From Thermoplasmata archaeon (GTDB lineage: Archaea > Thermoplasmatota > Thermoplasmata > Halarchaeoplasmatales > Halarchaeoplasmataceae): DNA of 64,000 nucleotides. The notes beneath the pieces are model-generated. The model saw only the letters and a list, made by a program, of their open reading frames with translations. It searched no databases and was not told where the DNA came from. Numbering within the stretch: position 1 is the stretch's first letter; each line of letters begins with the position of its first letter. Positions 1 to 64,000 of this stretch are shown in pieces. Location: NCBI GenBank assembly GCA_003554965.1, contig PWHR01000041.1, forward strand, positions 1-64,000, in the 5' to 3' direction. The translations under genes were made by a program, and so were the position numbers.

Positions 1-284
1 CCCCCTCTCAGGGCCCGTACCCGTCATAGGCTAGTGGGTCCGTTACACCCACTACAACCTGATAGGCCGCAGACTCATCCTTGGGCGCTAACGCTTTAGA
101 TCTCGGCGCATTCCAGCATCCGAGGTCTATGGGGTATTGTCCTCAGTTTCCCGAGGTTATACCCCACCCAAGGGTAGATTATCCACGTGTTACTGAGCCG
201 TTCGCCGGGCGCGCGAAGCACCCTCGACTCGCATGTCTTAATCAGACTCCAATAGCAGTGGCCGCCGGCAGGATCAACCGGAAT
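1..284 (-). rRNA. rrs: 16S ribosomal RNA, 5' part (cut by window edge)
   Basis: Read on the minus strand, the RNA begins at 284 with the archaeal 16S 5' signature (ATTCCGGTTGATCCTGCCGG), followed by the conserved stretch around 'GACATGCGAGTCGAGGG' and the 'AACGGCTCAGTAACACGTGG' block. Only about the first 284 nt are inside the window; the rest and any 23S lie to the left. A promoter and a leader of about 160 nt precede it on the minus strand. The sequence is clearly archaeal; the 5' fragment alone is too short to give a reliable order or class. Confidence 0.98.
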
Positions 285-386
285 TGAGTAAAGGAAAGTA
301 CTGAAACTAATAGAGTATTTGAATCCAATAGTAGTAAATACCCTACCTGGCGGTGGATAAATTACACCTTTCATTGTACGTCTGTC

Positions 387-434
387 GGACTCAAGAGATC
401 ACGGAGCTCTAATCAGCCCGGGTTTCTTGAGTCC
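387..434 (-). other. Hairpin in the 16S rRNA leader
   Basis: A perfect 10-bp inverted repeat (GGACTCAAGA at 387-396, TCTTGAGTCC at 425-434) encloses 28 nt. It lies inside the predicted 16S leader, about 100 nt upstream of the mature 5' end. It could be a processing or assembly element. It could also be a terminator of a transcript coming from the right. It does not fold as a tRNA and is not long enough to be the 16S flanking processing stem, whose other strand would lie beyond the 3' end. Confidence 0.55.
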
Positions 435-467
435 CCATCTTAAGTGCTTTTCCTCAAAATTGGCCAC

Positions 468-475
468 GTATATAG
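468..475 (-). promoter_or_regulatory. Predicted rRNA promoter (TATA box)
   Basis: On the minus strand this reads CTATATAC, preceded by an A-rich BRE-like stretch (GGAAAAAA). Transcription should start near 446, giving a 16S leader of about 160 nt that includes the 387-434 hairpin. The assignment is by motif and position only. Confidence 0.55.
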
Positions 476-550
476 TTTTTTCCATGGCCTTTTTTATCTA
501 TTCGGTACAATCCCTAAAGAGTGTTCAGGGAATACATCCATGCTCAAAGA

Positions 551-562
551 GGTATTTAATCC
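551..562 (-). promoter_or_regulatory. Possible second, distal rRNA promoter
   Basis: The minus strand reads GGATTAAATACC, a BRE/TATA-like element about 85 bases upstream of the proximal rRNA TATA box. Tandem promoters are common before archaeal rRNA operons. The short hairpin 558-564/570-576 overlaps its upstream edge, so a bound repressor is conceivable but not shown. Confidence 0.35.
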
Positions 563-690
563 TTTTCACAAGGATTTTCAATAACTTTTTTATTATTTAA
601 TTTACTCGACTATTCGATCTTATCTTCACTCAAGCCCTATAACGGAAGTAAACCCAAAAGCTTTTATTCACCTCTACTTTCTTTTAGGCG

Positions 691-891
691 ATGAAGAGGA
701 AAAGGAGCTCTCTTAAAGCGTTCATATATCTGTTGATTTCTGTGATCGTCCCAGTAGCAGGCATACTGGTCAATCATCTCTACAGACCAGACCATATATG
801 GTTATCCATAATTTTGATCGTATGGATGGGTTTTTTTATGTTAGCTCTTGAACCCTTCGATACCGAAGGATACGAAACCGTTGAACCCTAA
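691..891 (+). CDS. Small two-helix membrane protein of unknown function
   Basis: This is a 66-residue protein with a basic start (MKRKRSS), a hydrophobic segment at about residues 9-27, a short loop with HLYRPDH, a second hydrophobic segment at about 36-52, and an acidic tail ending in EGYETVEP. The topology suggests a small inner-membrane hairpin. A TATA-like element near 660-669 lies about 26 bases before the ATG, which fits a leaderless archaeal transcript and supports the gene being real. I do not recognise the family. It is transcribed away from the rRNA operon. Confidence 0.55.
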   Translation: MKRKRSSLKAFIYLLISVIVPVAGILVNHLYRPDHIWLSIILIVWMGFFMLALEPFDTEGYETVEP

Positions 892-927
892 GTACTAGAT
901 ACTGTATCACGGGGCTTTGATCTTATC

Positions 928-1010
928 TGATGATCAGAACTCAAGATCCTCATCATAGCCCTCTTCTCTTTGAAAGAAAAAGGCTCAGCTAGGGTCATGT
1001 CATCATCTCT
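928..1010 (-). ncRNA. Box C/D guide RNA candidate with a kink-turn hairpin between D' and C'
   Basis: On the minus strand, in order: C box ATGATGA (1006-1000), 11-nt guide (999-989), D' box CTGA (988-985), a 28-nt spacer (984-957), C' box ATGATGA (956-950), 12-nt guide (949-938), D box CTGA (937-934). All four boxes match consensus and both guides have the standard archaeal length. The spacer folds into a 12-bp hairpin with a 3-nt loop that abuts D' directly. It leaves one nucleotide before C', so together with the first two bases of C' there is the 3-nt bulge of a kink-turn. A minus-strand TATA box at about 1026-1039 predicts a start near 1008, just before the C box. It should guide 2'-O-methylation in an L7Ae/Nop5/fibrillarin particle. 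Targets are not identified; the predicted target strings are CUAGGGUCAUG and AACUCAAGAUCC. A 36-codon reading frame overlaps it but looks incidental. Confidence 0.75.
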
Positions 1011-1025
1011 TATTCTTACTCTACT

Positions 1026-1039
1026 GGATAAAAATAAAC
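1026..1039 (-). promoter_or_regulatory. Predicted promoter of the box C/D RNA
   Basis: The minus strand reads GTTTATTTTTATCC, a good archaeal TATA box, centred about 25 bases before the C box of the guide RNA. It is arranged divergently with a TATATAT element near 1050-1060 that serves the BtpA-like gene. Confidence 0.55.
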
Positions 1040-1090
1040 TTTTTGTAAGGTCAATAATTATATATCAATAACACTTTATCATAAAACACC

Positions 1091-1876
1091 ATGTTATGCT
1101 TCGAAAAAAAGAAACCTGTTATAGGTATGGTTCATCTTTTACCGCTCCCTGGAAGTCCAGATTTTGATTCGATGGATAAGATTGTAGATCGGGCTTTAAA
1201 AGATGTTAAAAAACTGGTCGATGGAGGGATAGATGGTCTGATAGTGGAGAATTACGGGGATACACCCTTTAACGAAAAGGTCTCAAAGATGACTGTGGCT
1301 TCGTTATCTTCAGTGTGTAAGAAAATCCAAGACGATATCGAGGTGCCAATTGGGATAAATGTTCTTAGAAATGATTGGAAGAGCGCATTAAGCATTTCTA
1401 AAGCATTAGATCTCTCCTTTATAAGGATAAATGTTTACACCGGTTGCTGTTTAACGGAGATGGGCCTAATCCAGGGAGAGGCAGGAGAGATATCGAGGTT
1501 CAAAAAAAAGCATGACATAAAAGCTCACGTCTTTGCCGATATCCATGTTAAACATTCCAAAAAAATTTATCCTGAAAGTTTAAAAAAAGATGCTATAGAA
1601 AGTACAAAGCGAGGTAGAGCCGATGCATTGATAGTTACTGGAGACCGAACAGGCTCGGAAGTGGATATGGAAGAACTTGAAGAAGTCAAAAAAATGGTGG
1701 ATGTACCTCTTTTTGTGGGCTCTGGAGTCAATCGAAACAATGTCTCGAAATTGCTGAGTCGTTCTGACGGGGTTATAATCGGGACTCATCTCAAAAAAGA
1801 CGGGAAAACAGTCAAACCGGTTTCTGAAAAGAGGGTGAGGGAATTTACCGAAAAGGTCAGAAAAGAACATAGGTAG
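1091..1876 (+). CDS. BtpA/SgcQ family TIM-barrel protein
   Basis: The 261-residue protein carries the family opening K-P-V-I-G-M-V-H-L-L-P-L-P-G-S-P and later blocks such as GGIDGLIVENYGDTPF and the C-terminal VPLFVGSGV..NNV..LL..SDGVIIGTHLKKDG. The length and phosphate-binding C-terminal loops are those of a (beta/alpha)8 barrel. In cyanobacteria BtpA helps accumulate photosystem I, but archaeal relatives have no settled role and are probably enzymes of nucleoside, sugar or cofactor metabolism. The ATG follows a TATA element with a very short leader. The next gene (yjbQ-like) follows after about 60 bases on the same strand. Confidence 0.88.
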   Translation: MLCFEKKKPVIGMVHLLPLPGSPDFDSMDKIVDRALKDVKKLVDGGIDGLIVENYGDTPFNEKVSKMTVASLSSVCKKIQDDIEVPIGINVLRNDWKSALSISKALDLSFIRINVYTGCCLTEMGLIQGEAGEISRFKKKHDIKAHVFADIHVKHSKKIYPESLKKDAIESTKRGRADALIVTGDRTGSEVDMEELEEVKKMVDVPLFVGSGVNRNNVSKLLSRSDGVIIGTHLKKDGKTVKPVSEKRVREFTEKVRKEHR

Positions 1877-1935
1877 ATTCTACAGGTCCAAAATTTCACC
1901 CAAATGATTTTATCCTCCTTAACTATGAGAAAATT

Positions 1936-2355
1936 ATGAAAGTGATCGAAAAAAGATTCTTGGTAAATACGAAAGCAGAGCTTGATATAAAAAATATTAC
2001 TGACAAGGGGCAGAGCATAGTGAGTGAAAGTGGTGTCCAAGAGGGCATGGCTCTATTTTTTGTTTCAGGATCTACAGCAGCTATAACCAATATTGAGTAT
2101 GAAGACGGTCTACTGCATGATATATCAGAAGCTCTAGACAGGCTTTTCCCCAAAGATGCTTACTACAAGCATCACGAAAAATGGCAGGACGGCAACGGTC
2201 ATTCTCACATCCGGGCTTCTTTCATAGGTCCCAGTTTCACCGCTCCCATATCTGGAGGAAGGATCGATTTGGGTACATGGCAGCAGATCATACTATGTGA
2301 TATGGATGTTAAGGCAAGGGAAAGGGAAGTAAAAGTAAAGATAATGGGAGATTGA
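1936..2355 (+). CDS. YjbQ/UPF0047 family protein
   Basis: The 139-residue protein matches the YjbQ family over its full length. Diagnostic features are the GMALFFVSGSTAAI stretch, the HH..WQDGNGHSHIRAS segment with the family's conserved histidines, and GTWQQIILCD near the C-terminus. Members bind metal with these histidines and are annotated in databases as secondary thiamine-phosphate synthase enzymes, because some complement thiamine auxotrophs. The physiological role in archaea is not established. It lies just downstream of the BtpA-like gene and converges with rfcS, leaving 24 bases between the stop codons. Confidence 0.9.
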   Translation: MKVIEKRFLVNTKAELDIKNITDKGQSIVSESGVQEGMALFFVSGSTAAITNIEYEDGLLHDISEALDRLFPKDAYYKHHEKWQDGNGHSHIRASFIGPSFTAPISGGRIDLGTWQQIILCDMDVKAREREVKVKIMGD

Positions 2356-2379
2356 AGATTTCTTATCGCTAAAAATCGA

Positions 2380-3327
2380 TCAATCTTCCAGTGCTAAATC
2401 GGCCAGCAATGCTTCCAGTTGAATCCTCTCATCAGCACCTTCTACCAGTCGAAATTCGGTTTCTCCTATCCTATCGATCAATCTCATCTTCTTTTTGGAA
2501 TCTATAGGGATATCATAGACCTCTTTATGGATTTGTTTGATTATATCTTCACCAGAAAGGCCATCTTCCACCATCAGTTTATCGAGCTTTTCTTTAGCTT
2601 TCCTGAAATCGCTTTCTACCGCATTTTCTACCAGACCTCTGATATCCTCAGGTCTAGCCACGTTAGCACTCTTTCTCACCACTTCCTCGGTGATATCCGA
2701 GGTAGTAGATGCTGATATCTGAAGAAGATTTGTTATCCTTCTAAGGTCACCTTCACAGATCCGGATAAGAAGTTTTTTAGCAGATTCTGAGATATCTAAC
2801 CCTTCTTTCTCCGAGAGATGTTCTATCCAATCAATAACATCTTCATCCAGGAGCGTTCGAAATCTGAATACGGCACACCGGGATTGTATCGGATCGATGA
2901 TCTTGGAAGAATAATTGCATGAAAGTATGAAGCGACAGTTGTGAGAATATTTTTCCATTGTTCTTCTAAGAGCGGCTTGAGCTTCTGGTGTTAAAGAGTC
3001 GGCCTCATCCATAAATATTATCTTGAAACCTGTCTCACTTGACGAAGAGGTTCTTGCATACTCTTTGATCTTATTCCGTATCACATCGATTCCTCTTTCA
3101 TCGGAAGCGTTCAACTCAAGAAAATTAGCACTCCAATCTTCTCCATACATCTCTTTGGATAGAGCTATGGCAGAGGTGGTCTTCCCGATGCCAGCCGGGC
3201 CAGCGAAAAGTAGATGAGGCATACTTTTCTCCTGAACATAGGCTTTCAACCTCTCGATTATTCTGTCCTGACCGTAGACTTCATCCAATCGTTCTGGTCT
3301 GTACTTCTCTGTCCAAATTTTCTGCAT
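2380..3327 (-). CDS. rfcS: Replication factor C small subunit
   Basis: A 315-residue AAA+ ATPase of the clamp loader that opens and places PCNA on primed DNA. Visible elements are the N-terminal RFC box WTEKYRP (residues 5-11), Walker A GPAGIGKT (43-50), Walker B FMDEAD (105-110), the SRC motif (149-151), and a helical C-terminal collar. The length is normal for archaeal RfcS (about 315-330 aa) and no intein is present. The large subunit RfcL is not in the window. The gene is transcribed toward yjbQ. Confidence 0.97.
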   Translation of the reverse strand: MQKIWTEKYRPERLDEVYGQDRIIERLKAYVQEKSMPHLLFAGPAGIGKTTSAIALSKEMYGEDWSANFLELNASDERGIDVIRNKIKEYARTSSSSETGFKIIFMDEADSLTPEAQAALRRTMEKYSHNCRFILSCNYSSKIIDPIQSRCAVFRFRTLLDEDVIDWIEHLSEKEGLDISESAKKLLIRICEGDLRRITNLLQISASTTSDITEEVVRKSANVARPEDIRGLVENAVESDFRKAKEKLDKLMVEDGLSGEDIIKQIHKEVYDIPIDSKKKMRLIDRIGETEFRLVEGADERIQLEALLADLALED

Positions 3328-3445
3328 TCTACCGTAGAGTGTAGAGAAGCACGGGATTAAATTTTTTTCCTATCTACTGCCATTTAATCTTCCAAAATAG
3401 ACAAAAATAAAATATAATATGATCGTATATGGTTATATAGATACC

Positions 3446-3646
3446 ATGCCTAACAGTATTGAGGAAGAAGCAGAGGAACTCGTCTATCAGCACACTAGAA
3501 AGGAACTGGATAAGATCGCCCGAGAGGAAAATATCAAGAATCCAAAAGAATATCCCAACAAGATGGCGGTCGCCAAAGAGATCGTGAAGGCTAAGAAAGC
3601 TAAAGAGTACGTGAAAGAGCCAACGGGCCTGTATTTTGAAAGATAG
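3446..3646 (+). CDS. Small charged helical protein of unknown function
   Basis: A 66-residue, highly charged protein (MPNSIEEEAEELVYQ..., ending TGLYFER) predicted to be mostly helical with a lysine-rich centre. An in-frame ATG at 3419 would add nine residues, but a TATATAG element (about 3433-3439) sits between the two ATGs, so the downstream ATG at 3446 is preferred. I do not recognise the family. The upstream neighbour is divergent rfcS; downstream, after 60 bases with its own TATA box, is the zinc-finger protein gene. Confidence 0.55.
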   Translation: MPNSIEEEAEELVYQHTRKELDKIAREENIKNPKEYPNKMAVAKEIVKAKKAKEYVKEPTGLYFER

Positions 3647-3706
3647 CAGGTCACTCCGGTTGAGACCACACAAATTTTATAAATAGTTCTATCATATCCA
3701 TAGTAG

Positions 3707-5263
3707 ATGAGATTTGGCAGAAGAGGACCTAGAAAAGCGAGCAACATTCAGAGAAAGAATCTTATCGAAAACTCTGAAAAATTGGCCGAAGACCCCTTGA
3801 AGGTAATACCGGAATGTCAGGATAACTGTCTTTTCTGTAAATTTGGAAGATCAAAAAGAAAGATTAAAAAGATAGCTAAATACGTCGATGACAAAAAAAG
3901 GCTGGAAAAATATGCTAAAAGAGGTACAAGTCTGTCTAAAGCAGTAGCTGCTACGATCCTTTTCGGTAAGGAAGAAGAGGCTAAGCAGGTAACGACTGCG
4001 ATGACACCCCAGGGAGAAATAGCTTATGCCAAACTAGGGAAGGCGAGCACGAAGAGATTGGTTGGAGTGCAGCACTTTGACGATCCTCAAAAAAGACTAA
4101 TGGCATATGTTCCTGAATCCGAAAAAGGGTTTCATTTTTACTCCATTGAGGATAAAGTGGTCTGCACGGGTAAAAAACCAAAACCGCCTGAAAAATACGT
4201 GGAAGAAGCTATAAACCGAGTACCTTACGAACTTTCTCAAAAAAATGATTCCTACAAATGTGAACATATAGGAAAAAAAGGAAAAAAAGAGGAAGAAAGG
4301 TATCTCAAACTCAGGTGGAAATCTGCCGGAAAAAAATTTGCCGTATGTGATGACTGCGCTCGAGACGATGTGAACATATTTCTCTCCCTCACAGAAAGAA
4401 AGCTCTCTCCTGAGAACTCTAAACCCTTCACTATCAGCGGAAAATGGAAGATGAGATGTGAAGGTGACTGTAAAACCTGTCGAGCGAAAAATCAGGTTCC
4501 AGTCTCCGATGAACTTAAAGAAGAATATTTTGATGGACTGGGGGACTTTAAATTTATCAAAAAATATTCAAAGGAGAACAGATCTAAAATTAAAGATAAA
4601 AGCGACCTTTTCATAATGGGAGATGTTTGTTTCGGAAAGGATATAAAAGCATTTCTAAAAGAGTTAGACTACGAAAAATGGGAGAAACCCGCCGTAGTCT
4701 CTCTTTTGAAAAAGACCAGAGGAGCCGTTCTAGATGAGGGGACGATCAATGAGCTTTTTGAAAGATATTGGGACGAATACAAAGTAGAAGTACTAACATC
4801 TATACTTGAAGATAAAAAGACGATCAAGAACATATTGAAAAAAGATCTTAGACCTAGGGAGGTTCTTAGAGAAATCTACAGCGAAAAAAAGAAGAAAGAG
4901 GAACTTGAAGCCTTACCGGAGTTTAAGGAATTACCCCCTGAAGGCAAATTTGCTGATAAGATAGCCAAAGTATATAAGATCGAAGGGAAAGAAGAAGCGA
5001 TAAATGAGATGGAAAAACATAATTTATCAGATAAGAGGACCAAATCTATCGCTTATAGCTTTTACGTAGCTTTTGGGAAGGGTGACTCAAAAAAATGGAA
5101 GTACGACCAAGCTGAAGTGGAATCGGGAGAGTTCCTAGCAGAATATATCGAGAAGCTTCTAAATGCCAACGGGAAGGAGTATGCTGAAAAGCTACAGGAT
5201 GTCGTAAAGATGAGTGGTTCAACAGCAACAGTAGTATTGAAGAGTGGAGAGAAGATGAGATGA
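3707..5263 (+). CDS. Uncharacterised basic protein with cysteine clusters, coupled to a Pcc1-like gene
   Basis: The 518-residue protein is very lysine-rich and has cysteine clusters suggesting zinc binding. These are C-x3-C-x2-C near residues 37-44 (ECQDNCLFCKF), a central group with C-E-H and later C-D-D-C, and C-x3-C-x2-C in the segment RCEGDCKTCR. The second half is helical, with a hydrophilic C-terminus. There is no membrane segment or recognisable catalytic motif. A TATA box (TTTTATAAAT, about 3674-3683) lies the right distance before the ATG for a leaderless transcript. The stop overlaps the next start in an ATGA, so the two genes are translationally coupled. Coupling to a KEOPS-type subunit and the basic, zinc-knuckle character suggest a role in RNA or tRNA metabolism; this is inference. 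Confidence 0.8.
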   Translation: MRFGRRGPRKASNIQRKNLIENSEKLAEDPLKVIPECQDNCLFCKFGRSKRKIKKIAKYVDDKKRLEKYAKRGTSLSKAVAATILFGKEEEAKQVTTAMTPQGEIAYAKLGKASTKRLVGVQHFDDPQKRLMAYVPESEKGFHFYSIEDKVVCTGKKPKPPEKYVEEAINRVPYELSQKNDSYKCEHIGKKGKKEEERYLKLRWKSAGKKFAVCDDCARDDVNIFLSLTERKLSPENSKPFTISGKWKMRCEGDCKTCRAKNQVPVSDELKEEYFDGLGDFKFIKKYSKENRSKIKDKSDLFIMGDVCFGKDIKAFLKELDYEKWEKPAVVSLLKKTRGAVLDEGTINELFERYWDEYKVEVLTSILEDKKTIKNILKKDLRPREVLREIYSEKKKKEELEALPEFKELPPEGKFADKIAKVYKIEGKEEAINEMEKHNLSDKRTKSIAYSFYVAFGKGDSKKWKYDQAEVESGEFLAEYIEKLLNANGKEYAEKLQDVVKMSGSTATVVLKSGEKMR

Positions 5264-5511
5264 CTTCAGATCAAAAAGCTACAAAGATCGATTGCCGAAT
5301 GGAATTGGATTATGAAAATAAAAAAATGGCAGAAAATATATTTGGAGCACTTCAGCCAGACAGTATCGGCTATGTAGATTTGAAGGTGAGAGATAACAAA
5401 CTGGTCTGTAAGGTCGAGAAAGATGACCCTCTTAAGTTGTTACATACGGTGGACGATCTCCTCATGTGTTTAACTTTAGCAGAAGAGACCATCGAAGAAA
5501 ATTTGAAGTGA
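5260..5511 (+). CDS. Pcc1-like protein, second copy (candidate KEOPS fifth subunit, Pcp1-like)
   Basis: The 83-residue protein has the Pcc1 pattern beta-alpha-beta-beta-alpha: ENIFGALQPDS, then VDLKVRDNKLVCKVEKDD, then the last helix LLHTVDDLLMCLTLAEETI. The last helix lacks the NSYLRW signature found in the canonical Pcc1 encoded at 8267-8491. This genome region therefore has two paralogues. An archaeal Pcc1 paralogue has been described as a fifth core subunit of the tRNA-threonylcarbamoyladenosine KEOPS complex, the counterpart of Gon7, and this gene is a candidate for it. It overlaps the upstream zinc-knuckle gene by four bases, so the two products are probably made together. Confidence 0.72.
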   Translation: MTSDQKATKIDCRMELDYENKKMAENIFGALQPDSIGYVDLKVRDNKLVCKVEKDDPLKLLHTVDDLLMCLTLAEETIEENLK

Positions 5512-5534
5512 AGTACTAGTGTCTTTCACTTCTA

Positions 5535-5729
5535 TCAATTATTTCCCCTGTTCATGTACCTAACAACATACCCTGCTATTTTGTTTCTCATCTGTTTAGA
5601 ATCTACATTGGTAAGCTCCTCTACTTTATCCTTATTATGCTCATAGTCTTCGGGATCGAATTGATCTGGAAATTTTTCAACTAACTCGATAGCTACTCTT
5701 TTTATGTATGTTGGCCTTATATTTCCCAT
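5535..5729 (-). CDS. rps17e: Small ribosomal subunit protein eS17
   Basis: The 64-residue protein begins [20 protein letters not shown] and continues with [34 protein letters not shown], matching archaeal S17e along its whole usual length. The reading frame stays open 31 codons upstream, but an SD sequence GAGG directly before this ATG and a TATA box (CTTTTATATC on the minus strand) about 45 bases upstream fix the start at 5729. It converges with the Pcc1-like gene. Confidence 0.96.
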
Positions 5730-5891
5730 GGTGATTCCTCGTATTTGGCAGGTTGATTTAGCTACCATGATATAAAAGTTGTCCTTCTTGTATCCTGATA
5801 GTTTAATGACGTCGTTTCTCATTCATTACTTTATCTCCTCACGCCCCAAAAAACCAAAGATTTACATATCGCCGGATATTGAGTGACTAAC

Positions 5892-6926
5892 ATGGATTCA
5901 GAAGAACGTTTCCGTCTGATCGAAAGGAATGTTGAAGAGATAGTAACCCCTGAAGAGCTAAAAGAACTACTTAAAAAGAAAGAGAAGCCTAAGGCGTACA
6001 TAGGCGATGCGCCCACCGGTAAGATGCATACCGGACATTTCATAACTCACAGAAAAATAGCTGATTTTTTGAGAGCCGGTTTCGAGTTTACAGTGCTTCT
6101 TGCGGACTTACATGCCCATCTAGACGACCTGAAAAGCCCTTTTGAATTGCTGGACGCTAGGAGTGAATATTACGAAGAATGCATCAAGGGCATGATGGAC
6201 GCTACAGGTGTAGATTCATCAGATCTCGAATTTGTTAAAGGCAGTGATTTTGAACTTGATAAAGATTATATGTTGAACGTATTGAGGATGTCTGCCGACA
6301 CCACATTGAACAGAAGTAAAAGAGCAGCCGCAGAAGTGGTTAGGTATGGGGACAATCCCAGACTTGGAGGCTTCATATACCCCCTTCTACAGACCCAAGA
6401 TGTCTCTGCTCTAGACGCTGATGTCGCTTATGGAGGCATTGATCAAAGAGGTATCTACATGCTCTCTAGGGAGATCCTGCCCGATTTTGGGTATAAAAAA
6501 CCGATATGTGTTTTTTCCCCTCTATTGACAGGGCTAACGGGAGGGAAAATGAGCGCCTCTGAAAAAGGATCAAAGATCGATCTTTTGGATAATCCAGAAA
6601 CGATAAAAGAAAAGATCATGGATGCATACTGCCCAGAAGGCAAAAAAGAGAACAACGGCATACTCGAACACCTAGAGATGCTGATAATGCCTGTCTTGAA
6701 ATCAAATGATGAAACTTTCGTTGTCGAAAGACCTGAAAAATGGGGCGGAGACCTGATCTATAAAGATTACGAAGAGATCGAAAAAGATTTTCTCTCGAAT
6801 GAACTCCATCCAGAAGATCTAAAAAAATCGGTCTCTAGAGAACTCTCTAAGATAATAAGACCTATCAGAAAAAGGTTTGAAGGTAAGGAGGAATTGATAG
6901 ATAGAGCTTATCCGGATGGAGAATGA
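5892..6926 (+). CDS. tyrS: Tyrosyl-tRNA synthetase
   Basis: A class I synthetase of 344 residues of the archaeal/eukaryotic TyrRS type, charging tRNA-Tyr. The HIGH-like motif is HTGH (46-49) within AYIGDAPTGKMHTGH. The tyrosine-pocket segment reads YPLLQTQDVSALDADVAYGGIDQR, and the KMSKS loop is KMSAS (219-223). The C-terminal anticodon domain is short, as in archaea. A GTG three codons upstream is possible, but TTTACATATC at 5861-5870 lies 27 bases before the ATG, which fits a leaderless message starting here. Its 3' end overlaps the convergent DHH gene by 19 bases. Confidence 0.95.
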   Translation: MDSEERFRLIERNVEEIVTPEELKELLKKKEKPKAYIGDAPTGKMHTGHFITHRKIADFLRAGFEFTVLLADLHAHLDDLKSPFELLDARSEYYEECIKGMMDATGVDSSDLEFVKGSDFELDKDYMLNVLRMSADTTLNRSKRAAAEVVRYGDNPRLGGFIYPLLQTQDVSALDADVAYGGIDQRGIYMLSREILPDFGYKKPICVFSPLLTGLTGGKMSASEKGSKIDLLDNPETIKEKIMDAYCPEGKKENNGILEHLEMLIMPVLKSNDETFVVERPEKWGGDLIYKDYEEIEKDFLSNELHPEDLKKSVSRELSKIIRPIRKRFEGKEELIDRAYPDGE

Positions 6927-7873
6927 TCCTCCTCTTTTTCCTCTATTTTTTCGATCTCTGACATAATACTTTCTGATAGCTCCTGATAATAGTTCTCATC
7001 ACTCTCTAAGATATTTAGAACTGCTGCACCAGTATGTCCTCCTCCATCCACTCCTTCTTTTTTATCAGCTAAATTTTTAAATATACGACCCAGATCGATT
7101 CCCTTTTCCGTCATCTCTTCAGTTGTCCTAGCTGTTACCCTTTCCTCCTTATCGGAAGGATGAAGATTTCTAACAAGAACAATATCTGCTCCTCCCTTCA
7201 ACAGAAAAGAAGCAACGGAACCCTCAAAACAACCGATCGAAGTACTCACTAAGATATAACCATTGACTTCCTTTAACTCAGCCCTTTTAGCTCCCTTTAA
7301 TCTTGCAACTTTTTCCGAATACGATCTAGATTCGAATAGTATATCTTTTATCTTAGTCAAAGTCACTCCAGATTTTTTCAATATATCACCGAGGTTGATC
7401 AAGGTCTTTGACTGTGCTCTTTGAAGTGATGAAGTGTCAGTAAAGATGCCTGCTGATAAAGCCACCCCTTCTTTTTCACTCAATTGTTCTGGCCTTATCA
7501 TCTCATATATCATCTCAGCACATGAAGTAGTGTCCTTGTTGTACAACTCTACTTTTTTCCAAGAATTAGTAGAGTGATGATCGATAACGATGGTCTTTTC
7601 CAAAGGCGGTATTAAAGGATCAAGTTGTGTCTTGTTTGGAGTGTCCAAAACTATGATCCTTTCATAATTTTCAAATTCCAATCTTTCTTTCAGTTCAAAA
7701 TCGAGAAAAGATAAAAGATTTTTACCGGCTTTGCTGGGAGAAGTAGGAGATGCTATATCTCCTCCATAGATGCTAGATAGATAGTAAGCACTTCCTATAG
7801 CATCTGGATCAGCATGCCGGTGGATAAGATAGAGCACTTCTCTATCACGTAATCTTATTTCCTTTGTCTCCAT
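6908..7873 (-). CDS. DHH/DHHA1 family phosphoesterase
   Basis: A 321-residue protein with the metal-binding motifs of the DHH superfamily: H-A-D-P-D (20-24), VLDTP (75-79), DHH (98-100) and the C-terminal DHHA1 motif GGGH near residue 285. Members cleave short oligonucleotides, cyclic dinucleotides or nucleotide substrates; RecJ-like and nano-RNase functions are both known. It is the last gene of the long minus-strand superoperon (its ATG directly follows the pfdB stop TAG), so oligoribonucleotide clean-up after the exosome is plausible. That role is inference from context. The acidic C-terminal tail is poorly conserved. Confidence 0.9.
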   Translation of the reverse strand: METKEIRLRDREVLYLIHRHADPDAIGSAYYLSSIYGGDIASPTSPSKAGKNLLSFLDFELKERLEFENYERIIVLDTPNKTQLDPLIPPLEKTIVIDHHSTNSWKKVELYNKDTTSCAEMIYEMIRPEQLSEKEGVALSAGIFTDTSSLQRAQSKTLINLGDILKKSGVTLTKIKDILFESRSYSEKVARLKGAKRAELKEVNGYILVSTSIGCFEGSVASFLLKGGADIVLVRNLHPSDKEERVTARTTEEMTEKGIDLGRIFKNLADKKEGVDGGGHTGAAVLNILESDENYYQELSESIMSEIEKIEEKEEDHSPSG

Positions 7874-8245
7874 CTAAGCTCCGCCAGTTGGGCCTTGCTG
7901 CATACCGCCCATTTGCTGACTCAGCTTTTCCTGCAGTTCTTTAAATTGTTCTTGAAGTTTTTCTTCTTTGCTTTTCAATGATTTCAACCTTACATCGGCG
8001 GATTCCTTTTCTTCCTCCAGTTCTTCTTTCATCTTTTCTTTATCTTCGACCTGGACAAGAATCTCACCTATCTCCTTGTATACTGGGGTTTCCTTATCTA
8101 ATTTCGATAACTCGTCTAATGCTCTCTCTAAATCATCTGTCTTTTCTTTTAGTTGTTGTTTCTGGTTCATCACCATCTGCAGCTGTTGCTGTAACTGTTG
8201 GGCTTTTGCGATCTCGTTCTGAATATCTTCCTGCGACATAGACAT
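7874..8245 (-). CDS. pfdB: Prefoldin subunit beta
   Basis: The 123-residue protein is a helical hairpin: an N-terminal coiled coil (QNEIAKAQQLQQQLQMVMNQ), the conserved DELSKLDKETPVYKEIGEILVQV core, a second long coiled coil, and a Gly/Gln/Met-rich tail. With the alpha subunit it forms the hexameric jellyfish chaperone that hands unfolded proteins to the thermosome. A strong SD (AGGAGG) precedes the ATG. The position right after pcc1 in the superoperon is the standard archaeal one. Confidence 0.95.
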   Translation of the reverse strand: MSMSQEDIQNEIAKAQQLQQQLQMVMNQKQQLKEKTDDLERALDELSKLDKETPVYKEIGEILVQVEDKEKMKEELEEEKESADVRLKSLKSKEEKLQEQFKELQEKLSQQMGGMQQGPTGGA

Positions 8246-8266
8246 ATTTTTCCTCCTTATATATTA

Positions 8267-8491
8267 TTATCCATATTTCTCAGTAATCTCTTCCGATATC
8301 TTTAACCATCTTAGGTATGAATTCATAGCGGCTCTCAAAGATCCACTATCTTCTGCTTTTATCTCGATCTCAGGAGGATCAAAAGAGATATCGGTTAAAA
8401 CTCTTTTCATCCCCTCCTCAGCTTCAGGTTCTAATGATTTTAATATCTTTCCAGAGTGTTCTTTAGATAAAACCAGGTTGGCTTTTTTCAT
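8267..8491 (-). CDS. pcc1: KEOPS complex subunit Pcc1
   Basis: The 74-residue protein ends with SGSLRAAMNSYLRWLKISEEI, the hallmark helix of Pcc1, after a beta-strand pair ISFDPPEIEIKAED. Pcc1 is the dimerisation module of the KEOPS complex, which adds threonylcarbamoyl to A37 of ANN-decoding tRNAs. It sits between rpoP and pfdB, the typical position in euryarchaea, which marks it as the orthologous copy compared with the divergent gene at 5260-5511. The start is two bases downstream of the rpoP stop. Confidence 0.93.
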   Translation of the reverse strand: MKKANLVLSKEHSGKILKSLEPEAEEGMKRVLTDISFDPPEIEIKAEDSGSLRAAMNSYLRWLKISEEITEKYG

Positions 8492-8493
8492 CC

Positions 8494-8628
8494 CTACCTG
8501 GCCTTCAACTCTTTTTTAATATTCGGACGGTCTTTGTAGAATACTCGACCTCCACAGTTCTCACATTGTATTCCAATGGTATCCATATCGGTCGTTATCT
8601 TCTCGTTGCAGATATAGCATCTAAACAT
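8494..8628 (-). CDS. rpoP: DNA-directed RNA polymerase subunit P (Rpo12)
   Basis: A 44-residue zinc-ribbon protein reading MFRCYICNEKI, then IQCENCGGRVFYKDRPN, then KKELKAR. The paired C-x2-C motifs (4/7 and 22/25) and the G-G-R-V turn are those of archaeal RpoP/eukaryotic Rpb12, a small subunit that bridges Rpo2, Rpo3 and Rpo10. It lies one base downstream of rpl37ae and two bases upstream of pcc1. It is easily missed because of its length. Confidence 0.95.
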   Translation of the reverse strand: MFRCYICNEKITTDMDTIGIQCENCGGRVFYKDRPNIKKELKAR

Positions 8629-8629
8629 A

Positions 8630-8884
8630 TTATTCTTCCTCTTCTACGATCCTCTGAATCTTTTTACCTAGTTCGGGGTTGTATGCTCCACCTGCAAAGA
8701 TCAGACCGCATCTTTGACATTCCCAGATACCTGAACTTTCTCTTTCCACTCTTACGTGATTGCATCGAGGACACTCGTACTCCTTTTGCTTAGCCTTATC
8801 GATCTCTTTGATGGTGTCCTTGACTTTGACACCATACCGAGGACCAAATTTCCCTGTGCTACCTGCTTTTTTCTTTTTAGCCAT
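8630..8884 (-). CDS. rpl37ae: Large ribosomal subunit protein eL43 (L37Ae)
   Basis: The 84-residue protein starts MAKKKKAGSTGKFGPRYGVKVKD and carries the zinc ribbon C-P-R-C ... C-Q-R-C and the closing GGAYNPELG typical of archaeal L37Ae. A TATA-rich minus-strand element (TAAATAATATATATC in the 64-base gap from rrp42) and an SD (GAGGT) suggest an internal promoter. If so, the distal cluster rpl37ae-rpoP-pcc1-pfdB-DHH can be transcribed separately from the exosome genes. Confidence 0.96.
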   Translation of the reverse strand: MAKKKKAGSTGKFGPRYGVKVKDTIKEIDKAKQKEYECPRCNHVRVERESSGIWECQRCGLIFAGGAYNPELGKKIQRIVEEEE

Positions 8885-8948
8885 TTTTATTACCTCGTGA
8901 TCGTCTTGCTTACTTTTACTATACCATTCTAGGGAAGATATATATTAT

Positions 8949-9752
8949 TTAAATATTTTCCCGTCCTACCGCGTCTAGCACTTTTTGCCTGTTCTGCTCG
9001 CATATACTTTTAGCTTTCCGTATGCATTCCTTCGTACTCTCGTAATCAAAAACGCCTCTTAAACCTTTCTGCATAGCTACTATCTCATCATTTTCATTAA
9101 GTGATACCGTCAATCTAGCGTCCGCTATCTTCTCTTCTTCAAGTTGAGAGTCCAGTAATATCTGATCTTTGATCTTCGTGAAGGTCGCTGGAACAACTAC
9201 ATGATCAACAGGCAGAGGGTAATCTTCCTCTTTCTCTGCCTCTTCAAAGCGTGATGCAGGAACCATGCTGTCAAGTAAAGCAGCCATCACTCCCATACCT
9301 GCGGCATCGAACAGATTACCGTCATAATCCAAGACGTGTATGTCTATGAATAAAACCCAAACTTTTTCTCCTTCCTCTATACAGAGTTCTGTAGTGTTGA
9401 CAACGTCTCCTTCTCTTACACCTCTGTCCACAACTCTAGCAAGCTCTGTTGCATCCTCCCCTGGAGGACCGGCTTCATATTCTGGTGACGCCATAGGGAT
9501 CAGTTCTGCAGATGTGGTCAAAACTCCACTGTTGGGCGTGTCGGGAAAAGGTTCACCGACTTCCATCTTCGTCCCCACGTACACATCGGTGTCTCCTAAC
9601 CTCACTCTTGCAGATCCCTCAGCTGGCTCTATCTCTCCTGCTTTTATCTCTATATCCCTGTATTCAAGCATGTCTCTGTCATCTATCCTTTTACCTTCCT
9701 TGACCATTCTATGCAGATAATCTTTTGTTATCTTTGACAATATCTCTTTCAT
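8949..9752 (-). CDS. rrp42: Exosome complex component Rrp42
   Basis: The 267-residue RNase PH-fold protein is the catalytically inactive partner of Rrp41 in the hexameric ring of the archaeal exosome. It shows the family blocks RIDDRDMLEYRDIEIKAG at the N-terminus, GSARVRLGDTDVYVG, and LDYDGNLFDAAGMGVMAALL. It contributes to RNA binding but not phosphate-dependent catalysis. The stop of rrp41 lies two bases upstream of its start region, so the two ring subunits are tightly coupled, as expected for 1:1 stoichiometry. Confidence 0.95.
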   Translation of the reverse strand: MKEILSKITKDYLHRMVKEGKRIDDRDMLEYRDIEIKAGEIEPAEGSARVRLGDTDVYVGTKMEVGEPFPDTPNSGVLTTSAELIPMASPEYEAGPPGEDATELARVVDRGVREGDVVNTTELCIEEGEKVWVLFIDIHVLDYDGNLFDAAGMGVMAALLDSMVPASRFEEAEKEEDYPLPVDHVVVPATFTKIKDQILLDSQLEEEKIADARLTVSLNENDEIVAMQKGLRGVFDYESTKECIRKAKSICEQNRQKVLDAVGRENI

Positions 9753-9754
9753 CT

Positions 9755-10513
9755 TTATGCCTCCTTTATCACTTCATCGAGATTTGCTTCTTCCAGTTCC
9801 GTTGAATATTTTTCCTTTAACGCCTCTTTTTGGATCTCATAGATCTCTTTGCATGCGTCTATCGTCATATCCATGGCCTCTTCATATTCTTCTTCCGTAA
9901 GATTACCATCCATCTGTAGTAGACAGATTTCTCCAGTTCTTGGTATGTATCCAACCGGAACATCTGCTTGACCATAGTTATCCTCGTTCTTACCCAAATC
10001 CAATACGACTTGACCTTCGATCTTTCCTGAAGCACATGACGCCACTAGATCTGACATAGGGATACCCGCATCCGCTAAAGCCACAGATGCTGCTGTAAGA
10101 CCACCACATCTCGTACCTGCACTAGCTTGTAGGACTTCTACGAAAACATCTATAACCGATCTAGGGTATTTCTCAGTGAAAACAACTTTTTCGAGCGCTT
10201 CGGAGACCAATTTGCTGATCTCTATAGACCGACGATCTGGTCCAGGACGCTTTCTATCTGGAACTGAGAAAGCTGCCATATTGTATCTCGCCCTTACGAC
10301 CGCTTTCGTAGTTTCCTGAGCATGTCGGGGATGCATCTCCCTTGGCCCGTAAACTGCGGCCATGATCTTATTCTTACCCCATTCTAGATAAGCTGATCCA
10401 TCCGCTCTTTTTAAAACTCCAGCCTTTATGCTTATGTCTCTCAATTCATCAAAATCTCTTCCATCTAACCTTGTTCCGTCCTCGATCAATTTCATATCCT
10501 TATCGCTTGCCAT
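9755..10513 (-). CDS. rrp41: Exosome complex exonuclease Rrp41
   Basis: The 252-residue catalytic RNase PH subunit of the archaeal exosome degrades RNA 3'-5' with phosphate and can add tails with NDPs. Visible: [16 protein letters not shown], then [16 protein letters not shown], the ring-forming [41 protein letters not shown], and the active-site aspartates near [16 protein letters not shown]. An in-frame TTG lies five codons upstream, but the SD GGAGG overlaps that stretch, so ATG at 10513 is the likely start. An AT-rich promoter-like element precedes it in the gap from rrp4. Confidence 0.96.
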
Positions 10514-10560
10514 TATTACTTCCTCCAAAATAATTTTTTAAAATTAATACAGTTGTAACC

Positions 10561-11250
10561 TCACTCATCAAAATCCTTTCCAGTCTTTTCTTTAAGGAAG
10601 CCCTCTATGGCTTCCGTCAAACCCAATGCTTGAGCGTTCTCCTCGATCATCTTTATAGCTTTTACAGCGATCGATTGCCCTTCAAGTTCACCGTCTATCC
10701 ATATCCTTCCATTTTGTCCCACGAATATCTTACAGCCGGTGTACTTTTTCAGCATGGAGATCATCGAGCCGCCTCTTCCTATCACTCGTGGAACTTGTGA
10801 AGGAGGTATCTCAATTATTTGTCCAACGTCTAACTTTCTCAAACCCTCATCATCGATGGTGATCTGCATCTTGTTCTGTTCGTCCACATCTGTTATCTTC
10901 ACCAACAGAGCATCACCGACATTTATATAGCTCGCAGTATCCCCATAATCCACTCTCCACGGTACATCATTCACGTGTAAGATAGCTGGGGAGGGAGCAT
11001 TTACATCGACTGTCCAATACGAAGAATCTATGTCGGTAACTGTACCTATGACTCTATCACCTTCACTTGGTTCGTACCTTCCACTCTGTGCAGCTACGTT
11101 CACGTACCCTTTTCTTACTGTTTTCACACCTAATTTTGCTGCATAAATGTTTCCATCCTTCTTAAATGTTCCTTTACCTGGCTTCAGTCCTTCTTCCTCA
11201 ATCTTATCACCAGGCAAAAGTAATTCTCTTTTCGTTTCGTTTTCACTCAT
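10561..11250 (-). CDS. rrp4: Exosome RNA-binding cap protein Rrp4
   Basis: The 229-residue protein has the three-domain layout of Rrp4: an N-terminal domain (LLLPGDKI), an S1 domain at about residues 60-140 (EGDRVIGTVTDIDSSYWTVDVN), and a KH domain with the loop IGRGGSMISMLKKYTGCKIFVGQNGRIWIDG. It sits on top of the Rrp41-Rrp42 ring and feeds RNA into it. It is followed by rrp41 and rrp42 and preceded by sdo1 with about 90 bases between, containing a TATA-like stretch. Confidence 0.95.
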   Translation of the reverse strand: MSENETKRELLLPGDKIEEEGLKPGKGTFKKDGNIYAAKLGVKTVRKGYVNVAAQSGRYEPSEGDRVIGTVTDIDSSYWTVDVNAPSPAILHVNDVPWRVDYGDTASYINVGDALLVKITDVDEQNKMQITIDDEGLRKLDVGQIIEIPPSQVPRVIGRGGSMISMLKKYTGCKIFVGQNGRIWIDGELEGQSIAVKAIKMIEENAQALGLTEAIEGFLKEKTGKDFDE

Positions 11251-11343
11251 GTTTACGCACCTTTCTGATGAAAATCATCATTTAATTTATGTCCTAACAT
11301 CTGAATCAAATCCTTTTAACACTAATCATTCATCTATTCTTAT

Positions 11344-12075
11344 CTATTTCTCAATCTGTTCTATTTCTGCTTTGCCTTTAGTTAGTTGATTGATCCTTTC
11401 ATATAAGTCTTCCTGTTTCCCCGGCGGAATCTTTATGATCCCCTGCCATCTTCCATCTTGTAACCATTCTTCATCTTCAATGCTACCTAAATTCTTCAAA
11501 GCACCGTATATCTTGCCCTGCAAATCACCTCTAACTGTTACGGCGAACCTCTTTTTCTCAAAGCTCAAAGGAAGCAGTTCTCTCAGTTCATCCACAATCT
11601 CGTCCATCTGATGACTTACGGGTTTGAAAGGATCAATATGAATATCAACTTCCGACATCGCGTTCTCTATCCTTTTAGGAGGATGAGGTGTGTCCGTTTG
11701 GGGGTTATAAGAATTCTTTGCGATCCGATTGATTATCTCTTTTCGTTTCTGCTTTTGCCTCTTATTTCTCTGGTCGGTAGTGATTTGGACCTCGCCATCT
11801 TCCAAGATGGTCCGGGCAATCTCTTCTACATCAGTTGTTTCAAAAGCCTTCTCGAGCATATGCGTTGGAGCTTCTTTTCCTTTACTGGCATCAGTGAATA
11901 CTTTTTCGACTGGCATGCTTTCAAGAATATCTACTTCATACCCACTTCTAAATTTCTCTACCTCATCTGGATCTATCAATATTTCAAATCTCTCACCGTG
12001 AGAACTCATCCGTCCTATCACGTGTTCATCCAAAAGAGTTTCTGTATGTTCCTTCTGATAATCTTTTTTACCCAC
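11344..12075 (-). CDS. sdo1: Ribosome maturation protein SBDS/Sdo1
   Basis: The 243-residue protein matches archaeal SBDS: an N-terminal FYSH domain (HGERFEILIDPDEVEKFRSG), a helical middle domain ending in the conserved YNPQTDTPHPPKRIENAM, and a ferredoxin-like C-terminal domain. In eukaryotes SBDS with EFL1 releases the anti-association factor eIF6 from the large subunit; the archaeal protein is thought to act on aIF6. The start is GTG with a strong SD (GGAGG) located in the 16-base gap after psmA. Confidence 0.95.
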   Translation of the reverse strand: MGKKDYQKEHTETLLDEHVIGRMSSHGERFEILIDPDEVEKFRSGYEVDILESMPVEKVFTDASKGKEAPTHMLEKAFETTDVEEIARTILEDGEVQITTDQRNKRQKQKRKEIINRIAKNSYNPQTDTPHPPKRIENAMSEVDIHIDPFKPVSHQMDEIVDELRELLPLSFEKKRFAVTVRGDLQGKIYGALKNLGSIEDEEWLQDGRWQGIIKIPPGKQEDLYERINQLTKGKAEIEQIEK

Positions 12076-12091
12076 CTGACTTCCTCCTTTT

Positions 12092-12793
12092 TCATATGTA
12101 TTCTTCTATCTCATCCATCGATAATTTTCTAAAATCGTCTTCATCTGTGATTATACCTATGTCCAATGATCTCGTCTCTAGACTATCTTCGCTGGCCCTT
12201 TTCAATCCTTCAAGAGATAGTTCTATAGCATCATGGAGAGTCATGTCATCCTCATATTCTTGATTGAAGACCTCTTGGACTTCTTCCCGATTACTTCCTA
12301 TGCTTACTGCTTTGTACGCCATATTTGCTCCACTCGGATCCGTTTCATATAGATGGGTCCCTTCTTCGTCTTTACCAGCTACGAGGAGAGCGGTGCCGAA
12401 GGGTCTAACCCCACCATATTGAGTATAAGTCTGTTTATAGTCGCAAATCTTTTTAACTAGACTTCTAACATTTATCCTTTCATTATATGAAACTCTATTC
12501 ACCTGAGCTGAAACTCTTGCATAATCTACTAATATCCTCGAATCCGCCACCAATCCTGAGGTAGCTATAGCGATCTTTTTATCTATTTTATATATCTTCT
12601 CGATAGACTTAGGTTCAACCAATTTGGTGGGTACATCCTTATCCACAACAAGCGCGACACCGTCTTTCACTTTAATACCAACCGTAGTAGTACCTCTGCT
12701 CACTGCTTCTCTCGCGTACTCCACCTGGAAAAGGCGACCGTCTGGCGAGAAGACCGTGATTCCTCGATCATATCCCATTTGACCTGGCTTCAT
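12092..12793 (-). CDS. psmA: Proteasome subunit alpha
   Basis: The 233-residue subunit forms the outer rings of the 20S proteasome. It shows the alpha-type N-terminus (YDRGITVFSPDGRLFQVEYAREAV), which is the gate, followed by GTTTVGIKVKDGVALVVDK and PFGTALLVAGKDEEGTHLYETDPSG. It is the first gene of the superoperon. An SD GGTGA precedes the ATG, and a TATA box (GGTTTATAAC, minus strand, near 12830) gives a short leader. The beta subunit is not in the window. Confidence 0.97.
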   Translation of the reverse strand: MKPGQMGYDRGITVFSPDGRLFQVEYAREAVSRGTTTVGIKVKDGVALVVDKDVPTKLVEPKSIEKIYKIDKKIAIATSGLVADSRILVDYARVSAQVNRVSYNERINVRSLVKKICDYKQTYTQYGGVRPFGTALLVAGKDEEGTHLYETDPSGANMAYKAVSIGSNREEVQEVFNQEYEDDMTLHDAIELSLEGLKRASEDSLETRSLDIGIITDEDDFRKLSMDEIEEYI

Positions 12794-13353
12794 TCTTATT
12801 CACCTGCGCCTCATAATATACCGTTTAGTTATAAACCTTACCCATCAGATTTGTGAAAATTTTTTCTAAATCATAAATCTTTTGAGTATTTAATTGAAAT
12901 TATCGAAGCTCTCTTCTTGATCCATGGGCCAGATAAAAGATAAGTGGAGGGAGGGAAGGGGGGAGGTTATCGTGAGTTATGAAGGGGTGATGCCCTCGAC
13001 CTCCCTACTAGAAAAAAATAGGGAGGGAGGGTGAATATCGTGATCGGTGATTGCGGCTTATCTTTGTACATTAGCACTATTATGCATATAACTATAAATA
13101 GTTTTCGTTATTTTGCCGGTTTTTACGGGGTTTAAGGACTTATTAGCGGATAAATTTTACGAATAAATTGTTATTTTTACTTTCGAACGCTATCTACAGG
13201 TGCCGAATAGGGGATGATATATATAGTCGTTCTTTATGTTTTTTAATATATATGGATTGTGAAACTGAAGGGTGAAAAACCTATAAATAGGGGGAGGTAT
13301 TATAACCGTATTCACAAGCCTATCCAATGGCTTTAAGATAATATCTGGTACAG
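12794..13353. other. Gene-free region between psmA and aglB
   Basis: About 560 bases with no credible protein gene. The left end holds the psmA promoter. The middle (12936-13065) is a G-rich, partly duplicated segment bounded by a 9-bp inverted repeat. The right half is very AT-rich with several TATA-like stretches (near 13090, 13215, 13248, and CCTATAAATAG at about 13280-13290), the last being a good candidate promoter for aglB with a leader of roughly 50 bases. I saw no origin-recognition box, tRNA or transposon remnant. Confidence 0.7.
12936..13065. other. G-rich foldable element, candidate structured RNA or DNA element
   Basis: A 9-bp inverted repeat (AAAGATAAG 12936-12944, CTTATCTTT 13057-13065) encloses 112 bases. 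Inside are two related units about 68 bases apart, each a G tract (12946-12966; 13021-13031) followed by TATCGTGA (12968-12975; 13036-13043). Two helices are mutually exclusive: GGAGGT (12962-12967) with ACCTCC (12999-13004), or CCTCCCTA (13000-13007) with TAGGGAGG (13019-13026). A small stem AGGG/CCCT lies between. The switchable pairing suggests a regulatory RNA leader or an independent small RNA; the G tracts may form quadruplexes. The strand is not resolved, since TATA-like stretches exist on both sides. Confidence 0.45.
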
Positions 13354-13362
13354 GTGAAAGGA

Positions 13363-16300
13363 ATGATTTCTAGTCTGTTCGATAGATCCCCCAAGGAAGA
13401 AAAAGAAACCTCCTCCGGCGTAAATTGGCTGGAGAAGAATTGGCATACGGTAGCATGTTTGGTAGGTATATTCATAGTGGCTTTGTTCACTAGATCCTAC
13501 TTCGCATTAGCATCTGCTACTGAATATGGAACCCCGTATCTGCTGGGAGGAGGAGCTGACTCACACTATAATGCAAGGATCATCAATCACATAGTTGAAA
13601 ATAGCGAGCACCTGTTTATGGATCCATTAAGAGCATATCCCCTTGAAGGGTATACAAACACTAGACCTCCTATGTATCAGTGGTCCGTTGTCCTTGGAGG
13701 ATATCTCTTAGCTCCTTTTGCTGGTAGTTTAGAGACCGGAGTTCAATTATCCTTCATGTTCTCCGCTGCCTTTTGGGGAGCGTTAACCACCATCCCTATC
13801 TATTTGATAGGTAAAAATATATTCGGAAAGAAGGCAGGCATCGCTGCTGCATTCCTACTTGCTATAAGTGCTGGTCATCTTGAAAGAGGTGTCATAACCA
13901 ACACGAATCACGATGCATTCACCCTTTTCCTGGTTGTAACCGCCTTTTATTTCTTTATGCGGGCTTTGGAAGAGATCCCCAGAGACAAAAAATGGGTTTC
14001 TGAATGGAAGGACTTTGGAAAGATTAAAGATGGTTTGACAGATTTTTTTGTTAACAATAAGAGAGCACTGCTATACGGTGCGATGACCGGGATGACTCTC
14101 GGTACTGTAGCTCTAGCGTGGAAAGGTTACGCGTATGCGATAGTGATAATACTTGTTTATTTCTTGATCCAATTATTAGTAGATAAATTCCAAAAACGGG
14201 ACTCGATGGGCTTGACTATACTGATATTCGTAACAATGATAGTTGCGTTTTTAATCGCGATCCCATGGTACGCACAATACAGTCCAGGGATACTCACTGA
14301 TTGGTTCCGTTGGCCTCTCGACAGATGGTTCCAGGTTCCTTTCATTATCTTCTTAGGAACTTTTGGAGTAGGAGTATACTTCACCGTTACGAGAGATCTT
14401 CCATGGGTTTTGAGCTTTGCTATACTTGGCGGTGTAGGTCTTGTTTTCTTCTCTTTTGGACCTGATATTATTCAAACTGCGGCAGCGCAATATTTCATCG
14501 ATAACCCGATGTATCAGACTATCGCTGAGGCACAGGCTCCTGAATTCAGTAGATTGATCATGGCAGGTGGTATAGCGACTTTCTTCCTCTCATGGATCGC
14601 AATCGCTTTAGCTGTTTGGCACTTCTTCAAAAAATGGACTAAATCATTTTTGTTCATTTTGATCTGGACCGCTTTTTCTTTGTATATGGCCACACAGGCG
14701 GCCAGGTTTGTATTCACTGCGGCACCTGCCTTCGCATTGACTTCCGGTTGGGTAGTTGCACTGGTATTCGATAAGATCGATTTTGAATATATTGGAAGAA
14801 AGTTCAAGAGTCATAGAGGGAGTACTTTAAGAGGCATAAAAGAGGGTGTCAAGATAAAACATGTTCTCTTCACCCTTTTAGTGGTCTTCATACTGCTGCT
14901 GCCGAACACACTATATGCATTTGATGCCGGTATACCCTTCGAAGATAAAGCGGAGTATGAGGAACAATTTATGGATCTTATACCAGAGGGTTTCAGATTA
15001 GAGCCAGAGGATCCTGCAGCCATGGGCGCAGGTGGTAACCATTTCTTGGGAGCCTTTGGATACAGCTTAGACAAGCCTAGCGACTATTGGCCGACCGCCT
15101 GGGAAGATATAAGAGAAAGGTACGAAGACGGTGGTATACCTTCAGAGGAACGACCTGCATTCGCTAGCTGGTGGGATTATGGGTTTGAAGCCATGGCTCA
15201 GGGCGAGATGCCGACTGTAGCCGACAACTTCCAGACCGCTTATAGATGGGCTGGAAACGTTTTGATGGCTCAGAACGAATCAGCCATGTTGTCTCTTTTC
15301 GTCGGAAGAATGATCCTTTTACCTTATCGAGAAGAAGGTGGTTTTGAAGGAGATGTAAGAGATATTCTAGTGGATCATCTAGGAGAAGAAAAAACCGATA
15401 AGCTCGAAGATATATATGATGATCCGGGTTCTTATAGAGAGGAAGTACTGAACAACCCTGAAAAATATCATCCTAGAGCCGAAGACATCCACAGCACTAA
15501 TGTAAGATGGGCGATGGTTATGGGGACCCTATCTTCCGAAGACCTTTGGACTTTATCCTCGCTATATCACGAATTGAGAGTTAACTCAGGATACGAAAGA
15601 TTGGAGAACGGGATCGGTTATATCGCTGTTGATTCCAGATTGTTCCCCACTTCTGCTCGTGATACAGGGATATTCCATGCTCCTGCATTCCTTTCAGGAC
15701 ACCGCGTTGACGAAAATGGTCAGAGAACACCTATAGATTTCTACAGGATGGAATTGATTGATGAAGAGGGAGAACGATACGAAGATCCAGACGAGGTCCC
15801 GCCTGAAGTGCAGATCGTCGATCAAGAAATAGACTTCCAACCCATGTTTTTCAATACTACAATTTATAGAACATTTGCAGGATATGGATTGCATGAAATA
15901 GATGTTGAAGAGGAAGATCCGATGGATCCCGGTATGGACCCTGGAATGGAACCAGACCCGGGAATTGATCCTGGAGATATGGATGATGATATGGGTGATA
16001 TCGATCCTGGAGATCTAGAGGGAGAAGATGGTAATCCAGACAATGATGGAGATGAGGTAGAAGACCTCCATCAGGATTTTGCCGTGGAAGAAACAAACCC
16101 AGACCAACCCATAGAGATGGATGATCCAGAGATGGAACCTGAGATGCCTGAAGAACCTGAGATGCCTGAAGAACCTGAGATGCCTGAAGAACCTGAGATG
16201 CCTGAAGACCCTGGGATGCCTGAAGACCCTGGGATGCCCGGTATGGAACCTGAGATGCCTGAAGAAGGCATACCAGGTATAGATGCACCACAACAGCAAC

Positions 16301-19300
16301 CGATGCCGGGACGAGGACTTAGACATTTCAGAAAAGTCCACAGAACTGCATATCTTTATCCATATCCAGAAGAAGAATTACAGGAACTTAGCGATAGAGA
16401 ACTGTTAGAGGCTAGAGAAGCGATACCCTTTGATAAAGCCCCAGAATATCAAGATGAAGAGAATATGACGGTAGACACAGCTCCTGCCAGCTATATGAGA
16501 CAGGGTGTGGTCTTTTTGCGTTATTATGATGGGGCAATAATGGAGGGTGAAGTCACAACAGAAGAAGGTGAAGCTATTCCCGAGGCGAGAGTTACGGTAC
16601 AAGACAAATACGGCATACCACATCATAACACTAGAACCGATGAAAATGGAAGCTACAGAGTAGTATTGCCAGAGGGCGATGTTACCATAAAAGTAACCGC
16701 TGGTGGAGAAGAAGACATCGATATGGAAAGAAGTCTTGGAAAAGAAGAATATATAACGTTGGCTGAAAAAGAACTTGAAATAAGTGAAGATCAGGCAATG
16801 AGAAGGGAGATAGATAGGACTGGTGACGGTCAATGGGACTATCTAATAGATCATGATTTTGAGGTTGAATCAGGCGAAGTTACTGGAAGAGTGTTCCTCG
16901 ACAAAGACGGCGATGGTGAATTCGATGAAGAGAACAACGAAACTCTTGTAGAAGAGGGCACTGTATCGATTGATAACAAGTATAATAAAATTGATTACAC
17001 GGCAGAAATAGAGAACGGGACCTACACATTAGACAAGATCGTTCCAGGAAAGTATTCTGCGGAAGCTGATTTACCTGGAAGTGAAACAATTGAGTTCTAC
17101 ATAGAACCTGGAGAAGAGACCGAACAAGATATCCCGGTGACCACGGGTAAGATGGGTGGTAACATAACGTACGGTCCAGAGATAGAAGAAAGAAAAGAGA
17201 TACAGATCGGACTTAGGGAAGACGGAGAGACTGTCTGGACTACTAACATAACATTAAAAGAAGATGAGAATTATGCTTTCGAAGAAATAGTGCCTGGCAA
17301 TTATTCACTAGAAGTAGAAACTGAAGGGTATACATTAGCTCAGGGGTCTAAAGAAGTAAATATTGAAAAGGGAGAGGAAATAGAAGAAGACATTCGGATA
17401 GTCGAAGGTCATCTAATTGAGGGCATTGCTACAATAGACGGAGAACCGATTCCAAATCAAAAACTTTCAGTTTTGGGATTAGAATACGACAGAATGATAA
17501 CGACCGATGAAGACGGTAGATTTGATATAAAGCTCACCGAGGACTTTTATCAAATTTATGGGGTCGAACGAAAAGATGACAGAGCATATGTCCACATTGG
17601 AAGCTTAATGGTCGATTCAGATAAGACTGGTGAAGATATGTACGAGGCAGAATTCCAAAAAGCATACAAACTCAGAGGTTCTTTGGAATACGATGAAGAA
17701 CCTGTTGAAGGAGCGCAACTTTTCACCCTCGGAGATACAGGGAAGGAATATTTCACGACCACTAATGAAAAAGGTAATTTCTCGATTTATCTACCCCAAG
17801 GACACTATACTATATACGGATTTATGGGGCCCGATCACGATCAGATGGATCAAATGCAACCTCCAGATCAACCTCCAGAAGATGAAGCTGATGAGGTATA
17901 TTTCATAGAAGAGGTCAATCTTAACAGAGATAAAACAATAGAAAGACCGATCCAGGGTGAATCGGGACATGAAGTCAGTGGGCAGATAAGCCGAGGTATC
18001 TTCGACGAAGAATACACACTAGAGAAAGGCGAAGAACTTCAATCACAGATCGAGATCAGCTTTGACGACTATACTTTTAATAAAAACACTGACGGTGAAG
18101 GTAATTATAGATTAATACTCCCTGAAGGAGATGTCTCCTTTACAATAGACCATGAAGGTTACGAAGAAAAAACTATCAACATAAATATTCCGGAAGACAC
18201 TCGAGAGGAAATCCTATTGCAAGCGAAAAACGTTTCCTTAGAAGGACAAATTCATTTCAATCGAACGGAAGAATTGACTATAGAATTCAGGCCCATAGAA
18301 AACGGAGCAGTTGGAAGAGAAACTACGATACAGAAAGAGGAAAATTACTTTGAGACCGATCTACAACCAGGAGATTATGAGATCATAATTGATGAGGTCT
18401 TTGACGACGGAGATTCCAAATACAGATATTCGGAAAACATATCTATAGAGTCTGGAGATGACGACATCATTAAAGATTTGACTCCTAAGTACAGAGTGAG
18501 AGTAACAGGGTCAATATACGATTATGAAGGAGAACCTGCTTCGGCACATCTCTACTTCTCCGGCCCAGAAGAGAGAGATATAGGAATAGAAGAAGCGAAC
18601 GAAACCTACGAGATCTTCCTTGAACCAGGAGATTATTCTGTTAGAGCGGTCAATAGAGAAAGAGAACTAGGCATGCAAAAGAACATCTCATTTGAAGAAG
18701 CTTTACATGATAGCGATATACATCTCGAAGAATCAGAACCAGTCAGGAGATACCTGACCTATGAAGGTGAACGTAAGGAAGATATCCCTATAAGTCTTGA
18801 AAACTTAGAGTCTGGTTACGTGATTAACACCAAAAGTGAAAATGACGGTGAATTAAACGTATCCCTTGTTGAAGGGAATTACAACCTAAGAGTGGATAAT
18901 CATTCTAGAGAAGAGATCATCGATGATATGCCTAGAGACGTGATCTACAGTTTAGATGTGGAGAAAGACAGAGATGAATTAGCCACAGATGGTTCGATAG
19001 AGATGGAGAGAGAGGTTCGCAATGCAACTTTCTCTGGGGTAGTTAAAATAGATGATCGTCCTGTGGAAGGAGTAGATGTTCACATCCTGTCCGACGGAGA
19101 AGAGATGATTACAGAAACTACCGATGAGCACGGTGAATTTGAGACAGAACTCCTGCACGGACGATATACCATTTATGTAGAACATCAGGGTCAACAAGGC
19201 TTGTACGGTGAATTTGAATCCATCACGATGACTGATGAGAACAAGGAATTAGATATAGACTTGAAAGAGGCTGTTATACTCAGAGGTGAAGTAGTACTGG

Positions 19301-20370
19301 ACGGGAACATCCAAGAAAATGAGGAGTTGGAAATCCAGAAAGGTGAATCATTAAAAAGGATTACTACCGATAGTGCAGGGGAGTACAGAGTGATATTACC
19401 GAAAGGGAGTTATGAGATCTTCTCAGAGACAACAAGGGATCCTGTACTTCATGAACTTCCTAAATACGAACATAGAGATGAAGTGACATACGAACACAGA
19501 GAAGTTATCAATTTGAGATATTCTAGACGCCATACCATAGAACTGGCTGAAAAAGACGAATATGATCCAAAAATCATCGAAGACTCTCTAGAGTCAAAAC
19601 ACGCCTCTCAAGGAGATAATGTGACTTATACAGCTACTGTGATGAATTACGGAACTGTTACCGATGAATATGAATTGCTACCAGGTGAAGAAGTAGAATG
19701 GGATATAGATTTTGAACCTAGAACGTTAACTTTGAGTCCGGGTGAATCAAGGGAAGTGGAGATTACAGTTAGGGTAGACGATAATGCCAGCGTTGAACAT
19801 CCTCCTTTGAACTTTTTCGTCCAATCTATGAGATCAGAGGAGAGCAGTGAACTCACTGACATACCGATCGAGATTGAACCAGTTTATGGAGTCGAACTCT
19901 CACCAGAGATCGTCGAGAAAAGGTATAATTATGGAGAGATAAACCTCGAAATGGAAGTTGAAAATATAGGGAACATAGAAGATGATTACTACTTGAGAGT
20001 CGCTAATAGAGCTAATTTGAGAGACCAAGGTTGGCTAGTGACAGTCGAAAATAGAACAGGAAATATCGGGGATCAAGAAACTGAAACTATCAACATCAGA
20101 TTAGATGCAACTAGGTCAAATCCCAAGGAGGACATAAGGGTCGAATTGAGAGCTAGGTCCGCAACAGATAGGAATATAGAGGATATAGTGAGTGTAAGGA
20201 CAAGCATACCGGAAATGACAGCAGACATAGATACTATACATCTAGACGGTGATGAAGACTTGAGTCTAGAAGAAGATGAATTTGAGATGGCTACATGGCA
20301 CTGGGCATTGATAATAATAGCTGCAGCGACCGTATCTATCTACTTGATGAAGAAAAAGAGGTGGATCTGA
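13363..20370 (+). CDS. aglB: Giant oligosaccharyltransferase AglB/STT3 with a long extracellular repeat tail
   Basis: The protein has about 2335 residues, roughly 2.5 times a usual AglB. The N-terminal part (to about 510) has multiple membrane helices. STT3 catalytic motifs are present: acidic D66 in GGGADSHYNAR, D187-equivalent NHD (D184 from this start), and WWDYG at 603-607. It should transfer lipid-linked glycans to Asn-X-Ser/Thr. After about residue 850 comes a Pro/Met/Glu/Asp-rich linker. About ten carboxypeptidase-regulatory-like or Cna-B-like beta modules follow (pattern DENGSYRVVLPEGDVTI), then CARDB/NEW3-like domains, and a final membrane helix with a KKKRW end. The tail is rich in N-glycosylation sequons. 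An SD GGTGA precedes this ATG; a GTG three codons upstream is the alternative. The stop overlaps the next gene by one base. Confidence 0.93.
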   Translation: MISSLFDRSPKEEKETSSGVNWLEKNWHTVACLVGIFIVALFTRSYFALASATEYGTPYLLGGGADSHYNARIINHIVENSEHLFMDPLRAYPLEGYTNTRPPMYQWSVVLGGYLLAPFAGSLETGVQLSFMFSAAFWGALTTIPIYLIGKNIFGKKAGIAAAFLLAISAGHLERGVITNTNHDAFTLFLVVTAFYFFMRALEEIPRDKKWVSEWKDFGKIKDGLTDFFVNNKRALLYGAMTGMTLGTVALAWKGYAYAIVIILVYFLIQLLVDKFQKRDSMGLTILIFVTMIVAFLIAIPWYAQYSPGILTDWFRWPLDRWFQVPFIIFLGTFGVGVYFTVTRDLPWVLSFAILGGVGLVFFSFGPDIIQTAAAQYFIDNPMYQTIAEAQAPEFSRLIMAGGIATFFLSWIAIALAVWHFFKKWTKSFLFILIWTAFSLYMATQAARFVFTAAPAFALTSGWVVALVFDKIDFEYIGRKFKSHRGSTLRGIKEGVKIKHVLFTLLVVFILLLPNTLYAFDAGIPFEDKAEYEEQFMDLIPEGFRLEPEDPAAMGAGGNHFLGAFGYSLDKPSDYWPTAWEDIRERYEDGGIPSEERPAFASWWDYGFEAMAQGEMPTVADNFQTAYRWAGNVLMAQNESAMLSLFVGRMILLPYREEGGFEGDVRDILVDHLGEEKTDKLEDIYDDPGSYREEVLNNPEKYHPRAEDIHSTNVRWAMVMGTLSSEDLWTLSSLYHELRVNSGYERLENGIGYIAVDSRLFPTSARDTGIFHAPAFLSGHRVDENGQRTPIDFYRMELIDEEGERYEDPDEVPPEVQIVDQEIDFQPMFFNTTIYRTFAGYGLHEIDVEEEDPMDPGMDPGMEPDPGIDPGDMDDDMGDIDPGDLEGEDGNPDNDGDEVEDLHQDFAVEETNPDQPIEMDDPEMEPEMPEEPEMPEEPEMPEEPEMPEDPGMPEDPGMPGMEPEMPEEGIPGIDAPQQQPMPGRGLRHFRKVHRTAYLYPYPEEELQELSDRELLEAREAIPFDKAPEYQDEENMTVDTAPASYMRQGVVFLRYYDGAIMEGEVTTEEGEAIPEARVTVQDKYGIPHHNTRTDENGSYRVVLPEGDVTIKVTAGGEEDIDMERSLGKEEYITLAEKELEISEDQAMRREIDRTGDGQWDYLIDHDFEVESGEVTGRVFLDKDGDGEFDEENNETLVEEGTVSIDNKYNKIDYTAEIENGTYTLDKIVPGKYSAEADLPGSETIEFYIEPGEETEQDIPVTTGKMGGNITYGPEIEERKEIQIGLREDGETVWTTNITLKEDENYAFEEIVPGNYSLEVETEGYTLAQGSKEVNIEKGEEIEEDIRIVEGHLIEGIATIDGEPIPNQKLSVLGLEYDRMITTDEDGRFDIKLTEDFYQIYGVERKDDRAYVHIGSLMVDSDKTGEDMYEAEFQKAYKLRGSLEYDEEPVEGAQLFTLGDTGKEYFTTTNEKGNFSIYLPQGHYTIYGFMGPDHDQMDQMQPPDQPPEDEADEVYFIEEVNLNRDKTIERPIQGESGHEVSGQISRGIFDEEYTLEKGEELQSQIEISFDDYTFNKNTDGEGNYRLILPEGDVSFTIDHEGYEEKTININIPEDTREEILLQAKNVSLEGQIHFNRTEELTIEFRPIENGAVGRETTIQKEENYFETDLQPGDYEIIIDEVFDDGDSKYRYSENISIESGDDDIIKDLTPKYRVRVTGSIYDYEGEPASAHLYFSGPEERDIGIEEANETYEIFLEPGDYSVRAVNRERELGMQKNISFEEALHDSDIHLEESEPVRRYLTYEGERKEDIPISLENLESGYVINTKSENDGELNVSLVEGNYNLRVDNHSREEIIDDMPRDVIYSLDVEKDRDELATDGSIEMEREVRNATFSGVVKIDDRPVEGVDVHILSDGEEMITETTDEHGEFETELLHGRYTIYVEHQGQQGLYGEFESITMTDENKELDIDLKEAVILRGEVVLDGNIQENEELEIQKGESLKRITTDSAGEYRVILPKGSYEIFSETTRDPVLHELPKYEHRDEVTYEHREVINLRYSRRHTIELAEKDEYDPKIIEDSLESKHASQGDNVTYTATVMNYGTVTDEYELLPGEEVEWDIDFEPRTLTLSPGESREVEITVRVDDNASVEHPPLNFFVQSMRSEESSELTDIPIEIEPVYGVELSPEIVEKRYNYGEINLEMEVENIGNIEDDYYLRVANRANLRDQGWLVTVENRTGNIGDQETETINIRLDATRSNPKEDIRVELRARSATDRNIEDIVSVRTSIPEMTADIDTIHLDGDEDLSLEEDEFEMATWHWALIIIAAATVSIYLMKKKRWI
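16138..16245 (+). repeat. 18-bp tandem repeat inside aglB
   Basis: Units of the type CCTGAGATGCCTGAAGAA are repeated about four times exactly and then in variant form (CCTGGGATGCCTGAAGAC), encoding Pro-Glu-Met-Pro-Glu-Glu repeats in the linker between the catalytic domain and the surface modules. The copies are nearly identical at the DNA level, so the array is young and likely to vary in copy number. It also creates long open frames on the opposite strand that are not genes. Confidence 0.9.
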
Positions 20371-21188
20371 TGAGTATATTGAAAAACATAGATTGCAAAA
20401 CCATTTTTTCCTTCTTTATGATCTCCCTACTTATAATAGCATCAGCTGGAGTTTTCACGAGTTCTGCTCTGGAAGACGCCGTTTCCGATGCTGGGATACG
20501 AGTAGAGATAGAGGATGAAGAGGAAAAGGAAGAAATTTTCTTGAATACCACCGAAGAATTCAATATCGATGTGATGGGGACCTTTGATTTTGAAGGAGAA
20601 CGATTGGATGTAGAAGAAGCAGACAATTGGACATTGGAAGTTTACACAGAGGCTGAGGCGACTATCGAACCGGAGGAACAAACCTCGGACGAAACTCCTA
20701 GTTTTTCTGTTGATGTGACGATCCACGAGCTAGGGGAAGCAAACCTCAATTTTACAGCTTTCTGCACTAAGGGAGATGAGACTAGATATTCAGAGAGACA
20801 TTTCGATGTTACGGTAGTTAGACCTCAGACCTTATCATTTGATGTGAATAATCCCTCATCATATGACATCGAAGAAGTCAAATTAAAACTGTATATCAAT
20901 AATGAACTCAGAAAAACGGAGAGTATCACCGATCTAGGAGCCAATGAGACACAAAATGTTCAGCTAAACTGGTCAAGAGAGGGATTGGACTCTGGTGAAC
21001 ATGAGATCGAAATAAAGGCCGACTATGGGATAGGCCCAGAAAAGTCACTGTTGACTCATTCATTCTTTATAGAAGACGAAAGTAACGCTCTCCTATTCGG
21101 GAGTATCGCCGCTGTTATCATCGCTATCAGTGTACTAGTTTTCCTTTACTACCGAAGGAAAAAGCAGAGAAAAAGAAGACCTTGGTAA
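20370..21188 (+). CDS. Membrane-anchored surface protein coupled to aglB
   Basis: A 272-residue protein with an N-terminal signal-like helix (IFSFFMISLLIIASAGVFTSSA), an acidic extracellular part containing two beta-sandwich domains (the second a CARDB-like domain: LSFDVNNPSSYDIEEVKLKLYIN...LDSGEHEIEIKADYG), a C-terminal membrane helix (about 240-260) and a basic RRKKQRKRRPW end. Its ATG overlaps the aglB stop by one base (TGATG), so expression is coupled. It could be an accessory subunit of the enlarged transferase or simply another glycosylated surface protein; neither is shown. Several N-x-S/T sequons are present. The reading frame extends 25 codons further into aglB, but the overlapping ATG is the natural start. 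Confidence 0.82.
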   Translation: MSILKNIDCKTIFSFFMISLLIIASAGVFTSSALEDAVSDAGIRVEIEDEEEKEEIFLNTTEEFNIDVMGTFDFEGERLDVEEADNWTLEVYTEAEATIEPEEQTSDETPSFSVDVTIHELGEANLNFTAFCTKGDETRYSERHFDVTVVRPQTLSFDVNNPSSYDIEEVKLKLYINNELRKTESITDLGANETQNVQLNWSREGLDSGEHEIEIKADYGIGPEKSLLTHSFFIEDESNALLFGSIAAVIIAISVLVFLYYRRKKQRKRRPW

Positions 21189-21231
21189 GTGCCCTATCCA
21201 AAAACCGATTTCTCTCTTATTATTCTATCTA

Positions 21232-23442
21232 TCACTTTACCTCACAACCAGGAGTGACATCCTTATCGGTTCGTACAACACCCTCACTATCTTCAAGAAT
21301 CAGACATTTTTTCTTTTTATCACCTACTAGGGCGATCCCGATCCCTTCAAATCCATCGTTCTTAATCGGTTCAAGATGGGTATCTTCTTCCGTAATAACT
21401 TTCGAATCACGCCAAACCGACGTCTTAAGGTTCACCTTTTTGAAGTCATCAAACGAGATCTGAGGGGCTCCTCTTTCGCTGCCCTTTATGTTTTCACCTA
21501 AATCAGCGGAGGGGCTTAGTAGTGATACGGTGTCGTCTTCATCACAATCTACCGCTAACATCATCCCTTCTGATTTTATTCCTCTCAATGTAGCCGGTTC
21601 TAGATTAGCTAGAACCACCACTTTTTTACCCTGCATCTCATCCTTTTCATAATAAGGCCTTAATCCAGCTACCAAAGTTCTTTCTTCATCTCCAATATCA
21701 ACCCGACACACGTAGAGTCGGTCAGCGTTAGGATGTTCCTCGACCTTTCGTATCTTACCGATTCTCAGGTCGAGTTTTTTCAAAGATTCAGATAACTGAG
21801 ATTCCTGCTCCATGTCAGAAAGGTTGATCGTATCATACAATGGCTCAGGTTCCTCTAGTTCAAGACCTTGTTTTAGTGGTTCAAAGGCCTCATTCCACGA
21901 CTGATCATGAACGCTCCCCTCATGTTTCAGATATCTCCAAAGTTCATCCATACTATGCGGTAGATAAGGGGCACCGGCAATACAAAGCGCTTTAACGATC
22001 TTCAATGATATATTTAGAGTGGTCCCGGCCCTTCTCTTATCCTCTTTGATCTCTTCCCAAGGTGCTCTTTCATTGAGATATCTGTTACCTTCTCTCGAAA
22101 GTTGTAATAGTTTCTCCAAACCTTTTTTAAATTTTCTAGATTCAATATTCGCACCAACAGTTTCTACTTTACTTCTTATCGTCTCCAATATCTCCTTATC
22201 TCTATCGTCTAGATCACCAGCTTTCGGTACATTTCCAAAATTAGAGTATGAAAAGGAGAGGACTCGATGGATAAAATTACCTAAATTTCCCACCAATTCA
22301 CTGTTTATTTTATCTTCGAATTCTTCCCATCGGAAATTCGTGTCCTTTACCTCGGGCATTATAGTCGTGATATAATATCTAATAGGATCACTGTCAAAAT
22401 CTTCTAGGATATCAGGGAGAGAGACAATAAGACCTCTAGAGGTAGAAAACTGTTCACCCCCTAGACGCATGTATTGGTTCCCTGGTACATCATAAGGGAG
22501 GTTTAGATCTTCATCATAACCCATCAACATCGCTGGCCAAATTATAGTATGGAAAGGGATATTGTCTTTTGCCAAAAAATAGTAGTGTTCAGCATCTGGA
22601 TTCTTCCAGAATTTAGTCCAATCACCTTCGCCTTCCTCAGACCATTTTATAGATGTTGAGAGGTAACCTATGACCGCATCGAACCAGACGTAGATCTTCT
22701 TTTCCTCGTATCCTTCTATCGGTATAGATATGCCCCACTTCATGTCTCTAGATATGGGACGGTCCTCTAATCCTCTATCAAGCCAACTTTTTGTAAAATT
22801 CAGTACGTGATTCTTCCAATGATCTTTGTCTTCTAGATATTCCTCCAAATTTTCTTGAAAGGCAGACAATCTAAGGAAGAAATGTTCGCTCTCTCTAAGC
22901 TCAGGAGATCCTTCACACAGCTTACATTTAGGGTCTAAAAGATCGGGAGGATCCAATAACACGCCGCACTCGTCGCATTGATCACCATCGATGTCTTCCT
23001 GTCCGCATTCAGGACAAGTACCGACAACGTACCTATCCGGTAAAAACCTCTCACAATCAGGACAGTAAAAAGTTTCCATCGTGTCAAGGTAAATATAATC
23101 TTTCTCATACAGCGTTTTAAAAATATCTTGTGTTACCCTTTTATGGGTCTCATTCATCGTATAAGTGAATAAGGAAAATTCTACATCCAAGTCCCTTAGG
23201 GCTTTCAAATTGATCTTATGATATTTTTCAGCGGTCTCCTCAGGAGTCAGTCCCTCTTTTTCTGCTGTAACGGTGACGGGCGTACCGTGCTGGTCCGAAC
23301 CTGATACCATCAGTACCTCGTTACCCTTCATCTCATGATAGCGCCTAAATATATCTGGAGGTAAGTAACATCCACCTACTTGGCCTATGTGTATAGGGCC
23401 GTTAGCATAGGGCCATGCAACACCGATCATTATCCGTTTCAT
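21232..23442 (-). CDS. metG: Methionyl-tRNA synthetase
   Basis: The class I enzyme has 736 residues: HIG motif in PIHIGQVGG (residues 16-24), a zinc-knuckle insert with several C-x2-C pairs (CPDC, CPEC, CDEC, CKLC), the KMSKS-equivalent loop FSTSRG (a diverged form), a helical anticodon domain, and a C-terminal EMAP-like tRNA-binding domain (LRIGKIRKVEEHPNADRLYVCRVDIG). It charges initiator and elongator tRNA-Met. An ATG lies four codons upstream, but a TATA box at 23461-23474 would place the transcript start at about 23443, so the ATG at 23442 on a leaderless message is preferred. It converges with the aglB cluster. Confidence 0.96.
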   Translation of the reverse strand: MKRIMIGVAWPYANGPIHIGQVGGCYLPPDIFRRYHEMKGNEVLMVSGSDQHGTPVTVTAEKEGLTPEETAEKYHKINLKALRDLDVEFSLFTYTMNETHKRVTQDIFKTLYEKDYIYLDTMETFYCPDCERFLPDRYVVGTCPECGQEDIDGDQCDECGVLLDPPDLLDPKCKLCEGSPELRESEHFFLRLSAFQENLEEYLEDKDHWKNHVLNFTKSWLDRGLEDRPISRDMKWGISIPIEGYEEKKIYVWFDAVIGYLSTSIKWSEEGEGDWTKFWKNPDAEHYYFLAKDNIPFHTIIWPAMLMGYDEDLNLPYDVPGNQYMRLGGEQFSTSRGLIVSLPDILEDFDSDPIRYYITTIMPEVKDTNFRWEEFEDKINSELVGNLGNFIHRVLSFSYSNFGNVPKAGDLDDRDKEILETIRSKVETVGANIESRKFKKGLEKLLQLSREGNRYLNERAPWEEIKEDKRRAGTTLNISLKIVKALCIAGAPYLPHSMDELWRYLKHEGSVHDQSWNEAFEPLKQGLELEEPEPLYDTINLSDMEQESQLSESLKKLDLRIGKIRKVEEHPNADRLYVCRVDIGDEERTLVAGLRPYYEKDEMQGKKVVVLANLEPATLRGIKSEGMMLAVDCDEDDTVSLLSPSADLGENIKGSERGAPQISFDDFKKVNLKTSVWRDSKVITEEDTHLEPIKNDGFEGIGIALVGDKKKKCLILEDSEGVVRTDKDVTPGCEVK

Positions 23443-23567
23443 GTATATGGACATAAGCTACTGAAATATAAATTCAATGTTTGATCGTTTTTGAGGTCAT
23501 ATCTTCCTCAAACAGATTATTTTAGGTCAAAAAATATTGTTCGTTAACAAGGATTCAAATTTCTAAA

Positions 23568-23581
23568 AGTGCAGGCGCCGG
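23568..23581. repeat. Copy of the tRNA-Gly 3' end
   Basis: The 14 bases AGTGCAGGCGCCGG here are repeated exactly at 23637-23650, which is the 3' end of the tRNA-Gly gene plus flank. The copy lies 69 bases beyond the tRNA 3' end, and the match stops before the T-loop. This is the pattern expected of an att-type footprint or of a partial tRNA duplication. No integrase is nearby. Confidence 0.6.
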
Positions 23582-23638
23582 AATAGATCTTAAAATTTTT
23601 CAATTCCGTCTTTGCAATCATTTTTGGTAAAAATAGAG

Positions 23639-23712
23639 TGCAGGCGCCGGGATTTGAACCCGGCCAATGAGCTTGGAAGGCTCAGATCCTAACCAGACTA
23701 GATCACGCCTGC
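23639..23712 (-). tRNA. tRNA-Gly (anticodon UCC)
   Basis: The minus strand folds into a full cloverleaf of 74 nt: acceptor GCAGGCG/CGCCTGC with discriminator A, anticodon stem TGAGC/GCTCA with loop CTTCCAA (anticodon TCC), and T arm with TTCAAAT. No intron is present and CCA is not encoded. It lies in the gap between metG and sepF and decodes GGA/GGG. Confidence 0.97.
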
Positions 23713-23855
23713 ATCGATTACGGGTATCAAAAAGGTCATATTAACCTTTTCTGCCTTTTCTCATGCTTCTTAGATTTATTTCCCTCCTATTATCCAATTT
23801 TCTTCCGATAGATTTTTATTGGTAGTTATCAATCACTCTGTCGGACGTGAGCCCT

Positions 23856-24239
23856 ATGATAGGAGATTTCATCAAGAAAAAGACTCATTTCAAGAAGAAA
23901 AGGAGAAAAGGATCAAAGCTGGATTCAGAAGAGTATATAGACCTGACCCATCTCGCTGAAGAAAAGGAAGGGATAGAAGCAGACACCTTGATCAAGATAG
24001 CAGAGGTCCATAGGTACGAAGATGTTAGAGAGATAACCGAAGAAGTGTATGACGGAAATATACTTCTCGTGGATATTGAAGCTATCGCCGGAAACGAAGA
24101 AGTGATGACCCGAATACAGAACGAATTGAAGGCAGTGGCAAGTGACGTCTCTGGAGATATAGCTGGTATCGGAAATAAATACATCGCTGTAACACCGTCA
24201 GATATAGGGATAGATAGAAATAAAATCAAACCCTTCTAA
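23856..24239 (+). CDS. sepF: Archaeal SepF-like cell division protein
   Basis: A 127-residue protein with a short N-terminal helix (MIGDFIKKKTHFKKK), a linker, and the SepF core (IDLTHL...VHRYEDVREITEEVYDGNILLVDIEAIAGNEEVMTRIQNELKAVASDVSGDIAGIGNKYIAVTPSDI). Archaeal SepF anchors FtsZ to the membrane through its N-terminal amphipathic helix. FtsZ is not in the window. A GTG three codons upstream could also serve. A TATA-like ATTTTTATT lies about 40 bases before the start. Confidence 0.88.
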   Translation: MIGDFIKKKTHFKKKRRKGSKLDSEEYIDLTHLAEEKEGIEADTLIKIAEVHRYEDVREITEEVYDGNILLVDIEAIAGNEEVMTRIQNELKAVASDVSGDIAGIGNKYIAVTPSDIGIDRNKIKPF

Positions 24240-24324
24240 AAACCGGAGCTTCCCGCCTATTTAATAAAAACAGAAAAAGATCCTTATTCATCTTTACCTG
24301 GGTCTCTTAGTTAGAGGAGTATCA

Positions 24325-25275
24325 TCATTCTTTCTCTTCTGTATTAGTAGAGGTTAGACCTTTTTTAGTGGATTTTAGAACGTAAGGTGTACCTCCTTTT
24401 TTTTCTATCACTTCGGCGACCTTGTTAGGTTCATCTGTCAAGGCTATCATCGATCCTCCTCCTCCTGCTCCTGTGAGTTTTGCTCCGTATGAGTGGCGTC
24501 TAGCCCCTTTTATCAGTTTTTCTAAACTAGGATGGCTCACACCCAAGATAGATAATAATCGATGATTCTTATTCATCAGTCTTCCTACTCCCTCTAGATC
24601 TTCTTCTTCGAGTAGTACGCAACCATCTCTCACTATCTCTCCAATCTCCTGGATTATCTCTCTTGCAAAATTACTTTTCCTATAGAACTTCTTCACTTTC
24701 TCAACTAATGGACCTGTAGAGGAATGGACACCTGTGTCACCTATAACAAAATCCATATCAGGTATATCTCTGTGGTGGATATTCCAACTCTTTTCGTCTT
24801 TTTTGATCTCCCATAAGAAATCTTTTTCTTTTTTTTCAGAAACCATTATCGCGTTTCCGTGAGTTGAAGTCGATGTATCGATCGGGCTTGCGTTCCCTTG
24901 AACCTCGAATTCCACGTTGAATGCATCCTTAGCTATCATCTCTTCAGTAGATCCCTTTTCTAAAAATTTCCTAAGAGCACCAATGGTTGCAACGCTTACT
25001 GCAGCCGAAGAACCCATCCCGGCTCCACTAGGAATATCACTTTCTGTACTTATTTTTAACTTATTATCTACTTCCAATATATTCAAACACTGTAGAATAT
25101 AACTATGGTATTCCTCTCTGATTGGATGACCATTAACTGTGGTTCTAGAACTCGATACCGATATCTCACAGCCGCACCTTTTATCTACAGCCATAGCTAA
25201 AGCTGGCTCACCATATACTACGGCGTGTTCGCCGAATAATATTACTTTTCCTGGAGCAGATGATTTCGAAATCAC
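24325..25275 (-). CDS. mvk: Mevalonate kinase
   Basis: The 316-residue GHMP kinase phosphorylates mevalonate at C5 in the pathway to archaeal isoprenoid lipids. It has the N-terminal APGKVILFGEHAVVYG, the ATP-binding glycine motif PSGAGMGSSAA (82-92), the catalytic segment SPIDTSTSTHG and the C-terminal KLTGAGGGGSMIAL. It looks like the classical enzyme, whereas Thermoplasmatales use mevalonate-3-kinase, so the host is probably not a member of that order if the assignment holds. The start is GTG. The last residues (STNTEEKE) form a loose acidic tail. Confidence 0.93.
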   Translation of the reverse strand: MISKSSAPGKVILFGEHAVVYGEPALAMAVDKRCGCEISVSSSRTTVNGHPIREEYHSYILQCLNILEVDNKLKISTESDIPSGAGMGSSAAVSVATIGALRKFLEKGSTEEMIAKDAFNVEFEVQGNASPIDTSTSTHGNAIMVSEKKEKDFLWEIKKDEKSWNIHHRDIPDMDFVIGDTGVHSSTGPLVEKVKKFYRKSNFAREIIQEIGEIVRDGCVLLEEEDLEGVGRLMNKNHRLLSILGVSHPSLEKLIKGARRHSYGAKLTGAGGGGSMIALTDEPNKVAEVIEKKGGTPYVLKSTKKGLTSTNTEEKE

Positions 25276-25482
25276 TATCCTTCAAGAATAGAATTCATAC
25301 TTATAGATTTGTGATGTTTTCTTAATATATCAGGTATCCTATACCTATAGTTTAATAAAGGTTTAATCTAAATCGCTCTATTCACTTCCTATATGCTGAT
25401 CATTTTCCAACTCCATCAATAAAGTTTATATAACATACCAAACTAGAAGCAACTGAAATACCAATAACAATGAGGTGGATAT

Positions 25483-25650
25483 ATGGAGGAAACCTTAGTA
25501 TCTATCGAGATAGTCAAAAACAACGGAGCCTATGTCGCAAAGATCCAAAGTGGATTAGGGAGATATGTCGAATACGAAAATGACGATTTTGAAAATCTCC
25601 TTCAACAGGTATATGAAGATATCCAAGAAGAACTGGGACCAACATTTTAG
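25483..25650 (+). CDS. Small acidic protein of unknown function
   Basis: A 55-residue protein (MEETLVSIEIVKNNGAYVAKIQSG...NLLQQVYEDIQEELGPTF) with a predicted beta-beta-alpha arrangement. That shape resembles a minimal HicB-like or double-stranded-RNA-binding-like fold, but I cannot assign it. A clear SD (GAGGTG, 25473-25478) precedes the ATG, and a TATA box (AAGTTTATATAAC near 25418-25430) lies upstream with a leader of about 30-35 bases. It is followed on the same strand by the RAM-domain gene after 53 bases, so the two may be co-transcribed. Confidence 0.65.
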   Translation: MEETLVSIEIVKNNGAYVAKIQSGLGRYVEYENDDFENLLQQVYEDIQEELGPTF

Positions 25651-25703
25651 ATAGATAGGTTCCGAAGAAATAATCATTTTAAGATAGTGATAGAGGTAAT
25701 AAT

Positions 25704-26039
25704 ATGGCAAGTATCGAAAATAAAGATTATGAAGAAGTGATATCCACTTATTATGAGGGCAGAGGAGTGAGTTCATTGATCTCGCTCGAGATCGATCCTC
25801 AGGAATCGGATAGTGTGGCAAAAGAATTGGCCGATTATCATAACGTAGAGGACGTTCTATTGGTCACTGGTGATGTCGACATGATCGTGAAAGCACGATT
25901 CAAAAACTATGATCATATGAAGTCATTCCTCACGGAAGAGGCCTCTAGCTTGAAAGGAGTGGAAAACGTCAGTTCTATGATGATAGTCACCACTTACAAA
26001 GAAAGGGGCAAAATGATAGAAGTGGATGAAGAAGAGTAA
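25704..26039 (+). CDS. Stand-alone RAM-domain (Lrp/AsnC ligand-binding) protein
   Basis: The 111-residue protein consists of an Lrp/AsnC-type effector domain (VSSLISLEIDPQESDSVAKELADYHNVEDVLLVTGDVDMIVKARFKNYDHMKSFLTEEASSLKGVENVSSMMIVTTYKE). It has a short unrelated N-terminal extension and no helix-turn-helix. Such proteins form dimers or octamers that bind amino acids and can act as small-molecule sensors or associate with full-length Lrp regulators. It converges with dph2, leaving 7 bases between stops. Its target is unknown. Confidence 0.88.
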   Translation: MASIENKDYEEVISTYYEGRGVSSLISLEIDPQESDSVAKELADYHNVEDVLLVTGDVDMIVKARFKNYDHMKSFLTEEASSLKGVENVSSMMIVTTYKERGKMIEVDEEE

Positions 26040-26046
26040 GTTCCCT

Positions 26047-27027
26047 TCAACTTATCTCGTCCATCTTCCATCTTTCTTTTTTCTTCATACCTATCTTAAA
26101 TTCAGCAGGTGTGATTATCGTAGTTCTAAAATTGTTGTAATCATCTAGAGCGATCCTTGGACATGCGGTGCAGACAGCGCAATCCCACCTGAACTGATCC
26201 ACCGCTTCAGGATTTATATCATCGAATATGAAAGTCATCATTTTTTTGGTAGAATCTTCACCGAGTGATTTAAGATCTTCAATGATTTTTTCTCTATCTT
26301 GACCTGGTTTCCTTGACCTGATCAGCATCACTGTATCTGCCTCTCTCAACTTCGCGATCGCACCGAACCTCTGCCTTAAGAAATCTTCACGCTCCTTTTT
26401 CCCGATGCGTTCATGATCACGAGTGATCGGGTTGTACATGAATATGTCCTGATCTAGGGAAAATGACAGACCAAGTGGATGGAATCTCCCGGTTCCTATG
26501 TAAACATGGTGGTCTGCATCTTCGACCTTTGCTGAATAATTGCATCCTAAAACCTGTCCGGAATATTTTACCCTTTCATCGCCTTCTGAAATTATAGGAG
26601 TGGCTCCCTTTTTCTCTACATCTTTTGCTGCCTTCTCGAGTTGATGCACGTGCTGTACTGGGGCGTAAAGACCTACTTTTCCTTCCAACTTGTTCAGTAT
26701 TTTATCTGGTAGATCATTCCACCTGATACATCGACCCTCCATATAAATCAAAGGATAATCCGTTTTAAGGTTAGGTATCTCGGCATGTCCTACATGGATG
26801 AGCGCATCAAAGTTCTCTATATCTTGAGGTAGGTCACAGGCGCCATAGCTAGAACCTCCCCAGATCACAACTTCACGATCGAAGAGATCAGCGAATTGAT
26901 CCGCTTTGTATTTGAAACCGTCAGGAAGCTGAAGGAGGACTCGGTCAGCATCTAATCTCTCTAGACTTTCTTTTACCCCTTCGATATCGAACTTATAGCT
27001 CCCTATAGATATACCATTCATTTCCAT
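26047..27027 (-). CDS. dph2: 2-(3-amino-3-carboxypropyl)histidine synthase (diphthamide, first step)
   Basis: A 326-residue enzyme that uses SAM and a [4Fe-4S] cluster in a non-canonical radical reaction to transfer aminocarboxypropyl to the diphthamide histidine of EF2. The three cluster cysteines, spread over the three domains as in archaeal Dph2, are visible as C64 (SSYGACDLP), C162 (VLGCNYS) and one of C283/C286/C289 (CAVCTACPRIALDDY). The start overlaps the end of the decarboxylase gene by 10 bases, so the two are co-translated. Confidence 0.95.
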   Translation of the reverse strand: MEMNGISIGSYKFDIEGVKESLERLDADRVLLQLPDGFKYKADQFADLFDREVVIWGGSSYGACDLPQDIENFDALIHVGHAEIPNLKTDYPLIYMEGRCIRWNDLPDKILNKLEGKVGLYAPVQHVHQLEKAAKDVEKKGATPIISEGDERVKYSGQVLGCNYSAKVEDADHHVYIGTGRFHPLGLSFSLDQDIFMYNPITRDHERIGKKEREDFLRQRFGAIAKLREADTVMLIRSRKPGQDREKIIEDLKSLGEDSTKKMMTFIFDDINPEAVDQFRWDCAVCTACPRIALDDYNNFRTTIITPAEFKIGMKKKERWKMDEIS

Positions 27028-28148
27028 TTACTCAACTCCTCCACTACTCTATCTATATTTTCCCTCCTCACATGAGGCATGATCACGAACCGAAGTCCGG
27101 TCGGTTTCACAGTTCTAGAGATGTTCCAGTCTCTCTCTTCCATCTCACCGATGATCTTCAATGGTTCATCATGCTCGAAAGAGGCGATGTTTAGTGTAGG
27201 CTCTACTATCGGTTCAAACCCTATCTCTTTCATCTTCGAAACGGTGTAATAAGTATTCTCCATACACCGCGAAACGATATCTCTATATCCTTCTTTTCCA
27301 AGATGATTCAAAGTGGTCCAAAAGGCAGGTATAGAAGCGCTCGCCCGTGTACCCCTGAGACTTTTCTGTCCATCTCCAGTAAGATAAGGAGAGTCTATGG
27401 TCAAACCTTCATCCTCTCTAGAATAGAACAGCCCCAAGGGAACAGGTGATATACCCATCTTATGAGGATCTAATATGATTGAGTCTACTCCTTCAATCTG
27501 AAAATCTAAATCAGGCAATTGAGCATATCTGTCTCTTAAGAACGGGATTACGAATCCCCCAAAAGCAGCGTCTACATGGAAATGGACATCGTCTGTCAAA
27601 GGAGCGATCTTTTCTATCGGGTCTACAGCCCCGTGTTCTGTCGTGCCTGCTATCGATACCACGGCTGCCGTGTCTTCATCGATCTTCTTTTCTAGAACAT
27701 CAACATCGACGGTCTGATCCTCTCTCAAAGGAATGTATTCCGGTTTCATATCAAGCAGCGAACACGCCTTTTCGAAGGAAAAATGAGCGCTCTCAGGAAG
27801 GATTACTTTTCTTTTTCCCGTCTTTTCTCGTGCTCTCCAAAGCGCTATGATATTACCCTCAGTTCCGCCTCCCAGTGACAAGGATTCGGCATCATCAGCA
27901 TGGATCAGTGAACCGACGGCATCATGTACTTCTTTTTCGAGCTCCGCCGTACCTCTATAAAGACCTGGATTGCCCAAGTTAGTTTCTATGAAGCGGGAGT
28001 AAATCTCTTTACTTATCCGCAGGGGCTCGGTACACATCGAACCGAATATCCTTCCCGAAGAGAACTTCATATCTCTATTTTCAGCTTTGGATATCTTTTC
28101 CATCAATTCATCAGGATCTTTTCCTTCCTCAGGAAAATCTTCTGCCAA
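27018..28148 (-). CDS. mfnA: L-tyrosine/L-aspartate decarboxylase (MfnA family)
   Basis: A group II PLP decarboxylase of 376 residues. Family markers: SSGRIFGSMCTEPL, NLGNPGLYRGTAELEKE, LSLGGGTEGNIIALWRARE, HVDAAFGGF, and the PLP lysine in DPHKMG. In methanogens MfnA makes tyramine for methanofuran; in other archaea the homologue makes beta-alanine from aspartate for CoA. Which applies here cannot be told from sequence, but the C1-carrier genes at 39-43 kb make either conceivable. No ATG fits the family N-terminus; a TTG at 28148 with GAGGGG six bases upstream is preferred over TTG at 28166. Confidence 0.9.
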   Translation of the reverse strand: MAEDFPEEGKDPDELMEKISKAENRDMKFSSGRIFGSMCTEPLRISKEIYSRFIETNLGNPGLYRGTAELEKEVHDAVGSLIHADDAESLSLGGGTEGNIIALWRAREKTGKRKVILPESAHFSFEKACSLLDMKPEYIPLREDQTVDVDVLEKKIDEDTAAVVSIAGTTEHGAVDPIEKIAPLTDDVHFHVDAAFGGFVIPFLRDRYAQLPDLDFQIEGVDSIILDPHKMGISPVPLGLFYSREDEGLTIDSPYLTGDGQKSLRGTRASASIPAFWTTLNHLGKEGYRDIVSRCMENTYYTVSKMKEIGFEPIVEPTLNIASFEHDEPLKIIGEMEERDWNISRTVKPTGLRFVIMPHVRRENIDRVVEELSKWK

Positions 28149-28216
28149 ATTATACCCCTCTTGCAAGCTTAATCATGTCGTGGCCTGTGACTGCACTACC
28201 ACAGCTATAATCCTTT

Positions 28217-28543
28217 CTATCTTAGATTGTTATCGATCCAATCGAGATACTCTTCGCTACCGAGTTCAACAGATAGAGCTATTATCTCTGGATTCTCGTA
28301 AGGATGCCTCTCTTTTATAAATGCTTCAAGTTCTTCGTAATGGTCCTTCCTGCTCTTGATCAAACAGAGCCATTCCTCGGATCTCTCCACATTACCTTTC
28401 CATTTATAGGTGCTTTCAATAGGACCGTTTACCTGAACACATGCGGCCAAATCTTCTTTGACTAAACACTCCGCTAGAGTATCTGCCTTATCTTTTTCGT
28501 CGATCGTAACCATGACCTGTATGTGCTCTCTAGTTTTTTTCAT
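28217..28543 (-). CDS. cutA: CutA1-like protein
   Basis: The 108-residue protein belongs to the CutA1 family: VMVTIDEKDKADTLAECLVKEDLAACVQV, then YKWKGNVERSEEWLCLIKSRKDHYEELEAFIKERHPYENPEIIAL, then YLDWI. It forms very stable trimers with a ferredoxin-like fold. It was named for copper tolerance in E. coli, but its general function is unsettled. The SD GAGGTGA overlaps an upstream in-frame GTG, so ATG at 28543 is preferred. It follows the HEAT protein gene by about 25 bases on the same strand. Confidence 0.93.
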   Translation of the reverse strand: MKKTREHIQVMVTIDEKDKADTLAECLVKEDLAACVQVNGPIESTYKWKGNVERSEEWLCLIKSRKDHYEELEAFIKERHPYENPEIIALSVELGSEEYLDWIDNNLR

Positions 28544-28568
28544 TCCTATCACCTCTATAGATGATCTT

Positions 28569-29981
28569 TCAAAGCTTCAAAAAGTTTTTCGCACGCTTTA
28601 ATTCATCCTTCACGTCTTCGTCCGCTTCGACTTCGATCCTCCTCAACAACTGATTCTCGAATTCTTCTATTTCAAATTTCCCTTTCAGATCGAAGAGCAT
28701 CTCTTTCAAACTCTTCACCGCCTCGACCCTTACCCACTTATCATTGTCTTCGATGGATGAAGAGAGCTTTTTCAGGACTCTCTCCGCTTTACCTTTACTG
28801 AGATCCTCGGCATCTATCCCTCTGACAGCCTCAGCAGCTTTTTGTCTCACTTTCCATCGCTCATCATCGATCATCTCCAGCAGTGTATCCACTTGGGAAT
28901 AGAAGCCCGCTTTTCCTAGAGCGAAGGCTCCGAAGAACTTCATTTCACCCCCTAATGTTTCTATATCCTTTTTCAAGTCCTTTAGCCGCTTATTGGATAG
29001 GTTAGATAGAGAATCCGAGATAGACCAGAGCACTCTAGGATTCTGCTCGGAACGTAGCGCTTCCAACAGTATCTTTCCTGATCTTTTACTGTCCAACCTC
29101 TCAACTGCCTCGGCTGCGGCTGTTCTCGTTTCAGCGTTCTCAGATTCTAACTTCTCTTTCAAGGTGCTCAATATCTCCTCACTTTCCTTTCCAACCTTTC
29201 CTAAACTCCTAAGAGCAGCTTGGACAACATAACTCCTCTCATCTTCCACTGCAAAAATAAGATCGTCGACGGCTTCTTCGACTTTTCTTTCACCGAGTAG
29301 TCGAGCTGCGTCCTCTCTGACTCTCCAACTATCATCCTTCAGGGCATCAATTAGCTTTTTATCCGCTTTTTCACCCTCTATCTTTCCAAGACCGTTGATC
29401 GCTATCTCCCTTACTTCTCTCTCGCTGTTTTCGTAGACTTCCGAAAGGACATCAACCGCTTCCTCTCCGTCGATCCTGCCTACAGCTCTGACAGCTTCCT
29501 CTTTGAATTCGGTCTTGTCAATAAAATCTTTCAGTTTGAAGATAATCTCTTTGCTCTTTGTCTCCTCTCCTATCTTACCTAATGCCTCTATGCTTTTTCT
29601 CTTAACTTCTACTTCATCGTCCTTCAAAAGGGAAAACAAGTCATCGATGAATTCTTTCTCGCTGTACTCACCCATCGCTATAGCGACATCGTGTCTGACC
29701 TCCCAATTTTGATCCTCTACTGCCTCTTTCAGAGCTTTTTTACCCACCTCGCTCCTTAGATGACCCAAAGCGAGTGCAGCATTACCTCTGACTGTAGGAT
29801 GTTCGTCTTTCTTCAGCCTTTCGACCAAAGCTGGAGGAACATCGTCTCTTTCTATCTCTTCTTGGATCATACCGATGGCTTTAGCGGCATCGGCCCTCCT
29901 CCTCACGTCACCTTCTTGAAGGATCCTCAGCAGACCATCTAGATCTGACTTTTCCTTCAGTTCCTCTATATCCTCTAACAT
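28569..29981 (-). CDS. HEAT-repeat protein coupled to gatE
   Basis: About 470 residues made almost entirely of helical HEAT (PBS-lyase-type) repeats of roughly 31 residues: VRGNAALALGHLRSE, WEVRHDVAIAMGEY, VKRKSIEALGKIGEE, WRVREDAARLLGERKV, WKVRQKAAEAVRGI, WVRVEAVKSLKEML. It is a curved scaffold with no catalytic motif, probably a binding platform. The gene follows gatE without a gap: a TTG start would overlap the gatE stop, and an ATG lies three codons later. The arrangement hints that its partner may be the GatDE amidotransferase or its tRNA substrate; that is inference from position only. Confidence 0.88.
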   Translation of the reverse strand: MLEDIEELKEKSDLDGLLRILQEGDVRRRADAAKAIGMIQEEIERDDVPPALVERLKKDEHPTVRGNAALALGHLRSEVGKKALKEAVEDQNWEVRHDVAIAMGEYSEKEFIDDLFSLLKDDEVEVKRKSIEALGKIGEETKSKEIIFKLKDFIDKTEFKEEAVRAVGRIDGEEAVDVLSEVYENSEREVREIAINGLGKIEGEKADKKLIDALKDDSWRVREDAARLLGERKVEEAVDDLIFAVEDERSYVVQAALRSLGKVGKESEEILSTLKEKLESENAETRTAAAEAVERLDSKRSGKILLEALRSEQNPRVLWSISDSLSNLSNKRLKDLKKDIETLGGEMKFFGAFALGKAGFYSQVDTLLEMIDDERWKVRQKAAEAVRGIDAEDLSKGKAERVLKKLSSSIEDNDKWVRVEAVKSLKEMLFDLKGKFEIEEFENQLLRRIEVEADEDVKDELKRAKNFLKL

Positions 29982-29986
29982 ATCTA

Positions 29987-31861
29987 TCAAATTCTCTTTT
30001 GTATCTCTTCTCTTAATATCTCGCTTATCTTCTCTCCATCAGCTTTTCCCTTCAATTCTTTCATCAAGACACCCATGAGAGGACCTACTGCACCCATCTC
30101 TCTTTCCTCGACAAAATCTTGTCTTTCATCGACGATTTTGATCACTTTTTCCCTTATATCTTCTTCACTGACTGTCTCAAGCCCAGAAGCTTTCACCGCT
30201 TCCTCAACGCTCTTACCCTGTGCCACTTCCTTAAGTAGGTCAGGAATCCCTTCTTTGGCAAAATCACCGTCTTCGAACCTCTTGAATATCTCTAGTAGGG
30301 ATTTCTCTCCTATTTTTTCGACCTCGTGACCTTCCTTTTCCAAGTCAGGGTACGTGTGAAGGAACGTGTTCGCAACCACGGATGGAGAACCGTACTTTTC
30401 GACTATATTTTCAAATAAGTCGTCATAGGCTTTTTTGAACAACTGCTCACTCTGCTGTTCATTCAAACCGAATTCTTCCTGATACCTTTCTATCTTTTTA
30501 GAAGGTCTTTCAGGCAGTTCTTCCTTCAATCTTTCTATTTTCTTTTCATCTACCGGTTTAGGTGGTATATCGGTTTCAGGATACATCCTAGCTTTCCCGG
30601 ACAACGGACGAAGGAAGACTGAAGTACCGTCGGGTTTAGCCTGCCTTGTCTCTTCAGGTACGCCCTTTAAAGCCTTCTCTGCCCTTTCGATGACTCTTTG
30701 TAGAGCCTCCTCAGCCCTTTTCTCAGACTCGGTCACTAGAGCAAAAGCGTCCTGCTCTTCGATATCTAGCTTATCTTCGACCCCCTTGATCTCTTTCTCG
30801 GTTATACCGAATTTGGGAAGCTCGTCGCTGTGGAATATTCCCTGTACTCCCGTCTTCTTAGCATACTCAGCCATCTCCGGACCCAATAGCGGTTCACCAT
30901 CTTCGCCTCTCAATTCACCGTTGAAACCCTGAAGTTTTATGGCGAAAACTCCGTTCCCTTCAGAAAGGCTTCCCTGGATTATGCCGCTTTCGCAGTCTTC
31001 GAATTGTTTTGTTACGTCATATACCTCTTTATCGACTCTAGCACCTCTCTCTTTAAGCGTCTCTTTGATCTCAAGGAGTTTTAATTGTCTATCGACTTCT
31101 TTTTCCACGTACTCCGGCAGCATATCTAGCTCCTGAACCCCTTTCATCTCGATCCTTGATCCTTCTTCTATGGAGACGTTCAAGTCCTCTCTTATGGTGC
31201 CGATACCGCGCTTCACTTTTTTCGTGCTGCGGAAAAGAGATCCTATCTTCTGTGCAACTTCTTTAGCTTCTTCCGGTTCGTTTATATCGGGATCGGTGGC
31301 TATCTCTACCAAGGGAATACCCAAACGATCCAATCGGAAAACTTTTTCTCCGTCTTTTTCCTCTAAACTTCTCGCTGCGTCCTCTTCAAGGCACATCGTC
31401 GGTATACCTATCTCTTTCCCGTCGACTTTCAAAGTGCCGTCAAGAGCTATCAGGCCTGTTCTCTGGAATCCAGTGGTGTTCGATCCGTCTATCACTATCT
31501 TACGCATGAACTGTATCTCATCCACGATATCTGCATCCATAAATAGAGCCATGGTAAGACCGACATCCAAAGCCTCTTCGTCGGGTCCGTAAGGAGGTTC
31601 CTCGTCGAGTTCAACCAGACAGCTCGACTCTTCAGGCGCTTGATATCTGAATTTCAAACCTTTCTGAGCTTCCATCAATGCAGCCTCGTCCACCTCTCCT
31701 AGTTCACTTCTGGTTGGTCTTAGATCACGGAGGACCTCTACGCCTTCCTTTTCCACCATATCGGAGGGACAGGCACAAAAGAGTTTTTCAGTATCTAATT
31801 GTTGATGGATCTCAAGGCCTACTTTAAGGCCCAGTTCGTCGTAATCTCTACTTTCACTCAT
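29987..31861 (-). CDS. gatE: Glutamyl-tRNA(Gln) amidotransferase subunit E
   Basis: The 624-residue protein is the archaea-specific GatB-like kinase/transferase subunit that converts Glu-tRNA(Gln) to Gln-tRNA(Gln) using ammonia from GatD. Visible: LGLKVGLEIHQQLDTEKLFCACPS, the insert with LDEEPPYGPDEEALDVGL, IVIDGSNTTGFQRTGLIALDGTL, an AspRS-like insertion, and the C-terminal YqeY/tail domain (EREMGAVGPLMGVLMKELKGKADG). Four bases separate it from gatD. Its presence implies no archaeal-type glutaminyl-tRNA synthetase is needed. Confidence 0.97.
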   Translation of the reverse strand: MSESRDYDELGLKVGLEIHQQLDTEKLFCACPSDMVEKEGVEVLRDLRPTRSELGEVDEAALMEAQKGLKFRYQAPEESSCLVELDEEPPYGPDEEALDVGLTMALFMDADIVDEIQFMRKIVIDGSNTTGFQRTGLIALDGTLKVDGKEIGIPTMCLEEDAARSLEEKDGEKVFRLDRLGIPLVEIATDPDINEPEEAKEVAQKIGSLFRSTKKVKRGIGTIREDLNVSIEEGSRIEMKGVQELDMLPEYVEKEVDRQLKLLEIKETLKERGARVDKEVYDVTKQFEDCESGIIQGSLSEGNGVFAIKLQGFNGELRGEDGEPLLGPEMAEYAKKTGVQGIFHSDELPKFGITEKEIKGVEDKLDIEEQDAFALVTESEKRAEEALQRVIERAEKALKGVPEETRQAKPDGTSVFLRPLSGKARMYPETDIPPKPVDEKKIERLKEELPERPSKKIERYQEEFGLNEQQSEQLFKKAYDDLFENIVEKYGSPSVVANTFLHTYPDLEKEGHEVEKIGEKSLLEIFKRFEDGDFAKEGIPDLLKEVAQGKSVEEAVKASGLETVSEEDIREKVIKIVDERQDFVEEREMGAVGPLMGVLMKELKGKADGEKISEILREEIQKRI

Positions 31862-31865
31862 ATTA

Positions 31866-33137
31866 TCACCTTACCCTCCTGCGGCTGAATTCTCCTACCA
31901 CATCTTCTTTCATCACTTCCTCCGTATCTTCTTCTAAAGTTAAAGCCCACATCAACTTGACAAGCGCTGTCTCCGGAAGCATATCTCCCGCAAAGATGAC
32001 CCCTGCTTCTTTCAACTCTCTCCCGGCGGAGTAAACATGGCCGTTAACCGTACCGTAGATGCACTGACTGGTCATCACTACCGGTTTTCCCTGGTCTATT
32101 ATCTCCTGTAAAGCGGGGATGAGCTGTGTTTTCATGTGTCCGAGACCAGTTCCCGCTATAACCACTCCCTCACTTTTTCCCGCATGTTTTACGTCGTCTT
32201 CGGTCAGTGTCGGCGTAGCGTAAAGTAAGGATACATCTTTTTCTATACCGCCTATCCTTCTCAATTCCTCATTTTTGTCTTCGCTCTTTTCTTGATTTTT
32301 GAACTCGACCTCTCCTTTGATAGCGTCCACTTGACCGAGAGGTTCTGTGTTCACTGATTCGAAGGCGTCTCTCCTGCTGGTGTGCATCTTTCTGACTTTT
32401 GTACCGGAGTGCACGGCACAGGTTTCATCTGAAATAGAGTCGTGCATAACGACGAAGACACCAGGTCTATCGGACTTCGCGACCTCGATAGCTGAAAGTA
32501 GATTCAAGTGTGCATCGCTGGATGGGCGATCGCTTGAACGTTGTGATCCGACCAGGACGACCGGTCTGTCAACGCCTTGAAGCATGAATGAAAGAGCAGC
32601 GGCAGTATAGCCCATGGTATCCGTCCCGTGTGAAACGACCACTCCTTCTGCCCCCTCTTCAAACAACTCGATGATCCTATCCGCTATGATCACCCAATCT
32701 TCAGGTTCAAAGTTCTCGCTGAGTTTGCTGAAAAGTATTTCCACTTGAGGATCACACCTTTCGGCTATCTCCGGATTTGAATACAATAGATCTTCGGCCG
32801 TTTGGGCGGGATGGACCGCCCCAGTCTTGTACTCTACATAGCTCGCGATCGTACCTCCGGTTCCCAATATCGATATAGTGGGTTTATCTTCATCTATCTC
32901 CAATTTTTCCTCCTCTTTCTCCTTTACAGAGTCTTTTTTTTCCAGCAGCTCCACCTCCGTTTTTTCATCATATTTCACCCCGATGTTGTAGCCGCTATCG
33001 AGCTTCAAGGTGATTATATCTTCCTCGCTGAACCTGTGTGTTGGCATCAATTTCCCAACATAAGTCTGATCTTCCTTCTCTATCTTTAACCGGTCTCCCG
33101 TCTCGGCTTCATCTAACGATCTTACTCTCCGTGCCAT
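31866..33137 (-). CDS. gatD: Glutamyl-tRNA(Gln) amidotransferase subunit D
   Basis: A 423-residue protein with an N-terminal beta-barrel (DRLKIEKEDQTYVGKLMPTHRF) and an L-asparaginase-type amidase domain. The nucleophile-containing motif ILGTGGTIASYVEYKTGAV and the second threonine motif VVSHGTDTMGYTAAAL are intact. It releases ammonia from glutamine, which is channelled to GatE. It starts the gatD-gatE-HEAT operon, with a 180-base gap upstream to the divergent membrane-protein gene. Confidence 0.97.
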   Translation of the reverse strand: MARRVRSLDEAETGDRLKIEKEDQTYVGKLMPTHRFSEEDIITLKLDSGYNIGVKYDEKTEVELLEKKDSVKEKEEEKLEIDEDKPTISILGTGGTIASYVEYKTGAVHPAQTAEDLLYSNPEIAERCDPQVEILFSKLSENFEPEDWVIIADRIIELFEEGAEGVVVSHGTDTMGYTAAALSFMLQGVDRPVVLVGSQRSSDRPSSDAHLNLLSAIEVAKSDRPGVFVVMHDSISDETCAVHSGTKVRKMHTSRRDAFESVNTEPLGQVDAIKGEVEFKNQEKSEDKNEELRRIGGIEKDVSLLYATPTLTEDDVKHAGKSEGVVIAGTGLGHMKTQLIPALQEIIDQGKPVVMTSQCIYGTVNGHVYSAGRELKEAGVIFAGDMLPETALVKLMWALTLEEDTEEVMKEDVVGEFSRRRVR

Positions 33138-33297
33138 GATATCCTCTCCTACATTATCTAGTTATTAAAAATGGTTTTGTATGGAAGCCTTTTAGGTTAT
33201 TGATTTTAGAAAGGTAGTGCTCTTACTTTCCTGTAGGATCGGTTTTCTTCTAAGCCCCAAAAATATAAATAGAAATTTATAGAATAAAACGATCATC

Positions 33298-33868
33298 ATG
33301 AGGGACTTCAAGGATCTCTTTGGAAAATACACTGAATACTTTCTCTGAATACTTTCTCATAGCAGGGATGTTTTTAGTGGTAGTAGGATTGCTTATAACA
33401 TCTCAGGGATCCGCGCAGATAGAAGAAAGTTCATTTGAAGACCCTCAGAACGGCACTATAAAATATGAATATGAGGTCCTTGGTTCAAGGCAACTTTTGG
33501 GTATGATCATAGTGCTCTTAGGCGCGATCGTCAACGGTGTAGGAGGAGTCATAGGAGAGTGGTCTCTTCGAAACGTGAAAGAAAACGATGATATATCCTC
33601 TAAACTTAGATGGAGCAATATCACCTTTTTGATCATCGGCCTTTTTCTTTTCAGCATCGGCTTTTACTGGGCCGTTACGAACGAAATGCAGACTTTTTCC
33701 GAGGGGGATATAGCGGTCCAAGTCCCGACACATCTTGCTGTTGAACAGGTTTTCGGCCTGTTCTTACTTGCCTCTGGTTTAATTATGAGTATCTCCGCTG
33801 CTTATTTGGCAGGAAGAAAGGGTTTTTTGGCCTTTAAAAGAGTAAAAGAGATCGAAGAGACTGGGTAG
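33298..33868 (+). pseudogene. Four-helix membrane protein gene with a 13-bp duplication near its start
   Basis: A TATA box (AAAATATAAATAG near 33259-33271) precedes an ATG at 33298 that reads MRDFKDLFGKYTEYFL and then hits TGA. Removing one copy of the exact tandem duplication (33333-33345 and 33346-33358, TGAATACTTTCTC) restores MRDFKDLFGKYTEYFLIAGMFLVVVGLLITSQG... through to 33868, giving a protein of about 186 residues with four membrane helices. As written, translation of the long frame would need the TTG at 33320, giving 182 residues with an altered N-terminus. The family is not recognised. It may be a reversible on/off switch, a fresh mutation, or an assembly error. The downstream frame has no further damage, so any loss is recent. 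Confidence 0.7.
33333..33358 (+). repeat. Exact 13-bp tandem duplication
   Basis: TGAATACTTTCTC occurs twice in direct succession. Since 13 is not a multiple of three, it shifts the reading frame of the membrane-protein gene that begins at 33298 and brings in a TGA at 33346. Confidence 0.95.
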
Positions 33869-34157
33869 AAATTTTTATGGCAGGAAAGTGGTGTGTATAG
33901 AGAATACACAAAATCCTACAAGAAACTAGCTCAGATAGGTCTCCTGATGATGATAGTCGGCGCTGCAAACCACTATCAGGATTGATGACTTCGATGACTG
34001 CTGATATTCGATAGTCCAGAATCAGCAGTATCTTAGGCATGTTCGCATTGCCTCCTAAATGATCAATCGATGTAGATCCTAAAAAAGTCAAGATGATAGA
34101 TAATCAAAATCGGAAATTTTTTATTCGACTTTTCATTTTATTTTCTAAAGGTGAAAC
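33869..34157. other. Intergenic region with a possible gene remnant and a hairpin
   Basis: From about 33893 the plus strand reads VYREYTKSYKKLAQIGLLMMIVGAANHYQD and then stops, a charged start plus one hydrophobic helix similar in layout to the start of the disrupted upstream gene. It may be the debris of a related membrane protein. A perfect 9-bp inverted repeat (ACTGCTGAT 33997-34005, ATCAGCAGT 34021-34029) follows. The right end holds a TATA-like TTTTTATTC and the SD GGTGA of the next gene. No full gene is visible. Confidence 0.45.
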
Positions 34158-35333
34158 TTGTTGAGGGAAATAAAGCGGAGTCAAGTCATCCTGATCGTCG
34201 TGATCCTGATAGTCTCGGTTTTTTCTATAGCTCTGGTTGTTAGCGGAAGACAGAATTCTCATCCCGGCTCTGTAGTTTGGGAAGAATCTGAAATCGATGG
34301 CTATCCTATTGGAGGAAGTGTCTTCTACCTCTCAGATGATATAATCTATTGCGTATCTTATGGAGATAATTTGATCGCTGTTGACCTGGAGGATGAAGAA
34401 GTGCTTTGGGAATATACCAATTATGAGACTTATCGTGGATCCGAGATGTCAACGGATATAACTACGGTCCTAGAATCAAACGGTATAGTGTATATCGGAG
34501 ACCGGAGTGGTAATGTTGCAGCCATCGATGCTGAAAACGGTGAAGAAGTTTGGAGAAATCCTCTTTCCAATAGGAGGCAGGTCCATTCCCTATACAGATC
34601 AGGGAACAATCTTTTCGTTGCGGGAGAGGACTATATAGGTCGAGATGTAAGAGTTTTAGATATCGAAGAGGGTGAAGAAATTATGAACCACACTCATGGT
34701 TTCAACGCATTTTCTGTTCACTACGAAGACGGTATCATCTATTCAACACACCGAGATGGCGATGTCATAGCCGCTGATGCGGAGACTGGGGAAAAAATAT
34801 GGGAACACTCCTACCATGACGAGCATGAAGTTGGTTCTCTGTATGTCGAAGATGACGTCGTTTACAGTGGAGGAGCATATGAAGTGATAGCTTTCGATGC
34901 TGAAAAAGAAGAAAAGATCTGGGAACACACACTCCACTCTGAAAGAGAATCCAGCAGGGACCACCATGGCATCAATACCATCCTAGTAGAAGATGATACA
35001 GTGTACAGTGGATGTGGAAACCGCGAGATAGTAGCAGCGGAAAAAGAGGACGGTGAAGAGATCTGGACTTATGATCATCACAATCCGTTATTGACTATGC
35101 AGACTTGTGAAGACGAGCTATACATAGGAGGACGTGGAATCACGATCAGAGAAAAAGAGGGAGGTCTTCTTTTAGGTATGTACAGAAGCCTGGATAATAG
35201 TATACAGTCGATGACCGGATGGATAAGCGATAATTTTCAGTGGATCTTCCTTGGGCTGATAATCATCGGCAGTATCGTAGGTTTCCTTGCACCTCGAAAG
35301 AGAATACGGCATGGTCCGGACCAAGATAGATAG
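34158..35333 (+). CDS. Membrane-anchored PQQ-like beta-propeller protein
   Basis: A 391-residue protein with an N-terminal membrane helix (VILIVVILIVSVFSIALVVSG), then about seven blades with the repeating pattern V-x-A-x-D-A-E-x-G-E-x-x-W (for example NVAAIDAENGEEVWRN, DVIAADAETGEKIWEHS, EVIAFDAEKEEKIWEH), and a C-terminal membrane helix (WIFLGLIIIGSIVGFLA) with a basic tail. The fold is that of BamB/PQQ dehydrogenase propellers, without evident PQQ ligands, so it is probably a surface binding or scaffold protein. The start is TTG following the SD GGTGA. Confidence 0.85.
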   Translation: MLREIKRSQVILIVVILIVSVFSIALVVSGRQNSHPGSVVWEESEIDGYPIGGSVFYLSDDIIYCVSYGDNLIAVDLEDEEVLWEYTNYETYRGSEMSTDITTVLESNGIVYIGDRSGNVAAIDAENGEEVWRNPLSNRRQVHSLYRSGNNLFVAGEDYIGRDVRVLDIEEGEEIMNHTHGFNAFSVHYEDGIIYSTHRDGDVIAADAETGEKIWEHSYHDEHEVGSLYVEDDVVYSGGAYEVIAFDAEKEEKIWEHTLHSERESSRDHHGINTILVEDDTVYSGCGNREIVAAEKEDGEEIWTYDHHNPLLTMQTCEDELYIGGRGITIREKEGGLLLGMYRSLDNSIQSMTGWISDNFQWIFLGLIIIGSIVGFLAPRKRIRHGPDQDR

Positions 35334-35505
35334 AGATCATGATCCTGCCGATCCAAATAAATTTACCGACGAGAATATGCCGATTGGCCCTTTAAAACTG
35401 CCAAATATCAACGCTCTTTTTAACTTTAGTTTAAGAAGAAAAGTGTTTTATAACTCATCACTTTTTCAACTACCCAATGATATATAATTCTTAAAAAAGG
35501 TGGAC

Positions 35506-36582
35506 ATGATGGATAAAAGGATAAAAGAACATGCGCAGATAATAGTCGATTGGAGTACGGAGATGAAAGAAGACGACAATGTAGTGATAATGGCGCACCC
35601 AGAAGCGGAAGAATTGGTAATCGCCCTGAACGAGGAGATAGGAAAGAAAGGAGCACATCCTACAACTTTGTACTCTTCCAACGAAGCAAGCAGAGCTTAC
35701 CTGAAAAACTTCGACGGTGAATTCAAAACACCCGAACACACATTGAAGCTTTTTGAGGAAGCTGACGCCGTGATATCTATCAAATCCGATTACAACGAAA
35801 AGGCGATGAACGACGTTCCAGGAGAAGTACTTTCAGAATATTCTAAAGTCAGAAAACCACTGAGTGATCTACTTCAGGACAAAAGGACCTGCCTGACCGC
35901 TTTTCCGACGAACGCTGCAGCCCAACTTGCAGATATGTCCTTAAGACAGTATCAGGATTTCGTTTGGAACGCTGTTTTGAGGGATTGGCAGGAAGTACAC
36001 GAGAAGCAGGAGATATTGAAAAAGAAGATGGATGAAGCCGAAGAGGTCTACATAACCGGAAAGGAAACTGAATTGACCATGTCCATCAAGGGAAACCTCG
36101 GTGAGAATTCCGACGGAAAATTCAACCTGCCAAGCGGAGAAGTATTCACGGCTCCGATACCTGACAGCGTGGAGGGTAAAATCCTGTTCGACAAACCCCT
36201 GATCTATATGGGGAGAGAGATCAACGACGTCAGGTTAAAATTTGAAGAGGGAAAAGTGGTGGAGCACTCCGCCTCGTCTAACGAAGGTTTACTATCACAA
36301 ATACTGGAAACTGACGAAGGTGCAAAAAGATTGGGTGAACTCGGTATAGGCACGAACCGAGGCATCAAAACATTCACCAGGAACATGCTCTTCGATGAAA
36401 AGATGGGCGACACCATCCATCTCGCTTTGGGCCGAGCAATAAATCGGACGATAGGCGAAGACGGAGAAGGCAACGACAGCGCTATCCATATGGACATAAT
36501 AAAGGACATGTCCAAAGGAAGAGTTGAGATGGACGGAGAGACCGTGATGGAAGACGGCAAGTTCATCTGGGAGATGGAGTGA
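35506..36582 (+). CDS. M29-family aminopeptidase
   Basis: The 358-residue metallopeptidase matches the thermophilic aminopeptidase family (M29): an N-terminal domain with EDDNVVIMAHPEAEELVIAL, TAFPTNAAAQLADM, then the catalytic domain with FNLPSGEVFTAPIPDSVEG, ASSNEGLLSQIL, RLGELGIGTNRGI and DEKMGDTIHLALG, ending IHMDIIKDM. The E, E, H, Y, H and D ligands expected for the two-metal site are in place. It removes N-terminal residues from peptides in the cytoplasm, fitting the proteolysis genes nearby. The SD GGTGG lies just before ATG ATG at 35506/35509. Confidence 0.93.
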   Translation: MMDKRIKEHAQIIVDWSTEMKEDDNVVIMAHPEAEELVIALNEEIGKKGAHPTTLYSSNEASRAYLKNFDGEFKTPEHTLKLFEEADAVISIKSDYNEKAMNDVPGEVLSEYSKVRKPLSDLLQDKRTCLTAFPTNAAAQLADMSLRQYQDFVWNAVLRDWQEVHEKQEILKKKMDEAEEVYITGKETELTMSIKGNLGENSDGKFNLPSGEVFTAPIPDSVEGKILFDKPLIYMGREINDVRLKFEEGKVVEHSASSNEGLLSQILETDEGAKRLGELGIGTNRGIKTFTRNMLFDEKMGDTIHLALGRAINRTIGEDGEGNDSAIHMDIIKDMSKGRVEMDGETVMEDGKFIWEME

Positions 36583-36634
36583 AAGTAGAAAAAAAGGCAA
36601 AAAATCTATTACTTCTCTTTCTATATTCGTAACT

Positions 36635-37831
36635 ATGACCTTTGAGCCTCCTTATTGGGAAGATCCAAAGAAGACTGAGTTCGAGAGTGAAGTCGAGAAG
36701 GTAAAGGATGAAAAAGTCGTATTGAAGTGCACCTATTTCCATCCTGAAGAAGGGGGCCAACCCGCGGACAAGGGAACACTGGGAGGTTACCCCGTGAAAG
36801 ACGTCCAGAAGGAAGGTGACGAGATAGTACATTTTTTGGACCCTTCTCACGATCTACATGAAGGCCAGAGTGTCGAAGGAAAGATCGATGAAGAGTTCCG
36901 CAGCTTCTGCATGAGGAGCCACACCGGAGCTCACGTAGTTTTTGGAGCTGGAAGAGAAGTTCTAGGCGAGGTTGACTATTCCGGCTTCGATATAGGAGAA
37001 AAGAAAGCCAGGATTGATTTTGAAACGAGCACTCATATCGACAGGAAGAAGCTGTTGAAGATGGAAGAACTGTGCAATGAAGTGATCTTGGAGAACAGAC
37101 CCGTCAAGTGGAGAAAAGTGAATAGGGAAGAGATAGAAAATGATAGAGAGATAGCCTTCGCCAAGGAGATACCGGAAGGTGAAAAGGTAAGGATCATAGA
37201 GATCGAAGATTGGGACCTAGGAGTATGCAGTGGGACCCATCTCACCAACTCTTTAGAAGTCGGGAGGATACGCATCCTGGGAAAGAAAAAGCTCCAGGAG
37301 GGGGTAACTCGGATCAATTTTTCGATTGGAGAGGAAGCCTTGAAGAGGGATTACAGGGAGAAAAGGTCGCTCTACCGAGCAACTTCTCTACTAGAGACTG
37401 ATCACAAAAATCTGCCTAGAAAGATCGACGATCTACTGTCGAACTTAAAAGAACTTGAGGAAGAGATGGAGAGATTAGAAGCTCTCAGGATCGAACGTAA
37501 GGTAGATGAAGCCGAAAGCTATGATAGAGATGGTTATCAGCTTCTCGTACAAACGCTCGAAGCTTCCTCCGAACATTCCGAATTGATATCTCACCGAGCT
37601 AAAGACAGCGTGGGAGAAAAAGAAGTATTGGTACTGATCAACAAGGATGAAAATGTGAGTGTGACCGTGGGAGCTGGGAAGAACGCGGAAGGTCTCGACG
37701 CGGATGAAGTTATAAAAGAACTGAGCCAGGAATTCGGTGGAGGCGGCGGTGGAACCGCAGAATTCGCTCAGGGAGGAGGTTTCGATGCTTCAGTCGAAGA
37801 GATCAAGAGATACGTCATGGAGGCTTTTTAA
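36635..37831 (+). CDS. Alanyl-tRNA editing protein, long AlaX type
   Basis: A 398-residue free-standing editing protein that hydrolyses mischarged Ser- (and Gly-) tRNA(Ala). The N-terminal part holds a glycine motif (PEEGGQPADKGTL), the zinc/catalytic HTGAH (96-100) and CSGTH (198-202). It is followed by a coiled coil (about 270-300) and a C-terminal DHHA1/C-Ala-like domain with a run of glycines (FGGGGGGTAEFAQGGG). This is the domain layout of the C-terminal half of AlaRS without the synthetase core. AlaRS itself is not in the window. Confidence 0.93.
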   Translation: MTFEPPYWEDPKKTEFESEVEKVKDEKVVLKCTYFHPEEGGQPADKGTLGGYPVKDVQKEGDEIVHFLDPSHDLHEGQSVEGKIDEEFRSFCMRSHTGAHVVFGAGREVLGEVDYSGFDIGEKKARIDFETSTHIDRKKLLKMEELCNEVILENRPVKWRKVNREEIENDREIAFAKEIPEGEKVRIIEIEDWDLGVCSGTHLTNSLEVGRIRILGKKKLQEGVTRINFSIGEEALKRDYREKRSLYRATSLLETDHKNLPRKIDDLLSNLKELEEEMERLEALRIERKVDEAESYDRDGYQLLVQTLEASSEHSELISHRAKDSVGEKEVLVLINKDENVSVTVGAGKNAEGLDADEVIKELSQEFGGGGGGTAEFAQGGGFDASVEEIKRYVMEAF

Positions 37832-37893
37832 ATCAAAAATAGCGAAAGATATTTCACCTCCTTCTCAGATTTCTAAAGATGAAGGGAAGATAG

Positions 37894-39138
37894 ATGAACG
37901 TCCCTAAAAAATACTTGACTATAACGGTGGCGATCCTTCTCATAATCGCCTTCGAATTCTCTGCCCTTGGATTCTCTCCGATCAGGGATACCATCACCGG
38001 GGAAGAGGAGGAAGAAGAACTGACTCCTCCTGAAGATACCTTAGAGTGTCAGAAGGATTTCTCTTTCGATCTGTTTTTCCAGTTGATCGAATCTCAGGAC
38101 GAAGACAATATATTCATCTCACCGTACAGCATCCACACTGCTTTACATCTCGCGGCAACAGGAGCCGATGGGGAAACCAGAGATGAGATGGATGAAGTCC
38201 TTCGCCTTCAAGGCGAAGAAGTAAAAGAAGATGCTTCCCAATTGATGGAGTGGCTGGAGGATTTCAGCGAAAAGAACGACGTTTCCGTGGCAAACTCGAT
38301 GTTTTTGGACGAAGATATACCTTTCAGAGAGAGTTTCGTCGATGATGGAGAGAAATACTTCGATGCGAAAGTTGACGAACTTCCTGAAACTGGTGAGCCC
38401 ATAAACGAGTGGGTGGAAGAAAATACCGAGGGAAAGATAGAGGAACTTATAGATCCAGGCCCGATAGATCCACTTACCATAGCATACCTTGTCAACGCGA
38501 TCCACTTCGAAGGGGCATGGGAAAAAGAGTTCGATGAGGAAGAAACCGAAATAGATACCTTCCACGGTGAGGAGGAGGTCGAAATCGAGATGATGAAGAA
38601 CCGCGCCAACTACTCTTACTTCGAAGGGGAGGATCACAGAGCAATTTCTTTAAATTACGATAACGGCGATTATAGTTTCAATGCATTCCTGCCGAACAGA
38701 GATTCTTCTCTCGAAGAGTTCTATCAAGATTTCGATAGAAATACTTACGAGGAAAATATCGACGATATGGAGAAAGAAGATGTGATGGTCCGGCTGCCGA
38801 AGTTCACTCTAGAAGAAGATTATGATCTTGTAGAATCCTTAGAATCTATAGGGATCGAGAGGGCTTTCGAAAAGTACGAAGCAAATTTTTCTGATATGGT
38901 TGAACTCAAAGATATGGATAGGAACGTCTACATCTCCGAAGTTTCTCACAGCTCATTCATAGAAGTCGACGAAGAGGGGACCGAAGCCGCAGGGGCCACC
39001 GGGGTCGGCATCGGGGTGGACTCGGCCGAACCCCCATATCCCGTGATGGATTTCGATAGGCCGTTCTTTTTCACTATCGAGGAACCTGAAACAGAAACGA
39101 TGCTTTTTAAAGGTCATGTAGGGGATCCATCTGAATGA
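37894..39138 (+). CDS. Secreted serpin
   Basis: A 414-residue serpin with an N-terminal membrane/signal helix (YLTITVAILLIIAFEFSALGF) and an acidic spacer. Core serpin blocks are NIFISPYSIHTALHLAATGADGET, ANSMFLDEDIPF, AYLVNAIHFEGAWEKEF, VRLPKFTLEEDYDL and ISEVSHSSFIEVDEEGTEAAGATGVG. The hinge EEGTEAAGATG has the small residues needed for loop insertion, so it should be inhibitory. Counting from the hinge puts Asp at P1 and Ser at P1', but the stretch to the RPFFF strand is three residues longer than in alpha1-antitrypsin, so the bond is uncertain. Serpins are uncommon in archaea. It may protect the cell surface from secreted proteases, including the large subtilase at 56-62 kb. Confidence 0.93.
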   Translation: MNVPKKYLTITVAILLIIAFEFSALGFSPIRDTITGEEEEEELTPPEDTLECQKDFSFDLFFQLIESQDEDNIFISPYSIHTALHLAATGADGETRDEMDEVLRLQGEEVKEDASQLMEWLEDFSEKNDVSVANSMFLDEDIPFRESFVDDGEKYFDAKVDELPETGEPINEWVEENTEGKIEELIDPGPIDPLTIAYLVNAIHFEGAWEKEFDEEETEIDTFHGEEEVEIEMMKNRANYSYFEGEDHRAISLNYDNGDYSFNAFLPNRDSSLEEFYQDFDRNTYEENIDDMEKEDVMVRLPKFTLEEDYDLVESLESIGIERAFEKYEANFSDMVELKDMDRNVYISEVSHSSFIEVDEEGTEAAGATGVGIGVDSAEPPYPVMDFDRPFFFTIEEPETETMLFKGHVGDPSE

Positions 39139-39144
39139 AATTTA

Positions 39145-39486
39145 TCAGAACTGTAAAGGTCCACACTGTTCGTAATCGAGACCGTGCTTGAGAGCCAATT
39201 CTGCCTTCTGGAGCTCTCTACCTAGATGTGCAGCGTGATCCAACCTTGAGATCATGCCCTCTCTGATAAGGGTATCGCAGACAGCTTTGGCCGAAGTTCC
39301 TTTTATCACTTTATTCAATTCTCCTGTCTCTACCTCTAGTTTTCCCTCCTTCTGCACGTTCAAGTAGTGCTCAACCAATATCTCATCCTTCACATTGATA
39401 ACGAAAAAACCTCTTTCATCGAATTCTACGCTCTTCTTTTCTTTTGCCTCTATGATCTCTACTTCCTTTTCAGCCACACTGAACAC
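39145..39486 (-). CDS. DUF4346 protein at the end of the C1/methionine operon
   Basis: The 113-residue protein has the DUF4346 signature: GFFVINVKDEILVEHY, the core VETGELNKVIKGTSAKAVCDTLIREGMISRLDHAAHLGRELQKAELAL and the end YEQCGP. This domain is known from methanogens and relatives, fused to or next to pterin- and corrinoid-linked proteins (dihydropteroate-synthase-like, MtrA-like). Here it overlaps the methionine synthase gene by 17 bases and closes the operon. It may bind the pterin or help the MtrA-like protein, which lacks this part; this is inference. Confidence 0.85.
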   Translation of the reverse strand: MFSVAEKEVEIIEAKEKKSVEFDERGFFVINVKDEILVEHYLNVQKEGKLEVETGELNKVIKGTSAKAVCDTLIREGMISRLDHAAHLGRELQKAELALKHGLDYEQCGPLQF

Positions 39487-40363
39487 GCTCCTTAGCTTCC
39501 ACCATATTTTTCAACTTCATCTTCGCGGTTTTAACATCTAGATTTCTTAGTCCGCAGTCAGGATCTATCATTACCTTGGGACCGAAGAGGTCTACTGCTT
39601 TCTCTATCCTTTTTCGTATCTCCTCCACCTCTTCCACTGTGGGCTCTGTGGAGACCACACCGACCGATAAACGCTGGGGAAAGTCGATATCGCTGAACTT
39701 ATCATAAAGTACAGGGTTGGTGGTGAATTCATGATCTAAAATATCTACATCCAACTCGACCAGTTCTTCCATCATCTCAGTGACGTCCCCACAAACATGA
39801 AGTGCGATAGGCACATCGATATTCAAGAGCTTCTCAAGAGACTCTTGAGCATGATCTGGAAAATCGATCGAAAATAGTGGTTCATCTATCTGGATCACAT
39901 CACAAACACTAGAAAGTCTGATTGCTTCTTCAGCTAGAGCCTCCGCAGTATCCATCACCGCCTCTTTTTTATCCTCATAGAACATATCTTTGGAACTTTC
40001 GACAAGAGTGCAAGGACCAGTGACGATACCTTTAAGGCCGGTTCTATCAGGTATGATCTCTCTGACCAGCCTTTGATCCTCAACAGTTATCTCCCCTGAG
40101 TACTTCACTCTTTCAACGATCTCAACCCGTTCTTTGATCCTGTACCCGGAAAGCCCCTTTGCAAAGATATCGACCATACTCGCCCTAGTCTGCCCGTCCG
40201 AGATGAGATCTAAGCCGCACTCTAGTTGATCTTCTACAGCTCTCTTCAGACTAGACTCAAAAGGACCTTTTTTCTCATAAAATGAATTTATCAATTCAGA
40301 TCTTTCAGGCCGTGAAGGATAACTCCCTACCACTGTGGTCAACAGTTCACTATCGATATCCAT
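39470..40363 (-). CDS. Core-type cobalamin-linked methionine synthase (MetE C-terminal fold, MesB-like)
   Basis: The 297-residue protein corresponds only to the C-terminal catalytic half of MetE: TTVVGSYPSRPE at the start, DGQTRASMVDIFAKGLSGY, VTGPCTLVESSKD, VIQIDEPLFS, the zinc ligands in LHVCGD (His-x-Cys) and DPDCGLRN (Cys). It lacks the folate-binding N-terminal half, so it must take its methyl group from a corrinoid protein, as shown for methanogen homologues. Next to MtrA- and MtrH-like genes, the donor is most likely methyl-MtrA. A 57-base gap separates it from mtrH. Confidence 0.92.
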   Translation of the reverse strand: MDIDSELLTTVVGSYPSRPERSELINSFYEKKGPFESSLKRAVEDQLECGLDLISDGQTRASMVDIFAKGLSGYRIKERVEIVERVKYSGEITVEDQRLVREIIPDRTGLKGIVTGPCTLVESSKDMFYEDKKEAVMDTAEALAEEAIRLSSVCDVIQIDEPLFSIDFPDHAQESLEKLLNIDVPIALHVCGDVTEMMEELVELDVDILDHEFTTNPVLYDKFSDIDFPQRLSVGVVSTEPTVEEVEEIRKRIEKAVDLFGPKVMIDPDCGLRNLDVKTAKMKLKNMVEAKERVQCG

Positions 40364-40420
40364 ACCTCAAAAATTGATGCATCATTTAAAAAATTAGCGC
40401 CCTCACCTTAGAATATTTCT

Positions 40421-41335
40421 TTATAATTTGTGGTACGGATGTGCTTCAGATACCTCGATGCCAAAGTAATCTTGTGCTCCTTCAGCGATGATCTTGTCCG
40501 TGAAGGCTGCATTCACTATGGATCTTTCCGCGTTCTCTATCGGACCGTAATAGATGAAGTCCGCTCCCAAGAGCATCGGTAAGTTATCGACAGCAGCATC
40601 AATTATATCGAATATCTCACCTTTATGTTCATACTGATCCAACCAACGCCACGCTTCTAAAGTATTGTGTAGAGAACATCCTACGGGTAAACCGAATTCG
40701 GTCTTGAAAACAGGTACCGATCTAACAGCTTCACAGGCACCTTCTCCGAAGGTCGTTGCGGCAGTATCCAATAAGGGATATTCTACACCTATCTTTTCAC
40801 TCATCTCTAAAAGACCTTCATCGAGAAGAACGCCGCCTTCGCTGATCATCTCCTTCCTTCCATGGGTACTGTTGTCCTGGGGGTTGTAGGCTAAGAGGAT
40901 AGCTCCCGCTGGAGTTTTATCTTTGAGAAGCTCATACTCTTCCTCTTCCAAACCCAGATTCAGGCTGTTATATATGACTCGATCCAATGAATCTTGCTCT
41001 TCAAGATACTCAAGGACTTTCATCCTCACCTCTGATTCAGGCACATCCACGGAAAAGAAACCATCTATCTTATCTAGGGCAAAATCCAGCTTCCATCTTA
41101 CTTCCTCTTTTTCGTATATGAAAATATCTACCATGGAAGGAACAGAAGCTTTTTCGGAAATCTTATTTTGTCTATCTATCAGTTCAGAAGCTTCGTCCAA
41201 AGAAGATATTGGTTCTTTGAACTGATCTTCATAAAACATGGTTCCGACCATCAAAGTAGGGAACTCGCCGGGCTGTCCTCCGACCTTCATATCATCTAGC
41301 TCATGAGTGGTCTGTTCTTCGGCATAACTGAACAT
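40421..41335 (-). CDS. mtrH: MtrH-like methyltetrahydropterin:corrinoid methyltransferase
   Basis: The 304-residue TIM-barrel protein matches MtrH: the opening FSYAEEQTTHELDDMKVGGQPGEFPTLMVGTMFY, PSMVDIFIY, IYNSLNLGLEEEEYELL, PLLDTAATTFGEGACEAVRSVPVFKTEFGLPVGCSLHNTLEAW, and the C-terminal AHPYHKL. In methanogens MtrH demethylates methyl-tetrahydromethanopterin and charges the corrinoid of MtrA within a membrane complex. Here no MtrB-G gene is present and the gene is in a methionine operon, so a soluble two-component methyl transfer is inferred. Its ATG overlaps the mtrA stop by one base. Confidence 0.93.
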   Translation of the reverse strand: MFSYAEEQTTHELDDMKVGGQPGEFPTLMVGTMFYEDQFKEPISSLDEASELIDRQNKISEKASVPSMVDIFIYEKEEVRWKLDFALDKIDGFFSVDVPESEVRMKVLEYLEEQDSLDRVIYNSLNLGLEEEEYELLKDKTPAGAILLAYNPQDNSTHGRKEMISEGGVLLDEGLLEMSEKIGVEYPLLDTAATTFGEGACEAVRSVPVFKTEFGLPVGCSLHNTLEAWRWLDQYEHKGEIFDIIDAAVDNLPMLLGADFIYYGPIENAERSIVNAAFTDKIIAEGAQDYFGIEVSEAHPYHKL

Positions 41336-41922
41336 CAGCTCACCTCCGAGCTAAAAGAAGTTATCTCTCCCCAAGGAGAAACGGATAGAGAAGAATGCAG
41401 AGCAAAATCCGCCTGGAATTCGGTGCCCTTGCTCTTTTCCAGCTTTATCACGGTATACGGTTCTCCGAAGCTATCTGGGTCTTTTTCAAGCAGATCGTTG
41501 ATCTTCTCTTCAATCTCTTTTTTTGATACTGTATCCACCATATCTATCACATCTACCTGTTCACGAAACCTTTCCACAGCTTCTTTAGAGATATTCTCGA
41601 TGTAGGGTACGGCACCGGGAGAACAGATTATCCTGCCTTTCTCGTCTATACCGTTCTTGGATACCTTTATTAGTGAAAGTCCTGACTTGTGCCCTCTTAT
41701 CTCCTCCCCACAGACAACCACATATCTTATATTCGGATTAGATATGGTGTTGGCTATAACTTTCTCTATACCGAGGTTTTCGGTCCTCATCGGACCCCAT
41801 ATCGCAACTTTTTCCGGGTCAAATTCGAACTTTTTTCCCAATGTAACTACCGCCACAGATGAAGAGGATTCACCGGTCTTAAAATCTCCTGGCCATGGAT
41901 ACAGCTCTTTTTCCTCGATCAT
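41335..41922 (-). CDS. mtrA: MtrA-like corrinoid protein lacking the membrane anchor
   Basis: A 195-residue protein with the MtrA core: SVAVVTLGKKFEF, IWGPMRTENLGIEKVIANTISNPNIRYVVVCGEEIRGHKSG, and GAVPYIENISKEAVERFREQVDVIDMVD. H78 in GHKSG is at the position expected for the lower cobalt ligand. Methanogen MtrA (about 240 residues) ends with a membrane helix. Here the C-terminus (YTVIKLEKSKGTEFQADFAL...) is soluble, as in cytoplasmic MtrA relatives. It overlaps the reductase gene upstream by 4 bases and mtrH downstream by 1 base, so the three are translated as a unit. Confidence 0.93.
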   Translation of the reverse strand: MIEEKELYPWPGDFKTGESSSSVAVVTLGKKFEFDPEKVAIWGPMRTENLGIEKVIANTISNPNIRYVVVCGEEIRGHKSGLSLIKVSKNGIDEKGRIICSPGAVPYIENISKEAVERFREQVDVIDMVDTVSKKEIEEKINDLLEKDPDSFGEPYTVIKLEKSKGTEFQADFALHSSLSVSPWGEITSFSSEVS

Positions 41923-42875
41923 ATATCTTCTAGCCTCCTGATCACATCACCGGATATGCCATCATGTCTCACTGGTATTATATGTGCCCCTATCTTGGTT
42001 TTTAGACCCTTTTCTTTCACTCCGTCTATTATCTCCTCATAGAATTCGATCGTGAATTCCATTGATTCCTCTGCTGTGTTCTCTGCCCTTATCAATCTTT
42101 TCTTGGTTCGGTCGGGTATAGTTACCTGCGGCACCGAGTCTAACAGACCGCGTATCTGGTCCTCAGAATTGAAAGGTGTAGTACCGACAAGAACCGGTAC
42201 GTTCCTATCACTCCTTTTTTCGAATTCTTCGATAAAAGTGATCATCTCCTCCGCATCGTAGCATATCTGCGTTTGAAAGAAATCTGCCCCGGCTTCCACT
42301 TTTTGTGCCGCATAACTGGCTTCATTGGATCGATATGAAACGACCACGCCTCCTACCTGAAAATCCGTTCTTTCCTCGATCCCTTCCACTCCCTGCAGGT
42401 AGCGATTTCTTTGTCTGTATGGAGCACCTGAAAGTTCGGGCATCAATTTTCCTTCGTTCAGGTATCGTTTTATCCCTGTGATGAGCTCTAAAGAGTTTAT
42501 ATGATCCACTTTTTCTTCTGCGGGATAGTCCCCCACACCATAATCTCCTGTCATCGCAAGTATCGTCCTAACTCCTAAACTATGTGCTCCCAGTAACCAC
42601 CTCTGTAGTCCACTGAGAGTAGAATCCCTGCAGGTGAGGTGAGCAACGGGTTCGATGTCGAGTTCATTTAAGATGCGACCAGAATATGGTGCAGGATCTA
42701 TCCTCACTATACCTACAGGATTATTGCATACATTGAGACCTACAACTTCATCTAAAAAATCGTAATCTCTTATCTTCTCTATATACTCATCAACATTTCC
42801 TCCTCTAGGTGAGGGTACCTCGAATGTTTTTGGAAACCGCTCATCCTCCAATAACGACACAAAGTCGGACATCAT
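41919..42875 (-). CDS. metF: MetF-like methylenetetrahydropterin reductase
   Basis: A 318-residue TIM barrel of the methylenetetrahydrofolate reductase family: TFEVPSPRGGNVDEY at the start, VAHLTCRDSTLSGLQRWLLGAHSLGVRTILAMTGD, and AGADFFQTQICYDAEEMITFIEEF. It reduces methylene- to methyl-pterin; the pterin may be tetrahydromethanopterin-like rather than folate, because its neighbour is MtrH. It is the first gene of the operon metF-mtrA-mtrH-methionine synthase-DUF4346. A TATA-like GGATTAAATAAA and an AGGAG lie before the ATG ATG start. Confidence 0.93.
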   Translation of the reverse strand: MMSDFVSLLEDERFPKTFEVPSPRGGNVDEYIEKIRDYDFLDEVVGLNVCNNPVGIVRIDPAPYSGRILNELDIEPVAHLTCRDSTLSGLQRWLLGAHSLGVRTILAMTGDYGVGDYPAEEKVDHINSLELITGIKRYLNEGKLMPELSGAPYRQRNRYLQGVEGIEERTDFQVGGVVVSYRSNEASYAAQKVEAGADFFQTQICYDAEEMITFIEEFEKRSDRNVPVLVGTTPFNSEDQIRGLLDSVPQVTIPDRTKKRLIRAENTAEESMEFTIEFYEEIIDGVKEKGLKTKIGAHIIPVRHDGISGDVIRRLEDI

Positions 42876-42963
42876 CTTTGTATATGGCTCCTTTTTTATT
42901 TAATCCTTATGTACGATGCTTGGAAAAAAGATATATAGTCAAAAGAGATAGATTTATTATAAC

Positions 42964-43383
42964 ATGGACGAACCCCAGAGAAGAGAGTGTGATACATCAG
43001 ATATATGTTTGCACCGATCCATCGATGGAGATTGGCTTCCGCTTCTAAGAAAGAAAAGGAAGATGACTCTAGCTCCACATCCTTACTGTGGAAAATGCGG
43101 ATTGGTCAGGAATGTTGGGCCAGACAGACCTAAAAAGATCGGTTTTTACGTGGACAAACTTTCAGAATTAGAAAGATATCTTGAAAATGAAGACTCAAAG
43201 GGAGGAAAAAATAAGTTGACTGAAGCCCAAAAACGCCTTATAGTCAAGGAGATGGAAGACCAGGAGGTATTTATCGATCTTTACGGGGTCATGGCTAGCA
43301 CTCAAAAAGAAAAGTTCATAGATATAGTACGAAAGTACAGACCAGATATCGAAGAAAAGGTCATCGAATACCACCTTGGGTGA
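42964..43383 (+). CDS. Conserved-looking protein with a C-x2-C motif, function unknown
   Basis: The 139-residue protein has two N-terminal cysteines (C9, C15), a central LAPHPYCGKCGLVRNVGPDRPKKIGFYVDKLSELERYL block, and a helical C-terminus (EDQEVFIDLYGVMASTQKEKFIDIVRKYRPDIEEKVIEYHLG). The cysteines with a nearby histidine could bind zinc or iron-sulphur. I do not recognise the family. A TATA-like GATTTATTATAAC abuts the ATG. It is transcribed away from the methionine operon and toward the glycosyltransferase gene. Confidence 0.7.
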   Translation: MDEPQRRECDTSDICLHRSIDGDWLPLLRKKRKMTLAPHPYCGKCGLVRNVGPDRPKKIGFYVDKLSELERYLENEDSKGGKNKLTEAQKRLIVKEMEDQEVFIDLYGVMASTQKEKFIDIVRKYRPDIEEKVIEYHLG

Positions 43384-43424
43384 GTTAGAATATATCGAGG
43401 CAGGATTGGAAGAGTGAATGGACC

Positions 43425-44126
43425 ATGAAGGACGACCTTGATAGGACCGTGAACGTTATAATCCCTACCCTCAATGAAGAGGAAGGAATAGGGGAGGTCA
43501 TCCAGGAGATCCCTGAAAAAGAACTCTATGAAATCGGTTGTGAGGTAGAGATCTTAGTGGTCGATGGAGGTTCTTCCGATGATACAGTAGAAAAAGTGAA
43601 GGATGAAAAAGTAGATCTTATTTTAGCTGAAAAAGGTAAAGCCGAAGGTGTGAGAAAGGGTTTAAAAAAAACTGACGGCGATTATATTTTCCTCATAGAT
43701 GGAGATGGTTCTTATCCCGCAGATAGTATCGCAGATATGGTCGATAAGCTTGACGATGGTTACGATATGATCTTGGGAAGTAGATTTGATGGAGAGATAA
43801 CAGATGGAGCCATGTCCCTAAAGAACAGGATCGGAAACAAGATCCTGACTTTTCTCGCCAATAAGCTGTACGGTACAGAGGTGACCGATCTGTGTACAGG
43901 ATTGAGAGGATTTAATAGGCAAGTATTGGATGGAAAAAGGCTACCTGGAAAAGGCTTTGAGATCGAGGCGGGTATCCATACTGTTTTTTCAGAAGAAAAT
44001 ATTTCTGAGATCGGCATAAGATATGATGAAAGGAAAGGGGAGTCCAAATTGAAGACCGTCGACGGGGTGAAAATAGCTGCTAGGCTTGTCAAAGAAAAAT
44101 TCAAAAAAAGACGAAATGAAAGATAA
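43425..44126 (+). CDS. GT2 glycosyltransferase, dolichol-phosphate mannosyl/glucosyltransferase type
   Basis: The 233-residue GT-A enzyme has VNVIIPTLNEEEGIGEVI, ILVVDGGSSDDTVEKV, the metal-binding FLIDGDGSYPADSI (DGDG/DxD) and LGSRFDGEI, and TDLCTGLRGFNRQVL. It has no C-terminal membrane helices, so it is a soluble or peripheral member like archaeal dolichol-phosphate hexose synthases. Such enzymes feed lipid-linked sugars to the AglB pathway, which fits the giant AglB in this window. It is followed two bases later by the TIGR04076 gene. Confidence 0.9.
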   Translation: MKDDLDRTVNVIIPTLNEEEGIGEVIQEIPEKELYEIGCEVEILVVDGGSSDDTVEKVKDEKVDLILAEKGKAEGVRKGLKKTDGDYIFLIDGDGSYPADSIADMVDKLDDGYDMILGSRFDGEITDGAMSLKNRIGNKILTFLANKLYGTEVTDLCTGLRGFNRQVLDGKRLPGKGFEIEAGIHTVFSEENISEIGIRYDERKGESKLKTVDGVKIAARLVKEKFKKRRNER

Positions 44127-44128
44127 TC

Positions 44129-44416
44129 ATGTTGAAAATAATGGTGCATGAGATTCATGGAAACTGTCCCGTACACCAAGAAGGAGACGTGATCCTTATA
44201 GAAGATCTAGAGATCGATTTGAACAAAACAGACTGTCTGTGCACCCATGCACTCGACACAATACTTCACTACTCTACGGCGCTTGAAAACGGAGTGAGTC
44301 CCGTAAAACTGGGATTGTCCAAAGAGGAAGAAGATACAGCTTTCCTTCAGTGTGTGGACCCAGGAGAGGAATACACCGGAGGAGGAACCGTTATATTCAA
44401 GATCAAAATAAGGTGA
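44129..44416 (+). CDS. TIGR04076 family protein
   Basis: The 95-residue protein resembles the TIGR04076 family of small prokaryotic proteins: NCPVHQEGDVILIED, then C-L-C-T-H-ALDTILHYSTALENGVSP, and QCVDPG near the C-terminus. Conserved cysteines suggest metal binding or redox chemistry, but the function is unknown. It sits in a tight run of three genes (glycosyltransferase, this gene, GIY-YIG protein) with gaps of 2 and 9 bases. Confidence 0.82.
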   Translation: MLKIMVHEIHGNCPVHQEGDVILIEDLEIDLNKTDCLCTHALDTILHYSTALENGVSPVKLGLSKEEEDTAFLQCVDPGEEYTGGGTVIFKIKIR

Positions 44417-44425
44417 CTGATAGGT

Positions 44426-44851
44426 TTGAAAGGTATCTATCTACTCATCTCAAAGATCACTGAACCTATTAACTTAAAGATAGGCGCTTTGGGAGAGATG
44501 TACTTTGAAGCTGGCAGATATATATACGTGGGTTCAGCCCAGCGAGGCATAGAGAAAAGAGTGGGTAGACATCTAGGAGAGAACAAAAAGAATCACTGGC
44601 ACATCGATTATCTTCTGGAAGTGGCTGAGATAGAAGAATTCTTTGGCTATGAGGGAGAAAAGACTGAAGAATGCGATACGGCCTCAAAGTTGATGGATGA
44701 TCTTCAGCCCATAAAGGGCTTCGGTTGTTCAGACTGTAAGTGTGAATCTCACCTTTTTTACGCCGAGACTGAATTGGACATGTTGAAAGAAGGGATAAGA
44801 GATCTGAAGGGAAAGGAAAATATCAGCTTAAAGGATCTCAAAGCTCAGTAA
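44426..44851 (+). CDS. GIY-YIG domain protein (DUF123 family)
   Basis: The 141-residue protein has KGIYLLISKI...LGEMYFEAGRYIYVGSAQRGIEKRVGRHLGENKKNHWHIDYLLEVAEI, the pattern of the DUF123 type of GIY-YIG proteins, and a C-terminal cysteine cluster GFGCSDCKCESHLFY. Members occur alone or fused to endonuclease III, suggesting DNA repair, though nuclease activity is unproven for most. The start is TTG with AGGTGA about ten bases upstream, in the end of the preceding gene. tRNA-Pro follows 43 bases downstream. Confidence 0.88.
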   Translation: MKGIYLLISKITEPINLKIGALGEMYFEAGRYIYVGSAQRGIEKRVGRHLGENKKNHWHIDYLLEVAEIEEFFGYEGEKTEECDTASKLMDDLQPIKGFGCSDCKCESHLFYAETELDMLKEGIRDLKGKENISLKDLKAQ

Positions 44852-44894
44852 TCTTTTTATCCCATCTCCTATTGTTGCATGCAAGCTCCGTGAA

Positions 44895-44969
44895 GGGCCC
44901 GTGGGGTAGCTTGGCCCATCCTTCGGCGTTCGGGGCGCCGGAACCCGAATTCAAATTTCGGCGGGCCCA
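44895..44969 (+). tRNA. tRNA-Pro (anticodon CGG)
   Basis: A 75-nt cloverleaf: acceptor GGGCCCG/CGGGCCC with discriminator A, anticodon stem CGGCG/CGCCG with loop TTCGGGG (anticodon CGG), and T arm CCGAA-TTCAAAT-TTCGG. There is no intron and no encoded CCA. It lies on the plus strand between the GIY-YIG gene and the convergent radical SAM gene. Confidence 0.96.
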
Positions 44970-44978
44970 TTTTTTTTT
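44970..44978 (+). terminator. Oligo-T terminator after tRNA-Pro
   Basis: Nine consecutive T directly follow the discriminator base of tRNA-Pro. Archaeal RNA polymerase stops at T runs without needing a hairpin, so this is a natural end for the tRNA transcript. Confidence 0.7.
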
Positions 44979-45027
44979 AACCAAACGATGGATATGAATG
45001 GCATCGAACCCTTGACATAATATCCTA

Positions 45028-46194
45028 TCAAACCCCGACAGCACGGTATATATCGTGTTTTGTCCTTGTTAGTTTGCAGATCACTTCTTCGCCCTCTTTT
45101 TTTTCTGTTTCTACCGCTATAGCTCTATCCTTAGCTACCGCTAACATCTCTCCTTTCTTCCTTCCAGGAGCTCTTATACGGGCTTTTATCTTTTCACCTT
45201 TTCCGAATCTCTTTTTACCGCTGGGTCTGTAATTCATATCGAAGTAATCTGGCGTTAACTTCAGTTTTGTATCGAATTCCTCTTCCAGTTCTTTCAATCT
45301 CTGATAAAACCGATAAAATGACATCACTTCGACATCTGGTTTTCTGCCGTGTTTATATGGGATGTATTTTTGTATGCCCAAAGAGGGCCATCTCAAACTC
45401 TCAAGATTCTCGATCGAAAATTCGATGATCTCCAGTACATCATCATCATTGACTCCGGGTATCCATACTGGTGCGATCAAAAGGTCTATCTCGCTTTCGA
45501 TGATCTTTTCTATCAGTCCTTTGACATGATCTAGATCGTATCCGGACATCCCACTCAGCTTTTTCGCAAGATCACTATCCAAGGTATTCAAAGACAGGTT
45601 TATACGGTCTAATTTTCCCTCCAATGCGCCGATATCCTCTTTTTCTATGGAGAAACCGTTACTCTGTACGGAAACTACGTCCACCTCTTTCAGTTCGCTC
45701 GATCGTTCTACCAGCTCTTTGAATCGAGGATAAAATCCTGGTTCTCCTTGACCGTCTATATGGATCTCCACTCCCTCACCCTTAATCGAAACTGATCTCT
45801 CTATCTCTTTCATCAGATAATCTATATCGACCACATAATCCGTTTTAAGGATGCTGCTGCTCGGACCCTCGCAGGCTGAGCAGAAAATACAGTTCAGGTT
45901 ACAACCGGTTAGCGGTCTGACCTGTATCAAATTTGTTCCTCTATCTATGATACCGAAAGATATGTGACCATATAGAGGTATCTCCGTAGACTCTGAGACG
46001 TACACAAGTTCCCTGCCCGTGATTTTATTGAGGACGGTTTTTTCTTCACCTGCGCTTATTATGACTTCATCACTGTGTTCCTGGGCCAATGTTTTATAGA
46101 TTCCTTTATCTATAGTAACCTTTATGATATCTCCAATGGAAAACTCGACTCTATCTCCTATATATTCTTTATCAGTTATCTCTAAAGAGGTCAT
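45028..46194 (-). CDS. Radical SAM protein (COG2100-like)
   Basis: The 388-residue protein has an N-terminal domain of about 90 residues, the radical SAM cluster C98-x3-C102-x2-C105 in TGCNLNCIFCSACEG, and barrel motifs HIDGQGEPGFYPRFKELV, VSVQSNGFS and INLSLNTLDSDLAKKLSG. It also has a C-terminal region with a TRAM-like stretch (RFGKGEKIKARIRAPGRKKGEMLAVAKDRAIAVE). The TRAM-like end suggests an RNA substrate. The substrate is unknown. Further cysteines (SACEG) near the first cluster could ligate a second one or substrate. Confidence 0.88.
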   Translation of the reverse strand: MTSLEITDKEYIGDRVEFSIGDIIKVTIDKGIYKTLAQEHSDEVIISAGEEKTVLNKITGRELVYVSESTEIPLYGHISFGIIDRGTNLIQVRPLTGCNLNCIFCSACEGPSSSILKTDYVVDIDYLMKEIERSVSIKGEGVEIHIDGQGEPGFYPRFKELVERSSELKEVDVVSVQSNGFSIEKEDIGALEGKLDRINLSLNTLDSDLAKKLSGMSGYDLDHVKGLIEKIIESEIDLLIAPVWIPGVNDDDVLEIIEFSIENLESLRWPSLGIQKYIPYKHGRKPDVEVMSFYRFYQRLKELEEEFDTKLKLTPDYFDMNYRPSGKKRFGKGEKIKARIRAPGRKKGEMLAVAKDRAIAVETEKKEGEEVICKLTRTKHDIYRAVGV

Positions 46195-46336
46195 TTCCGA
46201 TATCCTCTTTTGTCGTTTAGAAAATGTGGATCAGATAAATCACACATTCTAGTGGTCCCATTACTATCAAATTTCATGGATCGCACTATCTTTTTCAAGT
46301 AAGATTTTACATCCCATATAAATCCAAAAGATCTTT

Positions 46337-46777
46337 TCAATCTTCTACATCCATACGGGAAGACCATACCCCCTCAGGTACCTCATCATAGACGTCCTCG
46401 CTATCTTCTGCATCGTCTTCTTCACAGGTGGAAGGTTCTATCAGTTCACATATCTTGTCTTTCTCGAACAACCAGTAATGGATCCTCCATTCCCGTCCAT
46501 CGTATAGAGTGGTCTCTTCACGCTCAGTTGTGAGCAAACCTGCGTCCTCCAACATGTAAAATACATCCCGATCTTCCTGCTCCAATATATTATCGATTAT
46601 CCTGTCGTTGAATCCAAAGAAATTCAAAACGTGTTCGGCCATCATCTGGGCCGCGCTCGTCTTCATCCCTCTCTCGTCTATACTATTCTTTATAGCGGTG
46701 GTCAGGTCCCTCACCTTCAGAGGTCTATTTTGGAGATCTTCGAGATCCATAGAGGGTTCTATATCTTCATCAGCCAT
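46337..46777 (-). CDS. Small acidic protein, possible winged-helix (DUF6015-like)
   Basis: The 146-residue acidic protein has a helical centre (VRDLTTAIKNSIDERGMKTSAAQMMAEHVLNFFGFNDRIIDNIL), then RDVFYMLEDAGLLTTEREETTLYDGREWRIHYWLFEKDKI, which looks like the recognition part and beta-wing of a winged helix, and a strongly acidic C-terminus. It may be a small transcription regulator or basal-factor partner. Assignment to DUF6015, known mostly from Thermoplasmatota, is from memory and tentative. Confidence 0.65.
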   Translation of the reverse strand: MADEDIEPSMDLEDLQNRPLKVRDLTTAIKNSIDERGMKTSAAQMMAEHVLNFFGFNDRIIDNILEQEDRDVFYMLEDAGLLTTEREETTLYDGREWRIHYWLFEKDKICELIEPSTCEEDDAEDSEDVYDEVPEGVWSSRMDVED

Positions 46778-46892
46778 AATGATAGTTCACCTTCTGTAAT
46801 TTTTGTGCTTTACTTTACACTATACTATTTTGTGGTTCGTGCTATAAATAATTTTAGTATGTATGAGCGAAAATAGCTCATCCATTTGATCT

Positions 46893-48305
46893 TCACTCCC
46901 TCAAAACTGAGGGTAATCTCTCAATGATATCATCTGTGATCATGCCCCATGACCGCTCTTGGAACGCTTTATCTCCCGCTGAACAGGTGATATAAGCTCC
47001 GAGTCTTGCGGCTTTGAAACCATCCAAGCCTTTACTCATGAGTCCGCCTACTACGCCGCTCAGCACGTCTCCAGTACCTCCTACCGTCATCCCTTCGTTA
47101 CCGAATTCATTCCATCGGTATCTCTTTCCATCGGTGATATAGTCTCTCTTGCCCTTAACCAGAAGAGTAAGGTCGTTCTGCAGGGCGTAGTGATCGGCAC
47201 GGTCGTTAAATTCACCTTCGCCTCGGACCAACATTTCGAATTCTCCCTTGTGAGGTGTCAAGACCACATCTTCGTTAACTTCTATCCTATTATCTCCAAA
47301 AGCCTTAAGCCCATCAGCATCTATCAGCATCGGTTTTTCTGCCTTTTTTACTATCTTTTCTACTGCCTCTAATGTCTCTTTATGGTCTCCCAGGCCGGGC
47401 CCGATAATAGTGGCGTCAATCTCGCTGCTCAATTCCAAAACCTTCTCTACGTGTTTCTGATGCAGTCTATCTCCCTCCAATCGGTGTACGATGAAATTTG
47501 GAGAGTATCCAGCGACCACTTCGTAGATTGAAGAAGGGACCGCAAGATGCACGAGATCCACCCCTATCCTGTAAGCGGCTTTTCCAGCAAGTACTGGAGC
47601 TCCTGTGTAAGGGCCTCCTCCTACGATCAAAAGCTCTCCATTCTCCCCTTTGTGAGAATCACTCTGAGGTCTAGGATAAAGGAGCATCTCCCCCGGGCCT
47701 GTATGGTCCGTAGCCTTTTTCGGGATACCTATATCCTTTATCTCTATCTCACCTGAATTTTTTTTAGACATCCCTTCCTTCACATCGTGAAAGGTTATGG
47801 TCAGATCCGGGTCTACCGTTAGATCCGCACCAAGACCACTGGGAACGTCTATCGAGATGACCGAATTTGGACTTTCGTTGATCTTTTGGATAACTGTCCT
47901 GTACGGTTCCCTGATCCTTCCTTTAATACCTGTTCCCAGCAAAGCATCCACCAAGATCGCGTCTTCCTCTATATCCACTAGATCTAGTTCTTTCTCAATC
48001 AAAAGGTCTTGATCTAACTTTTCCAAATTTTTCTGGGAGAGATCACTTCTCACGTTCTCTTCACCTTTGATGAGGAAGACCGTGATATTCCGCTGTTTCC
48101 ATTTTTCTAGTAAATACCTTGCAGCGACGTAAGCATCGCCTCCATTGTTCCCAGTTCCACAAAAGAAGATGATTTTTCTCTCGTCATACCTCTTCAGTAT
48201 CTCTTCCACTAGCCCTTTACCAGCATTCTCCATCAATTCTTCCGGAGGAACACCGTAAAAGGCGGAGTTCATGTCCATCACGGCGACTTCTTCGAAGGGT
48301 ATCAT
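46893..48305 (-). CDS. nnr: Bifunctional NAD(P)H-hydrate repair enzyme
   Basis: A 470-residue fusion of NAD(P)HX epimerase (YjeF_N, residues 1 to about 210: IIFFCGTGNNGGDAYVAARYL, VDALLGTGIKGRI, VISIDVPSGLGAD) and ADP-dependent NAD(P)HX dehydratase (about 220-470: ELLIVGGGPYTGAPVLAGKAA, TIIGPGLGDH, LIDADGLKAFG, VLTPHKGEFEMLV, GTGDVLSGVVGGLM). It restores hydrated nicotinamide cofactors formed by heat or side reactions. The upstream neighbour on the same strand is the site-2 protease, 48 bases away. Confidence 0.95.
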   Translation of the reverse strand: MIPFEEVAVMDMNSAFYGVPPEELMENAGKGLVEEILKRYDERKIIFFCGTGNNGGDAYVAARYLLEKWKQRNITVFLIKGEENVRSDLSQKNLEKLDQDLLIEKELDLVDIEEDAILVDALLGTGIKGRIREPYRTVIQKINESPNSVISIDVPSGLGADLTVDPDLTITFHDVKEGMSKKNSGEIEIKDIGIPKKATDHTGPGEMLLYPRPQSDSHKGENGELLIVGGGPYTGAPVLAGKAAYRIGVDLVHLAVPSSIYEVVAGYSPNFIVHRLEGDRLHQKHVEKVLELSSEIDATIIGPGLGDHKETLEAVEKIVKKAEKPMLIDADGLKAFGDNRIEVNEDVVLTPHKGEFEMLVRGEGEFNDRADHYALQNDLTLLVKGKRDYITDGKRYRWNEFGNEGMTVGGTGDVLSGVVGGLMSKGLDGFKAARLGAYITCSAGDKAFQERSWGMITDDIIERLPSVLRE

Positions 48306-48353
48306 ACTGTTTGAAAGAAAGGATGGAGGATAAAAATACTTCGTTTTGTCTTC

Positions 48354-49907
48354 CTATATACGTGGTCCTATCATAGACCAAGCTAAAAGGAACAGTATCG
48401 TGAGAGAAGCTACATAAGTCAATCCAGTAGAGGCCTTCTCCTGGATATCTTCTCCGAATCCAAGCTTTTCTGTTAAAGATTCCATCCAATCCTTAAACAA
48501 TCTACCCCCGTCAAGGGGAAAAGCTGGTAAGGCGTTGAACAATCCTAATAATATATTCAACCATAGTACCCAGTATATGGAATTGGCCAGTATCCAGAAA
48601 ACACTGCTCGGAAGACCGCTGAGCGGTCCTCCTATCTCGTAAAAACCTGTCATCTCTTCCGGAACCGGAGATAATCCCAGGAGAGGAAGCGAGATGTACA
48701 TCGCCATGTTCTGCACTCTTTCCGTATTGGTCTCCGCAGAAGTTAGAGGTCTTGCCAGCATCTTGGGATACCAATCGCCTTCCTGGAAACTCATACCTAG
48801 GTAATTTACTCCTATACCAAGGCGGCCATCTTCCAGCTCTATTTCAGTAGTGTGTCTTTCGTATGCTGTATCTTCCCGCCTCCAGTAGGTTATATTGACT
48901 GACGCATCATCTTCTAGATCCAAAGCTTCATTGAATTTTTCTCTGTTCCTTAGCTCTCGTCTTTCCTCTCCATTCTCTACATGCGAGATTATGTCTCCCG
49001 GTTCAAGGATATCTTCGGCGGGAGTGTCTTCCTCAACTCTCACGATCACCAGACCAGGAGTTATATTGGTATCGAGACTGTCTTCTCCCCTCCTACCTTC
49101 CACTGGAACCTCTCTCAACTCTCCATTCTCATCCGTGATATTCACATCTATATTATCCAAGTCTTCAGAACTTCTGAGAGACTCGTTATCGATCTCCATG
49201 ATATGATCGTGGCGGCGCAAGCCCGCTTCATCGGCAGGAGTGTCTCCGTAGACCTCCATCACCATCAAGCTGTCCTCTTCAGGAGTCACGTGGCCCATGA
49301 ATAAGGAAGAGAATAGGATGAAGAGTATGATCCCAAAAATTATATTCGAGGTAGGACCGGCGGCGAACATCCTGTCCCTTTTGGAGCGCTCTGTTTTCTC
49401 TATCTCCTCTTCATCCGGTTCGCAGAAGGCCCCCAAAGGAACGACAAGGAAGATCAGCCCTAATGCCTTGACTTTTACATCTGCAACTCTCGTCAATATA
49501 CCGTGGGAGAACTCATGTATGATTATCCCTACTGCTAAACTCAATATTCCATAACCTATAGGGATGAAAGGATTGACTCCCGGTATCACAAGGATCTCCT
49601 GAGCCTGAGGTGCCTGCTCCGCAGGTATCTCTGTAGCCATGATAGCGTTAAAAAGGACCAACCCCATGATGATTATCATAGCGACCGCTGTGAGTATTAT
49701 ACCTATATCGCCGTATATCTCCCAAAAACGTTTCTTCTGTGCGATCCTGTCGATCAGATCCCTACCTTTTTTAGTCTTCCACATCAAAAATGGGCCGGAG
49801 AGTTCGAAACCGAAGGGTTCGAGAAGGTTCAATCTATCCAATGCCAGCATCAAAGCGAAGAAGACGACGATTATCAGTAGGGCTATAAAGATTCCTGAGC
49901 TTAGCAT
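48354..49907 (-). CDS. Site-2-type intramembrane metalloprotease (M50)
   Basis: A 517-residue membrane protease: several membrane helices, the zinc motif HEFSH (131-135), the second motif NALPAFPLDGGRLF near residue 465, and two extracytoplasmic PDZ-like domains between them (VMEVYGDTPADEAGLRRHDHIMEIDNE; ITPGLVIVRVEEDTPAEDILEPGDIISHVEN). It cuts transmembrane segments of regulators or signal-peptide remnants. The archaeal substrate is unknown. N-terminal helices before the HEFSH place it in a multi-helix archaeal subgroup. Confidence 0.94.
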   Translation of the reverse strand: MLSSGIFIALLIIVVFFALMLALDRLNLLEPFGFELSGPFLMWKTKKGRDLIDRIAQKKRFWEIYGDIGIILTAVAMIIIMGLVLFNAIMATEIPAEQAPQAQEILVIPGVNPFIPIGYGILSLAVGIIIHEFSHGILTRVADVKVKALGLIFLVVPLGAFCEPDEEEIEKTERSKRDRMFAAGPTSNIIFGIILFILFSSLFMGHVTPEEDSLMVMEVYGDTPADEAGLRRHDHIMEIDNESLRSSEDLDNIDVNITDENGELREVPVEGRRGEDSLDTNITPGLVIVRVEEDTPAEDILEPGDIISHVENGEERRELRNREKFNEALDLEDDASVNITYWRREDTAYERHTTEIELEDGRLGIGVNYLGMSFQEGDWYPKMLARPLTSAETNTERVQNMAMYISLPLLGLSPVPEEMTGFYEIGGPLSGLPSSVFWILANSIYWVLWLNILLGLFNALPAFPLDGGRLFKDWMESLTEKLGFGEDIQEKASTGLTYVASLTILFLLAWSMIGPRI

Positions 49908-49957
49908 CTGTATCTCAATATATGCATCCGACTTCTTTATTTAACTTTTCCCGTTGC

Positions 49958-51223
49958 TCAATTGATAAACAACACGATGATAAAAGAAACTAATCCTGTG
50001 ATGATCATGGGCCAAGCCACGCTCTTTGCTAGATCCTTAAAATAACTCCTGGCTATGAATATCTTGGAGAATGAACTGAGTCCGAAAGCTAAAAGTATAG
50101 TAGAAAGTGAAGTCACTGTGCCGATCTCTCCTGTTGCATACATACTAGCTATAGAGGCTGAAACCGAGGTGGTGGAGATTAATCCTCCTATCGAAACTAT
50201 ATAAACTCCAACACCGCCGAGATAGGTTTTCAATATGTAAGTAGATGCCCATATCACAGTGAACAGTAAACCAAATTTGAGTGCGGGTTTTAAAGCGAAA
50301 GGGTTTTCGAGATCTAGATCAACATCTTCAAATCCCTCGCTACCTGATCTTGCGATATACCAAGAAAAGAAAACCGTAAGTGTAAGCAGTATTCCAACTG
50401 GAATCGTAAGATCCAATGCTAAAAGTAATCCCGCCACCGTGAGAATTATCACATAATCTTTGACCAACATCGATGAGTGACTCAAGAGTATACTGACCGT
50501 AGATATCTTCATCAATTTTGAATTGTTTTTGCACTTCTCCGACATCGAAGCGGTGGCGGCAGCTGAACTGACCAAACCTCCGATGAAAGCCGATATCTCC
50601 ATACCTTTTCCAGTCCCTAACAATTTGATCACCAAGAAACTCACGAAAGAGATGCTGGAGACGAAGATGACCATTAGTACTGCTTGGGTAGGATCAAAGA
50701 CCCTGTCTGGACCTACTAAAGGGTGTACAGGGCCAAGTGTATAAGTTATCGGTAAAACGATCAGAACCACTGCTAAAAAACGTACCGCGCTCTCCAACTC
50801 TTTCTGAGATAGAAGTCCTGCAAAGCGGTGAAGGATGTCTTTACTAGCGGTTAAAGAAAGAGTAACGACGCTCACGAACACCGCACCTAATGGATTACCC
50901 ACGCCTACGAACATCCCTGCTAAAAAGATAACAAGGAGTGTCGTAGAAGTGGTCATACCAAGATCATCCCTAGATGATCGGAGCAGTGTTATGCTCAAAA
51001 AAGAAAACGTGAAGAGTATGATCATCGTTCCAAAAACAAATAATTCATCTCCGAAAAAATGAACGAGCAGAAAACCCGCTAGACAGACCAAAGGAAATGT
51101 CCTTATACCGGCTCCTTTCGGTCTGCCCTCAACTTTGGCTCGGTAAGACCTTTCGATCCCTATCATAAGACCCATGGAAAGGGTCAACCCGATGGACAAA
51201 AGTAGCTCTATTGAGATAGGCAT
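49958..51223 (-). CDS. MgtC/DUF4010 family membrane protein
   Basis: A 421-residue protein with about 12 membrane helices. The N-terminal part is MgtC-like (LSMGLMIGIERSYR...GAGIRTFPLVCLAGFLLV) and the C-terminal part is DUF4010 (GLVSSAAATASMSEKCKN, KFGLLFTVIWASTYILKTYLGGVGVYIVSIGGLISTTSVSASIASMY). The family is often considered a transporter, perhaps for ions, but no substrate is known. A promoter (GGTTTATAATC on the minus strand, near 51271-51281) makes it divergent from cdc48 with about 100 bases between the two. Confidence 0.9.
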   Translation of the reverse strand: MPISIELLLSIGLTLSMGLMIGIERSYRAKVEGRPKGAGIRTFPLVCLAGFLLVHFFGDELFVFGTMIILFTFSFLSITLLRSSRDDLGMTTSTTLLVIFLAGMFVGVGNPLGAVFVSVVTLSLTASKDILHRFAGLLSQKELESAVRFLAVVLIVLPITYTLGPVHPLVGPDRVFDPTQAVLMVIFVSSISFVSFLVIKLLGTGKGMEISAFIGGLVSSAAATASMSEKCKNNSKLMKISTVSILLSHSSMLVKDYVIILTVAGLLLALDLTIPVGILLTLTVFFSWYIARSGSEGFEDVDLDLENPFALKPALKFGLLFTVIWASTYILKTYLGGVGVYIVSIGGLISTTSVSASIASMYATGEIGTVTSLSTILLAFGLSSFSKIFIARSYFKDLAKSVAWPMIITGLVSFIIVLFIN

Positions 51224-51317
51224 GCGGCAATATATCAGTCTCTTAGAGTATAATTTTTTTGATGCTTGAGATTATAAACCAGGATAAGCACAAGCTTTAA
51301 ATATAACCATTGGTTCT

Positions 51318-51356
51318 ATTATACAACGAATACATAACAACGTAAGGTTGTATAAT
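51318..51356 (+). promoter_or_regulatory. Palindrome at the cdc48 transcription start
   Basis: Perfect 10-bp inverted repeats (ATTATACAAC 51318-51327, GTTGTATAAT 51347-51356) with a 19-base spacer. A TATA box (TTTAAATATAA, about 51295-51305) puts the start near 51325, so the left arm covers the start site and the right arm lies in the leader. Heat-shock repressors of other euryarchaea bind palindromes in this position before AAA ATPase genes. An RNA hairpin hindering the start codon is the alternative. Confidence 0.55.
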
Positions 51357-51371
51357 TTAGTGGTGAGTCGA

Positions 51372-53558
51372 ATGAAAAAAGATGAGAAAGTGTTGAAAGT
51401 TGCAGAAGCCAAGTCGAGCGATGTTGGGAGGGGACTTGCAAGGATAGATCCAGAAGTAAAGGAAAGATTGGACCTCAAGAGCGGAGATATCATCCTGATA
51501 TACGGAAACAAGCAGACGGCAGCAAAAGTATGGCCAGGAGATGAAGACGATAGGAATACAGGAGTTATAAGGATAGACGGTCCCACACGTAGAAACGCTG
51601 GCGTGAAGATAGACGAAAAAGTGGGTATAGAGAAGATCGAAACGGTTCCAGCAAAAAAAGTCACTTTTGCACCAACGCAGCCCGTTAGATTGATGGGTGG
51701 TGAAGAATATCTGAGAAAACAGGCACTCCGTGACAGACCTATCACCAAAGGAGATTCTATCACTCTGAACATCATGGGTAAAAAGATCGAATTGATAGTG
51801 AAGTCTTTCTCGCCTTCTAGAAAGGCCGTGATAATCAAACCGGATACCACTAAAGTGTCGATCTCTGAGAAACCGATAAGTAAAGAAGAAATTGCCAAGG
51901 CACCGATGGTCTCCTACGAGGATATCGGAGGGCTCGACGACGAAGTAGAAGTTGTTAGAGAGATGGTAGAACTTCCATTGAGGCATCCGGAACTCTTCGA
52001 TAAGGTAGGGATCGAAGCTCCAAAAGGAGTCCTCTTGCACGGCCCTCCAGGGACCGGAAAAACCCTGATGGCTAAAGCGGTTGCTTCAGAGACCAATGCC
52101 AACTTTTTCACTATAAGCGGACCAGAGATCATGTCGAAGTATTATGGTGAAAGTGAAGGAAGACTGAGAGAGATATTTGAAGAGGCGGAAGAGAACCAGC
52201 CGTCGATAATATTTATCGATGAATTGGATTCTATAGCCCCGAAAAGGGATGAAGTGAGTGGAGAGACCGAGAGAAGGGTAGTTGCTCAGCTTTTATCTCT
52301 GATGGACGGTCTAGAAGCGAGGGGAAAAGTGATAGTGATAGGAGCTACGAACAGGGCCCATGCTTTGGATCCTGCATTGAGAAGACCCGGAAGATTCGAT
52401 AGAGAGATAGAGATAGGTATGCCAGATAGGAAGGATAGAAAGGAAATACTGGAAATCCACACTAGAGGCATGCCTTTAGCCGATGATGTGGATCTAGAAG
52501 GAGTTGCTTCCCATACTCACGGTTTTGTAGGGGCCGATATAGAAGCCTTAGCGAAGGAATCGGCGATGCGTGCTCTAAGAGAAGTTCTGCCGGATATAGA
52601 TATGGAAGCGGAGCAGATACCCCCTGAAGTACTAGAAGGTCTAGAGGTCGAAGAAAAGCACATCAACAAAGCTCTGAGAGAGATGGAGCCCTCGGCGATG
52701 CGGGAAGTCGTCATAGAAACTCCTGACGTGACTTGGGATGACGTCGGGGGATTAGATGACGTCAAGCAGGAGTTAAAAGAAGCCGTAGAATGGCCTCTAG
52801 AGTACGAAGATCTGTTCGATCATATGGATGCCGAAGTTCCAAAGGGCATACTTTTGAGTGGTCCTCCAGGAACTGGGAAGACGTTGACCGCCAAGGCGGT
52901 CGCCAACGAGAGTGAAGCTAATTTCATCTCCGTGAAGGGACCAGAGTTCTTTTCAAAATGGGTCGGTGAGAGCGAAAAAGCCGTAAGAGAGACCTTTAGA
53001 AAGGCGAGACAAGCTGCACCCACCATAATATTCTTCGATGAGATAGACGCGCTAGCTCCAGAAAGAGGCAGCAGCATGGACTCCAACGTATCAGAAAGGG
53101 TCATATCACAACTTCTAACAGAGTTGGACGGACTTGAAGCTCTACACGACGTGGTGGTCATAGGCGCTACCAACAGGCCGGAGCTGATAGATCCGGCTCT
53201 ATTGAGACCCGGAAGATTTGACAGAAGGATAATGATCGACATGCCTGATGAAGAAACCAGGAAAAAGATATTCAAGGTCCACACTGAAGATAAACCTATA
53301 GCCGAAGACATCGATATAGACAAATTGGCCAAAAAAACGAAGGACATGAGCGGTGCCGATATAGCTTCGATCTGTAATGAAGCGGTGATGCTGGCTATCC
53401 GTGAATACGTCCAGAAAGGCGGAACTATGGATAAGGATGATATCGAAAAGACCGAGATAAAGCAGGAGCACTTCGATGAAGCGTACAATAAGATCAAAAA
53501 GCAGATGGAAGAAAGAGAAGATGAAGGTCTCTCTAGAGGTCCAAGGAGTTATATGTGA
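51372..53558 (+). CDS. cdc48: Cdc48/VAT family AAA ATPase
   Basis: A 728-residue double-ring unfoldase that feeds substrates to the proteasome. The layout is an N-terminal double-psi barrel and beta-clam domain (about 1-180), D1 with Walker A GPPGTGKT (224-231) and [14 protein letters not shown], and D2 with GPPGTGKT (497-504), [15 protein letters not shown], and the arginine-finger segments [11 protein letters not shown]. The C-terminal tail is short ([15 protein letters not shown]). The SD GGTGA and ATG at 51372 are preferred over an in-frame TTG eight codons upstream that lies inside the palindrome. It is the only gene in its transcript. Confidence 0.96.
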
Positions 53559-53605
53559 TCAGTTCAGTCCAATGGAAAAGACCTAAAACCCTTTTCTTAA
53601 ATTTT

Positions 53606-53857
53606 TCAAATAAATCCTAATATGGAAAGTATCCTCCGGGCGACTATAGCAATAAATATCACTATGCCGACCTGTATGAAGGTATCCAATCTATCAGCGG
53701 TGGAACTCCTTATGTAGACACTAGCTAGTTCCCTACTTATCAGAATCCCTATAAGCAAGAGTATTACAAAAAGTTCTATGCTATGATCACCCACCAATGC
53801 CAATATCAGACCTGTCCAGATCGTCATCGCAAGTACGATCTTCTGTGAGACGTGCAT
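53606..53857 (-). CDS. Small three-helix membrane protein
   Basis: The 83-residue protein is nearly all membrane segments (IVLAMTIWTGLILALVG, LFVILLLIGILISREL, FIQVGIVIFIAIVARRILSIL) with a short basic loop containing TADRLDTF. The family is unknown. Its start lies one base after the stop of the upstream gene on the same strand, so the pair is co-translated and the two proteins may interact. Confidence 0.7.
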   Translation of the reverse strand: MHVSQKIVLAMTIWTGLILALVGDHSIELFVILLLIGILISRELASVYIRSSTADRLDTFIQVGIVIFIAIVARRILSILGFI

Positions 53858-53858
53858 A

Positions 53859-54617
53859 TCATAACCTCTTGAGTGTGTATTTCACGTGTTTATCTTCCTT
53901 TTCAAAATCTACTATTTTCAGAGGACACCCCAAACACTCACTAGCTGCAGTAAGGAAGGCACCGCAGATCGGACATCCCGTCCTAGTACACAGGTCTTGC
54001 GTCTCCTCTTTCATCTCTTCGCAGAAATCATCGTAACTGCCCAAGGTGATCCTTATTTTGACTTTTCCTTTTTCTTCCCTGAAACTAAAGGACTTTGCCA
54101 GGCCCATGCCCTGAGTGAGGTGCGCCATGGACTCTCTACCGGCTGTTATCCCTTCGCCTTCGATTTCATATTCCATTTCATCCTTCGCTTCGTCGAGGAG
54201 TGGTTTTCCAGGAGGTACAAGAGATATTCCAGTTTTGCCTCTACCACCCGAAACTATACACATCTCGTCATAGAGATCAGGGAGATCAGTTAAGGTGTCT
54301 CCTGCAGGTATGTATACCCTAGGTTCTGTTAGGTTTTTTTTCGTCGGAATAAAAACACCATATTTTGACACCTCAAGGTCTTCAAGTAGATGGTGTATGG
54401 TGGGATAGCCGCTTTTCAATCCAGCTACCGCAGTGTCCTTCTCTACAGTAGGTAGGTGGATTATGAAAATGCTCAACAGACCGATGAAGAGGGCCCCGAT
54501 AGATGCGTTGGTATACCTGGTGAAAAGGAATAGATATGATGATAAAATTATGAAAATTACTCCGACTATCTTGGAACTATATTCAGGTCTCAATATTTTC
54601 GATATCGAAGGACTCAT
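53859..54617 (-). CDS. Membrane protein with cytoplasmic cysteine domain, function unknown
   Basis: The 252-residue protein starts with two membrane helices (IVGVIFIILSSYLFLF, SIGALFIGLLSIFIIHLP). It continues as a soluble domain with YPTIHHLLEDLEV, VFIPTKKNLTEPRVYIPAG and LLDEAKDEMEYEIEGEGITAGRESMAHLTQGMGLAKS. It ends with a cysteine-rich block C-T-R-T-G-C-P-I-C ... C-L-G-C-P. The domain looks like those in conserved hypothetical proteins of methanogens and other euryarchaea, but I cannot name it with certainty. It forms a two-gene unit with the three-helix protein. Confidence 0.72.
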   Translation of the reverse strand: MSPSISKILRPEYSSKIVGVIFIILSSYLFLFTRYTNASIGALFIGLLSIFIIHLPTVEKDTAVAGLKSGYPTIHHLLEDLEVSKYGVFIPTKKNLTEPRVYIPAGDTLTDLPDLYDEMCIVSGGRGKTGISLVPPGKPLLDEAKDEMEYEIEGEGITAGRESMAHLTQGMGLAKSFSFREEKGKVKIRITLGSYDDFCEEMKEETQDLCTRTGCPICGAFLTAASECLGCPLKIVDFEKEDKHVKYTLKRL

Positions 54618-54673
54618 CTCACATGACCAACCAATCGAGAATTATAAAGCTATCGCATTTACTTCGTGCCTTT

Positions 54674-56029
54674 CTATGCTTTATGAAGGCGCCACCTTCC
54701 TATGTAAAGGTCGATTTCGTCCTTATCCATAACATCGAACATCACATCATGTTTCTCACCGTCTCCCGCTACATAGTAGAATTCGTTTTCCTCCATCTTC
54801 TTCGTTTTAGGTATCAACATCACTTTCTGCTCTTCGAGTCTTTCTTTGAACTTTAATCTTAAAAGTCCTCCTTCGATATCGATCTCAGCTTTTTTCAAGC
54901 CTCTGTAGGACTCGTATTCTCCAGAAAGTGTTTTCATCTTCTCCTTCCTAGCGAAGAACGGCAGTTTCTCGGGATCCTTTCCTTTCATGACCGCTAAGAC
55001 ACCTTTTCCTATCTCTTCCATAGAGTACGAGGGAGATGTATTACAGGCGAGTGCTACCCCGTGATCTTCATCGAATCCGAGATACGCGCTAGCTACAGCT
55101 ACAGAGCCGCCGTGACCCACCAGTTCTTTTCCCATGAACTCGTTAACCGCCCATCCATAGCCGTACATGCCGATCTCGCTTTCTACGTATCCAGTATGGG
55201 CTTTTTCCAACAGGTTCTCGTCGATTATATGCTGTCCTCCATACGAACCGCGGTTCATATTCATCTTCACGTAATTCGCCAGTTCATCCACACAGCTCAA
55301 AAGACCTCCAGAAGCGTAGCCCAATTCCGAATTAGGATAAGAGCACTCTTCGGGTTCACCATCCCTTATAAAATACGGCGTCATGAAGTCCTCATCATCT
55401 TCTTCATATTCAAAAGTGGATCTTTTCATCTCTAAAGGTTCCAAGATATTCTTTTTCACGTATCGGGAGTAACTCATCCCCGATGTCTCCTCTATGAGCT
55501 TTCCTAGAAGATCATAACCAGAGTTGAAGTAAAAGAATCTCTCATCCTTCTCTACCATCTCTTCTTCGGCGCCGTTCAGATGAACGTAAAAGTCGTCCCA
55601 TCCTCCTAATGGCGCTCCCCTTTCATCCATACCTATAAGCCTGTCTATCAGGACTTCCGCTACAGCTAGAGAAGGCATGCCGCATGAATGGGTCAACAAT
55701 TCATGGACCGTGACGTCGCTTCCCCACTCAACAGGTAGGTGATCTTCCACGCTACTCTCTAGATAAAGTTCGCCCTTCTCAACGAGTTGGAGGACACCTA
55801 ATGCGGTGAAGGACTTGGAGCACGAGCCGATCCCGTAAAGAGTTGTCGATCTGGCGGGTAAGTTCTTTTTCAAGTCTCTAGCTCCGAAACCCCCTGAGTA
55901 AACAAGCTCCTCACCTTCGATCAGTGCCACACTCACACTCGGTATATTACCTTCATTCATCCAATCAGTCAAAAATCTCTCTAATCTCTTTTTCTTGTCC
56001 TCGTCCAGGTTCTGCTCACGCATCTTCAT
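54674..56029 (-). CDS. Serine beta-lactamase-like hydrolase (class C/PBP type)
   Basis: A 451-residue protein with the three sites of the serine beta-lactamase/DD-peptidase fold: S-C-S-K (69-72, nucleophile and base), Y-F-N in FFYFNSGYDLLG, and H-G-G-S in LVGHGGSVAVASAYLG. A C-terminal lipocalin-like beta domain follows (about 360-451). It has no signal peptide. In archaea, which lack peptidoglycan, such proteins are esterases, D-amino-acid peptidases or proteases; the substrate cannot be predicted. ATG at 56029 is preferred among three close candidates. Confidence 0.9.
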   Translation of the reverse strand: MKMREQNLDEDKKKRLERFLTDWMNEGNIPSVSVALIEGEELVYSGGFGARDLKKNLPARSTTLYGIGSCSKSFTALGVLQLVEKGELYLESSVEDHLPVEWGSDVTVHELLTHSCGMPSLAVAEVLIDRLIGMDERGAPLGGWDDFYVHLNGAEEEMVEKDERFFYFNSGYDLLGKLIEETSGMSYSRYVKKNILEPLEMKRSTFEYEEDDEDFMTPYFIRDGEPEECSYPNSELGYASGGLLSCVDELANYVKMNMNRGSYGGQHIIDENLLEKAHTGYVESEIGMYGYGWAVNEFMGKELVGHGGSVAVASAYLGFDEDHGVALACNTSPSYSMEEIGKGVLAVMKGKDPEKLPFFARKEKMKTLSGEYESYRGLKKAEIDIEGGLLRLKFKERLEEQKVMLIPKTKKMEENEFYYVAGDGEKHDVMFDVMDKDEIDLYIGRWRLHKA

Positions 56030-56083
56030 AAGTATCAACCCTGATCTAGAAATAAAAAGCTGATATTAACATTTATCCAACAT

Positions 56084-59000
56084 CTAAAGCCGATAATCGT
56101 CCTCATATTCGTCGTAGTCCACTAATTCCAACTCATCCTCTAATTCCGCCACTGTCTTCATCTCGATTTCCTTCTCAATTTTCTTATGCTTTTTCCTCAG
56201 CTTAAAGACAGCCAATCTGACAACGAAGAGCGCAGCTATTACCCCGATGACCAAGTAGATGGCTGAGAATTCCAGCCGATCTCTTCTAACTTCAAAAGTG
56301 ACGGACTCCGTGATCGTATTGCCTACTCTATCCCGTGCTCTAACCTCTACGGTGTACTCGCCGTCTTCGAGACCTATAAAGGTGTACTCAGTATCTCTAC
56401 CTAAATATATCCAATCACCTTTCTCTCCGTCTTCAATGATCCTGATCTCATAACTATCTATCCCACTGAGATCGTCTTCACCGATCCATTCAACCATTAC
56501 ATCAGTCTTTTCCAACGTATCTTGATCTTCAGGAGCGCTTATGTTTAGGGTTGGAGGAACAGTGTCCACTAGAAATATTACTTCATCCCTAACCGAGTAT
56601 GTTTCTTTTAGATTGGCCCTCAATTCGATCTTATTTTCTCCATCATCAAGATCTTCTATTGAATATTCCGTCACATTCCCTATTTCTATCCAATTTCCTT
56701 TATTCAACCTGTACTCAAAATATTCTATCTTAAGATCTTCATCTAGAAGTCGATACTCCCATTCAAGGGTCAGATCTCTAGTAGCATACATCCTGCCATC
56801 TTCAGGGTTAGTGATATTGAGATCAGCCTCTGGCATATTTATCTCGAAGTTTACGCTATCTGTGTTGAACCTCTGTGTCTCGTCTCTCGCCCTTATCCTA
56901 ACGGTATAATGACCCTCTCCAAGCCCGCTGATCTCATGGCTGGACTTGTTTCCAAGATTATCCCATCTACCCCCACATATCTGAAATTCATGGTACTCTG
57001 CATTCTCTGAAGACCAATTTATTGTGACAGTGTCACCTTTTATAACTTCACCCGACGCAGGTGAATTTATCTCGACCCGTACCGTCTTTACTGTAAAATC
57101 GACTTCATCGATGGCTTCTTCCCCTTCTTCATCCTCAATCCTTATACTAACGGAATAATTTCCGTCATCCAAGTCTCTATAGGTGTGTTCGTCCATACCG
57201 GTGACATCTTCCCAATCCGTCTCAACGGGGCCATCCAATTTGATCTCAGTCTTCGCGTAATTATGGGCAGTCCATTCTATACTCACAGTGCCTCTCCTTT
57301 CTATATCTCCTTTTTCTGGTGAAATTATCTCCACGTGTGGACCCGTATGGACGAAAAATGTTATCTCATGAGATGCCGTCGCTCCCTCTTCATCCTCGGC
57401 CTGAACTTTTAGTTCGTGTTCTCCATCTTCTAGGTTTTCAAAACTCATATACTCATCGATGGTACTCCACTCTTCATCATTCAGATGGATCTTGTATTCT
57501 ACCTCTCCTTCTCCACCCTTTGTTGCCCATGAACCGGTGAACTCGGAGGAGAAGATGGTTGTATTCTCTCTAGGATCGAGTATCCAAACTGTAAAGTCAT
57601 CCAACTGTTCTATAGAAAGAAGGGGATTCATATCCTTGTTTCCATCTCCGGCTATGATGTAGGGTTCATTCCATGTTCTTAAATCATCATCTGGCGTAGC
57701 GTCGGGATATCTAAGTTCATAGTCATCCCAATAGTTCCCTTCAGTACCGTTGTCCCAACTGTTATCGGAGTTATCATAGGCTTGACCATCGATATCTTCA
57801 AAAAAATCCTCATGAGTTATACTGTTGTGATAAACGGCATTATCGTAGGAATTTGAAAGATACACACCATAATGATAGCTATCTTGTATTATGTTTCCAG
57901 AGATCAAGTTCTTGTGAGATGAAGAAAGATAGACACCAGGCCATTCGTTCTGAACAAGGTTATTCTCGATTATTCGGTTCTTATCAGATCCTCTTAAATA
58001 TATTGCTGCAGTTCCGTTGAAAATACGGTTATTTTCTATCCTGTTTCTTTCAGAATTTTGAAGTGTTATGCTGTCTATCGAATCCTCGATGTAATTATCG
58101 AATATTTTATTATTATTGGAGAAACCTATTAATATACTAGTGTCCCCTGCCTTCATCTCCTGGCCACTGATAGTGATGTTACGGGAATTTGCTAGTATAA
58201 CTTGTCCCACTTCGTCCTCTTCTGTAACTTTAAAATCGTCAGTATCTTCAAGATAGAGTATCGGTTTTCCTTCGATTTTGTTCGATTCATCGATGGTGTG
58301 CGTGTTCCAATATTCTTTTTCATTTCCGCTTATGTATATACTAGAGTCTTCAAAGGAATTGTCAAAAAATTCGGAATATTGAGAGGAACTCAGATGAATC
58401 CCTGAACTTTCGCTTTGAGAGATACTGTTTTGCCGATATTCGTTACCCTCAGAATTGAGGGATCTTATGCCCCTTAGATTGTTTGATAAAATATTCTCTG
58501 TAAAGTTGTTGTTATCAGAGTAAGAGAGATAAAAACCATCATCATCGTGTGACGCTTTATTTTCAGTTAATGTATTATAATCTGATCTGAGAAGAGCTAC
58601 ACCCCGACTGTTTTTATAAAATCCATTATCGGCAAAAGTGTTATCTTCAGAATAACTAATCTGTACACCTGCCTGGTTGTAAGATATATTGTTGTCAAAT
58701 ATCTTATTGTCATCTGATTCTGCAAGGAAAACTCCCTCGGCGTTATTAAAAATTGTATTATGTTTAAGTTCGATTTCATTAGAACTCTCTAGTGCTATTC
58801 CTTCTCCATAAACTGGATAATGGACTTTGGATACGGTGTTCTCCTCAACGTTAATCTTTTCTGAATCAGTAATACGGATGCCTGCGTGGTTATTCTCAGC
58901 GCTGTTTTTCCGTACGACGATCTCATCACTCTCATCTATAAAGATACCGTAGGAATTCCTCCGCAAATAATTATTTTCTATTTGAGCATTGGATACGTTT

Positions 59001-61774
59001 AAGAGATATATCCCGCAGTTAGAGATACCAGATGAAGTGGTTCTCGAAGCATTGTAGAGTCTTGAATCCTTTATGACAAAATGTTGATTCACATTAGATA
59101 TAGTTATAGTAGAGTTCTCACTTTTCCCGTCAATCTCGTAGTTCTTTATTTTGTATGGATCATCTTCAGATCCATCCCCACTCCATCCTTCCCTTTCTGC
59201 TTTTTCTGTCAACTCAGTATTACTTTCTACATTTATTGGATCTCTCTGCTTGTATCTGTTAATAGTTTTTGGCTCGTCTGTGTAATTCAAATCTGATTCA
59301 TTCGATCTTTCCGCTTCCAATTCCTCACCCAGCGATCTCCCTGAACCTTCTTCATCCCTCTCAAATTCTGTATCAGGATCTTGCGAATTGTAAACAGCTA
59401 AAGCGTAATCCTGATTCAGATCTCCATCATTGTTCCCATCGGCTGTGATCTCAAAACCCTGTACCCTGACTTCGTATGTTCCGTCCTCGACTTTATCCGG
59501 ATGTATGTAGACGTTCTGGACATTGTTCGAATCATCCCAACCGTCTCCAGTACTGTCGAAATCGCTCATGGTTCTTCGGTTCGGAGGTGACCAACTGTCT
59601 GAGAATGAATTTCCTCTGTATACATCTCCTGAAGGGGATTTCACTTCAAGGTTCAGGTTATTTTTTAAGGTGCGATTATCGCCTTCGGCAGCCGCTGCAT
59701 CGGTCCAAACTAGTGAAATCTTGAGAGGTTCGTCTTCCCTTTCGGCCTCAATTTCGTAGGTCTTTTCATCACCAGTCGATAATGCATTATTCTGATCATG
59801 AAGCGCGAATGGAACTGGATCCTCTTTAGGATACTCTAGTTTGGATATGTCGACCATACCCCAACCTATATCTTTGTTGGGTATGCTTTCGGGAATGCAA
59901 TCTCTCGAATCTATATCTTCTGCAGTGTTTATCAGCATAGCTTTCACCATAGCGGGGCTAGGCTTTTCACCGAAATTTTCTTCATACCACTCTACCACTA
60001 CTGCGGAAGCACCTGCTACGGCGGGATTTGACATGGATGTTCCAGACATCCAGTCGTAGGTTCCACCTTCGTGAAAAGAAGGATTCCCCAAAGAAAGAAC
60101 GTTTCGCCCGGGAGCTACAACGTCGGGTTTTACCCTGTTATCTTCAGTCCAACCGCGTGAACTGAATCTAGCTATCTGCCCTGGATCGTTGGTATTACCG
60201 CCTCCAAAATAGGTTCCGTCCGGCATGTAGCTCTCTGTAGCTCCTACCGTGATCACATTTTTAGCGTTGCCAGGACTGCCTGTGGTTTGCTCTCTAGATC
60301 CTGAGTTCCCAGCAGATACTGTGACTACCATTTCCTCGTTATCTTCTGAATCTCTATTTGCATCCCTGACTCTTTCATCGAATATCCTGTCAGATTCTAT
60401 ATATTCTCCTCCTGTCGCTGATCCCCATGAGTTAGTATGGATATAGGCATCGGCTTCCTGTTTAGGTATCTCTACAATCTCATGATAATCGGCCCCCACC
60501 CAACTTGGTTCGAATATCTTCGCAGCGAAGAGTTCGGATTCGTAAGCCAGACCTTGCCCCATCAGATATGGTGCTTGTCCCGGGTACTCACCTTCTCCTT
60601 CGGCTCCGTGGTAGGTGTCTCCTGCAGCTGATCCAGAAACATGAGTGCCGTGCCCGTGTGGATCATACCAGTCCTCCGGACCCAGCTCTTCGAAACCGTG
60701 ACCTCCGATGACCCTGTCTGTAAGGTCGGGATGTCCAGCATCACCTTCAAAGCCCTCTCCTATCCCTGTATCGGCCACAGCTATCGTAACGTCTTTTCCA
60801 CTGTAACCGATCTGGTTGATGTAGGCGCCGTAGTCACCGTGTTTCCTGTACGGTATGTCTGGATCGTCGTGCTCGTCGTCCATTATCCAAGCGCCTCCTC
60901 CGATGATCTGACTATCCACCTCTGAGTGGAGTTCAGGCTCTCTGTATTCTGAGATATGATAAACCTCATCCATCTTGGCTAGTTCTTTCAATTCTCTTTC
61001 AGAGGTTATATCGACTCTTAAACGTTCGGTTTTGTCACTACCGCTACTGGACATATTAACGTGAAATTCAGAGCTTATGTCCCCTACGCTTTCATCTGTA
61101 GCGTGCGGCATCAGTTTTACATCGACTGTAGATAAATTCTCTTTCATTCTGGAGAATTCTGGAGATATTTTGTATTCTGGATGATACTTTCCGATCCAAT
61201 CTATGAAAAACAACTCTTTTAGCTCTTCGGCTTGTTCTGGGGTCATCTTAACTTCGTATGCGTGGTTTGGTATGTAATTCAACAGTTCAACACCTTTCTC
61301 TTCTAAAGTTTCAACCCATTCTGGATTTATCGGGCCGAGCATATGCACTATGTAATGATTTTTTACGCCCGATTCGTAGCTATCTGCCTTTAAATCTAAG
61401 TTTGGATGGTCTTCTTCTTTTATATCAAAAGAATGTCCTTTGACGGATATTTCAGTTCTCGAAGGCAGCGTATTGACCCTATAGCCTTCATCTTTCAAAA
61501 ATTGTATGACACTCGGGCTTTCTTCTATCAAAATAAAATTTTCGTATGTATCCAGGATGTTTAACTCTTTTTCTTCTATATCTCCCTTTTCCTCTTCGTT
61601 CCTGGCCATTATCAAAACTATATCTTTTTCTTCGTCCGTCTCAGACCTTTCTAAAGCAGGTTCTGTGTCACTCTCTTCAGATTCTATACCCACTCCAACT
61701 ACCAAAAGAGATAGTATAAGTATAGATACGATGACGAAGGTCGATATCTTTTCTTTTTTCAATCTTTTAGACAT
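56084..61774 (-). CDS. Giant cell-surface subtilisin-like protease with beta-helix and Ig-like modules
   Basis: A 1896-residue S8 protease. N-terminal signal helix (STFVIVSILILSLLVVGVG), propeptide-like region to about 300, then a catalytic domain with D335 (VADTG), H375 (HGHGTHVSG), oxyanion N490 (SAGNSG) and S580 (SGTSMSNP), all intact. A P/pre-peptidase-like domain follows. Residues about 860-1330 are a right-handed beta-helix of NosD/CASH type with short repeats such as NNHAGIRI and YNQAGVQI. About five Ig/fibronectin-like domains follow (VEWTAHN, INWSSEN, LEWEYRL, VEWIGED). A membrane helix at about 1833-1853 and an acidic cytoplasmic tail end the protein. It is displayed on the cell surface, probably for degrading or binding external proteins and glycans. 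An AGGAG SD precedes the ATG. Confidence 0.95.
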   Translation of the reverse strand: MSKRLKKEKISTFVIVSILILSLLVVGVGIESEESDTEPALERSETDEEKDIVLIMARNEEEKGDIEEKELNILDTYENFILIEESPSVIQFLKDEGYRVNTLPSRTEISVKGHSFDIKEEDHPNLDLKADSYESGVKNHYIVHMLGPINPEWVETLEEKGVELLNYIPNHAYEVKMTPEQAEELKELFFIDWIGKYHPEYKISPEFSRMKENLSTVDVKLMPHATDESVGDISSEFHVNMSSSGSDKTERLRVDITSERELKELAKMDEVYHISEYREPELHSEVDSQIIGGGAWIMDDEHDDPDIPYRKHGDYGAYINQIGYSGKDVTIAVADTGIGEGFEGDAGHPDLTDRVIGGHGFEELGPEDWYDPHGHGTHVSGSAAGDTYHGAEGEGEYPGQAPYLMGQGLAYESELFAAKIFEPSWVGADYHEIVEIPKQEADAYIHTNSWGSATGGEYIESDRIFDERVRDANRDSEDNEEMVVTVSAGNSGSREQTTGSPGNAKNVITVGATESYMPDGTYFGGGNTNDPGQIARFSSRGWTEDNRVKPDVVAPGRNVLSLGNPSFHEGGTYDWMSGTSMSNPAVAGASAVVVEWYEENFGEKPSPAMVKAMLINTAEDIDSRDCIPESIPNKDIGWGMVDISKLEYPKEDPVPFALHDQNNALSTGDEKTYEIEAEREDEPLKISLVWTDAAAAEGDNRTLKNNLNLEVKSPSGDVYRGNSFSDSWSPPNRRTMSDFDSTGDGWDDSNNVQNVYIHPDKVEDGTYEVRVQGFEITADGNNDGDLNQDYALAVYNSQDPDTEFERDEEGSGRSLGEELEAERSNESDLNYTDEPKTINRYKQRDPINVESNTELTEKAEREGWSGDGSEDDPYKIKNYEIDGKSENSTITISNVNQHFVIKDSRLYNASRTTSSGISNCGIYLLNVSNAQIENNYLRRNSYGIFIDESDEIVVRKNSAENNHAGIRITDSEKINVEENTVSKVHYPVYGEGIALESSNEIELKHNTIFNNAEGVFLAESDDNKIFDNNISYNQAGVQISYSEDNTFADNGFYKNSRGVALLRSDYNTLTENKASHDDDGFYLSYSDNNNFTENILSNNLRGIRSLNSEGNEYRQNSISQSESSGIHLSSSQYSEFFDNSFEDSSIYISGNEKEYWNTHTIDESNKIEGKPILYLEDTDDFKVTEEDEVGQVILANSRNITISGQEMKAGDTSILIGFSNNNKIFDNYIEDSIDSITLQNSERNRIENNRIFNGTAAIYLRGSDKNRIIENNLVQNEWPGVYLSSSHKNLISGNIIQDSYHYGVYLSNSYDNAVYHNSITHEDFFEDIDGQAYDNSDNSWDNGTEGNYWDDYELRYPDATPDDDLRTWNEPYIIAGDGNKDMNPLLSIEQLDDFTVWILDPRENTTIFSSEFTGSWATKGGEGEVEYKIHLNDEEWSTIDEYMSFENLEDGEHELKVQAEDEEGATASHEITFFVHTGPHVEIISPEKGDIERRGTVSIEWTAHNYAKTEIKLDGPVETDWEDVTGMDEHTYRDLDDGNYSVSIRIEDEEGEEAIDEVDFTVKTVRVEINSPASGEVIKGDTVTINWSSENAEYHEFQICGGRWDNLGNKSSHEISGLGEGHYTVRIRARDETQRFNTDSVNFEINMPEADLNITNPEDGRMYATRDLTLEWEYRLLDEDLKIEYFEYRLNKGNWIEIGNVTEYSIEDLDDGENKIELRANLKETYSVRDEVIFLVDTVPPTLNISAPEDQDTLEKTDVMVEWIGEDDLSGIDSYEIRIIEDGEKGDWIYLGRDTEYTFIGLEDGEYTVEVRARDRVGNTITESVTFEVRRDRLEFSAIYLVIGVIAALFVVRLAVFKLRKKHKKIEKEIEMKTVAELEDELELVDYDEYEDDYRL

Positions 61775-61931
61775 CTTGTATTAGAGCTCCTATCAGCCTT
61801 ATGAATTATAATGAATTACGGGTTTATTAAGTCTTTGAAGCACCATCAAAATCTTTATAATCCACTTGGATTTTTCTGAGTTAGCCGATGACGGGTTCAA
61901 CTTCGTGATCAGATCCCTAAGAGGTTTTAGT

Positions 61932-62246
61932 ATGCCAGTAGATGAAATAAAAAAAATTAAAAAGGCGGAGAAAAGAGCCGAAAAAAAGATAGAGGAAGCG
62001 GAGGAAAGGGCTAAAGAGCTGGTGAAGAAGGCAAGAGAGGAAGCCCAGCAGCAGAAAGAGGATGATCTTTTTTCACTGAGGAAGGAGCTGGAAGAGAAGA
62101 GGAAAAAAGCGAAAAAAGAGGCAGAAAAAGAGGCTGAGAGGGTCAAAGAAGAGAGTGAAAAAGAAGTAGAGAGAATAAAAAGATCGACTGAAGAAGATAT
62201 ATCTGAAGCTGTAGACCACGTCATAAAAAGATCGATGGAGGTATGA
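61932..62246 (+). CDS. ahaH: A-type ATP synthase subunit H (peripheral stalk)
   Basis: A 104-residue coiled-coil protein with uninterrupted heptads of Glu, Lys and Ala (EIKKIKKAEKRAEKKIEEAEERAKELVKKAREEAQ) and a short globular C-terminus (EEDISEAVDHVIKRSMEV), matching subunit H (AhaH) of the archaeal ATP synthase. Together with subunit E it forms the peripheral stalk. A GAGGT SD fixes the start at ATG 61932 rather than the in-frame TTG at 61866. A TATA box (TCTTTATAATCC, about 61850-61861) starts the operon. Confidence 0.88.
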   Translation: MPVDEIKKIKKAEKRAEKKIEEAEERAKELVKKAREEAQQQKEDDLFSLRKELEEKRKKAKKEAEKEAERVKEESEKEVERIKRSTEEDISEAVDHVIKRSMEV

Positions 62247-62247
62247 A

Positions 62248-64000
62248 GTGGTGTTATTTCCGGAGAGGATGAAGGACCTCACCGTGATGGTGTATGAAGA
62301 TCACGTGGAAGATGTGATCGAAGTGCTCCATGAAAGAGGTGTTACTGAGATAAGCGATATCGATAGAGATGCCGAAGTTAAAGAACTGGTTGAACCTGTA
62401 GGCATCTCGGAATCTCTCGGAGAACTGACCGATTACGATATCAAATTGTCATCCATATTAGATATATTCGAAAGATTGGAGACTGAGAAAAGCGTAGTGA
62501 AAGAATTTATCTTTCCGGAAGAAAAGAAAAAAGTTAAGAGAAGAAAAAAAGATTTAGAATTTCTTACAGAAGAAATAGATAGAAAGTTAGAAAAGAGTGG
62601 GGAGAAGATCCTTAAGCTCGATGAACGATTGACAGATATAGATAAAAAAGTAGACGAACTCGAACAGTTGAGAAAGGATCTTGAACTGATCTCATTTTTG
62701 GATCTAGACCTTTCCCATATCGGTGAATCGAATTTCACCGTGACCAGGTTAGGTGTCACTGAGGACCCCACTTTGTTCCGAGAACGCATCAAAGAGATCG
62801 ACGCTTATTTCTATGAGATCGAGAAAGCTAGGAGGGAGGAAGAAGATAAGTACATCGTAGTGGCATCTGGATCCATCCAAGATCGTGCTGAATTCGAATC
62901 CATACTGAGACAGAGTGATGTGCGTCCGTTGAGTTTAGAAGGTTTGGAAGGAACTCCGCAAAAAGCATTGAAAAACCTTTCTTCAAAGATCGAAAGTCTG
63001 AAATCATCAAGAGAGGACATACTAAAAAAATTGAAGGCTCTAAAGAATGAAGAAGAGAAAGAATACCGGGCTTTAAAAGAGGAACTAGATATACTCAGAG
63101 AAAAGAAAGAGGTGATCCAGAATTTTGGAAACACTGAGTCCACAACGGTACTTAAAGGTTGGACTCCTAAAGATGAAGTGGAGAAGGTGAGAGAACTGGT
63201 CGAGAGAATCACGGAGGGCCATGCGGAAGTCATCGCTAAAGATCCTGAAGATCCCGACGAGGTGCCCTGCAAGCTGAACAATCCAAATTTCATAGAGCCT
63301 TATGAAATGTTGACCCATATGTTCGCTCCTCCAAGGTACGATGAGATAGATCCTACTTTTATACTCGCTCCCGCCTTCGTGATATTTTTCGGGATCATGT
63401 TGGGAGACGCAATATATGGCATTCTTATCATACTTACATCAGTTATCCTACTGAGAGGCATCGGAAAGATCGAGAAGGGTATCAGGAATTTCTCTTATGT
63501 CTTATTAGGGACCGGTTTGAGTACTTTTATATTTGGTATACTGCAGGGCGGCTATCTTGGCCCAGCACAGGATACCCATACCAATCTGTTCGGCAGGATA
63601 GGATTGGACTTCATCAATGATATGGCGGTGTTAGAGACTTTAGAGGGCGAAGGACCTCTTGTATTGCTCATTATCTCGCTCCTCATAGGGCTCTTCTATC
63701 TCAACACCGGCTTCTTATTGCAATTCATAAAATACTTCAAAGATAAGAATTACAGGGCCATACTCAAGGATAACGTCTCCTGGTGGACTCTGCAGCCTGG
63801 AGGTTTCATCCTGATCTCGGGTCAGCTTTTTGGCTGGTGGGATTTTTCCAGTGAAACGTACATGATAGCATGGGGACTCACCGGCGTCGGTTTGCTGCTG
63901 ATGGTCTTAAGAGCGAAAGGTCTGTCGTTCTTCGAGCTGACCGGATTCTTGGGAGACTTCCTCTCCTTTTCTAGGATCCTGGCATTGGGCCTCGCTACCT
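62248..64000 (+). CDS. ahaI: A-type ATP synthase subunit I (C-terminal part beyond window)
   Basis: The first 584 codons of the large membrane stator subunit (subunit a/I). It begins VVLFPERMKDLTVMVYEDHVEDVIEVLHERGVTEI with a long soluble, coiled-coil N-terminal half (about residues 1-360), then FIEPYEMLTHMFAPPRYDEIDPT and membrane helices starting with FILAPAFVIFFGIMLGDAIYGILIILTSVILL. The proton/sodium-path arginine lies further on, outside the window. The start is GTG at 62248, five bases after the SD GGAGGT, which lies within the end of ahaH; GTG at 62251 is the alternative. The frame is open to the last base. Confidence 0.94.
   Translation, partial: MVLFPERMKDLTVMVYEDHVEDVIEVLHERGVTEISDIDRDAEVKELVEPVGISESLGELTDYDIKLSSILDIFERLETEKSVVKEFIFPEEKKKVKRRKKDLEFLTEEIDRKLEKSGEKILKLDERLTDIDKKVDELEQLRKDLELISFLDLDLSHIGESNFTVTRLGVTEDPTLFRERIKEIDAYFYEIEKARREEEDKYIVVASGSIQDRAEFESILRQSDVRPLSLEGLEGTPQKALKNLSSKIESLKSSREDILKKLKALKNEEEKEYRALKEELDILREKKEVIQNFGNTESTTVLKGWTPKDEVEKVRELVERITEGHAEVIAKDPEDPDEVPCKLNNPNFIEPYEMLTHMFAPPRYDEIDPTFILAPAFVIFFGIMLGDAIYGILIILTSVILLRGIGKIEKGIRNFSYVLLGTGLSTFIFGILQGGYLGPAQDTHTNLFGRIGLDFINDMAVLETLEGEGPLVLLIISLLIGLFYLNTGFLLQFIKYFKDKNYRAILKDNVSWWTLQPGGFILISGQLFGWWDFSSETYMIAWGLTGVGLLLMVLRAKGLSFFELTGFLGDFLSFSRILALGLAT

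Follow-up and report, generated by a model that had tools for sequence, protein, structure and literature searches.

A long, doubly anchored tail of AglB in Thermoplasmata and its cognate partner gene: a candidate two-gene oligosaccharyltransferase scaffold

The oligosaccharyltransferase (OST) of archaea has been described as a single-subunit enzyme. In AglB of Archaeoglobus fulgidus (AfAglB) roles were assigned to D47, D161, H163, E360 and the WWDYG motif (PMC8342417), and AglB proteins were divided into CC, IS and P1 units (PMC3703281). Eukaryotic NOMO is a string of Ig-like domains which touches TRAP near the translocon (PMC11169918). A full-text search, in which subscription journals were thinly covered, found no description of the AglB tail, the partner or the degenerate AglBs presented below.

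The window, a stretch of 64,000 nucleotides from a Thermoplasmata archaeon (contig PWHR01000041.1), contains an AglB frame which in the window DNA reads without an internal stop and continues far beyond the catalytic domain (Table 1). The same strand carries a partner gene directly downstream. On the opposite strand are found a 1896-aa surface protein with subtilase S8, NosD/beta-helix and Ig-like domains (56084-61774) and a beta-lactamase-fold protein with a Pab87 octamerisation domain (54674-56038).

Table 1. Features of the aglB locus in the window
Feature	Residues	Position	Strand	Remarks
AglB/STT3, long form	2338 aa	13354..20370	+	start GTG 13354; ATG 13363 is an alternative
N-terminal multi-TM STT3 region	33-522	13450..14919	+	DXD-1 (GGGAD, D69), DXD-2 (N185-H186-D187), TIAE (E392), R451
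Catalytic soluble domain	545-845	14986..15888	+	WWDYG at 15169-15183
Private Pro/Met/Glu/Asp low-complexity insertion	~851-975	15904..16278	+	18-bp tandem repeat
Conserved HF..YRTAYxNPYP segment and module 1	991-1150	16324..16803	+	corresponds to the domain that ends canonical AglB
Modules 2-11, transthyretin/prealbumin-like	1165-2050	16846..19503	+	domain search, HMMs, fold matches
Two C-terminal Ig-like domains	2060-2298	19531..20247	+	first MSP/HYDIN-like in predicted fold
C-terminal TM helix and cytosolic KKKRWI	2315-2338	20296..20367	+	kept across the class
Partner gene: signal peptide, beta domain, CARDB, TM, KRRPW tip	272 aa	20370-21188	+	ATG overlaps aglB stop (TGATG)

The Pfam family PF02516 (STT3) matched the window protein with 61.3 bits against a cut-off of 24.5, this being the sole match in the genome, and the nearest solved chains were those of AfAglB (3waj/5gmy, E 8.5e-13). 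The initial annotation took the catalytic part to be intact. The first DXD Asp, the TIAE Glu, R451 and WWDYG are all kept; in the second DXD the first Asp reads Asn185, likewise in the nearest relatives L044 and L053; the residue is Asp in most family members and Asn in 10 of 140 other AglBs. By its core and motifs the protein is assigned to AglB/STT3, and glycan transfer to N-X-S/T is predicted, with the NXT enrichment of intact lineages as an indirect indication.

The low-complexity insertion, whose DNA comprises 7.2 copies of the repeat, interrupts a conserved AglB segment (FxGY ... GIPG ... HF..YRTAYxNPYP), and a comparable one was found only in L056 and L060 among 40 class sequences. As it is private and sits inside a conserved segment, it was rejected as a joint or hinge between head and tail; the Pro/Met/Glu linker noticed initially is present and forms no part of the shared design.

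In the tail, Pfam detected CarboxypepD_reg in seven stretches (175 bits) as well as SdrD_B, and Ig-like domains towards the C-terminus, in agreement with the surface modules first proposed. Instead of about ten modules followed by CARDB-like domains, it consists of 11 modules and then two Ig-like domains; a G-x-Y column, or one equivalent to it, is conserved in every module. A model of L044 comprising the soluble head and the first modules (mean pLDDT 89.6) aligned over residues 42-519 with AfAglB 496-868 (Z 17.3), and the alignment extends to where module 1 ends. Module 1 thus belongs to the canonical AglB core, and the later modules are an extension. The window tail was modelled with pLDDT 88.9 and pTM 0.52, which leaves the packing of modules uncertain; its modules matched transthyretin-like domains (carboxypeptidase D, Z 11.7) and the last domain modelled matched MSP/HYDIN-like domains. 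The second membrane anchor of the initial annotation was recovered as the C-terminal TM. Since the multi-TM head and this TM with its basic end anchor both extremities, the tail is predicted to be an arch rather than a free rod. A transferase borne on a rod and glycosylating the S-layer at a distance, as had been suggested, is not supported: with the active site in the head and its own distal end back in the membrane, the tail has no way of moving the active site outward. Nor can the S-layer be the general target in the class, because Cuniculiplasma cells have aglB and are devoid of an S-layer (PMC5155288).

A survey of AglB length in relatives, which the initial annotation had called for, showed the long form to be class-wide and not private to the window genome. 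PF02516 was matched in 50 of 61 genomes (the window's own and 60 relatives), aglB being single-copy in most genomes. Where the contig permits, the matched frames are nearly all about 2,000-2,400 aa, and AglBs across the class are nearly all 2,050-2,420 aa, 58 complete frames having a median of 2148 aa. Short exceptions are L149 (1589 aa) and L175 (1232 aa); in the latter the partner lies 2.6 kb downstream of the short AglB, pointing to a frameshift in that record. Matches in a scan of named genomes came from Thermoplasmata, DHVE2/Aciduliprofundum, Methanomassiliicoccales, Cuniculiplasma and E-plasma records. The AglBs from 40 class genomes have the same head and a long tail, nearly all with one C-terminal hydrophobic helix and a basic end. 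The common layout is thus an STT3 membrane core, the catalytic domain, 11 ordered modules, two Ig-like domains, the TM and a basic tip. Identity to the window protein is mostly 15-38% in the tail and mostly 28-54% in the head, in a collinear alignment. HMMs built per module recovered M1-M11 and Ig in order in class proteins, most of which had gone into the HMMs; the independent cases are L240, with all 11 modules and both Ig domains in order, and L219, with ten of the eleven modules in order. A misassembly or frameshift joining two genes was rejected, the same architecture recurring in scores of loci that are independent of one another, some of them in single-contig genomes; a single polypeptide, as first read from the open frame, is supported.

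In the phylum, AglBs fall into size classes. Those of 900-980 aa gave no module match, those of 1120-1430 aa contain M1, M2 and between one and four further modules and no C-terminal TM, and complete members of the long class (2070-3230 aa) end in a TM. The longest, of 3000-3230 aa, belong to families f39 and f47; there L087, L093, L100, L103, L104, L105 and L116 have several hundred extra residues ahead of WWDYG, and no partner adjoined these AglBs where room existed. In a head tree one branch (support only 64%) divides the long form from the rest, so that it needs one change, the tree being quick, without a mixture model and unrooted, with long-branch warnings on other branches, so that gain and loss are indistinguishable.

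The partner was found directly 3' of the long aglB at every class locus with room (82 of 82) and likewise at all 20 loci of the methanogen family f6; since these f6 loci were obtained through partner matches, their adjacency is conditioned on partner presence. At 73 of these 102 loci a start codon with a 4-nt overlap is available, starts being assigned as the nearest codon. CARDB was matched in 41 of 42 partner-family members by Pfam, and partner matches occurred in 53 of 61 f6 genomes. Outside the class the partner adjoins none of the 11 long and none of the 13 short aglB loci with room; in G064 (family f29) a full-length partner match lies just beyond AglB. A partner-like CARDB-TM forms the C-terminus of six AglBs outside the class; a fusion of partner and AglB is only suggested there, because CARDB is common in these genomes. 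Besides the partner, neither a widely conserved aglB neighbour nor a conserved translocon neighbourhood was found. The coupling of the genes, and this only, leads us to infer that the partner binds AglB as a second subunit.

Family f6, which we take to be Methanomethylophilaceae, was positive for MCR in all genomes tested (8/8), and its AglBs are mostly degenerate (L215-L218 and L225-L243, with tail and partner retained). WWDYG is gone in 20 of 21 assessable f6 AglBs, the intact one being L240; D69 is kept in 4 of 21 (L240 included) versus 138 of 138 elsewhere, and the TIAE Glu and Arg451 are also largely lost, the lost residues being replaced variably. DNA capable of encoding WWDYG was present in 6 of 61 f6 genomes, several of which are incomplete, and all six belong to genera g43 and g164; 12 of 14 genera are devoid of the motif genome-wide. 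One fully supported branch separates intact from degenerate heads. The basal L233 keeps GGSD and reads WLDFG, as an apparent intermediate; its frame of 2544 aa is longer than those of its neighbours.

The tail was described from the start as rich in N-glycosylation sequons, and in the window it carries 19 compared with 6.7 expected from shuffles (z 5.5). Against residue shuffles, NXT is enriched 2.91-fold and NXS 1.48-fold in 107 intact long AglB tails, where control patterns range from 0.65 to 1.13; in 20 degenerate tails, which form one clade and hence provide one evolutionary contrast, the values are 1.10 for NXT and 1.47 for NXS. The arm itself is probably N-glycosylated. Because the intact f6 tails (g43, g164) reach just 1.25 for NXT, the enrichment may have fallen before catalysis was lost. 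These data also bear on the explanation that degenerate AglBs have kept enzymatic activity, through a changed chemistry or on a different acceptor, and that their tail still serves catalysis. The residues retained by L233 and the selection acting on the head would suit it, but the variable replacement of the first DXD Asp, the TIAE Glu, the conserved Arg and WWDYG, together with the absent NXT enrichment, makes it the least probable of the explanations considered.

In degenerate AglBs dN/dS was 0.10-0.46 for the head and 0.12-0.70 for the tail, some dS being near saturation, and the tails are still collinear with the class tail (hhalign E 1.7e-45). Head, tail and partner persist under purifying selection after the catalytic residues were lost. 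Because one methanogen family keeps arm and partner in this state, the arm probably fulfils a separate function. A tail serving only as a docking arm, which positions acceptors for its own AglB and has no separate role, would be in keeping with the physical fusion to the catalytic subunit and with the constant length within the class; selection on all three parts in genomes where no WWDYG-coding DNA is left argues against it, and we regard it as unlikely.

The explanation favoured, tentatively and at slightly less than even odds, is a two-gene oligosaccharyltransferase scaffold with a role independent of catalysis. The tail would be an integral arm of the Thermoplasmata enzyme, arching over the membrane and forming a two-subunit scaffold with the partner, which has beta/CARDB domains and one TM. 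Such a scaffold might hold or mature exported polypeptides leaving the translocon and offer their sequons to the active site, and this role would survive catalysis where glycosylation was lost; its contact with the translocon is suggested by analogy. The weak sequence conservation of the tail suits a structural spacer equally, and its modules, as modelled, have a common fold; both points count against a scaffold. The main alternative is a surface coat, in which the glycosylated arch is an envelope spacer or partial substitute for an S-layer and AglB its membrane base. Of the other roles suggested initially, binding of the substrate chain corresponds to the scaffold and a wall component to the coat. 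Modules resembling those of pilins and adhesins, the NXT-enriched tail, the retention of tail and partner after catalytic loss and the S-layer-less Cuniculiplasma with its aglB (PMC5155288) are all compatible with a coat. Nevertheless, aglB is single-copy in most genomes, the TM head is under tighter constraint than the tail in 5 of 6 degenerate pairs, which is unexpected of a mere anchor, and module 1 with the head-tail junction is the most conserved part of the tail. A coat was considered rather improbable and the scaffold was preferred to it.

In its most complete form the scaffold reading would have two genes supply an archaeal OST scaffold located at the export site, built of AglB with a NOMO-like arch and a TRAP-like partner. 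Its role in protein maturation would be separable from glycosylation, and in one methanogen family it would have turned into a catalysis-free pseudo-oligosaccharyltransferase; in this form the reading is doubtful. The class-wide fused arm and the overlapping cognate partner gene suggest that multi-part OST assemblies arose in archaea too. The degenerate methanogen family provides a natural experiment in which glycosyl transfer can be told apart from any scaffold function, and its AglBs predict loss of N-glycosylation in most of family f6.

By analogy and not by established homology, the scaffold could operate in the manner of the luminal accessory arms found in the eukaryotic OST and translocon (NOMO, TRAP, OST subunits). 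NOMO (BOS complex, PDB 9c7v) resembles the tail in that a row of Ig/transthyretin-like modules lies on the trans side of a secretory membrane and is followed by one C-terminal TM, and differs from it as a separate protein not fused to AglB. NOMO2 was the best solved match of the tail profile (E 4.4e-34 summed over repeats, the best non-NOMO protein giving 2.6e-6); single tail stretches gave 1e-5 to 1e-9, at best about 2e-9. Pfam NOMO_5th reached 45.5 bits summed over the window protein (cut-off 27) with no stretch passing alone, and a single match above the cut-off was found in 0 of 292 phylum genomes, with seven sub-threshold matches. In the fold searches with the L044 model and the window tail only single transthyretin-like modules were matched, NOMO2 (9c7u) matching one module of the L044 model; NOMO is absent among the listed fold matches of the whole tail, which is no proof that the folds differ. 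Because the profile score sums over repeats, NOMO is treated here as an analogue and not as an established relative, and its lead may reflect its repeat number.

The partner is similar to TRAP alpha/beta and to single-pass OST/translocon subunits in its signal peptide, luminal beta domain(s), TM and short basic cytosolic end. Its identification as TRAP or OST48 by sequence was rejected: none of 42 partner proteins matched Pfam TRAP_alpha/TRAP_beta or an OST subunit at E 0.1, CARDB only being found, and the 60 top-ranking PDB matches of the partner profile included no TRAP chain. With the CnaB/SdrD-B repeats of Gram-positive pilins and MSCRAMMs the tail has in common the transthyretin-like rod modules, unlike them being TM-anchored at both ends and fused to an enzyme. 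The closest described system remains AfAglB-L (PDB 3waj/5gmy/7e9s), which shares with the window protein the STT3 core, the WWDYG catalytic domain and module 1 as last domain; whereas its chain (867-875 aa) stops after module 1, the window locus adds 10 modules, two Ig-like domains, a TM helix and a cognate partner gene.

Follow-up and report, generated by a model that had tools for sequence, protein, structure and literature searches.

The window analyzed here, a 64,000-nucleotide stretch of contig PWHR01000041.1 from a Thermoplasmata archaeon (GCA_003554965.1), contains a cassette of five open reading frames on the minus strand. From position 42875 down to 39145 they encode a MetF-like reductase, an MtrA-like and an MtrH-like protein, a MesA-type core methionine synthase, and a DUF4346 protein (Table 1). 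The Pfam scores of all five proteins were well over the respective cut-offs. Adjacent genes overlap by 4 nt (MetF/MtrA), 1 nt (MtrA/MtrH), and 17 nt (synthase/DUF4346), and a gap of 57 nt separates the MtrH gene from the synthase gene. A preliminary description of this DNA had reported five overlapping genes; the five reading frames, with strong Pfam matches, stand, but overlaps were found at only three of the four junctions. The five genes look like a single operon, at which an Rfam search found no RNA element.

Table 1 Genes of the cassette (39145–42875) and other features of the window
Feature	Position	Strand	Product length	Matches
metF-like methylenetetrahydrofolate reductase, first gene	41919..42875	-	318 aa	PF02219 (MTHFR) 96.9 bits
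mtrA-like soluble corrinoid carrier	41335..41922	-	195 aa	PF04208 189 bits; 5LAA 156 bits
mtrH-like methyl-pterin:corrinoid methyltransferase	40421..41335	-	304 aa	PF02007 215 bits; TIGR01114 240.7 bits
MesA-type core methionine synthase, C-terminal MetE half only	39470..40363	-	297 aa	PF01717 (Meth_synt_2) 145 bits; NF002119 264.5 bits
DUF4346 protein, last gene	39145..39486	-	113 aa	PF14251 78.9 bits
Serpin, downstream of the cassette	37894..39138	+	414 aa	PF00079 340 bits
Divergent gene upstream of the cassette	42964..43383	+	139 aa	no Pfam match
Archaeal 16S rRNA gene, start	1..284	-		RF01959 258 bits

Immediately downstream of the cassette, a gene of opposite orientation encodes a serpin, a type of protease inhibitor that is uncommon among archaea. 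The divergent gene upstream adjoins the cassette in 11 relative loci, apparently of the same family only; it was considered as a further cassette component and rejected, being a neighbor inside this family only and having no Pfam match. The 16S rRNA gene runs past the window edge and could help to place the organism. The genome to which the window belongs is 93% complete and comprises 2.33 Mb on 101 contigs; its gene content was examined one protein family at a time. Among named genomes, the Thermoplasmata MAGs T1Sed10_113R1 and GSL_GSL3510_9 (Great Salt Lake) are nearest to it. Members of the GTDB group PWKY01 (Thermoplasmatota) from this lake have been described as Ca. Natronoplasma in the order Ca. 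Haloplasmatales, with a fermentative heterotrophic lifestyle (PMC11287216), and we infer that the organism analyzed here belongs to this group.

In the Mtr complex, MtrH methylates the corrinoid that is carried by MtrA. The cassette MtrA has no C-terminal hydrophobic stretch that could serve as a membrane anchor (maximum 19-residue Kyte–Doolittle mean of 0.45), and the preliminary description of this protein as anchor-less was thus borne out. Glu48, His78, and the segment GAVPYxEN were invariant in the alignment of cassette sequences (32 of 32), and by correspondence to the cobalt ligand His84, its partner Glu54, and the GAIPF/Y-x-EN segment of MtrA counterparts (PMC4915002), His78 is the cobalt ligand and Glu48 its partner. 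The pterin-site residues Asp97, Asn123, and Asn224 of MtrH were invariant in 31 sequences, and two of them (Asp97 and Asn224) align with positions differing between deposited variants of MtgA, which are taken to be active-site mutants. MtgA is a bacterial relative of MtrH that has tetrahydrofolate (H4F) as its partner, loaded from a corrinoid protein. The MtrH of the window scored below the cut-off of the MtrH model TIGR01114 (271.4 bits) and is nearer to it than to the MtgA model (144.6 bits; cut-off 550), and one other cassette MtrH passes the curated cut-off for methanogen MtrH.

The cassette is widespread in the phylum. Within its own family, MtrA was found in 13 of 16 genomes including the one under study, and neither MtrA nor Meth_synt_2 is present in one genome (G009). 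The same block MtrA-MtrH-MesA-DUF4346 was also found in families f10, f11, f16, f33, f41, f43 (where the last gene is cut off at the contig end), f45, and f60. MetF does not form part of the operon in f11, f16, f33, f41, f43, and f45; in f10, f60, and the family of the window it adjoins MtrA. More than 20 genomes from several families with differing flanking genes share the gene order MtrA-MtrH-synthase-DUF4346, so that a chance arrangement can be excluded. Among 390 evenly sampled Thermoplasmatota genomes, cassette-type MtrA was detected in 49, of which 48 also contain Meth_synt_2 (Fisher p = 2e-25, uncorrected for descent in a set of related genomes dominated by f41). The sole exception is G251, whose mtrH is cut at the contig end. 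The Meth_synt_2 gene lies downstream of MtrA on the same strand in 41 genomes, at a distance of ~1.0 kb in all but one, which leaves room for one mtrH; in G011, G014, and G295 the MesA gene is located away from MtrA. Insertions were also observed: 5.6 kb separate mtrA from mtrH (L103 2003–7550, G196), and 1.3 kb separate mtrH from the synthase gene (L048 6544–7823, G007). In the sampled cassette genomes, Meth_synt_2 never occurred at a second, separate locus.

In phylogenetic trees, the cassette MtrA sequences grouped in a single clade (support 96/91 after removal of the longest branch), as did the cassette MtrH sequences (99/97), and the MtrA and MtrH gene trees recovered the larger families. 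Both clades sit beside methanogen MtrA, MtrH, and MtgA in trees that are unrooted and include few methanogen sequences. The soluble Mtr-like set is perhaps a relic or a precursor of methanogenesis. A separate, divergent MtrA-MtrH pair was observed in an McrA-bearing genome of the same class, on the same contig as the mcr genes (L114 17543–19223, G050); this genome has neither MtrE nor a Meth_synt_2 gene.

The synthase consists of the catalytic half of MetE only, as had been noted earlier: its open frame of 298 aa is the single PF01717 locus of the genome, in which no folate-binding half was found with this model. The zinc ligands His189, Cys191, Glu212, and Cys270 and the homocysteine residues Ser14, Gln58, and Asp160 were invariant in 33 sequences. 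A Gln at the homocysteine site marks MesA and MesC (PMC7857596). On the MesA-type model NF002119, the synthase of the window exceeded the cut-off of 258 bits (Table 1), and those of five other cassette genomes scored 227–273 bits, some slightly under this cut-off. A split-MetE catalytic subunit of the same phylum scored 113 bits on this model and 312 on PRK04326. By these comparisons, the cassette synthase is classified as MesA type and not as split-MetE type.

Elsewhere in the phylum, the synthase is paired with a folate-binding half, forming split MetE, and in one Thermoplasmata genome a MetF-like gene adjoins such a pair as a corrinoid-free counterpart of the cassette (L089 480–3527, G244). 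Since MesA is homologous to the catalytic subunits of split MetE, one could propose that MesA alone, or with an unrecognised partner, is dependent on methyl-folate and that MtrA and MtrH are merely neighbors with another task. We consider this highly improbable. PF01717 also picks up the folate half of split MetE, yet no second locus appeared in the sampled cassette genomes, the two synthase types differ in their scores on the MesA-type model as given above, and the conserved order MtrA-MtrH-MesA would be left unexplained.

MtrA, MtrH, and Meth_synt_2 each occur once in the genome. McrA was not found in this genome or in the tested cassette relatives (a search that covered families other than f33, f37, f41, f43, f45, and f60), MtrE (PF04206) was absent from all 21 genomes searched, the own genome included, and PF02574, the homocysteine-binding domain of MetH and BHMT, had no match in 21 genomes, likewise including the own genome; the controls for MtrE and PF02574 were positive, and control genomes also gave the expected results in the searches for McrA, CdhD/E, Mch, and FolD. 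With only one Meth_synt_2 and no MetH/BHMT, the genome has no other recognised methionine synthase, and on these grounds a second B12-independent or a MetH-type enzyme was rejected. Of the expectations raised by the preliminary description, that of a genome free of mcr, metH, and a second metE agrees with the results for McrA, PF02574, and PF01717 in the 93% complete assembly. The claim that none of MtrB-G is present holds for MtrE genome-wide and, for all of these subunits, beside the cassette, the genome-wide search having covered MtrE only. From this gene content, the organism is predicted to make no methane. Since the best family matches of MtrA and MtrH are those of the sodium-pumping Mtr complex, the pair could nevertheless be a leftover of it and still use coenzyme M or some other thiol as methyl acceptor. 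Such a role is scarcely credible: besides the lack of MtrE and McrA hits and of a membrane anchor, the active sites are intact in all members with no decay, and the partner is MesA and not a coenzyme M methyltransferase.

The nature of the cofactors can be narrowed down from the same inventory. FolD was detected but not Mch, and tetrahydrofolate or an analogue, not methanopterin, is therefore the probable C1 carrier. CobS (PF02654) was detected in 1 of 28 genomes and was not found in the own genome, for which reason the corrinoid of MtrA is probably imported as a complete cobamide. In MetF, Glu19 and Asp111, the counterparts of the catalytic Glu and Asp of E. coli MetF, were conserved in the 14 homologues reaching those alignment columns.

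MesA of Methanobacterium thermoautotrophicum uses methylcobalamin, with too weak an affinity for the free compound, and uses neither methyl-THF nor methyl-H4MPT; Price et al. (2021), who defined MesA and reported it in methanogens only, predicted MtrA to be its methyl donor (PMC7857596). From the chemistry of the families, in which MtrH methylates the MtrA corrinoid, MtgA uses H4F, and MesA uses methylcobalamin, we infer the following route. MetF would reduce methylene-H4F to methyl-H4F, and MtrH would transfer the methyl group from methyl-H4F to cob(I)alamin carried by soluble MtrA. MesA, with zinc-activated homocysteine, would then take the methyl group from methyl-cob(III)alamin-MtrA to form methionine, thereby releasing cob(I)alamin-MtrA for another round. 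The operon thus very probably encodes a corrinoid-dependent methionine synthase that is split over three soluble proteins and comes with its own supply of methyl-folate. Points that weigh against this reading are the missing CobS, in view of which the route would have to depend on imported cobamide, the operons without MetF in several families, the MesA genes located away from MtrA in a few genomes, and the fact that no protein for the reactivation of cob(II)alamin was identified. The central proposal of the preliminary description, that methyl transfer by soluble MtrA and MtrH feeds the core synthase, is supported by the results for McrA, MtrE, and other synthases. Two of its details need adjustment. 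The system was said to be built from methanogenesis parts, but the first enzyme, MetF, is no such part; and the pterin is probably tetrahydrofolate and not methanopterin.

The opposite direction of flow was also considered, in which MtrA and MtrH are mainly catabolic, a methylated compound delivers its methyl group to MtrA, MtrH loads H4F, and MesA is a side branch. In bacteria, MtrH relatives such as MtgA do transfer the methyl group of a corrinoid protein to H4F, several families have no MetF in the operon, and Asgard MtrAH has been discussed in such a sense (PMC11291895). We regard this direction as very unlikely, because there is no substrate-specific methyltransferase within or next to the cassette, MesA is its constant partner, and the MetF gene that heads the operon in this family speaks for synthesis of methyl-H4F. 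Furthermore, CdhD/E, the corrinoid subunit of CODH/ACS that could consume methyl groups through the Wood-Ljungdahl pathway, was not found in the own genome or the tested cassette relatives, which again came from families other than f33, f37, f41, f43, f45, and f60. The Wood-Ljungdahl corrinoid protein was rejected as a methyl donor on the same grounds.

The DUF4346 protein closes the block in other families too. Its predicted model (pLDDT 88) gave no Foldseek match at E ≤ 0.001, and its sequence had no meaningful match in the PDB. A single reading frame encodes both MtrA and DUF4346 in a MAG bearing the label Chromatiales (L004 4843–5727; model NF002128) and in a CdhD/E-containing Thermoplasmata genome (L062 11303–12100, G056). 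These fusions indicate, as far as sequences can tell, that MtrA with DUF4346 has additional uses outside the cassette. Because it is fused to MtrA in other lineages, DUF4346 is expected to dock on MtrA, and in the methionine synthase proposed here it would probably act as a cap or adaptor.

No description of the operon was found in the accessible literature, which excluded subscription papers such as the original description of Haloplasmatales. The idea that MtrA is the methyl donor of MesA was already published in 2021 (PMC7857596); the cassette provides strong comparative support for it and makes it concrete. Judged by sequence, it also extends MesA beyond the methanogens. The data are best explained by a corrinoid methionine synthase in which most of the parts are not those of MetH. 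The roles of MtrA, MtrH, and MtrAH recorded outside methanogens are unclear (PMC9635834, PMC11291895), and such genes can be taken for traces of methanogenesis in surveys; the cassette gives them a concrete job. It also offers a small soluble system for a direct look at methyl transfer between MesA and MtrA, without the membrane-bound Mtr complex. Since MtrA and MtrH appear to work here without the membrane subunits, the cassette is relevant to the question of which steps came first as methanogenesis evolved. It is nearly as probable as its opposite that MtrH-MtrA-MesA(-DUF4346) represents a phylum-wide third architecture of methionine synthase on methyl-folate, which would explain many orphan MtrA and MtrH genes of non-methanogens and would point to an anabolic function of MtrA and MtrH that is independent of the sodium pump and possibly older.

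Compared with known systems, the cassette synthase shares with methanogen MesA (METE_METTM; PMC7857596) the short catalytic domain, the zinc and homocysteine residues, and the Gln. It differs from the reported distribution of MesA, as McrA and MtrE were found neither in its own genome nor in the tested cassette relatives, and its operon contains soluble MtrA, MtrH, and MetF, with a pterin that is likely of the H4F type. The loading of the corrinoid on MtrA by MtrH and the conserved cobalt-ligand and pterin-site residues are likenesses to the Mtr complex that are suggested by the alignments, whereas the cassette has no membrane anchor, MtrE, or evident coenzyme M step, and its proteins form separate clades. 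The orphan MtrA and MtrH or MtrAH fusions of non-methanogens (PMC9635834, PMC11291895) likewise occur without the rest of the complex and outside methanogenesis, but the fate of their methyl group is unclear, whereas the synthase is a constant neighbor in the cassette. In Ca. Methanomethylicus mesodigestum, an MtrH-corrinoid protein pair lies beside metE and an anabolic role was considered in passing (PMC7886697); its corrinoid protein, however, resembles MtbC/MttC of the methylamine kind and not MtrA. Split MetE of archaea, the catalytic subunit of which is homologous to MesA and adjoins a MetF gene in L089, requires the folate-binding second half and no corrinoid, in contrast to the cassette, where no such half was found. 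With MetH and with MtgC/MtgD, a modular corrinoid methionine synthase that marine bacteria have built from other parts (PMC12478193), the cassette would share the route from methyl-H4F via a cobalamin protein to homocysteine, while the corrinoid domain and the homocysteine module of those enzymes differ from its own, and MtgC/MtgD are bacterial and tied to glycine betaine.
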